Below are positions 1 through 30,569 of a stretch of DNA of 30,569 bases, piece by piece. Under the pieces are notes generated by a model, which was given only the letters and a program-made list of their open reading frames with translations, searched no databases and was not told where the DNA came from. How positions within the stretch are numbered: position 1 is the first letter of the stretch; each line of letters begins with the position of its first letter. Source of the stretch: a virus. The stretch covers positions 1-30,569 of IMG/VR virus record IMGVR_UViG_3300047546_002701; one strand, 5' to 3'. The position numbers and the translations under genes were made by a program.

Positions 1-214
1 TATTAGAAGTAAGTATATCGGATATAATTTGTAAATTTTTTATATAATCATTATTAATTGGTTCTCCGTTTTCTGCGTAAAAACATTTATATCCATTATT
101 AAAATATGGTAATATTTGATTAAAAAAATCTATTATTTCCTCTCTATTGTAAGAAACAAAAATAGGTCTTTTTATTACAATAAAATTATCAAATATATCC
201 ACTATATTTTTCAT
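1..214 (-). CDS. Unrecognised protein, N-terminal fragment cut by window edge
   Basis: An ATG at 214-212 opens a frame that stays open for 71 codons to the left edge, so the C-terminus lies outside the window. The start overlaps the stop of the RmlC-like gene by four bases (ATGA), the coupling seen throughout this cassette, which supports it as a real gene. The visible product begins MKNIVDIFDNFIV and is rich in Ile, Asn, Phe and Tyr. I see no cofactor or catalytic motif and do not recognise the family. Its position downstream of two nucleotide-sugar enzymes suggests another sugar-pathway protein, but that is only context. Confidence 0.75.
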   Translation of the reverse strand, partial: MKNIVDIFDNFIVIKRPIFVSYNREEIIDFFNQILPYFNNGYKCFYAENGEPINNDYIKNLQIISDILTSN

Positions 215-756
215 CTATCTCTTTTTTGTAATATTGGATTATTTGTAGGCCATTCCATTTGAAATTCCGGGTCATTCCACTTAACTACATATTGTTCATC
301 CGCATCCACATAACCATCTTTGTAAAATAGGTTATAATGAAACATACAATCAGTTAATGCGTAGTGTCCGTTTGCAAACCCCGGTGGAACTAATATCTGA
401 TTCCTTAATCTTTCGGTTATAATAAATGATTCCCAATCTCCATAAGTTGGTGAATTCTCTCTCATATCCAAAACAACCAAATAAATATCACCTACTGCTG
501 CTTGAACCAACTTCCATGTCTTTTTATCCCAATGTAATCCTCTCAATACACCCTTATAAGAACGAGAAAATCTTCCGTGAATAGAAAGTTCATTCTTATC
601 ATAGTGTATATGATTCATTACAGGATGTTCTTCCGAATGGTATGTTGTGAATATCTCACCTCTATATTCTCTATAAACCGATGGTTGGAATATCGGAACA
701 TCATAACCAAATTTTTTAGATGGAGTAATTTGGAACTCATCCCACTTGTTACTCAT
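211..756 (-). CDS. RmlC-like dTDP-sugar 3,5-epimerase (cupin)
   Basis: The 181-residue product matches the dTDP-4-dehydrorhamnose 3,5-epimerase family in length and motif order: FSRSYKGVLRGLH at 63-75, with H75 in the place of the catalytic base; KLVQAAVGDIY at 82-92; VLDMRENSPTYGDW at 95-108; PPGFANGHY at 124-132; and a terminal WNDPEF..EWP block at 160-170. The family epimerises C3 and C5 of a 4-keto-6-deoxy sugar nucleotide in the cytoplasm. The first 50 residues match RmlC less well, so the substrate may not be the rhamnose precursor. It sits one base downstream of an SDR epimerase gene, which fits a two-step sugar-nucleotide conversion. No RmlA or RmlB is in the window, so the precursor would come from the host or from genes further left. 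Confidence 0.85.
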   Translation of the reverse strand: MSNKWDEFQITPSKKFGYDVPIFQPSVYREYRGEIFTTYHSEEHPVMNHIHYDKNELSIHGRFSRSYKGVLRGLHWDKKTWKLVQAAVGDIYLVVLDMRENSPTYGDWESFIITERLRNQILVPPGFANGHYALTDCMFHYNLFYKDGYVDADEQYVVKWNDPEFQMEWPTNNPILQKRDR

Positions 757-757
757 A

Positions 758-1723
758 TTATGCTTTATTTGCGTATCCTAATGGAAATCCATTTCTGAAT
801 TCTGCACCCATTTTTGGAACTATCATTTGATACCCTTGAATCAATTGTTTAATACCTCTATCTAAATCCCATTGTGGTAACCAACCAGTCGCTTCTATTT
901 TAGCGTTTGATACGATGTAATCTCTTTTATCGGGGTCCTCATAAAAATCGTTGTATGATACCGCAAAATCCTTTACATGGGATTGTATCTTTTCCAATAG
1001 TTCCTGCTTTGAAAGGTTTGCAGAGCTTAATCCTACATTAAATACTTCACCTTTATATTCATCGTAGTGATTTATCATAAAAAGAAATGCAGATGCTACA
1101 TCTTCAATATGAATAAAATTTCTTTTAAATGTCTTTTCAAACACCACAATGTATTTATCAGTAATTGCTTTGTAAACAAAATCGTTTACTAACAAGTCGG
1201 TTCTCATTCTTGGTGATACGCCAAATACAGTAGCTAATCTAAAAGTAATTGCAGATGTGTTTGCTCTTAGGAAATTTTCTGCATCACATTTAGTTTGTCC
1301 ATAAACTGATATCGGTGTAAGAGGCGATTCTTCGGTACATTCGGTTTGTCCAATACCAATTCCATATCCACTATTTGTATTTGGATATAAAATCTTTTTA
1401 TCTTTAGCAAATCTTACAATATTAAAGATTTGGTCAAAATTAATTTCCTTTGCTAATTTAGGGTCTGCTGCACAAGCAGGAAATCCAACTATTGCCGCTA
1501 ATGGTATAATCACATCAGCTTCTTTACATAACTGCTCTAATAATGATTCGTTACGAACATCTCCATATATGAATTTAAATTTAGGATATGATGTATATTG
1601 TAAAAGAGAAGTTTGATTAAATAATAGTTTATCTAATACTGTAACTTCATATCCTACATGTAGGAATCGTTCAACCATAACTGAACCTAAATAGCCTGCT
1701 CCGCCTGTAATTAATATTTTCAT
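758..1723 (-). CDS. NAD-dependent nucleotide-sugar epimerase/dehydratase (extended SDR)
   Basis: This is a 321-residue extended short-chain dehydrogenase/reductase. The N-terminal Rossmann motif GGAGYLG is at 7-13, and Asp31 at the end of beta-2 (VTVLDKL) favours NAD over NADP. The catalytic YxxxK is Y141-K145 (SVYGQTK), with NTNSGYG at 115-121 in the place of the active-site Ser/Thr strand. The family oxidises and re-reduces sugars attached to UDP, GDP or dTDP. The exact reaction (4-epimerase, dehydratase or reductase) cannot be read from the sequence. The gene is followed after one base by the RmlC-like gene, and the two probably act on the same sugar. The ATG start lies one base beyond the stop of the LamG-like gene upstream. 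Confidence 0.88.
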   Translation of the reverse strand: MKILITGGAGYLGSVMVERFLHVGYEVTVLDKLLFNQTSLLQYTSYPKFKFIYGDVRNESLLEQLCKEADVIIPLAAIVGFPACAADPKLAKEINFDQIFNIVRFAKDKKILYPNTNSGYGIGIGQTECTEESPLTPISVYGQTKCDAENFLRANTSAITFRLATVFGVSPRMRTDLLVNDFVYKAITDKYIVVFEKTFKRNFIHIEDVASAFLFMINHYDEYKGEVFNVGLSSANLSKQELLEKIQSHVKDFAVSYNDFYEDPDKRDYIVSNAKIEATGWLPQWDLDRGIKQLIQGYQMIVPKMGAEFRNGFPLGYANKA

Positions 1724-1724
1724 T

Positions 1725-2492
1725 TTAAAAATAAATGTTTTCTAAAGTTGCTTTTGATAAATAATTTCCATTGTGAGTCAATTCCCACACTTTATATCTA
1801 TTTTGTTGTTTAAAATCTAAGAAAAATGCTAAATCTTTTTTATAAGGGGTTTCATCTCTAAACACTCTTAAATCTTCTAAAAACTCAACTAAGTCTTTTT
1901 CATATCCATATGCCATCGATTGCATTTCATTTAATGAACGTAAACCTTTTATTAAGAAACACATATCAAATTCACACTCTAAATACATTGCTATATCCGG
2001 CACTTGAAAATTACCATTACCAAACTGATAAAATCCTCCGCCACCCATTTCACCAAATTTATAAGATTGTTTATCTTTTTCAACATATTCTTTTGTATCT
2101 ACTAATTTTGAATTCACATATACTGTAAACGTTTTTGAATTAGTATCATCATTTAATACAACTACTTCAATAAAATCATTTACTTCTGATTCATTTAGTG
2201 TGTGATGAAATTGTACAAAAGTATCATCGGTGAACCAATAAGTCCACATTAATGTAGTGATATCAAAACCATCGTTACTTTTTACTTTATAAAAAGATAA
2301 TCCAGAATGTTTACCACTTCTACCAAATGCAAATCCTTCTTGCCCATATTCCATTGTTTCTGGAAATATTTTTACTTTTAGGTATAATGAAAAATCATCA
2401 TCCATAAAGGTATCGATTTTTCTATCCGTAATATCATATCTACTTTCAGGTAGGATAACCCAAGGCTCTTCTTTTTTTACTAATAAACTCAT
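1725..2492 (-). CDS. Stand-alone LamG/concanavalin-like protein
   Basis: The frame can be opened at a GTG at 2516, but that start would overlap the radical SAM gene by 20 bases. The ATG at 2492 sits four bases after that gene's TAA, matching the usual local spacing, so I chose it (255 residues). The product has no signal peptide or membrane segment. Its alternating beta-strand character, the segment FTVYVNSKLVDTKEY, and a late LAFFLDF...ELTHNGNYL stretch resemble the LamG jelly-roll and its trailing segment in the three neighbouring GT-LamG proteins. Unlike them it has no glycosyltransferase part. A glycan-binding accessory protein is a guess from fold resemblance. The match is weak enough that another beta-sandwich family is possible. 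Confidence 0.6.
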   Translation of the reverse strand: MSLLVKKEEPWVILPESRYDITDRKIDTFMDDDFSLYLKVKIFPETMEYGQEGFAFGRSGKHSGLSFYKVKSNDGFDITTLMWTYWFTDDTFVQFHHTLNESEVNDFIEVVVLNDDTNSKTFTVYVNSKLVDTKEYVEKDKQSYKFGEMGGGGFYQFGNGNFQVPDIAMYLECEFDMCFLIKGLRSLNEMQSMAYGYEKDLVEFLEDLRVFRDETPYKKDLAFFLDFKQQNRYKVWELTHNGNYLSKATLENIYF

Positions 2493-2496
2493 ATTT

Positions 2497-3921
2497 TTAA
2501 ATTTGAATAGTTCCACAAAAATTATAAAATTCTTCCAATTCAGGGAATGTTTTTACAAAATTAGTTCCCCTTCTCTTATCATGCTCCGTAAAGTATTTGT
2601 GGAAGTTGTATCGGTTTCTAAGTTGCTTACCGGCATCTTGTGGTGATATCATCCAATCATATATTCTTTTTAATTTTTGTACCTCTATATCAGAGAATCC
2701 AATATATTTTGGTTCAAATACAGGAATTGCGTAGTATGTAATCAACTTAGTTTGTTCTAATATTTTTTTAGAAAAATCATAAGGTAATACTTGTACAGTT
2801 TGATGTAAAGGATATCTTAAATAAGATGAATCTAAGAATACTGCTGAATTCCAATATCTATCATAACTACCATATATGTCTTTTAGGTTATATACTTCTT
2901 TAATTAATTTATTATAATTAAATAAACTTAGTGCATTGTAGGTAGACATGAACGTAATAATAACTCTCGGGCATTTTGTTAAAATTTTATTTACGTTATC
3001 CCAAAATCTATTAAATTCTAATCCCGTTCTAATATAATCAGCTTGCTCTCCCCAGGTATCTACGGATGTAAAGATTACAATTTCGCTTGCTCTATCTTCA
3101 TCTTCAATTCGTTTTATTTTTTCAATAAACTTATCGATAAGTACATCCGGTGCACCTAAGTTAGAATTAAATGCCAATTTAAGTTGTTTATTTGGATTCT
3201 TTTGTTCAATTATATAATCCAATACTTTCCAAGTATCTTTTGCTAATAATGGTTCACCACCTGTTATTCTAAAAGTATGTAAATCTCTATACAAATCAGG
3301 CCACCATTTCCAAAATGCTTCAACGTATGGGTTATAATCTTTTTGAGCGATTGGCATTTTGTGTTCTTCAATCAAATATTGAGTATCATTAAATCTATCG
3401 GTTGTAGGATAGGCACCATATTGTTCAATTTCTTCTACCCATTGAGAACTGTATGCAGGTCCACAATATGAACATTTGAAATTACAAGCATTACTAAATG
3501 CAACCTCAACATATTTTGGATTAAAATCATCTCTCCAATCAGAACTTTTAATTTGTTCCATAAATGGTAAAGACCAGCTTTCTGAAGATTTAAATATTCT
3601 ATCAGAAAATATGTTTGAATTATCTTCTACACCCCAACAATAATCACACTCCGTTGGTCTTGCACCACTTAACATTTCTTTTCTACGAAGTTTTTTATAT
3701 CTCGTATTATGAAGTGCAGATGGGTTTCGTGCAATCTCTTGCGGTGAAATTGCGTGAGTGCGTGGGTGGTGACATGAGTGGTTATGTCCAACTTGCAACG
3801 ATAACGTTACTTGTGTCCATTTTGCCAAACACATACCCGGTCCAACTGCATCTAATGTTTTCTTCGTATTTACATACAAAGGGTTTTGTTGTTCTAAATC
3901 AACTTTAAATTTATCTGACAT
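2497..3921 (-). CDS. Radical SAM enzyme with extra N-terminal cysteines (twitch-type)
   Basis: This 474-residue protein has the radical SAM 4Fe-4S motif CNFKCSYC at 146-153 (CX3CX2C) and TGGEPLL at 220-226, the SAM-binding GGEP motif. The core therefore spans about 135-360. Ahead of it lie further cysteines: C31, C50 in SCHHPRTH, and C92/C95 in ECDYCW. They could bind an auxiliary cluster, as in the twitch/SPASM-related radical SAM proteins seen in phages. The C-terminal part (about 380-474) has no recognisable motif. The substrate is unknown. The gene overlaps the end of the lipoyl-domain gene by 11 bases and is followed by the lone LamG gene, inside a sugar cassette. Modification of a sugar, a peptide or the carrier domain are all open. 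Confidence 0.88.
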   Translation of the reverse strand: MSDKFKVDLEQQNPLYVNTKKTLDAVGPGMCLAKWTQVTLSLQVGHNHSCHHPRTHAISPQEIARNPSALHNTRYKKLRRKEMLSGARPTECDYCWGVEDNSNIFSDRIFKSSESWSLPFMEQIKSSDWRDDFNPKYVEVAFSNACNFKCSYCGPAYSSQWVEEIEQYGAYPTTDRFNDTQYLIEEHKMPIAQKDYNPYVEAFWKWWPDLYRDLHTFRITGGEPLLAKDTWKVLDYIIEQKNPNKQLKLAFNSNLGAPDVLIDKFIEKIKRIEDEDRASEIVIFTSVDTWGEQADYIRTGLEFNRFWDNVNKILTKCPRVIITFMSTYNALSLFNYNKLIKEVYNLKDIYGSYDRYWNSAVFLDSSYLRYPLHQTVQVLPYDFSKKILEQTKLITYYAIPVFEPKYIGFSDIEVQKLKRIYDWMISPQDAGKQLRNRYNFHKYFTEHDKRRGTNFVKTFPELEEFYNFCGTIQI

Positions 3922-4153
3922 TATTTTCTATTTTAGCTATTATACTATTAATTGGTATTCTTTTACCTTCTTCTATTCCTATATAGGTTATATATCCACT
4001 TTCCCAAACTTCTAAATCCATAACGGCTTTATCAGTTTCTATTTCAGCAATTATATCACCCGACTTTACATAATCTCCTACTTTAACAAACCAAGTTACT
4101 AATAAACCCGTTTCCATTGTATCAGTCATTCTTGGCATCAGTATATCACTCAT
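3911..4153 (-). CDS. Free-standing lipoyl (E2-type) carrier domain
   Basis: The whole 80-residue product is one lipoyl domain. It begins MSDILMPRMTDTMETG, like the first strand of 2-oxoacid dehydrogenase E2 proteins, continues with WFVKVGDYVKSGDIIAEIETDKA, and has the acceptor lysine at K42 in the ETDKA turn. Biotin carriers have MKM at this turn, so lipoate is the expected cofactor. After attachment by host lipoylation enzymes, such a domain would carry acyl, aldehyde or aminomethyl groups between active sites. There is no E2 catalytic domain, no E1 or E3 subunit and no lipoate ligase in the window. It starts in a four-base overlap with the upstream GT-LamG gene and ends inside the radical SAM start, so it is translated as part of the cassette. 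Confidence 0.92.
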   Translation of the reverse strand: MSDILMPRMTDTMETGLLVTWFVKVGDYVKSGDIIAEIETDKAVMDLEVWESGYITYIGIEEGKRIPINSIIAKIENNVR

Positions 4154-5616
4154 TTCTTTATGGTTTTTACATTTACCATAAATGCATTTGGAATATCCAT
4201 TATCTGCTCTTTACTGATAAATTCATATCTTTCTTTTGCATTTGATAATCCATCGCTTTTATAATTGATACTACCTTGCTGCATATTTAATACATATCTC
4301 CTTTCGTTTGCAGCAGTAGTTTCACCTTTTGCCCATTTCTGAATTCCTCCAACTTCAATAATACCTTCCGTTTGATGTGGTAAGCATTCAAATTTACCAT
4401 CTCTTCTATATGGTAATATTGTAGATGGTACTTCTATATTTTTTGATTCTATTTCTACATTTTGATTTACTAATCTATGTTTTAAATAAGAATCATCTTT
4501 TGCCATACCATTAAATGATAGATTTAAAATAGCTGTTTTTTCAAAAGCATTTTCAAAAATACTATTTTTAACTTCATCATTATTAAATGCTTTATTCCAA
4601 ACTTTAATTTTAGCAATATCTCCTTTAAACCATTTAGCATATTTTTGAGTTCCCGGTGATGGTGTGTGTCCAACAAAAAATGGTTCAACTCCATATCTCT
4701 TTAATGGTGATTCGAAATACATAGGTGAATTTGTGCCTGTACCATTTCTGGCATCGCTTTCATTTCCATTCATATAAAGATGCATCTTTTTATTTTTTGC
4801 ATCTAATACCATCGTTACCCAACTCCATTGATTTTCATAACGTTTCATCCATTGATATATGTGATTCTTTTTGGAATCCCATAGCATAGCAGTATATGCT
4901 CTACTATTATTAAAAGATAGTCCCCAATCGTAACCAGGTTTTCTGAATATTGGGTATTCTACAAATTGTCTTTTTGTATCGCCAATTAACCAAATCGGAA
5001 CTTTTTCTATTTGCTGGTCAGCCTTTACCAAAACTGAAATGGTATGTGAATCAGAAATTGCGTTTCTTAAATTATTAGATGGTAATATTTCTAATAATGA
5101 GTTTATACCATTAAACTTACCATATGATTGGTTTTCTATTGTTTGATGAATTTTTTTATCAACCATTCCCTCCAAAACACATCTCCAAAAAAGGTCATCA
5201 TCTTCCATACCCCAATCCCAATAATCATTTGAATAACCATTGGTTTTATATGCTTGCTCTTTACTAAATAAAACTGCTCCTCCAAAGTATTCTTCATACT
5301 TTAAATTGTAATCAGATTGAGATATACGAACTGCTATGTGTTGTGGATTATCGGTTGGAAATGAATAATCACAACTCTCATCTTCTGGCACCATATCAAT
5401 ATCGTGCCAAACTATATAATCACACCCATCTTCAAATGCAACAATTGCTGCTACATTTTTCATCAATCCTCGATTGAATAATTCATCATCATTTTGATGT
5501 CCTAAATATATAGCATGCTCAATTCCCCTTTCATTTAAAAATTTATGAATATGGGGAACAAATCTTTTTAAGTGCTCTTCTCTATTTCTATATGGTACAC
5601 ATACACCTAATTTCAT
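4150..5616 (-). CDS. Beta-1,4-galactosyltransferase-like enzyme with inserted LamG domain (copy 1)
   Basis: In this 488-residue protein, residues 1-160 follow the GT7/B4GalT catalytic fold: PYRNREEHLK at 8-17, FNRG at 47-50, the metal-binding HDIDMVP at 71-77, YFGG at 110-113, and GYSNDYWDWGMEDDD at 127-141 with the acceptor/catalytic EDDD at 138-141. Residues about 165-385 form a LamG-like jelly roll (SFNGMAKDD at its end). B4GalT features then resume: H414 in ECLPHQ, in the place of the metal-ligand His, and KSDGLSN...Y at 453-464, the family's terminal segment. Expected chemistry is metal-dependent transfer of a sugar from a UDP donor. There is no signal peptide, so it acts in the cytoplasm. 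The catalytic residues look intact. The gene ends in a four-base overlap with the lipoyl gene. Confidence 0.87.
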   Translation of the reverse strand: MKLGVCVPYRNREEHLKRFVPHIHKFLNERGIEHAIYLGHQNDDELFNRGLMKNVAAIVAFEDGCDYIVWHDIDMVPEDESCDYSFPTDNPQHIAVRISQSDYNLKYEEYFGGAVLFSKEQAYKTNGYSNDYWDWGMEDDDLFWRCVLEGMVDKKIHQTIENQSYGKFNGINSLLEILPSNNLRNAISDSHTISVLVKADQQIEKVPIWLIGDTKRQFVEYPIFRKPGYDWGLSFNNSRAYTAMLWDSKKNHIYQWMKRYENQWSWVTMVLDAKNKKMHLYMNGNESDARNGTGTNSPMYFESPLKRYGVEPFFVGHTPSPGTQKYAKWFKGDIAKIKVWNKAFNNDEVKNSIFENAFEKTAILNLSFNGMAKDDSYLKHRLVNQNVEIESKNIEVPSTILPYRRDGKFECLPHQTEGIIEVGGIQKWAKGETTAANERRYVLNMQQGSINYKSDGLSNAKERYEFISKEQIMDIPNAFMVNVKTIKK

Positions 5617-5617
5617 A

Positions 5618-7078
5618 TTATAAAAGTACAGACAAAAAATGATAGTTTTTAATCGTTGCCTCGTTTAATAATTTATATGTACAATTTGATAATCCATCAG
5701 ATTCTACATTTGTTAAGTTTCTGGAAATATTGTTAAAAAATCTTATTTGATTTTGGCGAGTATTTCTAGTTTTCCATTTACCATCAGTATATCCATTTTC
5801 TCTATGAGATAATAGTTTTATCAAAGATTTTCTTCTTTTTGGAACATATACATCAAATTCATCTGAAACATCGATTTCAACTAAATGAGTTTGGTGTGTA
5901 GATGCATCATTACCATTACCACTTAAATCTATCAAAGTTCTATTCCTTGTTATGCAAGTATCATAATAACATAATAGTTTTTCTGAAGATTTATATTGTT
6001 TAAAATTTTCAGTAAGTGGATACATTCTGTTTTCTGATATTGCTTTTATTTCCGATGGTGAAAGTATTCCATCATATACCGCAAATTCTTTAATTACGCC
6101 TTTAAACCAATTACCATCTTCATTTCTATACGGGTCTCCACAACCTAAAAAGAAAGATGCTTCATCTTTATAATTTTTTATTTTAGCAAATTCTTTCACT
6201 TCTTTACCATCTCTGTTATAAGTGCGTGATATAGTTGTTTCTCCTATAAACTCACCATCTTTATACATTGATATTTTTCCATTTAAGAAATCTAAATTAA
6301 ATACAATATTTACATATGAATTAATTGATATTTCAGAGTTTATAGCATACGCATTATTATTTGTATCCCAAGTTTCTACTTTATATCTTTTGAATGAATT
6401 AAAACTTATATTTGTATCATAGCCAGGAATAGAAAAAACTGTATAATCATCCCATTCTTTATTCGGACTACAAACTATACTATCTGCTTTAAATTTTACT
6501 ACTACACTTCTTGAATTTTTAAAATCAAAAATATCATGCAGTTTATCAATTTCAATATAAGAATTTTTACCATTAAAATATAATCCTTTTACTTTAGCAT
6601 CGGATTTTATTATCTTTTTATCTAAAGATAATCCGGCTTGCTTACATCTATATAGAAGGTCATCATCTTCAAATCCCCATCCCCAATAGTCATTTGAATA
6701 TCCATTTATTTCTTCAAACGCTTGCATTGGAAAAATAGTTATACCTCCAAAGTATTCATCAAATACTATTCTTTTGATATTTGGATTATCTTCAAAACCA
6801 GTTGCTAAATGTATTGGTGTTTCTGAATATGAATAATCCACCTTAATTGGTATCATATCCACATCGTGAAACGCAACATATTTACAACCTAATTTTTTGG
6901 CTCTTTCAAATCCTATATTTAATAACTTACCTCTATTAAAAGGTTTCTCATCTAATTGTTCTACTATAATCAGTTCATATTGAATTGATTGTTTTTTTAG
7001 AGCAGCATCAACACTTTCTCTAAACATCTTTAGATGAGCTTCTCTATTTCTATATGGAACAATTATACCTAGTTTCAT
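5618..7078 (-). CDS. Beta-1,4-galactosyltransferase-like enzyme with inserted LamG domain (copy 2)
   Basis: This 486-residue paralogue of the next gene downstream keeps the full motif set: PYRNREAHLK at 8-17, FNRGKLLN at 47-54, HDVDMIP at 71-77, YFGG at 109-112, and GYSNDYWGWGFEDDD at 126-140. A LamG-like domain occupies about 163-400; its trailing segment LIDLSGNGNDAS at 382-393 is typical of such phage LamG modules. After it come KLLSHRE (H425) and ESDGLSNCTYKLL at 459-471, equivalent to the C-terminal end of animal B4GalT. It is probably an active GT-A glycosyltransferase with a built-in lectin-like domain. Donor and acceptor cannot be assigned. Its ATG shares one base with the stop of the 93-residue gene (TAATG), and its stop is one base before copy 1. 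Confidence 0.87.
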   Translation of the reverse strand: MKLGIIVPYRNREAHLKMFRESVDAALKKQSIQYELIIVEQLDEKPFNRGKLLNIGFERAKKLGCKYVAFHDVDMIPIKVDYSYSETPIHLATGFEDNPNIKRIVFDEYFGGITIFPMQAFEEINGYSNDYWGWGFEDDDLLYRCKQAGLSLDKKIIKSDAKVKGLYFNGKNSYIEIDKLHDIFDFKNSRSVVVKFKADSIVCSPNKEWDDYTVFSIPGYDTNISFNSFKRYKVETWDTNNNAYAINSEISINSYVNIVFNLDFLNGKISMYKDGEFIGETTISRTYNRDGKEVKEFAKIKNYKDEASFFLGCGDPYRNEDGNWFKGVIKEFAVYDGILSPSEIKAISENRMYPLTENFKQYKSSEKLLCYYDTCITRNRTLIDLSGNGNDASTHQTHLVEIDVSDEFDVYVPKRRKSLIKLLSHRENGYTDGKWKTRNTRQNQIRFFNNISRNLTNVESDGLSNCTYKLLNEATIKNYHFLSVLL

Positions 7079-7359
7079 TATTTTTCAGAATCTTTTTTAG
7101 GTCTGCTAGTAGATGGTTGTGATGATGTTCCCTCAGCTGCATCAGCTATTTTGGTAACATTGTTATGTAATTCATACAAATAGTATTGAATTCTATCACT
7201 CCAATCTTGCTTTTCAATTTCTTCGAACCAAACAGTTAATGCATCTAAAGAGTTTGCAATTTTTTCTAATGCTTTAACTTTTCTTTGTTCTAAGATTAAA
7301 TTTTCAACAGCTTCTGCTGATTCTACTTGTTGTGTAACAACTTTTTTTGTACCTGCCAT
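7078..7359 (-). CDS. Small helical protein of unknown function between GT genes
   Basis: This 93-residue soluble protein is predicted to be mainly helical. A charged segment at about 20-75 (VKALEKIANSLDALTVWFEE, then a WSDRIQYYLYELHNN stretch) has hydrophobic spacing suitable for a coiled coil or helical hairpin. A low-complexity Ser/Pro/Lys tail follows at 76-93. I do not recognise a named family. It lies between two GT-LamG genes, five bases from one stop and overlapping the next start by one base, so it is co-translated with them. A scaffold, adaptor or small structural protein would fit. There is no evidence of catalysis. Confidence 0.75.
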   Translation of the reverse strand: MAGTKKVVTQQVESAEAVENLILEQRKVKALEKIANSLDALTVWFEEIEKQDWSDRIQYYLYELHNNVTKIADAAEGTSSQPSTSRPKKDSEK

Positions 7360-7364
7360 ATTTG

Positions 7365-8837
7365 TTAGTTTAGTTTAACTGAAATTTTTTTTATGTTTTT
7401 ATCTATTTTTGTTTCACCCATAATTTTATAACTTACACTTGATAATCCAAATTTAGGAATATCTTTGTTTTTTGATTTTACTGATTCATAAAAGAATATG
7501 TTTTCATTCTCTATAAAATTTGGGTTTGGAGTTTCATAATTATAATTGTCTAATATAGTGAATTTTTCTGAATTTTCCAAAACTTTAAATTTACCAATAT
7601 CGGATTCTGGCATATTAAATTTATACGAATATTGAAAATCTTCTTCTACTATTTTTTTATGATTTGATATTAAAATCTGTCTAGCGTGGTTTTTTAAGCT
7701 AGCGGTATCAATATAAAACTGTCCAACCATTTTATTAAAAGATATATCAATGATTGGCTCAAATGTAGTAAGCCCCTTATCATAGTTTTCTTTGAATACT
7801 AAATCAATTTCAGTATCGCTTAATGCATAATCGAAACATAATAAATTTGAGATTTTACCATTTAATTTATTTTTAAAGAAAAGAGAGCCTAACCAAATAT
7901 CTTTTTGAGAAAAATCCATAAGTAATTTAGATGTATCAAAAAATACTTCATCTACTAAACTACCATTTATAAATAATGATACTATTCCCTGAACTGTATC
8001 AAATCTTAAAGTTATATGCGCCCATTTATCTTTAATATCCAAATGATTCCACCATATTTGTATCAATCCACCATCTTCAAACCAATGTTGAAAAACCATT
8101 GCTTCATTATTTTTAATGAATAATCCAACATCATATCCTTCTTTTGCTATTAATGTTCCATCCTGTGTTAAATCGCCATTAATGAAAGTATCAAATGATA
8201 ATGTAAAAGAATCTTGAAATAAATTATCTACTATTGGATTGGATTTTATCATTAAAGAATCTCCATCTGAAAATTCAAATGATGTTAATTTTTTTGTAAC
8301 TTCGTATTCATTTTCAGTAACATCAATTAATCTATGTGGTTTGTATATGTCTTTATTGAAGAATTTTATAGTAGGAAGAAATACATTGTATTTATTCATT
8401 CTCCATAGTAAATCCATATATTCAAACCCACCATCCCAATAATCATTACTAAATCCATTTATTTTTTCAAAATCTTCTTTTGATATTTTAAATACTCCAC
8501 CAATATAATGTGGATATGGTTTTCCATTTTTAATATCTGAAATATTAGAAGCCATATGTATCGGATTTAAGAATTGGTCTGAATAATCACAATTATCGGT
8601 TATCGGAATTAAGTTCACATCGTGAAATATGAAATAATCGCATTCATCTTTTAGAAGTTTGTAGCCAACATTACACAGACTACCATAATTAAATAAATCG
8701 GGAGAATGTTGCTCTATAAAATAGATTGTATAATCTATCTTATCAGCTAAGAACCACTGCATGTGTGCAGAGAATTTGTATAGTTCTTCGTTTCTATCTC
8801 GTATCGGTACAATAATACCTAACTTTTTCTTTGACAT
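7365..8837 (-). CDS. GT7-LamG paralogue with degenerate catalytic motifs (copy 3)
   Basis: The frame also contains a TTG six bases upstream (8843), but the ATG at 8837 gives the natural start MSKKKLGIIVP (490 residues). The architecture matches the two paralogues: GT7-like 1-165, LamG about 185-395, then a C-terminal remnant. Key residues differ. FNRG is FNYG (49-52), the metal motif DVD/DID is DVN (73-75), and EDDD is EYMD (139-142). YFGG is YIGG. The expected metal His after the LamG is not evident (VLENSEK at 419-425), and SDGL reads KFGL (462-465). GINGFSNDYWDGGFE-type spacing is kept, so the fold is probably intact. This suggests an inactive or repurposed glycosyltransferase whose LamG may still bind glycan. 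Confidence 0.82.
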   Translation of the reverse strand: MSKKKLGIIVPIRDRNEELYKFSAHMQWFLADKIDYTIYFIEQHSPDLFNYGSLCNVGYKLLKDECDYFIFHDVNLIPITDNCDYSDQFLNPIHMASNISDIKNGKPYPHYIGGVFKISKEDFEKINGFSNDYWDGGFEYMDLLWRMNKYNVFLPTIKFFNKDIYKPHRLIDVTENEYEVTKKLTSFEFSDGDSLMIKSNPIVDNLFQDSFTLSFDTFINGDLTQDGTLIAKEGYDVGLFIKNNEAMVFQHWFEDGGLIQIWWNHLDIKDKWAHITLRFDTVQGIVSLFINGSLVDEVFFDTSKLLMDFSQKDIWLGSLFFKNKLNGKISNLLCFDYALSDTEIDLVFKENYDKGLTTFEPIIDISFNKMVGQFYIDTASLKNHARQILISNHKKIVEEDFQYSYKFNMPESDIGKFKVLENSEKFTILDNYNYETPNPNFIENENIFFYESVKSKNKDIPKFGLSSVSYKIMGETKIDKNIKKISVKLN

Positions 8838-8853
8838 AACCAAATATAACCTT

Positions 8854-9708
8854 TTATATAGATATAATTTCTTTTAATAAAACACTCCAATTTTTGTAAT
8901 TTTCGTAGTTTGCAGTTGGACAAAATTCGAATTTGTATAAAGAATTTTTGATATTTAATTTAAATCCATTTGAACGTAGTGATTGATACATTTTTAGATA
9001 TTCATCGGAATATGCATAATCTTTTTTAATATCTGCTACGGCTTTAATTCTATCAATTGATGTTGAATCCCATTTAAAATGATGTACTTGCACATTATAT
9101 TCATCTATTGGTGCTATTGTTCTGTTATGCAATTGTGGTCCCCATAATGTTTTTGTTCCACTTTTAGCATAATGTTGTCCATTTGTTATTTCTACTTTAC
9201 CTTTAACAACGCATATTTTATTTGGACAAGCTTTACTCATTGGGTATCTAAAAAATCCAGCCATTGGAAATTGGCTGAATAAATTTTGGTTTGATTTAAA
9301 TGGTTTTATTTCATTAAACTTACCATCTTCACCAATTCTATCAATAAATCCACCTCTTACTATATCCCATCCATTTTCATCACATTCTTTTACCATTTGA
9401 TGAAGTGGTTTAGAATAAACATGGAATTCATCATCATCGGAAACTACCCACCAATCATTTGGATATAAATCTTTTATAGCGTTATAAATGGATGTCACTG
9501 TTTCCCAATTATACTCTTGTTCATCCGAATGTTTGTATAATTTGATTTTACTACCAAACGAATCACAAACTTTTTTTACATTTTCATATTGATTATTCTT
9601 AGTATCATAAGCTACAACATATATTTCGTCAACAATATCAATATAATGTTGTAGCATATATGGTAAAGTTGTTGTTCTTGCTCCCGTTACAGTAACTAAT
9701 CTTATCAT
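8854..9708 (-). CDS. GT-A glycosyltransferase (family 2-like)
   Basis: This 284-residue protein has an N-terminal Rossmann-like half. MIRLVTVTGARTTTLPYML is followed by EIYVVAYD at 28-35, and the metal/nucleotide motif WVVSDDDEF is at 87-95 (D91-D93). The C-terminal half has ITNGQHYAKSG at about 175-185 and VQVHHFKWDS, a His-rich motif of the glycosyl transferase family 2 subset that acts on polysaccharides. Conserved ordering suggests a metal-dependent, nucleotide-sugar-using enzyme. No membrane segment is visible. Its ATG overlaps the methyltransferase stop by four bases. Its stop is 16 bases from the degenerate GT-LamG start, the longest gap inside the cassette. Confidence 0.8.
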   Translation of the reverse strand: MIRLVTVTGARTTTLPYMLQHYIDIVDEIYVVAYDTKNNQYENVKKVCDSFGSKIKLYKHSDEQEYNWETVTSIYNAIKDLYPNDWWVVSDDDEFHVYSKPLHQMVKECDENGWDIVRGGFIDRIGEDGKFNEIKPFKSNQNLFSQFPMAGFFRYPMSKACPNKICVVKGKVEITNGQHYAKSGTKTLWGPQLHNRTIAPIDEYNVQVHHFKWDSTSIDRIKAVADIKKDYAYSDEYLKMYQSLRSNGFKLNIKNSLYKFEFCPTANYENYKNWSVLLKEIISI

Positions 9709-10469
9709 ATTTTGTTTTTAGTAACTATTGATAATCCAGTAGATGTAGTTTTATGTGTAAAGGTAATAAAATTTTTTAAATTTACCAAATTATATTTAGA
9801 ATTATTTTTTAATTCTTCAATAAATTTTGCAGGCCCATCAAATTCTGCAAAATCCGTTTTTTGTGTATCTGGAACTAAAAACGTATTATGATAGTTTTGG
9901 TCTGTATCGTGAATCGTAATTATTCCGTTTTCAGACATTATTTGTGAGTATAATTCAAAATCTTTTTTAACTCCTTCATATGAGTGGTCACCATCTATAT
10001 GTAAATAATCGATTTTAATATCCTGTCTTACAAAATAATCGTAATATGCTCTTTCTGATGTTTCAATTATAACTTGCGGTGCAAAATGTTGTCTTAGAAA
10101 TGAATTTTCTTCAGTCCAATCCGTATATCCACCAATACCATTAGCGGCATCTATTATTATTGTAGTTCCAATATCACCCCATTCATTAGATGAGTTTCCT
10201 TCAAATATTCCTTGCTCCCATAAATCGTGGCGAGATTGTGTCATCAAACGGGGTATAAACCCACCACCCGTTCCAATACATACACACACCTTTGCTCTAA
10301 TAAATTGTATCAGAGAATATATCAGCAAACCATCACCTAAGTGTAAATCAGTTGCACCATGTGACCAACGATATTTTACAGGCTCATATGATATATTACC
10401 ATCATCATCTTTTGTATGATTATTAGTAATAAAATTTTTTACTAAATTTAAATTGATAAGACTTTGCAT
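9705..10469 (-). CDS. Class I SAM-dependent methyltransferase (Methyltransf_24-like)
   Basis: This 254-residue protein has a Rossmann-type methyltransferase core. VCVCIGTGGGFIPRL at 61-75 is the SAM-binding glycine loop, IIIDAANG at 104-111 is the next strand, and IDYLHIDGDHSYEGVKKD at 153-170 is a signature of the Methyltransf_24 family, which includes sugar O-methyltransferases. GIITIHDTDQNYH at 182-194 completes the core. The D/H pairs could bind a metal, as in related O-methyltransferases. In this cassette, methylation of a sugar hydroxyl on the glycan being built is the likeliest role (inference). The gene start lies 22 bases inside the GT-B gene, and its stop overlaps the GT-A gene by four bases. 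Confidence 0.83.
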   Translation of the reverse strand: MQSLINLNLVKNFITNNHTKDDDGNISYEPVKYRWSHGATDLHLGDGLLIYSLIQFIRAKVCVCIGTGGGFIPRLMTQSRHDLWEQGIFEGNSSNEWGDIGTTIIIDAANGIGGYTDWTEENSFLRQHFAPQVIIETSERAYYDYFVRQDIKIDYLHIDGDHSYEGVKKDFELYSQIMSENGIITIHDTDQNYHNTFLVPDTQKTDFAEFDGPAKFIEELKNNSKYNLVNLKNFITFTHKTTSTGLSIVTKNKI

Positions 10470-11428
10470 ATTTCAGTAACCCACTTTTGTTTATTAGTAT
10501 ATCCATTTAATCCATTTCTTAATTTATTAAATTCAAAATTTACTTTATCAAATGAATCTTCTAATATTTCTAAATATATGTGATTAAATTGTTCTTTTGT
10601 ATTTGCTCTATATTTGTAATCAATATGTTTCATCCAATCCGTATGTATAATTGGAACTTTACCATTATCTACCGCATCAAATATTGAATACCCAAAAGGT
10701 TCTTTTGTATAACATCCGTGAAATATTTGAAAATTACCATCAAAAAATTTCTGATGAAATCGGTAATCAAATTCGATAAATCTATGGTAATCAGAATTTA
10801 TTTTACTACCTTCTAACATTCTCTTATAATCATATTTGTTAGAAAATATAATAGAAGGAATATTATCTAAGTAATGTGCATTTTTTCTAGTTTCACATCT
10901 GGCAGCATATCCAATCTTATTTGAAATAATTCCTAAAAATGGTTTGCTTTCTTTCCATTCATAGTAATTTGTAATGTTAATAACGTGTGGATAACTTTTA
11001 TGTATTGTATCATTTTCGTATCCAATCCAAATTATATTATCGGAATTATCTAATATTTCCTTTTGCCATCCCCAATCAATTTTAGTCATTAGGTTTTCAT
11101 ACTCATCATTTAACCCCAACATATCGGGAATAAAAGCATGAACAAAAGTTGTGTGAGTTTTGTGTAGATACTTTTTGATTATAGGATTTGGTTTGTAAGA
11201 ATGGTGTAAAAATACAATCTTATCACATTCATTTAATATCCTATCTATTTCATCATCGTTTTGGTAAGTATATATTGTACCATCTTCTGGCAATAAAGGC
11301 CTTCCATCAACTACAATTTTGTAGTCTTCCGTAACCAATGGTAAAACGTTCTCCATAAAGTTATTACACCATATATCCGAACCTCCTACTATATTTTTTC
11401 CGTAACCTGTTGTTATGAATACTATCAT
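10448..11428 (-). CDS. GT-B glycosyltransferase (GT4-like)
   Basis: This 326-residue, two-domain GT-B protein opens with MIVFITTGYGKNIVGGSDIW, and the glycine pair near residue 15 fits the N-terminal acceptor domain. The donor domain includes IGYAARCETRKNAHYL at 172-187, resembling the G-R/K sugar-phosphate loop. It also has KEPFGYSIFDAVDNGKVPII at 242-261, a variant of the GT4 EX7E motif with E243 and D251. Such enzymes transfer sugars from nucleotide donors without a metal. The product is short for GT4 but both halves are present. It is the first cassette gene after the tail fibre, with a four-base ATGA overlap, which links expression of the glycan genes to the fibre. Confidence 0.78.
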   Translation of the reverse strand: MIVFITTGYGKNIVGGSDIWCNNFMENVLPLVTEDYKIVVDGRPLLPEDGTIYTYQNDDEIDRILNECDKIVFLHHSYKPNPIIKKYLHKTHTTFVHAFIPDMLGLNDEYENLMTKIDWGWQKEILDNSDNIIWIGYENDTIHKSYPHVINITNYYEWKESKPFLGIISNKIGYAARCETRKNAHYLDNIPSIIFSNKYDYKRMLEGSKINSDYHRFIEFDYRFHQKFFDGNFQIFHGCYTKEPFGYSIFDAVDNGKVPIIHTDWMKHIDYKYRANTKEQFNHIYLEILEDSFDKVNFEFNKLRNGLNGYTNKQKWVTEICKVLSI

Positions 11429-14400
11429 ACACTTCCGCTTAATTTAGCTTCTAACATTTCAACTTTTGCAGTTAATTCTTGTATCGCTTTAATCATTGGA
11501 GATATTAATTCTGTATAAGCCAATCCCAATTCACCTCTTACAGATGCAGATATCTCACTTTCATATACATTCCAATCATCACGAGTTTTCCATTTTTCAA
11601 CATCTTCTTCGGTATAGTCAAAAGATGAACTTGCTATAAATCCAACATCGGATGTTGTTTTATTAAAATCATTTAAAGTTCCTATTAATTCTTGTGCGAT
11701 TAAACCATAATGATATCTTGGAGAAGATGCTGAATTATTTTTATATTTTACAGGTCTTAATTTATTTACAAATTCTAAACCCAAATCCGTATCTTCAATT
11801 GAATTTTTTAAACGTTCATCCGATGTACTATTTAATGCGTTATTTGTCCAAACTGTTTTCCATCTATTCCCAGTTGTACCCAAATCATTTGTGTTTCCAA
11901 CATATGGGTGTACAACTCCATCAAAATATGAGAAAGTAGTAGCATTTGGCGATTTTACATAAATAGCACCCTTCGCTTCTAAAGCATATGAAGCTTGCCT
12001 TGCTATTTTTACAAATGAGTCTGCTGAAGATGCTACCTGTAGTCCGTATTCTGTTAATTCTCCAAAATCTAATTCTGGGTTAAAGGTGCTAGTTCCTCCC
12101 GTATATCCGCCGCCGGCCATTTGTACATACCCTGATGTCCAGTTACCTGATATAGTTCTAACCGGATGAAAGTAATAAGTTCCTGCGTTTGGTAAAGTTA
12201 ATGTTGTTAATTGAGGTATTATCTGCATAACCCCTGTCTCATTAGGCGTACCATATGTTGTATCACCACCAACGCTTATGTATCCAACAGTATTTCCTAT
12301 GTTATAGTTTGGGCTATCTTTAACTTCAATAGTGAAGTTTATAGAAAAATAACCATTAAAAGTAGGACTTGTATAATATAAATTAGCACCATTTCCGCTA
12401 GGGAATGATGGTGTACCTACATAGTTACCGGCGGATTGGAAATAAGTACTTGAATAGCTACCAACTGTCTGAGAAAATATACTTGAATAATATGTTCCGG
12501 CCCCCGTTGCTTGTGATGGCATTGTTACGGATTCACCAGCTCCTCCTAAATATGTTAATGGACCTGTTTTTACCGTTAATTTTGTAGCTCCGGTTGTATT
12601 ATTAAATTTTATAGATGGAATGGCTGGGTCTAATACTATTTGTCCAGCAGTACCAACACCAGTTAGTTTAGATGAGTTACTGATTGACCACCCACCAATT
12701 GTTCCGGCGGTAGCGGTTACAGTACCTGTCATAGATGCATTATTAGCAAGCATATTACCAGATGTATCTACACTAAAATTAGAACCAATTGTAATACTAC
12801 CACCACTAATTGTGGCACCACTAAGATTACCACTAAATGTACCACTAGCACCGCTTATATCTCCTTTAAAAAATGCACTACCTGCCGCTGTTATTCTAAA
12901 GTTTTTAGCAGATATACCACCACCCGTTAAATCAATTGCCATTCCTTCCGCTGAGAAATCACTACCATTAGCAGGTCCACTATGATTACTTGATAGAATC
13001 GTACCCGTTCTAATTTTATTACCGGTAATAGTTGTAGTATTATTATTAACATCGGTTGCTGCTTGTCCTGGTTGTAATGAAGCTGCCGCTGCCGATGCCG
13101 CACTATTTGCAGTACTTTGTGCGGTTGCTGCATTACTCAATGCGCTTGATGCGTTACTTACAACAGTAGATGCTAATGTTGCACCAATTGTAACATCACC
13201 TCCAATTGATAAGGTACTACCATCCCACGTTATACCTTTAGTAGATGCATCTCCAATTGAAAATTTATATGCAGAACCATGATATCCCAAAAAGAATCCT
13301 GTTCCTGTATTATAATTAGTTTGTCCACCTTTAATAGAACCACCTCCACTAATCGTAATACCACCTCCAGTAATTGTAGTTCCTGCTATAAGACCGGTTT
13401 GAGCTTGATTTTGTGGAGTTAGATTTGATACGTTACCCAAACCTACTTGAGTAGCAGTAGTATTTGCATTAAGAGTATCCGATAAATTATAATTAGTTCC
13501 ACCTACTGTAATTTGTCCTGCGAATGTTCCTCCTGCTGCAGATAGAGTTCCTTTAAATACTGCATCTCCATTTGAATCTACATAGAAAGTTTTTGTAGCA
13601 ATTCTACCATTATCTAAATCTATAATACTACCAGCCGTTGTATATGGGCTACCTGCCGAATAGTTTGTTGATGTTATTTTACCGGTTGATATATTACTGC
13701 CATTAATTAATGTAGTTCCTGCTACACCAAATGATAAAGCGTTTGAACCATCACTAACATTATTAGCTGCGGTGAATGATACCAATCCACTAAATCCTAT
13801 TGCCTGAGTAGGTGTTCCAAAAGATGGAGTACCTGTACCACCTCCAGCGGTTGTTTCAACAACACTATAAGTTGAATACCAATATTTGTTAGTGTTACCA
13901 CTAGCATAAGTTGGTGCGCCCAACCCCCAATTTGCTGTTAATCCACTAAATGTACCCGTACTAAATGTATATGATGTTGCAGTTGGTGCAGATGGTGCGG
14001 ATGTTGCAGCTACTTGATAGTGAATCATTCCCGTTGCGGTACGTTTACCATCTGCTCCAGAGTTTCCAGGGTCACCCTGTGCACCTGCTATTGCTTTTGA
14101 TATTGTGAATCTAATAGTTGAAGTTCCCGATGTACCTTCAGAATCTACATATGCAATTGTTACAACGCCCGTATTATCTGTTGATGATATTGCGGTAACA
14201 TCTATCGTTGATGTAGATGGTGTTGTACTTCCTACCGTTACTCCCGTTACATTTGTGATTTTAAATTGAGATGTACTTAGTGTTCCCTGATTATATGTTA
14301 AAGCAGAAGAACCTTCAAATGCAGTTAGTACCGGGTCCACAATTGTACCAGTTAATGTTCCAGCACTATTTGCGGCAACTGTTTGTGAAGATGGAGTAAT

Positions 14401-17400
14401 TGCAAATGTGATTGTAGGCGGTGCTTTTTTAACTTTTGATAATGTTATTGTATCGGTTAAAGTTCTACTACTTCCTTCAGAATCAGTAACTGTAGCCGAA
14501 ATAGTTACAATTGTAGAATTCGTACCATCTGCTAAAGTTTTGCCATTTAATGTTACTAAGCCACTTGCAGCTGTTGTTGATATACTTGCGATATCAGAAG
14601 ATGTTGCGGTTAATGATGTTATTGTTAAATTGGTAGTAGAACCATTATATGTTTGTGAAACAGTTACAGTTGAATTTGAAAAAGCATCAATTTGTGTTCC
14701 AGTTGATTTAGCTGAAACCGATTGTGCTTTATTTGTTGTTGATATAGATAATACTGGTGCTGCTTTTTTAACTTTTGTTAAAGAAACGTTACCAAATACT
14801 TGTCTACTTATTCCTTCCGAATCGGTAACCGAACCCGTAATAGATAATTCAACAGAATCTGTTGCAGTTGCCAATGTTGGATAAGATAAATTAGTAGTAG
14901 TTTTAGTTATGCCAGGAAAAGCAGAACTACTATTAATAGTTGGGGCAGATGATAATGTTAGATTACTATTAGTTCCATTATATTGCTCTTTTACGCTTAA
15001 TGTAGAATCGCTAAATGATGTTACTTGCTCACCTGTTGATTTTGCATCAGTAGATTGATTATTATTTCCAATTACAAACGTTAATACAGGAGCTGCTTTT
15101 TTATTCTTTGTATATGTTGCCGTTTTTGTAACAGACGTTGTATCACCGGCGCCATCCTTATAACTTATTGTTATATCCAATGAACCAGAATCGGCTGATA
15201 AATTTGTTATACCATATCCGTTTATAGATGGATTTGATGAATTTGGTGTACACCCCGTACCACTTAGACTTGTTATAGCGAATGTATTATTTGCTCTACT
15301 ACTATCATTATCATCATCAAATGTAATTGTTTCATTACCAACCTTTACGTTTACTGAACCAGATGTTAATATGAATGACCCACTTGCTACAAATCCATTC
15401 GAAAGAGCAGGAAGTGATGCGTTATCATTTGTAAGTGTTACAGATAAACCATCTAATATTTTTACAGGAGTTATTTTAATTGCATCGGAAAATTCATTTC
15501 CAAATTGGTCAGAGCCGGAAATAAAATAACTTCTTTCACCGATTGAATATGAGTATGTTGAACCAGCCAATGTAAATGTATCCACACCATTTGTTGCGTT
15601 TGTAGATACAAAAGTTAATGGTGGCGTACCACTTCCGGAATTTACAGTTAATGGTGTTGTAGCTGATGCTAAATTTTTACGTTTAGCTTCTATTGTAATA
15701 ACTTGTCCCGTTGGATTGAGTGACAAATCGGTTGCTTTATATATAAACTGATTTGCGTTTGATGTTACAAAAACACCAGGTGCATTATCACCATCTTCAA
15801 ATCTATAAATTGTTTCATATTCTTCAAACCCCTCACACGATGCGGTGTATGTAATTGAACCTACTATTACACTACTAACACTTCCACTAAATTTAGCAAT
15901 ACTCAATAATGCACCGGAATCACTAACGTTGGTAAGTGCTCCTGGATATTCTCCAGCGTATGATGATGGAACGATATAGTTTCCATCTTTATCAAATGAT
16001 GCACTCGAATATGTAATTGAGCCTGTATAATTAGTTTTTGTTGTTTTAAATTTAACAAATTGTGATGGTGGATTACCTACCGAACCTGATGAAAATCTAA
16101 ATGCGGTTCTATCTGATTCAAATGTTAATAACTTTGTAATTGCATTTGAACCACCTGTAAAATTTGCACTACCAGTTACCGAAACAGGAACGTAGTTATT
16201 ATTTACATCATAAAATTCAAATTTGAAATTAAAATCTTCATTTCCTACAACAGTTGGCATTGTTGTTACAAACGAAACTTCATCTGGCGAAAACGCTGTA
16301 TCTTCTGATAATTTTAAACTTATATTACCAACGTGCCATTCACCTCGTGATTGTGAAAAATATAAAGATGCGCTTGCAAAATTGGAATCTAATTTAAATG
16401 GAATAGTTGTATCTAATAAATTTTTTGTTGGGGAAATACCACTTAATGTGCCAATTAAAATATCACCACCATCAGAACCACTAACATATATTCCCAAATT
16501 GCTATCGGTTGATGCTGAATAAAAAGCATCTAAATTAAGTTCGTATGTATTTGCTGAATTTAATTCTAATGATGAACTATATCTAAAATAGCCACTACCG
16601 CTTAATTTCAATCCACTTTCAACTCTACTTGATGTTAATTCAGTTCCTAAAGAACCGGATATCCAATAATTTTTTAAAGTTTCTGATGTGAAAATACCTG
16701 TATTTCCAACAACACTACCCGATAAATTATATGTAGTAAGTAATTCTTTTGATTCCACCAATATATCCTGAATCATATCATAATCGGATATATCGCCCAA
16801 AGATGTTCTAAATACTTTTATTCTTTTTACATCTCCTGCAAATGTTTCTAAATTTGAAATTTTTATATTTGCAAAAGATTGATTTATACCACTATTTATT
16901 TTTAAACCTGTATTAGAATCTATTCTATAAATTGGAGAAATTAATTCGGTTATTGTAGCGGTAGGTCTACGATAAAAACGAATTTTTGTTGTATTGGCTA
17001 ATGTTGGGTTTACATTTATTGTTTTTTGCCACTTTACATTATAAGTTCCTTGCCAATCAATTGGTATAGGAGTTAATAATCCATTATCATCATAATATGA
17101 ACTTAATTCACCTAATATTGTTATTGTACATGGACCATAAGCAGTATCATCTGGATACACATAAACTGCTACAACTTTGGAAACACCCTCAAAATATTCG
17201 TTTGTAAATTGTTCACCATTGATTGTAGTTACTAAATTACCTTCACCTGGTTCGTGATATATAACATTCCCCGCTGCATCTTTTATTTCTATTTTAATCA
17301 AAGTATCCGGCACCAATTCACCAGAGCCTGCTATTAAAAATGCGTTTTTACCGCCGGTAAATGTATCGGGTAATTCTGTAATATTAAAATAGGTACTTGT

Positions 17401-17475
17401 AGGATTTGTATCTCTAACAAATGTGTTATACCTTTCTAAATTTTCAGCGAATAGAGTTTTTTGGATTACAGCCAT
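11425..17475 (-). CDS. Giant tail fibre/spike with C-terminal S74 intramolecular chaperone
   Basis: This 2016-residue adhesin is rich in Ser, Thr, Gly and Asn. Residues 1-400 are beta-rich, with jelly-roll-like stretches. About 680-1128 holds tandem Ig-like modules, three of them clearly related. A short Gly-X-Y run (AQGDPGNSGADG) lies near 1130-1141. About 1260-1550 is a shaft with two related modules (GTFAG.. and GTFSG.. types). The terminal 132 residues are a Peptidase_S74/endosialidase-type chaperone, STSDERLKNSIED, with S1885 and K1890 as the self-cleavage dyad. A coiled-coil end (AIQELTAKVEMLEAKL) follows, as expected for trimerisation and release. The protein would bind the host surface at the virion tail tip. 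The leader is 104 bases long, with an A/T motif at 17494-17501. Confidence 0.9.
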   Translation of the reverse strand: MAVIQKTLFAENLERYNTFVRDTNPTSTYFNITELPDTFTGGKNAFLIAGSGELVPDTLIKIEIKDAAGNVIYHEPGEGNLVTTINGEQFTNEYFEGVSKVVAVYVYPDDTAYGPCTITILGELSSYYDDNGLLTPIPIDWQGTYNVKWQKTINVNPTLANTTKIRFYRRPTATITELISPIYRIDSNTGLKINSGINQSFANIKISNLETFAGDVKRIKVFRTSLGDISDYDMIQDILVESKELLTTYNLSGSVVGNTGIFTSETLKNYWISGSLGTELTSSRVESGLKLSGSGYFRYSSSLELNSANTYELNLDAFYSASTDSNLGIYVSGSDGGDILIGTLSGISPTKNLLDTTIPFKLDSNFASASLYFSQSRGEWHVGNISLKLSEDTAFSPDEVSFVTTMPTVVGNEDFNFKFEFYDVNNNYVPVSVTGSANFTGGSNAITKLLTFESDRTAFRFSSGSVGNPPSQFVKFKTTKTNYTGSITYSSASFDKDGNYIVPSSYAGEYPGALTNVSDSGALLSIAKFSGSVSSVIVGSITYTASCEGFEEYETIYRFEDGDNAPGVFVTSNANQFIYKATDLSLNPTGQVITIEAKRKNLASATTPLTVNSGSGTPPLTFVSTNATNGVDTFTLAGSTYSYSIGERSYFISGSDQFGNEFSDAIKITPVKILDGLSVTLTNDNASLPALSNGFVASGSFILTSGSVNVKVGNETITFDDDNDSSRANNTFAITSLSGTGCTPNSSNPSINGYGITNLSADSGSLDITISYKDGAGDTTSVTKTATYTKNKKAAPVLTFVIGNNNQSTDAKSTGEQVTSFSDSTLSVKEQYNGTNSNLTLSSAPTINSSSAFPGITKTTTNLSYPTLATATDSVELSITGSVTDSEGISRQVFGNVSLTKVKKAAPVLSISTTNKAQSVSAKSTGTQIDAFSNSTVTVSQTYNGSTTNLTITSLTATSSDIASISTTAASGLVTLNGKTLADGTNSTIVTISATVTDSEGSSRTLTDTITLSKVKKAPPTITFAITPSSQTVAANSAGTLTGTIVDPVLTAFEGSSALTYNQGTLSTSQFKITNVTGVTVGSTTPSTSTIDVTAISSTDNTGVVTIAYVDSEGTSGTSTIRFTISKAIAGAQGDPGNSGADGKRTATGMIHYQVAATSAPSAPTATSYTFSTGTFSGLTANWGLGAPTYASGNTNKYWYSTYSVVETTAGGGTGTPSFGTPTQAIGFSGLVSFTAANNVSDGSNALSFGVAGTTLINGSNISTGKITSTNYSAGSPYTTAGSIIDLDNGRIATKTFYVDSNGDAVFKGTLSAAGGTFAGQITVGGTNYNLSDTLNANTTATQVGLGNVSNLTPQNQAQTGLIAGTTITGGGITISGGGSIKGGQTNYNTGTGFFLGYHGSAYKFSIGDASTKGITWDGSTLSIGGDVTIGATLASTVVSNASSALSNAATAQSTANSAASAAAASLQPGQAATDVNNNTTTITGNKIRTGTILSSNHSGPANGSDFSAEGMAIDLTGGGISAKNFRITAAGSAFFKGDISGASGTFSGNLSGATISGGSITIGSNFSVDTSGNMLANNASMTGTVTATAGTIGGWSISNSSKLTGVGTAGQIVLDPAIPSIKFNNTTGATKLTVKTGPLTYLGGAGESVTMPSQATGAGTYYSSIFSQTVGSYSSTYFQSAGNYVGTPSFPSGNGANLYYTSPTFNGYFSINFTIEVKDSPNYNIGNTVGYISVGGDTTYGTPNETGVMQIIPQLTTLTLPNAGTYYFHPVRTISGNWTSGYVQMAGGGYTGGTSTFNPELDFGELTEYGLQVASSADSFVKIARQASYALEAKGAIYVKSPNATTFSYFDGVVHPYVGNTNDLGTTGNRWKTVWTNNALNSTSDERLKNSIEDTDLGLEFVNKLRPVKYKNNSASSPRYHYGLIAQELIGTLNDFNKTTSDVGFIASSSFDYTEEDVEKWKTRDDWNVYESEISASVRGELGLAYTELISPMIKAIQELTAKVEMLEAKLSGSV
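11821..11823 (-). other. Predicted S74 self-cleavage serine codon (S1885)
   Basis: The TCG codon for S1885 begins the SDERLK motif. In characterised S74 chaperones, the peptide bond just before this Ser is cut after trimerisation and the C-terminal piece leaves the mature fibre. Cleavage here would release the last 132 residues. The site is assigned by motif only. Confidence 0.75.
12830..13695 (-). repeat. Duplicated shaft module in the tail fibre (two diverged copies)
   Basis: Two segments of about 60 residues share one motif order: TG.I.S.N(Y/H)S, then IDL..G.I..K.F, then a G.A.FKG..S.A.GTF(A/S)G end. The first copy is encoded at about 13515-13695 and the second at about 12830-13020. They are separated by a Gly-rich stretch (TITGGGITISGGG). 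This pattern is common in long phage fibre shafts built from repeated trimeric beta-helix units. Confidence 0.6.
14095..15105 (-). repeat. Three tandem Ig-like modules of about 112 residues in the tail fibre
   Basis: The three modules begin with KKAAPVLTF, KKAAPVLSI and KKAPPTITF, near residues 792, 902 and 1015, giving a period of about 335-340 bases. The first two share QS..AKSTG.Q, TYNG/QYNG, and a closing VTDSEG.SR...(V/T).L.KV. The third is more diverged but keeps DSEG and a final ISK. A more distant fourth unit precedes them (about 680-790). Such modules usually stiffen adhesins or bind glycans weakly. Copy number may vary by recombination between related strains. Confidence 0.75.
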
Positions 17476-17493
17476 TATTTAAAATATCTTTTG

Positions 17494-17501
17494 TATAAAT
17501 A
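17494..17501 (-). promoter_or_regulatory. TATTTATA leader motif upstream of tail fibre
   Basis: The minus strand reads TATTTATACAAAAGATA, 18 bases before the fibre ATG. The same 8-mer occurs in the same orientation in the three other minus-strand leaders of 28 bases or more in this window. It could be a phage promoter element or a translation leader. Confidence 0.45.
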
Positions 17502-17533
17502 TTCACAAAAAAATATTATGTTCATATTTATAT

Positions 17534-17577
17534 AAAGAAAACTATAAGATTCTATATAAAACTAAAGAAAACTAAAG
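17534..17577 (+). repeat. 10-bp-phased AAACTA repeats, possible operator
   Basis: AAACTA starts at 17539, 17559 and 17569, and a degenerate ATTCTA fills the remaining slot at 17549, so all four lie exactly one helical turn apart. The 11-mer AAAGAAAACTA also occurs twice (17534 and 17564). The array ends three bases before the ATG of the ribbon-helix-helix gene. Such proteins often bind tandem short operators in front of their own genes. Autoregulation here is inference; phased A-tracts could also bend the DNA. Confidence 0.5.
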
Positions 17578-17579
17578 TT

Positions 17580-17759
17580 ATGAAATACGCTATGTTGCAA
17601 ATAAAAAAAGAAACCCACGAACTTCTCAAACAATATTGTGAAGAACATGGGTTTAAGATGGGAAGTTTAGTTGAAAATTTAATTAAGAAACACGTTGGTG
17701 TTACTAAACCTCAAGCGGGTGTGTTAAGAGCTGATAAGGTTAAAAATCAATCTTACTAA
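17580..17759 (+). CDS. Small ribbon-helix-helix-like DNA-binding protein
   Basis: A 59-codon gene runs from ATG at 17580 to TAA at 17757-17759 and is the only convincing plus-strand gene. The product begins MKYAMLQIKKETHELLKQYC, then EEHGFKMGSLVENLIKKHVG. A short strand (3-8), a helix (11-22), a GFKMG turn and a second helix (27-39) fit the Arc/MetJ/CopG ribbon-helix-helix fold, which dimerises through the strand to contact DNA. A basic tail (40-59) follows. It diverges from the tail-fibre gene and converges with the SbcD-SbcC gene, overlapping its last 20 bases. The phased repeats just upstream could be its operator. It could also be a small nucleoid-type or anti-host protein. Similar short proteins occur in T4-like phages (recollection, not searched). 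Confidence 0.8.
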   Translation: MKYAMLQIKKETHELLKQYCEEHGFKMGSLVENLIKKHVGVTKPQAGVLRADKVKNQSY

Positions 17760-20700
17760 ACCCATCTATCTTTTTTATCTCTATCAATCCATCTACGATA
17801 TCTCTCATTTGTTCTAAGTGAGAAATCATCCAAATGAAATCAAATTGAGTTTTTAAATATTGCATCATCATAAATAATGATGATAAGTTATTAGCATCTA
17901 ATGTACCAAATCCCTCATCTATTACTAAGAAGTTAGGACGTGGTAGGTTGCATATGTTAATCAGAGCTACTCTAATAGCCAAACCACTTACGAACTTCTC
18001 CATACCACTACACATTTCTAATGGCCATTCTTGGTCCTCATAAACAATCTTTGCATTAATAGATTTACCATCGATATCCATTACGATACTAAAATCTACA
18101 ACCTGCGCAAGTATATTATTGATTTCATTTTCAATAACAGGCATTGCTTTCGAAATAAGTTCGTATGGTACACCATCTCTCTTTACAGAATCGATATAAT
18201 AGGTGTATAGGCGACTCTTTTCTTCTAAGTCCTTAACTTCATCCATCTTATCCTTTACATTGTCTATAAACGATTGTATTTGAGTAATAGAGCTATTCAA
18301 ATCAGATATTTGTTTGTTAAGCGTTTTTACTTCCGATTCTATTTCGCTCTTTGTTCTATTTAGTCCATCGATAACCGATTCTATTTGTTTATTACGTTTA
18401 ATAGTATCTTCATTATCGTGGTATCTTTGAATATCTGCGTTTACTTGCTCCAATTGAGTATCATACAATTGTTTTTGAGTTTCAAATCCATTTAATTCTG
18501 CGATTGTTTTTTCTTTAATTACAATTGCTTTTTGATACTTAGATTTTAACTCAACTAAAGAGTCCCATTGTTCTTCCACATCTGCAATATAAGATGCCTG
18601 TTGAATTAACGATTGATGTTTGTTTCCTAATTCCGTTAATTTATCTTCTTGCTCCTCTACTTTAGATTTTGTTTCTAACGCATCTTTTACGAATACATTA
18701 TTCATGCAAAACTTACAATTTGGGTCATATTCGTGCTTTTCTAAATGCGAAAGTTTTTCCCTATTGGATTCCAAAGATTGTTCTAATAGCTGAATTTGAT
18801 GTTCGGTTTCATTTATCTCACTTTTATACTCATCCCATTCCTTTTTAGCATCTTCGATTGGTTTACCATTTATAATTTTGTGTTCTTCAATCGATTGAGA
18901 TATTTCGGAAATGTTTTGAGTATATTCATCTAACTTTTCTTTCTTATTTTTTTCTTCTGAAAGTACGTGTAGAATATCAAATCCAATTTGGTTCTTTTTC
19001 TTTTCTAATTTATCTAAATCTAAATTTGCATCTACCGGCACTAACTCTTTTGTTAATCCTAATATTCTATTAGATAAATCTTCTACATCATTTGTTTTTG
19101 TTTCTAATTCCTTTTCCTTTGCTCTTAGTTCCGATTTCTTTGTTTGCTTTTCTAAACCTTTTTCAGCCAACTCTGTCGTAAAGTCGGTTTTCTTAAAATT
19201 TTTGATAAGTACTGCTACTTCCTTTATATCTTCACTTGCCGTTTCATATAATTTATCGAATATATCCAATCCCATAAATTGTGCTAACAAATCCTTTCTC
19301 TCCGATTGTGATTTATCAATGAATAAAGCATTGTTACCTTGTAGAGATAAAGCAGTTAGGACGAAATCTTCGTACTTACCAACGTATTGTTCAATTACTA
19401 CATTTGTATCCCTTCTCTCCGTTCCATTTAAAGATGTGATTGTACCTCCCTCATCTTTCCAAAATTGTACATCCACTTTAACGTTCTTTCCTTTGTTGAT
19501 TGTTTTAGCAGTTCTACTAATATGGAAATCCATTCCATTAACTTGGAAATGTAGGTGGCATTCGAAATCCTTTTTACGATTGTTCATAATGTGAGTAGCC
19601 TTAAATGCTCTACTACACTTATCGAACAGGCAGAAGGAGATTGCATCAAATAGGGATGATTTACCACTAGCGTTTGGTGCGAATAATCCCATCAATCCTC
19701 CTACTTTGGCGAAATCGATTTTGTTGTTTTCACCATAAGAGAACATATTACTGAATGTAAACTTTATGGGCTTCCAATGTATATTTCTATGTACTTCTTC
19801 TTGCGTTATTCTACTATTGATATCTCTATTAATTGCTTCTAAACCATCTAAATCCGCAGTAGTTGTAAATGGCATCATTCTTTGAACATAATCTTTTATC
19901 AATGTGTTTTGATAGTTGATATCGGATATATCTTCAAAATCTAATTTGTTTAATCTATTACCTGTTTTTTGTTTATTGAATGAATCGGTTCTAATAATTG
20001 TGAAATCATCAACACCATATCTCATTTTAATTTCGGTGATTACTTTCTTTGTATCAGCGGTATCGGTATTAGATAAACGAACTCTCAAACGTGGATTTTT
20101 TGGCATATCGGTTACAACCGGCACTACGCCATTATCTACATCCAATGTGTAATATCCATAATCATTTGGAATATCGATTGCTTCATATTTTAATGATGCT
20201 ACATCCCAAACTAAGAATCCGTGTCCGTTTAAACTCTCACCAAAGTTTTGTTGTACCAATGAACCGGCGTAAACTACCTTACATCCGCTTGGAGAAATCA
20301 TAGTTTGTCTTTTGTGGATGTCACCCAATAGAGCTAAATCGTATCCATCAAACATATCAGTTGTAAAATGTCTACTACTTACAACATACCCCACATCGGT
20401 TTGTGAATTATCAACAGGTCCGTGGAATAGTGCAATCTTTTTGTTTCCAAATAGTGTTTCTGCTTTAGGCCAATTATCTTTCTTATCAAAGATTGAAAAT
20501 ACAGCGAAATCTACACCACCAACTGAATACACTTGTGTATCTCTAAGATAATGAAAATTTGGTAGGTTTAAAGCCTCTACAATAGGTGATAATACATCTA
20601 ACCTATCCGAATTGTTCATATTACAATCGTGATTACCTGCGATTAGGATTGTTTCACAATGTTTAGAACATTCGGTAAATAGCCAACTAATCTCTTTCAC

Positions 20701-20883
20701 CAACTCTGGTGACATTTCTAATTTAGCATGTGCAATATCACCTGCTAAATAAATGAGTGAATCTTCCGTTCCTCTTTTACGGATTTCTTCAAACATTTTT
20801 TCAAAAACCGCTCTATACTCTTTGTGTCTTTGTACATTACGAATATGAATATCCGCAATATGGTAAATTCTTTTTAAACTCAT
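17740..20883 (-). CDS. Fused SbcD-SbcC (Mre11-Rad50/gp47-gp46-like) recombination nuclease
   Basis: In this 1047-residue protein both subunits of the DNA-end-processing complex are joined. The N-terminal 230 residues are an Mre11/SbcD metallophosphoesterase: DIH at 11-13, GD at 48-49, GNHD at 83-86, H154 and GDIH at 187-190. From about 368 comes a Rad50/SbcC ATPase: Walker A APNASGKSS at 402-410, long coiled-coil arms, a CKFC zinc hook at 723-726, and Walker B FLVIDEGFGTLD at 985-996 with a final His in MISHLEQ. The ABC signature is CSGMEKF near 958-964 rather than LSGGE. The complex resects ends and feeds recombination-dependent replication. In T4 the two parts are separate genes 47 and 46. 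Its ATG overlaps the primase stop by four bases. Confidence 0.93.
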   Translation of the reverse strand: MSLKRIYHIADIHIRNVQRHKEYRAVFEKMFEEIRKRGTEDSLIYLAGDIAHAKLEMSPELVKEISWLFTECSKHCETILIAGNHDCNMNNSDRLDVLSPIVEALNLPNFHYLRDTQVYSVGGVDFAVFSIFDKKDNWPKAETLFGNKKIALFHGPVDNSQTDVGYVVSSRHFTTDMFDGYDLALLGDIHKRQTMISPSGCKVVYAGSLVQQNFGESLNGHGFLVWDVASLKYEAIDIPNDYGYYTLDVDNGVVPVVTDMPKNPRLRVRLSNTDTADTKKVITEIKMRYGVDDFTIIRTDSFNKQKTGNRLNKLDFEDISDINYQNTLIKDYVQRMMPFTTTADLDGLEAINRDINSRITQEEVHRNIHWKPIKFTFSNMFSYGENNKIDFAKVGGLMGLFAPNASGKSSLFDAISFCLFDKCSRAFKATHIMNNRKKDFECHLHFQVNGMDFHISRTAKTINKGKNVKVDVQFWKDEGGTITSLNGTERRDTNVVIEQYVGKYEDFVLTALSLQGNNALFIDKSQSERKDLLAQFMGLDIFDKLYETASEDIKEVAVLIKNFKKTDFTTELAEKGLEKQTKKSELRAKEKELETKTNDVEDLSNRILGLTKELVPVDANLDLDKLEKKKNQIGFDILHVLSEEKNKKEKLDEYTQNISEISQSIEEHKIINGKPIEDAKKEWDEYKSEINETEHQIQLLEQSLESNREKLSHLEKHEYDPNCKFCMNNVFVKDALETKSKVEEQEDKLTELGNKHQSLIQQASYIADVEEQWDSLVELKSKYQKAIVIKEKTIAELNGFETQKQLYDTQLEQVNADIQRYHDNEDTIKRNKQIESVIDGLNRTKSEIESEVKTLNKQISDLNSSITQIQSFIDNVKDKMDEVKDLEEKSRLYTYYIDSVKRDGVPYELISKAMPVIENEINNILAQVVDFSIVMDIDGKSINAKIVYEDQEWPLEMCSGMEKFVSGLAIRVALINICNLPRPNFLVIDEGFGTLDANNLSSLFMMMQYLKTQFDFIWMISHLEQMRDIVDGLIEIKKIDGFSKIDF

Positions 20884-21821
20884 AATGAATTTATTTTGTT
20901 TAACAGTAAATCTTCAGAAGAGAATTCTTTAGTTTTACTTAATTCTTCATAAAATTTTTCATAGCCCATATCAGATGCATCTTTATCTTTTAGATACATC
21001 ATCTTTACATTGATTCCATTTTTTCTGAAATAATCAGCTGCTTTAAGAGCTTCGTTGATTGCATCGTTATCTAATGAAATAATGATATTGTTTACTCCAC
21101 TCATAAAGATTTTTTCAACCAATTGCTTGGAAGGAAACTTACCTAAAAGTGGAATTGCATTTCTTTTAATTGTTATAGCATCAAATACCCCCTCACAAAG
21201 TATAATTGGTTCATTCCAATTTACCTGTGATTCAAAACAAATTATATTCTTACTGATTGGTGGGTTTTTGTATTTCATCTTCTCTTCCGAATAATAAGAG
21301 CGAGAAACAAAATAGTTAAGCGAACCATCGGAATTGTATGATGGAATTATCACTCTACGAGCATATAAACCTTCTTTACAATATCCAATATTGTGTTTGA
21401 TGATATCTTTTATACCAATACCTCTTTGAGTAAGATAATGCATAGCATGTTTGTATTCAGGATTAAATCCCTTTGGTTCTTCTGCTAATGAAATAAATTC
21501 TTTTGGAAGTGAAATGAATACCTTAGTTTCGGCATCTTCTTGTTGTGGAGTCCAATTACTATCCCCATATATCTCTCTGATTATGGATATAGTTTTTCTA
21601 TCTACATCTAATTTACGAAGAAGGGATGTTAGTTTTTTGCCACCACTATTACAAGTCCAACAATGCCACTTTTGGGTTTCAGTATTAACTTGTAGTTTAG
21701 GTTTGTGATGATTACAAAAAGGGCAGTAAAATGCTAATTCGTTTCCCTTTAGGGATACACCGCTACCCAATACATTAGTAAGGGCAGTAATTACCTTATT
21801 TTTATCATTGCTACTTAACAC
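20880..21821 (-). CDS. TOPRIM (DnaG-type) primase
   Basis: The reading frame opens at a TTG (21839), but I favour the GTG at 21821 (VLSSNDKNKV, 313 residues). It leaves a TATATTTGGTT leader like that before the third GT-LamG gene. An N-terminal zinc ribbon is formed by C33, C36, C54 and C57 (YCPFC and HCWTC). A TOPRIM domain carries E210 in LCEGVFDA and D251/D253 in SLDND, the metal-binding acids, with KDASDMG at 280-286. Between them lie RRVIIPSYNSDG and KYKNP, shared with DnaG-type catalytic cores. It would make RNA primers for phage DNA synthesis. No helicase domain is fused. It shares an operon with the nuclease genes on both sides. Confidence 0.87.
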   Translation of the reverse strand: MLSSNDKNKVITALTNVLGSGVSLKGNELAFYCPFCNHHKPKLQVNTETQKWHCWTCNSGGKKLTSLLRKLDVDRKTISIIREIYGDSNWTPQQEDAETKVFISLPKEFISLAEEPKGFNPEYKHAMHYLTQRGIGIKDIIKHNIGYCKEGLYARRVIIPSYNSDGSLNYFVSRSYYSEEKMKYKNPPISKNIICFESQVNWNEPIILCEGVFDAITIKRNAIPLLGKFPSKQLVEKIFMSGVNNIIISLDNDAINEALKAADYFRKNGINVKMMYLKDKDASDMGYEKFYEELSKTKEFSSEDLLLNKINSL

Positions 21822-21860
21822 AAACCAAATATACAACAAATATTTGAAATTACCAAATTT

Positions 21861-22277
21861 TTATGGTTCTAAAAACCATTCTTCTGGTATTTCCTTATCT
21901 GCGTATTTGTAACCATTCTTTTCACACCACATACCATATGTGGTCTTAGAATTCTTACTGATTTTGTTTTTTGAGTTTGAAAATACAAAGCGAATATCCA
22001 AATTTGGATGCTGCTGTTTTACCAATTGATGTTTTCTACGGTCTGCTGCAACAAATCTACCTTTTGTTTCTACTATGATTCCATTAGGTAAACGAAAATC
22101 AGGATTGTAAGTATGTTGAGAAGCAGGTACAATGTAAGGAATCTTTTCAGACTCATATTGTACAACAATCCCCTTACCTTCAATTTGTTGTGAAATATTT
22201 TCTTCAAGACCGGATTTAAATCCATATTTTCTCGCAACCCATTTAGAGTTGGTCTTTTTTGTAACTTTTTTGGCCAT
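21861..22277 (-). CDS. T7 endonuclease I-like Holliday junction resolvase
   Basis: This 138-residue product matches phage T7 endonuclease I almost end to end: KSGLEENISQQIEGKGI at 21-37, IPYIVPASQHTYNPDF at 46-61, LPNGIIVETKGR at 63-74, then HPNLDIRFVFSNS and a terminal IPEEWF. The catalytic set is intact: E25, D60, E70 and K72 correspond to E20, D55, E65 and K67 of T7. The enzyme cuts four-way junctions and branched DNA, resolving replication and recombination intermediates before packaging. A basic N-terminal tail (MAKKVTKKTNSK) precedes the fold. Its start is five bases from the upstream stop. It lies beside the primase and SbcD-SbcC genes, consistent with recombination-dependent replication. 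Confidence 0.95.
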   Translation of the reverse strand: MAKKVTKKTNSKWVARKYGFKSGLEENISQQIEGKGIVVQYESEKIPYIVPASQHTYNPDFRLPNGIIVETKGRFVAADRRKHQLVKQQHPNLDIRFVFSNSKNKISKNSKTTYGMWCEKNGYKYADKEIPEEWFLEP

Positions 22278-22282
22278 TAAAT

Positions 22283-22492
22283 TTATTTTTTCTTCATATC
22301 GGAGTACTTAGTTGCAGAAACTTCACCACCTCTACCCGTTTTGAATTTTGCAGCAGTTAGTACTTGCTCATCTGCTTTTTTTAAATCGTTTGTAGTGTAT
22401 GGCGTTTTTGCGTTTACCCCAGCTTCAAATGAAATTTTATCAACTCCCAATGCTGCTTTTTGCCCATCGTATAAATCTAAAATCTTTGACAT
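22283..22492 (-). CDS. 69-residue protein of unknown function
   Basis: This short soluble protein starts MSKILDLYDGQKAALGVDK. It has a helical segment LKKADEQVLTAAKF in the middle and a basic end (SATKYSDMKKK). There is no signal peptide, metal motif or membrane segment, and I do not recognise the family. The gene has its own 28-base leader with the TATTTATA motif and precedes the resolvase by five bases. It therefore heads the recombination/replication group. A small structural or DNA-associated protein is possible. Confidence 0.7.
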   Translation of the reverse strand: MSKILDLYDGQKAALGVDKISFEAGVNAKTPYTTNDLKKADEQVLTAAKFKTGRGGEVSATKYSDMKKK

Positions 22493-22508
22493 AATGTTTA
22501 TTGTTTAA

Positions 22509-22516
22509 TATAAATA
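22509..22516 (-). promoter_or_regulatory. TATTTATA leader motif upstream of the 69-residue gene
   Basis: The minus strand reads TTTATATTTATATTAAACAA in the 28-base gap. The 8-mer ends 16 bases before the ATG. Orientation and position agree with the motif before the fibre, 391-residue and 207-residue genes. Confidence 0.45.
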
Positions 22517-22520
22517 TAAA

Positions 22521-23696
22521 TTAAGTATCAAAACGAATAATAAAGTTTACAGGCATTTCTGATTCTGATTTAATTGGTTGTGGTAATTTTGCTACTGCAA
22601 CTAAATCACAATTATCATCATATAAACCAATTGTTGTAATAAATGGTGCTAAGAAGGAGCCTGTTGAATCCATAGAACCGCTTAGTTCATAATGTTCAAA
22701 TCCTGCAAAATGCGTTGAAGGATTAACAGATGATGTGTATCTATAATCCAATGTGTTACCATTTTCTAAAATAGATTTTTTACGAATATATTTTACACCA
22801 GGTGTTGTTGTTGTTTTATATATTTTACCATCTGAACCTGTTATATATTCATCTACTCTACCAACTTCAACTATTGCTGATGGGTTTTGTGATACATTGA
22901 ATTCATCTTCATTCACAATTAGTAGATATTCATGTTCGTAAATTGTTTTAGTAGATTTATATGATAATTCCCAATCTGCATTTAATAAAGAATCAGCTTC
23001 TCTGGTTAAAACTAATAATCCGTTTGCATAGAACACATTACCAATTCTATCACTACCAGCCGCTCCTTCTAAGAATGGAATATTTTCAACAATCATTACT
23101 CCAGTGTTCGCATTGAAACTAACTATCTTTAAATCATAACTAACACCATTATAAACTAAATTTAATTCATTTAAAGTAACATCAATACCAATTATTTGAA
23201 AAGAACCGGAATATGGATTAGTAGCTACATCTTCAAAATCCCAACTATTATTATTTGAATCAATTTTACCAACAATAACACTATCACCACCCGCACCTAT
23301 TAAATTTCCGTATCCATCATCTATAAAAGATGTATCGCTTCCATTTTTATCAGTTAATAAAATAGAACCTTTTTTTATACCCTCTCCAACATATATTTGT
23401 GGAATAGATATTACTTTTGCACTACCACTTAAAAATCTATCTCTGGTAGATGCTTGTATATTATATTCATTAGATTTAGAACCATATCTTAAAAATGGAT
23501 TATCTTCATTTCCATTATAAAATTGAGCTCTTAATTGTCCATATATTGAATTTTTTGGAATTCCATTTGATAATTCACTAGAACTTATATTAGCTTCATA
23601 CAATGTTATATCGGTAGAAGTATCATTAAAACTCCACTCCTTATACGCCTTAAATGGGCGAATATTAATATCTGATTTTGGTATCCTTTTTAACAT
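22521..23696 (-). CDS. Putative virion structural protein sharing a C-terminal domain with its neighbour
   Basis: This 391-residue protein is Ser/Asn-rich and beta-rich, with no enzyme motif. It opens MLKRIPKSDINIRPFKAYKE. The C-terminal region (about 256-391) contains NEDEFNVSQNPS and ITTIGLYDDNCDLVAVAK, then QPI. These match the C-terminus of the 410-residue protein encoded next upstream (NNREFNFSNNPT, ITSVGLYDDANELLAVAK, QPI). The two are therefore paralogous at one end, as expected for virion parts that use a common docking domain. The gene starts just after an intrinsic terminator and has a TATTTATA motif six bases before the ATG, so it probably begins a new transcription unit. The exact structural role is not known. 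Confidence 0.72.
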   Translation of the reverse strand: MLKRIPKSDINIRPFKAYKEWSFNDTSTDITLYEANISSSELSNGIPKNSIYGQLRAQFYNGNEDNPFLRYGSKSNEYNIQASTRDRFLSGSAKVISIPQIYVGEGIKKGSILLTDKNGSDTSFIDDGYGNLIGAGGDSVIVGKIDSNNNSWDFEDVATNPYSGSFQIIGIDVTLNELNLVYNGVSYDLKIVSFNANTGVMIVENIPFLEGAAGSDRIGNVFYANGLLVLTREADSLLNADWELSYKSTKTIYEHEYLLIVNEDEFNVSQNPSAIVEVGRVDEYITGSDGKIYKTTTTPGVKYIRKKSILENGNTLDYRYTSSVNPSTHFAGFEHYELSGSMDSTGSFLAPFITTIGLYDDNCDLVAVAKLPQPIKSESEMPVNFIIRFDT

Positions 23697-23702
23697 ATCA
23701 TC

Positions 23703-23710
23703 TATAAATA
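23703..23710 (-). promoter_or_regulatory. TATTTATA leader motif upstream of the 391-residue gene
   Basis: The minus strand reads AAGATATTTATAGATGAT directly before the ATG, with six bases between motif and start. It follows the terminator at once, which supports a promoter at this point, although the spacing is shorter than at the other three sites. Confidence 0.42.
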
Positions 23711-23716
23711 TCTTAT

Positions 23717-23748
23717 AAACTAAAAACCCAACTTTTTATGGTTGGGTT
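23717..23748 (-). terminator. Intrinsic terminator after the 410-residue structural gene
   Basis: On the minus strand a perfect 8-bp stem, AACCCAAC with GTTGGGTT (plus coordinates 23748-23741 and 23732-23725), encloses an 8-base loop CATAAAAA. It runs into TTTAGTTT, giving five consecutive T residues at the stem end. It lies 28 bases beyond the TAA of the 410-residue gene and would end the structural transcript. On the plus strand the same hairpin is followed by only AAATAG, so it is directional. Confidence 0.85.
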
Positions 23749-23776
23749 AAATAGTTCGATATAAGTTACTCTCTGA

Positions 23777-25009
23777 TTAGAAATCTAATTTAACTTTAAT
23801 AGCGATTTCCTTATCAAATGATTTTGCAATCGGTTGAGAAGTTTTTGCAACTGCTAATAATTCATTTGCATCATCATAAAGACCTACTGAAGTAATATAT
23901 ACTTTAGGGTCTCTTTCGAAAGATGGATTTGCGAATGCTCCAACCGAACCACTTACGAATGTTGGGTTATTTGAAAAGTTAAATTCTCTATTGTTTGCTC
24001 TCACAAAATAATGTGAAGTAGAAACGTTTTCAGTTCTACGAGCTTGGAAGTCGGCGCCCTTTTTCAATGCATCAAATAATTTTAATGAACCTGATACTGA
24101 ACCCGATTGGTGATACTGATTTGTTGTTGAACCAGCTGCTGCCATTAAATTACCACCTACTGATGCTGATAATGCGTTTGGATTCAATAAGATGATACCC
24201 ATATCAGGGTAGAATAATCCAAATCCTTGTCCGTTTGATGCAGTATAAGTATTGATTGATGCAGTTAATGCAGAACCAATATTCAATGAACCACTAACTA
24301 AGTTATAAACTCTACCTGCGGTTGTTACATTTTCATCAGTTCCACCACTATCATCAATAAGAGTTACTAATCCAACCGAACCAGAAAGGTTGATTGAAAC
24401 ATTACCTGGGTCTAATCTTTCTTTGTATCTTGCTCTATTTACGTTGATTGCGTAGAATGATGTCAAATCATGTGCCGCAGCGGTAGAACCACTATACACA
24501 CTAAAGTATGCATCGGATGATTCTAATAATATATTTTTAAATTGATTATATACAGCTTTAGTAGATAATGTAGATGAATCATCTTGTGTTAACGTAGGTG
24601 CACCATATCCGTTTACATCGCCATATGCAATTGAAAACTGAACCTCTGCGGTGTCGGATGATGTTACTGCGTTGTAAACATCTAAATAATATTTACCAGT
24701 AGAACTATTGTGTTGTAAAGATGATGTATAAAAAGTAGTTAATGAACCCGTATCGCCACTCCAAATTCCTGAAGTTACGATTTCAGTTCTATTAGTTACT
24801 TTATCAATAGCACCAAATTTTTTATAAATACCATTTGTTACTGTTGTTAAATCAGAACTAATCTGCTCACCTTCTCCTAAAAATTGGTTTACAATTCTAA
24901 CCAATTCATTGGTATCAACAGGAGTTCCTGCGGTATTTGCTGCGCCTGCTAAGTACTGGGATAAGTTACTTGCTAAAAGCTGTCCTCTATTATCTCTAAT
25001 TAATGCCAT
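23777..25009 (-). CDS. Putative virion structural protein (410 residues)
   Basis: This Ser/Gly/Asn-rich beta protein starts MALIRDNRGQLLASNLSQYL. Its first 70 residues look helical (LVRIVNQFLGEGEQISSDLT). The middle is rich in the SGS-type turns common in phage tail and neck proteins, and includes GFGLFYPDMGIILLNPNAL at about 262-280. The final 78 residues (333-410) carry ANNREFNFSNNPTF and ITSVGLYDDANELLAVAK, then QPI, shared with the 391-residue protein. No signal peptide, membrane segment or enzyme motif is seen. The gene lies eight bases after the 207-residue gene and ends before the terminator, closing the structural operon. It is probably a virion component; the specific part is not assigned. 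Confidence 0.72.
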   Translation of the reverse strand: MALIRDNRGQLLASNLSQYLAGAANTAGTPVDTNELVRIVNQFLGEGEQISSDLTTVTNGIYKKFGAIDKVTNRTEIVTSGIWSGDTGSLTTFYTSSLQHNSSTGKYYLDVYNAVTSSDTAEVQFSIAYGDVNGYGAPTLTQDDSSTLSTKAVYNQFKNILLESSDAYFSVYSGSTAAAHDLTSFYAINVNRARYKERLDPGNVSINLSGSVGLVTLIDDSGGTDENVTTAGRVYNLVSGSLNIGSALTASINTYTASNGQGFGLFYPDMGIILLNPNALSASVGGNLMAAAGSTTNQYHQSGSVSGSLKLFDALKKGADFQARRTENVSTSHYFVRANNREFNFSNNPTFVSGSVGAFANPSFERDPKVYITSVGLYDDANELLAVAKTSQPIAKSFDKEIAIKVKLDF

Positions 25010-25017
25010 AGTTTATA

Positions 25018-25641
25018 TTATTGAACGTATGTTACGGTTACTGGAATTGTTTGTGAACCACCCGTTTCGTTACCATAAACAGTTATTGTTGTTCTGATTG
25101 ACGAAGTTAAAGATGGGTTTGGAATAAATTTGAAAGTTAAACCTTTCGATACTGCTGCGGTTGCTGATACATCATCACCAATAAATACAGGTACTGAACC
25201 TACATCTGCAGTTACTCCTTCACCTACAATATCACCTGCATTTTTGTTAGCTAATACAATAGTATATCCTAATCTTCTATTTCCTGCCGGAGATGTAGTT
25301 GGAGAAAGCGATACTTCACCACTTCTTTGGTTTACTGAAATGTTAGGAACACCAAATTCAACCACCGGAATACGAGTTGTATTCTTAGGAAGAGTTACTA
25401 ACTTATACTTCATTACTTGAGTCTCATCTGGGTTTGCTTCCAATACAGGCATATTTCTAATTGCCGCATCGTAGTAAGCACTTCCAAGTGGATGAGCTGG
25501 TTCATAAAGTGTATAATCAATCTCATCATCTGCTAAAGCAAATTGAGTGATGTTTAATCCTTGTCCAGCTGCTAATTTTTCTCTACCTTTTTTAGTAAGA
25601 ATTGCATCAACTGTCAATTCAGTATTACTTAAATATCCCAT
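25018..25641 (-). CDS. Putative virion structural protein (207 residues)
   Basis: The product opens MGYLSNTELTVDAILTKKGR, followed by EKLAAGQGLNITQFALADDE and DYTLYEPAHPLGSAYYDAAI. It then runs through ETQVMKYKLVTLPKNTTRIP into a beta-rich C-terminal half. I recall this combination (VDAILTKKGRE, ITQFALADDE, MKYKL) from uncharacterised structural proteins of large myovirus-like phages, where the gene sits beside tail and baseplate genes as here. I cannot name the precise component. The gene has a 48-base leader with two overlapping TATTTATA motifs, so it may have its own promoter. No Shine-Dalgarno sequence precedes the ATG. Confidence 0.72.
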   Translation of the reverse strand: MGYLSNTELTVDAILTKKGREKLAAGQGLNITQFALADDEIDYTLYEPAHPLGSAYYDAAIRNMPVLEANPDETQVMKYKLVTLPKNTTRIPVVEFGVPNISVNQRSGEVSLSPTTSPAGNRRLGYTIVLANKNAGDIVGEGVTADVGSVPVFIGDDVSATAAVSKGLTFKFIPNPSLTSSIRTTITVYGNETGGSQTIPVTVTYVQ

Positions 25642-25662
25642 AGTTTTTTAATTATCTTTGTT

Positions 25663-25676
25663 TATAAATATAAATA
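25663..25676 (-). promoter_or_regulatory. Double TATTTATA leader motif upstream of the 207-residue gene
   Basis: The minus strand reads ATATTTATATTTATAAACAA, containing two overlapping copies of the 8-mer. The nearer one ends 21 bases before the ATG, followed by CAAAGATA. CAAAAGATA follows the motif before the tail-fibre gene as well, which extends the similarity. Confidence 0.48.
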
Positions 25677-25689
25677 TTTTAAAATTCCG

Positions 25690-28600
25690 TTATTCTACTT
25701 CCAATATTGGTTCACTTGCATCTCTACCTGCCTTATTAACTCTTAATGTATTAGGATTAGATGTAAATGTTTCTATTGGGGATGTTCCATCTAATGTAGT
25801 TGCTGCAGTATTTTTTGAACCTTTATAGAAAGAATTTTGTAATCCTCTCGTTAAATCGGTTGTATTTCTATAATGCGTTGGTAAGTATCCGCTCACATTT
25901 TTAACACTTATTATATTACCACCAACAGTAGGAACAAATGAGCCACTAAATGGTTGAATATTTAATTTAGTTTCAGTATAAGTTTGTATATCTGAAACGT
26001 ATCCACCACGAGGGTCACCCAATCCATTTGCTGAAGCGGTTATAGCAAATTTAGTTACAACTCTTTCTTTTTGTTCGGTAACTAATTGTACTCTAACTCT
26101 TTCTTTAACTCGTCTACCATCAACATCAAAATATGTTCTGATTGCTGAACCACTTTGTGCATAAATACCAAATCCAATAGTTTCTAATTCGGTTTGTCCA
26201 ACTATTGTATTTGTATTGTTTACATCTATTTCAGATAATATACTAGCGTTTCCTAAATCAGCATCTATTACAACTTCTTTTTGATAATAATCTGATATAA
26301 AATTTGTATCGTTATAATAGTTATATTCCGCTTCCTTTTGATAACTTTCAGCTATCGTATTTTCTAAAGATGCTGTATAAATTGTAGCATCATATTGAGA
26401 ATTTTCACCTATTAGATTATCTGTTAAATTTGCATCAACAACAACATCGTATTGATTACTACTAGCATTTAATAATGTTGTATCTGAATATTTTATATTT
26501 ACATCTTGTTGATATTCATCGCCCGTTGGTTTCTTTTGAGCAATTTTACTTCTTTCTAAGATGTGTGGTTCTATTAATAAACCAGTAGTAGCTTTAACTC
26601 TAGCCGGCAACATATTCTTAATATCTTCAAACATTGATTTCTCATATAGTTTGATTAAGTTTATGTATGAATAAATATCTCTACCATCAAATCTTTTAAA
26701 GTAATAATTTCTTAAATTATCTAATTGAGAGTAGTTTGATTTGTAATCATCTGATGGGTCTCCTATATAATTATCCAAATTAATTCCACCAAATGATTTA
26801 GCGATATCAATGTTCAACTCTTTTGTAGGAGAGAAGAATAAACCAACTCTGTTTGAATCGGTTGGAGATTGGTCGTATGCTTTTTTAGTTGCTCTACTTT
26901 TTGAAGATAAATCTGATACTAATTCTTGCGATTCAAATCTAACTTTATTTGTAGAATAACGAGATATTCCCATATCAGGAACCTCCAATACAACACTTCT
27001 ATCTATTGCTTCAAATTGATATGGATATGTTGTTATAGGTGTAAATCCGCTAGCAGATGCTGAAAACGATGCCGATACATTTTCTGATAATATCGTTACA
27101 CTTCCCGTAATTCCTACTAAGCCATCTTCTAATTTATTTCTAGTTACAGAAGAACTGTAATATATGTTAGTATCAACATTAATTAAAGATGATGATACTG
27201 ATAAATTTTTAGGATATTCAAAATCTAAACGGAAATATAAATCATCGGTTGAAGATGAAATATGATTACCATTAATCATTTCTGGGAATGAAACGTGTTC
27301 GTAAAATCTATCAGTATTTAATACTTCAGACCACAAACGAAACTCATCAACGCTTCCCACATAAGAACCACCTAATTTAATTTTAGAACCATTATTCCAA
27401 TCAGTTGCTGCTGAAGATGAAATAGATTCTGCGAATATAGTTCTTTCCTTTTCAGATTGTCTTACATCTAATTTTAATCCATCAGAACCACTACTTACTG
27501 AAATACCAAAGAATTTACCATTGTATATTGGTAACAATGATGATGATATTGCATTTGTAGTATTATAGTTAAATACAACATTTCCATATGATGATGTTGT
27601 AGATGCTTGTAATCCAACATTCCATCCGCTACCACTAATTACAGTATAATTTGTGTTTTGAGAAGGTTTTACAAATAATTCAATCGTATTTGGCTTTCTG
27701 TTTTTATTTGTGTTTCTCCATTCAAATTCTATTGCTGCTCCATTATTAAATTTAAGAGCAGTGGTAACATTATCATATACTAATTTACTCTTAGTTGTGT
27801 TGGTTACTTCTGGACCACCAAATTCTAAAATTGAAAGGTTTGATGAAGGAATACCATAGCAAGATAGTAATGCATAAATTCCTCTACGAGTTCCTTTGTG
27901 TTTTAATAAATAAGGTAAATTATTTGCTATTCTTCTCCAAACTTCGTATGTTCTAGCTTTGCCTGTTTTAGTATTTTTTATATTACCCTCTGAATCTTTG
28001 CCAAATGTATATTCCCATAATTTTGTATCAGCAGATAAATTTTTAGCATCCCAATTAAAGGATTTTAAAATATCAAATAATAATTTATCCGATATATCCT
28101 TTCTATTGTACCCCAATCCTCTACTCTTCTCTATTGCTTTTGTATGAAAGTATATATTATCAAAATGATGTCCAATCATTGATAAAAACAATAGTAAACT
28201 TTCATTTTCACTATTTGTTACAATAAATTGTGGTATATTATTTTGAACCCAATTAGGATTTTCAATATCAAAATCTTCTGCTAAAGTTATTAAATTTGAA
28301 TACCAATTTACAACAATTGAGTTTGTAGATAATATTCTTTGACCAGCGTTATATGGCCAAGTTATCGAGTTACTACCATTTGTTGTATATAAAGATGATG
28401 ATGTATATAAGAAATTTTCAAATCCATCAAATCCAGATAACAATTCGTTTTTCTTTATTAATTGTCTTTCTCTTTCTTGTATTTCGCTTAATAAAGATGC
28501 TGATGGCGATGCGTTTGAACCACTTATACTATTTTCATATGCTTCTATTAATTGTACTTTATATACAAAATTATCTACTCGTTCTTTTGCTGAACTGAAA

Positions 28601-30569
28601 TGTGTAAAATTTTCCCACAAATAAGTTGAACCACTTACATAATCAATATTTAACTCATCCATATTGATTAAAGATGAACTTAAATAAGTTGTAACTAATT
28701 GTGTAGATGATGTTGAACCACTCAATATTAAATTATCTAATGATTCAAAATTAGTAGATTGCCCTTTTACATAATCAATATCTAAACTGAAATTAGGTCC
28801 TTTTATTGGTGGGCAACTAATTTCAGATTGTTCACTTAATACAATGGTTTCAATTAATGGGTTTGCCATTAACTTAGTAATCCAAAAAGTTGAATTTGTT
28901 GAAACGTTAGCTGGTAGTGGTGAGTATAATTTTAATATAATAGAATCAACTACATTACTACCTAATTGAATATTTCCTAAATTATCCGTTGTTTTATCGG
29001 ATAAAGTCCAATTATCATTTTCCCAAGTAGAAATTAATATTTGTTCATTATTATCAAAGTTAGCAAGATGTGTTAGATACTTACTTTCTTTATCAGGTTC
29101 AATTACTTTTAATATATTAGAAAATGCATCAAAAATAGCAGATGAAAAGATATTCTCATCTAATTGTATTGTTGGTATTGATAAAAATGTTTTTACTTCA
29201 TATTCATTACCAACCAACTCTTCAGCACCGCTTCTATTAAATGGTTTAAATATTAATGTAACATTATCACTTCCTGCCCAGTTAGAAAACTTATCTCTTA
29301 AATCTTTTAAATTTAAAGAAATGTTTCCATTTGGTGTTAAATTTTTAAATAAAGTAATTCTACTACCATCTTTTGCTTTTAAATCCACATCTATTGTAGA
29401 ACAAGCAAATGATACATATTCATATTTTAAATCTATACTAAAATCTGAAAAAGATGGTATATCAATCGAATCGGTATATGTTATTTGTGTAATTGATGGA
29501 AAATCGTTTACAGCCGTAAATGTAACTAAAGCCGTTACCGAATCACCAGTTCCATATTGTTTACTCTCTGCTACTAAAACTATTTTTTTAGTACCATATA
29601 CTTCAGAAAAATCTTTTTGGAAATATAATTTAACAACTCCATCGATAGCAGGAACTAACATAGTATCTGCTCTACCATCAATATACACTCTTACGTTATC
29701 AGTATTCGATGTTTTGAATGGAATTTGTACTTCTTTTTCTAAATCAGAATCTTTAACGTACACTCCATATTGAGTGGTATCTAAAGAAATAATAGGCCTA
29801 TCTGCTTTTATTTCTTTTTCAAACATAACAACCACCGATATACCTGATTTAAGTTGTTCGGCTGGTAAGCTAAATGATGAATTTTGTGTATTCCACTTAC
29901 TAAAATCAAACTCAGTTTTATATGCAGTTTCTAATTTAGAAGTGTTTGTAGTTTGGTATATATTAGTTAAAATATATTCGGATGGTTTATCTACATATTC
30001 TATTCTAAAATCTACTCTTCCTTTTAAGGCATCTGAATTTAGTTGTCTGATAATATTACTATCGGAAAGAGATACTTTTCCACTATCCGATATTGTACCA
30101 TCGTTTTGAAATATTGTATAATTCAATACTACATTATTTCCTAACTCTTGTTTGAAGTTAGATGAAAATGCTACTTCGTATTCTACGGTTGTAATCGTAT
30201 TAATAATATCATCGGATGCTTTAACTGATTTTAATTCAAAATTTAAAGTTACAGAACCTAAATCGAATGTTTTTATATCATTTGCTACATATGTACCATC
30301 TGATTGTAAATCAAACTCTTGCACAGAAAGTGTTTCGGAATAGTTATATTCTATTGCGTTGACAACCGGCTTTACGTTTAATGGTCTTTTAACTTTAAAT
30401 TTTTTAGAACCTTTAAATAGGTTACGGATACCGAATGATTCATTTGTTACTCTAACATCCAATCCATCTCTTAATCTGCCAAAAAATCCACGTCTTTTCG
30501 GTGTTAGTGGTGTGATTTCAGTTTCTTGTATAGGATTAGATTGATTATCGGTTTGATAACTTTTCTTAA
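25690..30569 (-). CDS. Giant baseplate/tail protein with Tail_P2_I-like and LamG regions, 5' end outside window
   Basis: The frame is open from the right edge to TAA at 25690, giving at least 1626 codons. A TTG at 30462 could serve as a start, but in-frame sequence continues upstream without a stop (including PLTPKRRGFFGRLRDG), so the true start lies outside. The first 560 residues or so are repeated beta modules. A segment at about 27810-28160 reads RRIANNLPYLLKHKGTRRGI, then YALLSCYGIP, resembling the P2 gpI-type tail/baseplate family. A LamG-like domain follows at about 27200-27790 (TIELFVKP, GSVDEFRLWSEVL). Near the C-terminus are five 19-residue repeats. Together these suggest a baseplate or tail-tip protein with glycan-binding potential. 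Confidence 0.82.
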   Translation of the reverse strand, partial: KKSYQTDNQSNPIQETEITPLTPKRRGFFGRLRDGLDVRVTNESFGIRNLFKGSKKFKVKRPLNVKPVVNAIEYNYSETLSVQEFDLQSDGTYVANDIKTFDLGSVTLNFELKSVKASDDIINTITTVEYEVAFSSNFKQELGNNVVLNYTIFQNDGTISDSGKVSLSDSNIIRQLNSDALKGRVDFRIEYVDKPSEYILTNIYQTTNTSKLETAYKTEFDFSKWNTQNSSFSLPAEQLKSGISVVVMFEKEIKADRPIISLDTTQYGVYVKDSDLEKEVQIPFKTSNTDNVRVYIDGRADTMLVPAIDGVVKLYFQKDFSEVYGTKKIVLVAESKQYGTGDSVTALVTFTAVNDFPSITQITYTDSIDIPSFSDFSIDLKYEYVSFACSTIDVDLKAKDGSRITLFKNLTPNGNISLNLKDLRDKFSNWAGSDNVTLIFKPFNRSGAEELVGNEYEVKTFLSIPTIQLDENIFSSAIFDAFSNILKVIEPDKESKYLTHLANFDNNEQILISTWENDNWTLSDKTTDNLGNIQLGSNVVDSIILKLYSPLPANVSTNSTFWITKLMANPLIETIVLSEQSEISCPPIKGPNFSLDIDYVKGQSTNFESLDNLILSGSTSSTQLVTTYLSSSLINMDELNIDYVSGSTYLWENFTHFSSAKERVDNFVYKVQLIEAYENSISGSNASPSASLLSEIQERERQLIKKNELLSGFDGFENFLYTSSSLYTTNGSNSITWPYNAGQRILSTNSIVVNWYSNLITLAEDFDIENPNWVQNNIPQFIVTNSENESLLLFLSMIGHHFDNIYFHTKAIEKSRGLGYNRKDISDKLLFDILKSFNWDAKNLSADTKLWEYTFGKDSEGNIKNTKTGKARTYEVWRRIANNLPYLLKHKGTRRGIYALLSCYGIPSSNLSILEFGGPEVTNTTKSKLVYDNVTTALKFNNGAAIEFEWRNTNKNRKPNTIELFVKPSQNTNYTVISGSGWNVGLQASTTSSYGNVVFNYNTTNAISSSLLPIYNGKFFGISVSSGSDGLKLDVRQSEKERTIFAESISSSAATDWNNGSKIKLGGSYVGSVDEFRLWSEVLNTDRFYEHVSFPEMINGNHISSSTDDLYFRLDFEYPKNLSVSSSLINVDTNIYYSSSVTRNKLEDGLVGITGSVTILSENVSASFSASASGFTPITTYPYQFEAIDRSVVLEVPDMGISRYSTNKVRFESQELVSDLSSKSRATKKAYDQSPTDSNRVGLFFSPTKELNIDIAKSFGGINLDNYIGDPSDDYKSNYSQLDNLRNYYFKRFDGRDIYSYINLIKLYEKSMFEDIKNMLPARVKATTGLLIEPHILERSKIAQKKPTGDEYQQDVNIKYSDTTLLNASSNQYDVVVDANLTDNLIGENSQYDATIYTASLENTIAESYQKEAEYNYYNDTNFISDYYQKEVVIDADLGNASILSEIDVNNTNTIVGQTELETIGFGIYAQSGSAIRTYFDVDGRRVKERVRVQLVTEQKERVVTKFAITASANGLGDPRGGYVSDIQTYTETKLNIQPFSGSFVPTVGGNIISVKNVSGYLPTHYRNTTDLTRGLQNSFYKGSKNTAATTLDGTSPIETFTSNPNTLRVNKAGRDASEPILEVE
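26227..26511 (-). repeat. Five contiguous 19-residue repeats in the giant tail protein
   Basis: Five units of exactly 57 bases begin QQDVNIKYS, QYDVVVDAN, QYDATIYTA, QKEAEYNYY and QKEVVIDAD. The consensus is Q-[YKQ]-[DE]-[AV]-x-[IVY]-x, then a middle Leu/Phe and an acidic or Ser/Tyr end. The exact period with diverged sequence suggests a stacked beta or solenoid element, older than a recent slippage event. Confidence 0.8.

What the first reader, a model, noticed from the sequence alone, without database searches (positions are those of the whole stretch)
3911..4153. Phage-encoded free lipoyl domain with intact ETDKA acceptor lysine
A complete, single-domain lipoyl carrier is unusual in a phage, and nothing else of a 2-oxoacid dehydrogenase or glycine cleavage system is in the window. 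It may carry an activated two-carbon or acyl unit for a sugar modification, partner with an E1-like gene beyond the left edge, or compete for host lipoate and dehydrogenase partners.
Basis: partly seen in the sequence, partly recalled or inferred. Interest (0 to 1): 0.72.

Follow-up and report, generated by a model that had tools for sequence, protein, structure and literature searches.

The report
Phage free lipoyl carrier in sugar operon
A T4-like phage carries a small stand-alone copy of the lipoic-acid-bearing arm of pyruvate dehydrogenase inside a sugar-modification operon, and a sister phage shows stripped-down pyruvate-dehydrogenase-like enzymes further down that same operon, hinting at a private two-carbon transfer system.

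Summary
Window 3911-4153 (minus strand) is a complete 80-aa PDH-E2-type lipoyl domain with acceptor Lys42 (PF00364 E 3e-19) and no other E2 part. The guess of an E1 beyond the left edge is borne out in the one close relative found (G001, lipoyl 86% identical, same gene order): an E1-alpha-like gene (211 aa) lies 3.7 kb downstream and an E1-beta-like gene (180 aa) further on. They belong to a conserved phage family of minimal ThDP E1 proteins tied to an RmlC-like epimerase: 35 of 38 comparable loci with RmlC have E1-alpha, 0 of 30 without. The window has RmlC and SDR but ends too soon, so E1 in its own phage is inferred. Against obligate pairing: 0 of 100 other records, including all 80 E1 records examined, carry a lipoyl domain, and the mini-E1 lacks the parts that in PDH engage lipoyl domains and E2. 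The gene is a clean insertion in a cargo slot, kept by purifying selection. Best reading: a host-lipoylated carrier recruited to a two-carbon sugar pathway, at about even odds; a host-PDH effector is the main rival.

The parts
3911..4153 (-). free lipoyl-domain protein, 80 aa; Lys42 codon 4028-4030
2497..3921 (-). twitch-domain radical SAM protein (NF033640, 348 bits); start overlaps the lipoyl stop by 11 nt
4150..5616 (-). glycosyltransferase family 7 domains fused to a laminin-G-like domain; stop overlaps the lipoyl start (ATGA)
1725..2516 (-). unassigned 263-aa protein between radical SAM and SDR (no Pfam family)
758..1723 (-). NAD-dependent epimerase/dehydratase (SDR), YxxxK present
211..756 (-). 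RmlC-like dTDP-4-dehydrorhamnose 3,5-epimerase family protein; next to or near E1-alpha in relatives
2..214 (-). left-edge partial ORF; not E1-alpha; matches (E 1e-10) a gene lying in the E1 module of L064
5618..7078 (-). second glycosyltransferase 7 + laminin-G fusion
7365..8843 (-). third glycosyltransferase 7 + laminin-G fusion
8854..9708 (-). glycosyltransferase family 2-like
9705..10469 (-). Methyltransf_24 methyltransferase

Best explanation
The ORF is a PDH-E2 lipoyl domain freed of the rest of E2, taken up by a phage lineage into a cargo slot of its glycan/nucleotide-sugar operon. The host's lipoylation enzymes attach lipoate to Lys42 (inferred). The operon of this lineage also encodes a minimal two-subunit ThDP enzyme (mini-E1 alpha and beta; shown in the sister phage, inferred for the window) which probably makes a ThDP-bound two-carbon unit from pyruvate or a ketose and puts it on a keto-sugar prepared by the RmlC-like epimerase and SDRs, as the E1-like pairs AviB1/AviB2 and Plm8/Plm9 are held to do. 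The free lipoyl arm would accept that two-carbon unit (as acetyl, from the mini-E1 or from host PDH E1) and deliver it to the sugar or to a further carrier, widening what the pathway can make. Shown: the domain, its operon, E1 genes in the sister, conserved E1 catalytic residues, selection. Inferred: lipoylation, loading by E1, sugar as acceptor.
For: The lipoyl gene overlaps both its neighbours in a sugar operon. Sister contig G001 has lipoyl, radical SAM, SDR, RmlC and E1-alpha in one run and E1-beta 9.8 kb on. RmlC predicts E1-alpha: 35 of 38 loci with RmlC against 0 of 30 without; 20 of 21 loci with the SDR at 75% identity or more. E1 catalytic positions are invariant: R71, H73, H75, G139, D140, E167, N169 in 80 of 80 E1-alpha; E59 and H128 in 71 of 71 E1-beta, the last two aligning with human E1-beta. 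The E1-alpha model (pLDDT 89.5) has PDH E1-alpha as top PDB matches. The slot holds other modification genes in relatives: a methyltransferase (L025), an SDR (L137). Purifying selection. E1-like pairs adding two-carbon branches are described in PMC4425429 and PMC4802897 (passages).
Against: 0 of 100 other related records have a lipoyl domain, all 80 E1 records examined among them, so mini-E1 works without one. The mini-E1-alpha match ends near human residue 212 of 365 and so lacks the region with the loop His (H271 alpha in Geobacillus E1p) proposed to assist transfer to lipoate; mini-E1-beta lacks the C-terminal domain (PMC2663715 passages). Two Nanoarchaeota MAGs with mini-E1 have no PF00364 match at all. 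A second free phage lipoyl gene (G102/G103) has no E1-alpha in its 17-18 kb fragments. E1 in the window's own phage is not seen. The passages read on AviB- and Plm-type systems do not mention a lipoyl arm ('lipoyl' 0 occurrences in PMC4802897).
Confidence: 0.48

Rival explanations
1. Host-PDH effector: the free domain is lipoylated and competes with E2 lipoyl domains for host E1, E3 or the lipoylation enzymes, damping or redirecting host PDH flux during infection; its place in the sugar operon is only a convenient slot.
For: Sequence is that of a PDH E2 lipoyl domain; the six homologues outside this phage group whose reading frames were opened were parts of E2 or lipoylated E1-beta; E1 phages do without it; no carrier partner is conserved with it.
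Against: Overlapping reading frames with sugar-operon genes and glycan cargo in the same slot in relatives.
Confidence: 0.22
2. Carrier for host E1: host PDH E1 loads acetyl on the phage arm, which donates it to a phage glycan enzyme (O- or N-acetylation); the mini-E1 is a separate lipoate-free carboligase.
For: Mini-E1 lacks the lipoyl-engaging loop and the E1-beta C-terminal domain while the carrier is a canonical PDH type; E1 without lipoyl is the rule.
Against: No acyltransferase family among the operon proteins scanned with Pfam.
Confidence: 0.18
3. A captured fragment without a carrier role (structural hammerhead or neutral hitch-hiker).
For: Only two phage lineages carry such genes in the scans.
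Against: dN/dS 0.10 over dS 0.61, intact EIETDKA and frame in both relatives.
Confidence: 0.08

Closest known systems
Lipoyl domain of PDH E2 (PF00364; TIGR01349, PRK11892 models)
   Same: fold family, EIETDKA motif, sequence similarity over residues 3-75
   Different: stand-alone 80 aa; no peripheral-subunit-binding or acyltransferase domain
AviB1/AviB2, Pau11/Pau12, Plm8/Plm9 two-carbon branch systems (PMC4425429, PMC4802897)
   Same: E1-like alpha and beta pair in a cluster with a 3,5-epimerase and sugar oxidoreductases
   Different: bacterial antibiotic clusters; Pau11/Pau12 are 325 and 345 aa against 211 and 180 here; no lipoyl arm mentioned in the passages read; phage product unknown
Cyanophage 'transketolase central region' proteins (S-SM2 SSM2_198, P-TIM68 gp190)
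   Same: same mini-E1 family, there fused alpha+beta, in sugar gene clusters
   Different: no lipoyl domain in either genome, nor in LR756501 (0 of 3)
Free lipoate-binding proteins GcvH and LbpA (GcvH recalled; LbpA: PMC6067878, start of abstract in a search listing)
   Same: small stand-alone lipoate carriers
   Different: no GcvH model among the 18 NCBIfam matches; best matches are E2

Membership tests
PDH-E2-type lipoyl domain | Biotin_lipoyl domain over the curated cut-off | tested here: met
   69.1 bits against 22.1
PDH-E2-type lipoyl domain | acceptor lysine in a DKA motif | tested here: met
   EIETDKA, K42, same in G001
PDH-E2-type lipoyl domain | covalent lipoylation | not testable with these tools
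   needs mass spectrometry
PDH E2 subunit | peripheral-subunit-binding and acyltransferase domains | tested here: not met
   80-aa ORF with lipoyl/biotin-type and HlyD matches only
Biotin carrier protein | MKM-type biotinylation motif (motif recalled) and best match to biotin models | tested here: not met
   DKA in place of MKM; BCCP model 22 bits against 77 for E2
GcvH (glycine cleavage H) | match to a GcvH model | tested here: not met
   none among 18 NCBIfam matches
AviB1/AviB2-like two-carbon branch system | E1-alpha and E1-beta homologues in a deoxysugar cluster | tested here: inconclusive
   met in sister contig G001; not visible in the window
AviB1/AviB2-like two-carbon branch system | two-carbon branched sugar product | not testable with these tools
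   needs chemistry
PDH E1 heterotetramer of a lipoyl-dependent complex | E1-alpha C-terminal region with loop H271 alpha and E1-beta C-terminal domain | tested here: not met
   E1-alpha 206-212 aa in 80 of 80 loci, E1-beta 169-181 aa in 69 of 71; profile matches end at human 212 and 188

The most novel reading that the evidence does not exclude
The phage encodes a private miniature pyruvate-dehydrogenase-like machine: a half-size ThDP E1 (PP and PYR domains only) and a detached lipoyl arm, with no E2 or E3, which moves two-carbon units onto nucleotide sugars or glycans rather than onto CoA.
Probability: 0.27. Interest if true: 0.82.

Novelty: new variant of a known kind. Interest (0 to 1): 0.62.

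Why it matters
Free lipoyl carriers are few: GcvH and LbpA are the ones considered here, and the searches made showed no report of one in a phage. If the arm serves the mini-E1, lipoate chemistry has been detached from CoA metabolism and turned to glycan building by a virus. If it serves host PDH, it is a new way for a phage to tap central carbon. Apart from the lipoyl gene, the work shows a conserved phage family of minimal ThDP E1 proteins bound to sugar epimerases, which makes the guess that E1-like pairs build two-carbon branched sugars testable with small proteins.

Tried and rejected
Phage lipoyl hits in GenBank: 10 records; the three opened were parts of E2 genes, one of them in an aco operon with lipA, so read as host DNA; the other seven were not opened. 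Idea that the left-edge ORF is E1-alpha: rejected. Search for a contig that extends the window to the left: none. Fold of the lipoyl domain from a two-row alignment: poor (pLDDT 58), not used. Idea that the twitch radical SAM protein needs the lipoyl domain: rejected, since 548 viral relatives were found and of the 80 loci kept only the sister's holds a lipoyl ORF. Bacteroidota as source of the domain: suspected from recall, not tested. Nearest terminase (of G001) is that of Flavobacterium phage immuto, 54.6%, with a Microcystis phage at 52.3%, so the host is open. Treede 2005 was not held and is known only through PMC4425429.

Full report
What is there. The window is a 30,569-base virus record of IMG/VR. 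Position 3911-4153 on the minus strand holds an 80-aa ORF that is a lipoyl domain by the libraries used: Pfam Biotin_lipoyl 69.1 bits, NCBIfam E2 and lipoylated E1-beta models first of 18 matches, PDB E2 chains with E 3e-26. PHROGs has only a weak match of unknown function (E 0.006). Lys42 sits in EIETDKA. The start overlaps the stop of a glycosyltransferase-7/laminin-G gene (ATGA) and the end overlaps the start of a twitch radical SAM gene by 11 nt. The rest of the operon is glycan-related: three GT7/laminin-G fusions, a GT2-like protein, a methyltransferase, an SDR and an RmlC-like protein. No E1 lies in the window.

The sister contig. One close relative was found by protein patterns: IMG/VR 3300021963_005655 (G001, 41,145 bases), lipoyl 86% identical, same order up to RmlC. 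There, straight after RmlC, comes a 211-aa protein with PF00676 (55 bits), and 9.8 kb after the lipoyl gene a 180-aa protein with PF02779 (29.9 bits). The window differs just there: its leftmost ORF is not E1-alpha but resembles a gene lying in the E1 module of L064 (E 1e-10).

A phage family of minimal E1. The E1-alpha occurs in 145 viral stretches, of which 80 were kept. In these 80 loci the alpha protein is 206-212 aa; 71 also hold the beta protein, of 169-181 aa in 69, with one of 143 and one open frame of 576. RmlC lies in 76 of 80 loci, within 150 bp of E1-alpha in 51 and 0.6-5.7 kb off in 25. Starting instead from the radical SAM gene (548 relatives, 80 kept), 68 loci have at least 8 kb downstream; 38 of these have RmlC and 35 of the 38 have E1-alpha, whereas 0 of the 30 without RmlC do; of 21 loci with the SDR at 75% or more, 20 have E1-alpha. 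The two sets share contigs. The window has RmlC and SDR, so E1 in its phage is likely but unseen. Catalytic positions are invariant: E59 and H128 of E1-beta align with human E1-beta. The E1-alpha model (pLDDT 89.5) has human PDH E1-alpha as top match in PDB. Of these 10 genomes 8 have PF00364 matches somewhere; the two Nanoarchaeota MAGs (possibly incomplete) have none. Isolated cyanophages S-SM2 and P-TIM68 carry the fused form in sugar clusters.

The lipoyl gene is an addition. PF00364 was sought in 100 other records whole (80 E1 records and 20 further radical SAM records): 0 of 100. In 101 listed GT/radical-SAM junctions (not independent: many contigs appear twice) 94 have the two genes abutting (-48 to +51 nt), three are the sister contig with the lipoyl gene, and four hold other genes or pairings: a methyltransferase in L025 and L026, an SDR in L137, and a second pairing in L086. 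So the place is a cargo slot, and relatives show the empty site. Between window and sister the gene has dN/dS 0.10 with dS like its neighbours: inherited in common and kept under selection. G+C is that of the operon.

A second lineage. An exact scan for codons of EIETDKA found 39 stretches, three with a lipoyl domain: the sister and two overlapping contigs (99.98% identical) of another virus, G102/G103. There the free domain (88 aa, PF00364 54.7 bits, 48% identical to the window's) lies at unassigned 373-aa and 312-aa genes. No E1-alpha is in those fragments. A profile-based scan with the three sequences gave the same three contigs and no more. These scans use patterns, so other forms could be missed.

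How it may work. E1-like pairs AviB1/AviB2 and Plm8/Plm9 are described as adding a two-carbon branch to deoxysugars (PMC4425429 and PMC4802897, passages). The phage mini-E1 with RmlC and SDRs fits such a pathway. In PDH the E1-alpha loop residue H271 and ordered active-site loops are proposed to take part in lipoyl engagement (PMC2663715, passages); mini-E1 lacks that C-terminal region and the E1-beta C-terminal domain. This fits a lipoate-free carboligase and makes the free lipoyl arm an extra. I hold it most likely that the arm, lipoylated by the host (no PF21948 in 33 related records), takes two-carbon units from mini-E1 or host E1 into glycan making; a host-PDH effector is the chief rival. 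Loading, lipoylation and acceptor are inferred.

In print. Searches for a phage lipoyl domain or phage E1 in sugar operons listed no paper that, from title and start of abstract, describes it; one search counted 23 papers with both 'phage' and 'lipoyl domain', of which 20 were listed.

Noticed in passing
L010-L089 (80 loci), L002:13939-14574, L005:6226-6768: A widespread phage family of minimal two-subunit ThDP E1 proteins coupled to RmlC and SDRs, annotated in cyanophages only as 'transketolase central region'.
   Followed up: yes
window 3911-4153; L025:5669-6349; L137:8880-9990: The slot between the GT7/laminin-G gene and the radical SAM gene holds different cargo in relatives: lipoyl domain, methyltransferase or SDR.
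   Followed up: partly
L228:6188-6454: A second, independent free lipoyl-domain gene in another virus fragment that also has UvdE, SPFH and flavodoxin-like genes.
   Followed up: partly
window 4150-5616, 5618-7078, 7365-8843: Three glycosyltransferase-7 proteins each fused to a laminin-G-like lectin domain, near a large fibre-like gene with an S74 chaperone domain.
   Followed up: no
window 17740-20883: Calcineurin-like phosphoesterase and AAA_23 domains in one 1047-aa ORF, like a fused SbcD-SbcC (T4 gp47-gp46; names recalled).
   Followed up: no
L042:8099-9826: E1-beta open frame of 576 aa, apparently continuing into another domain.
   Followed up: no
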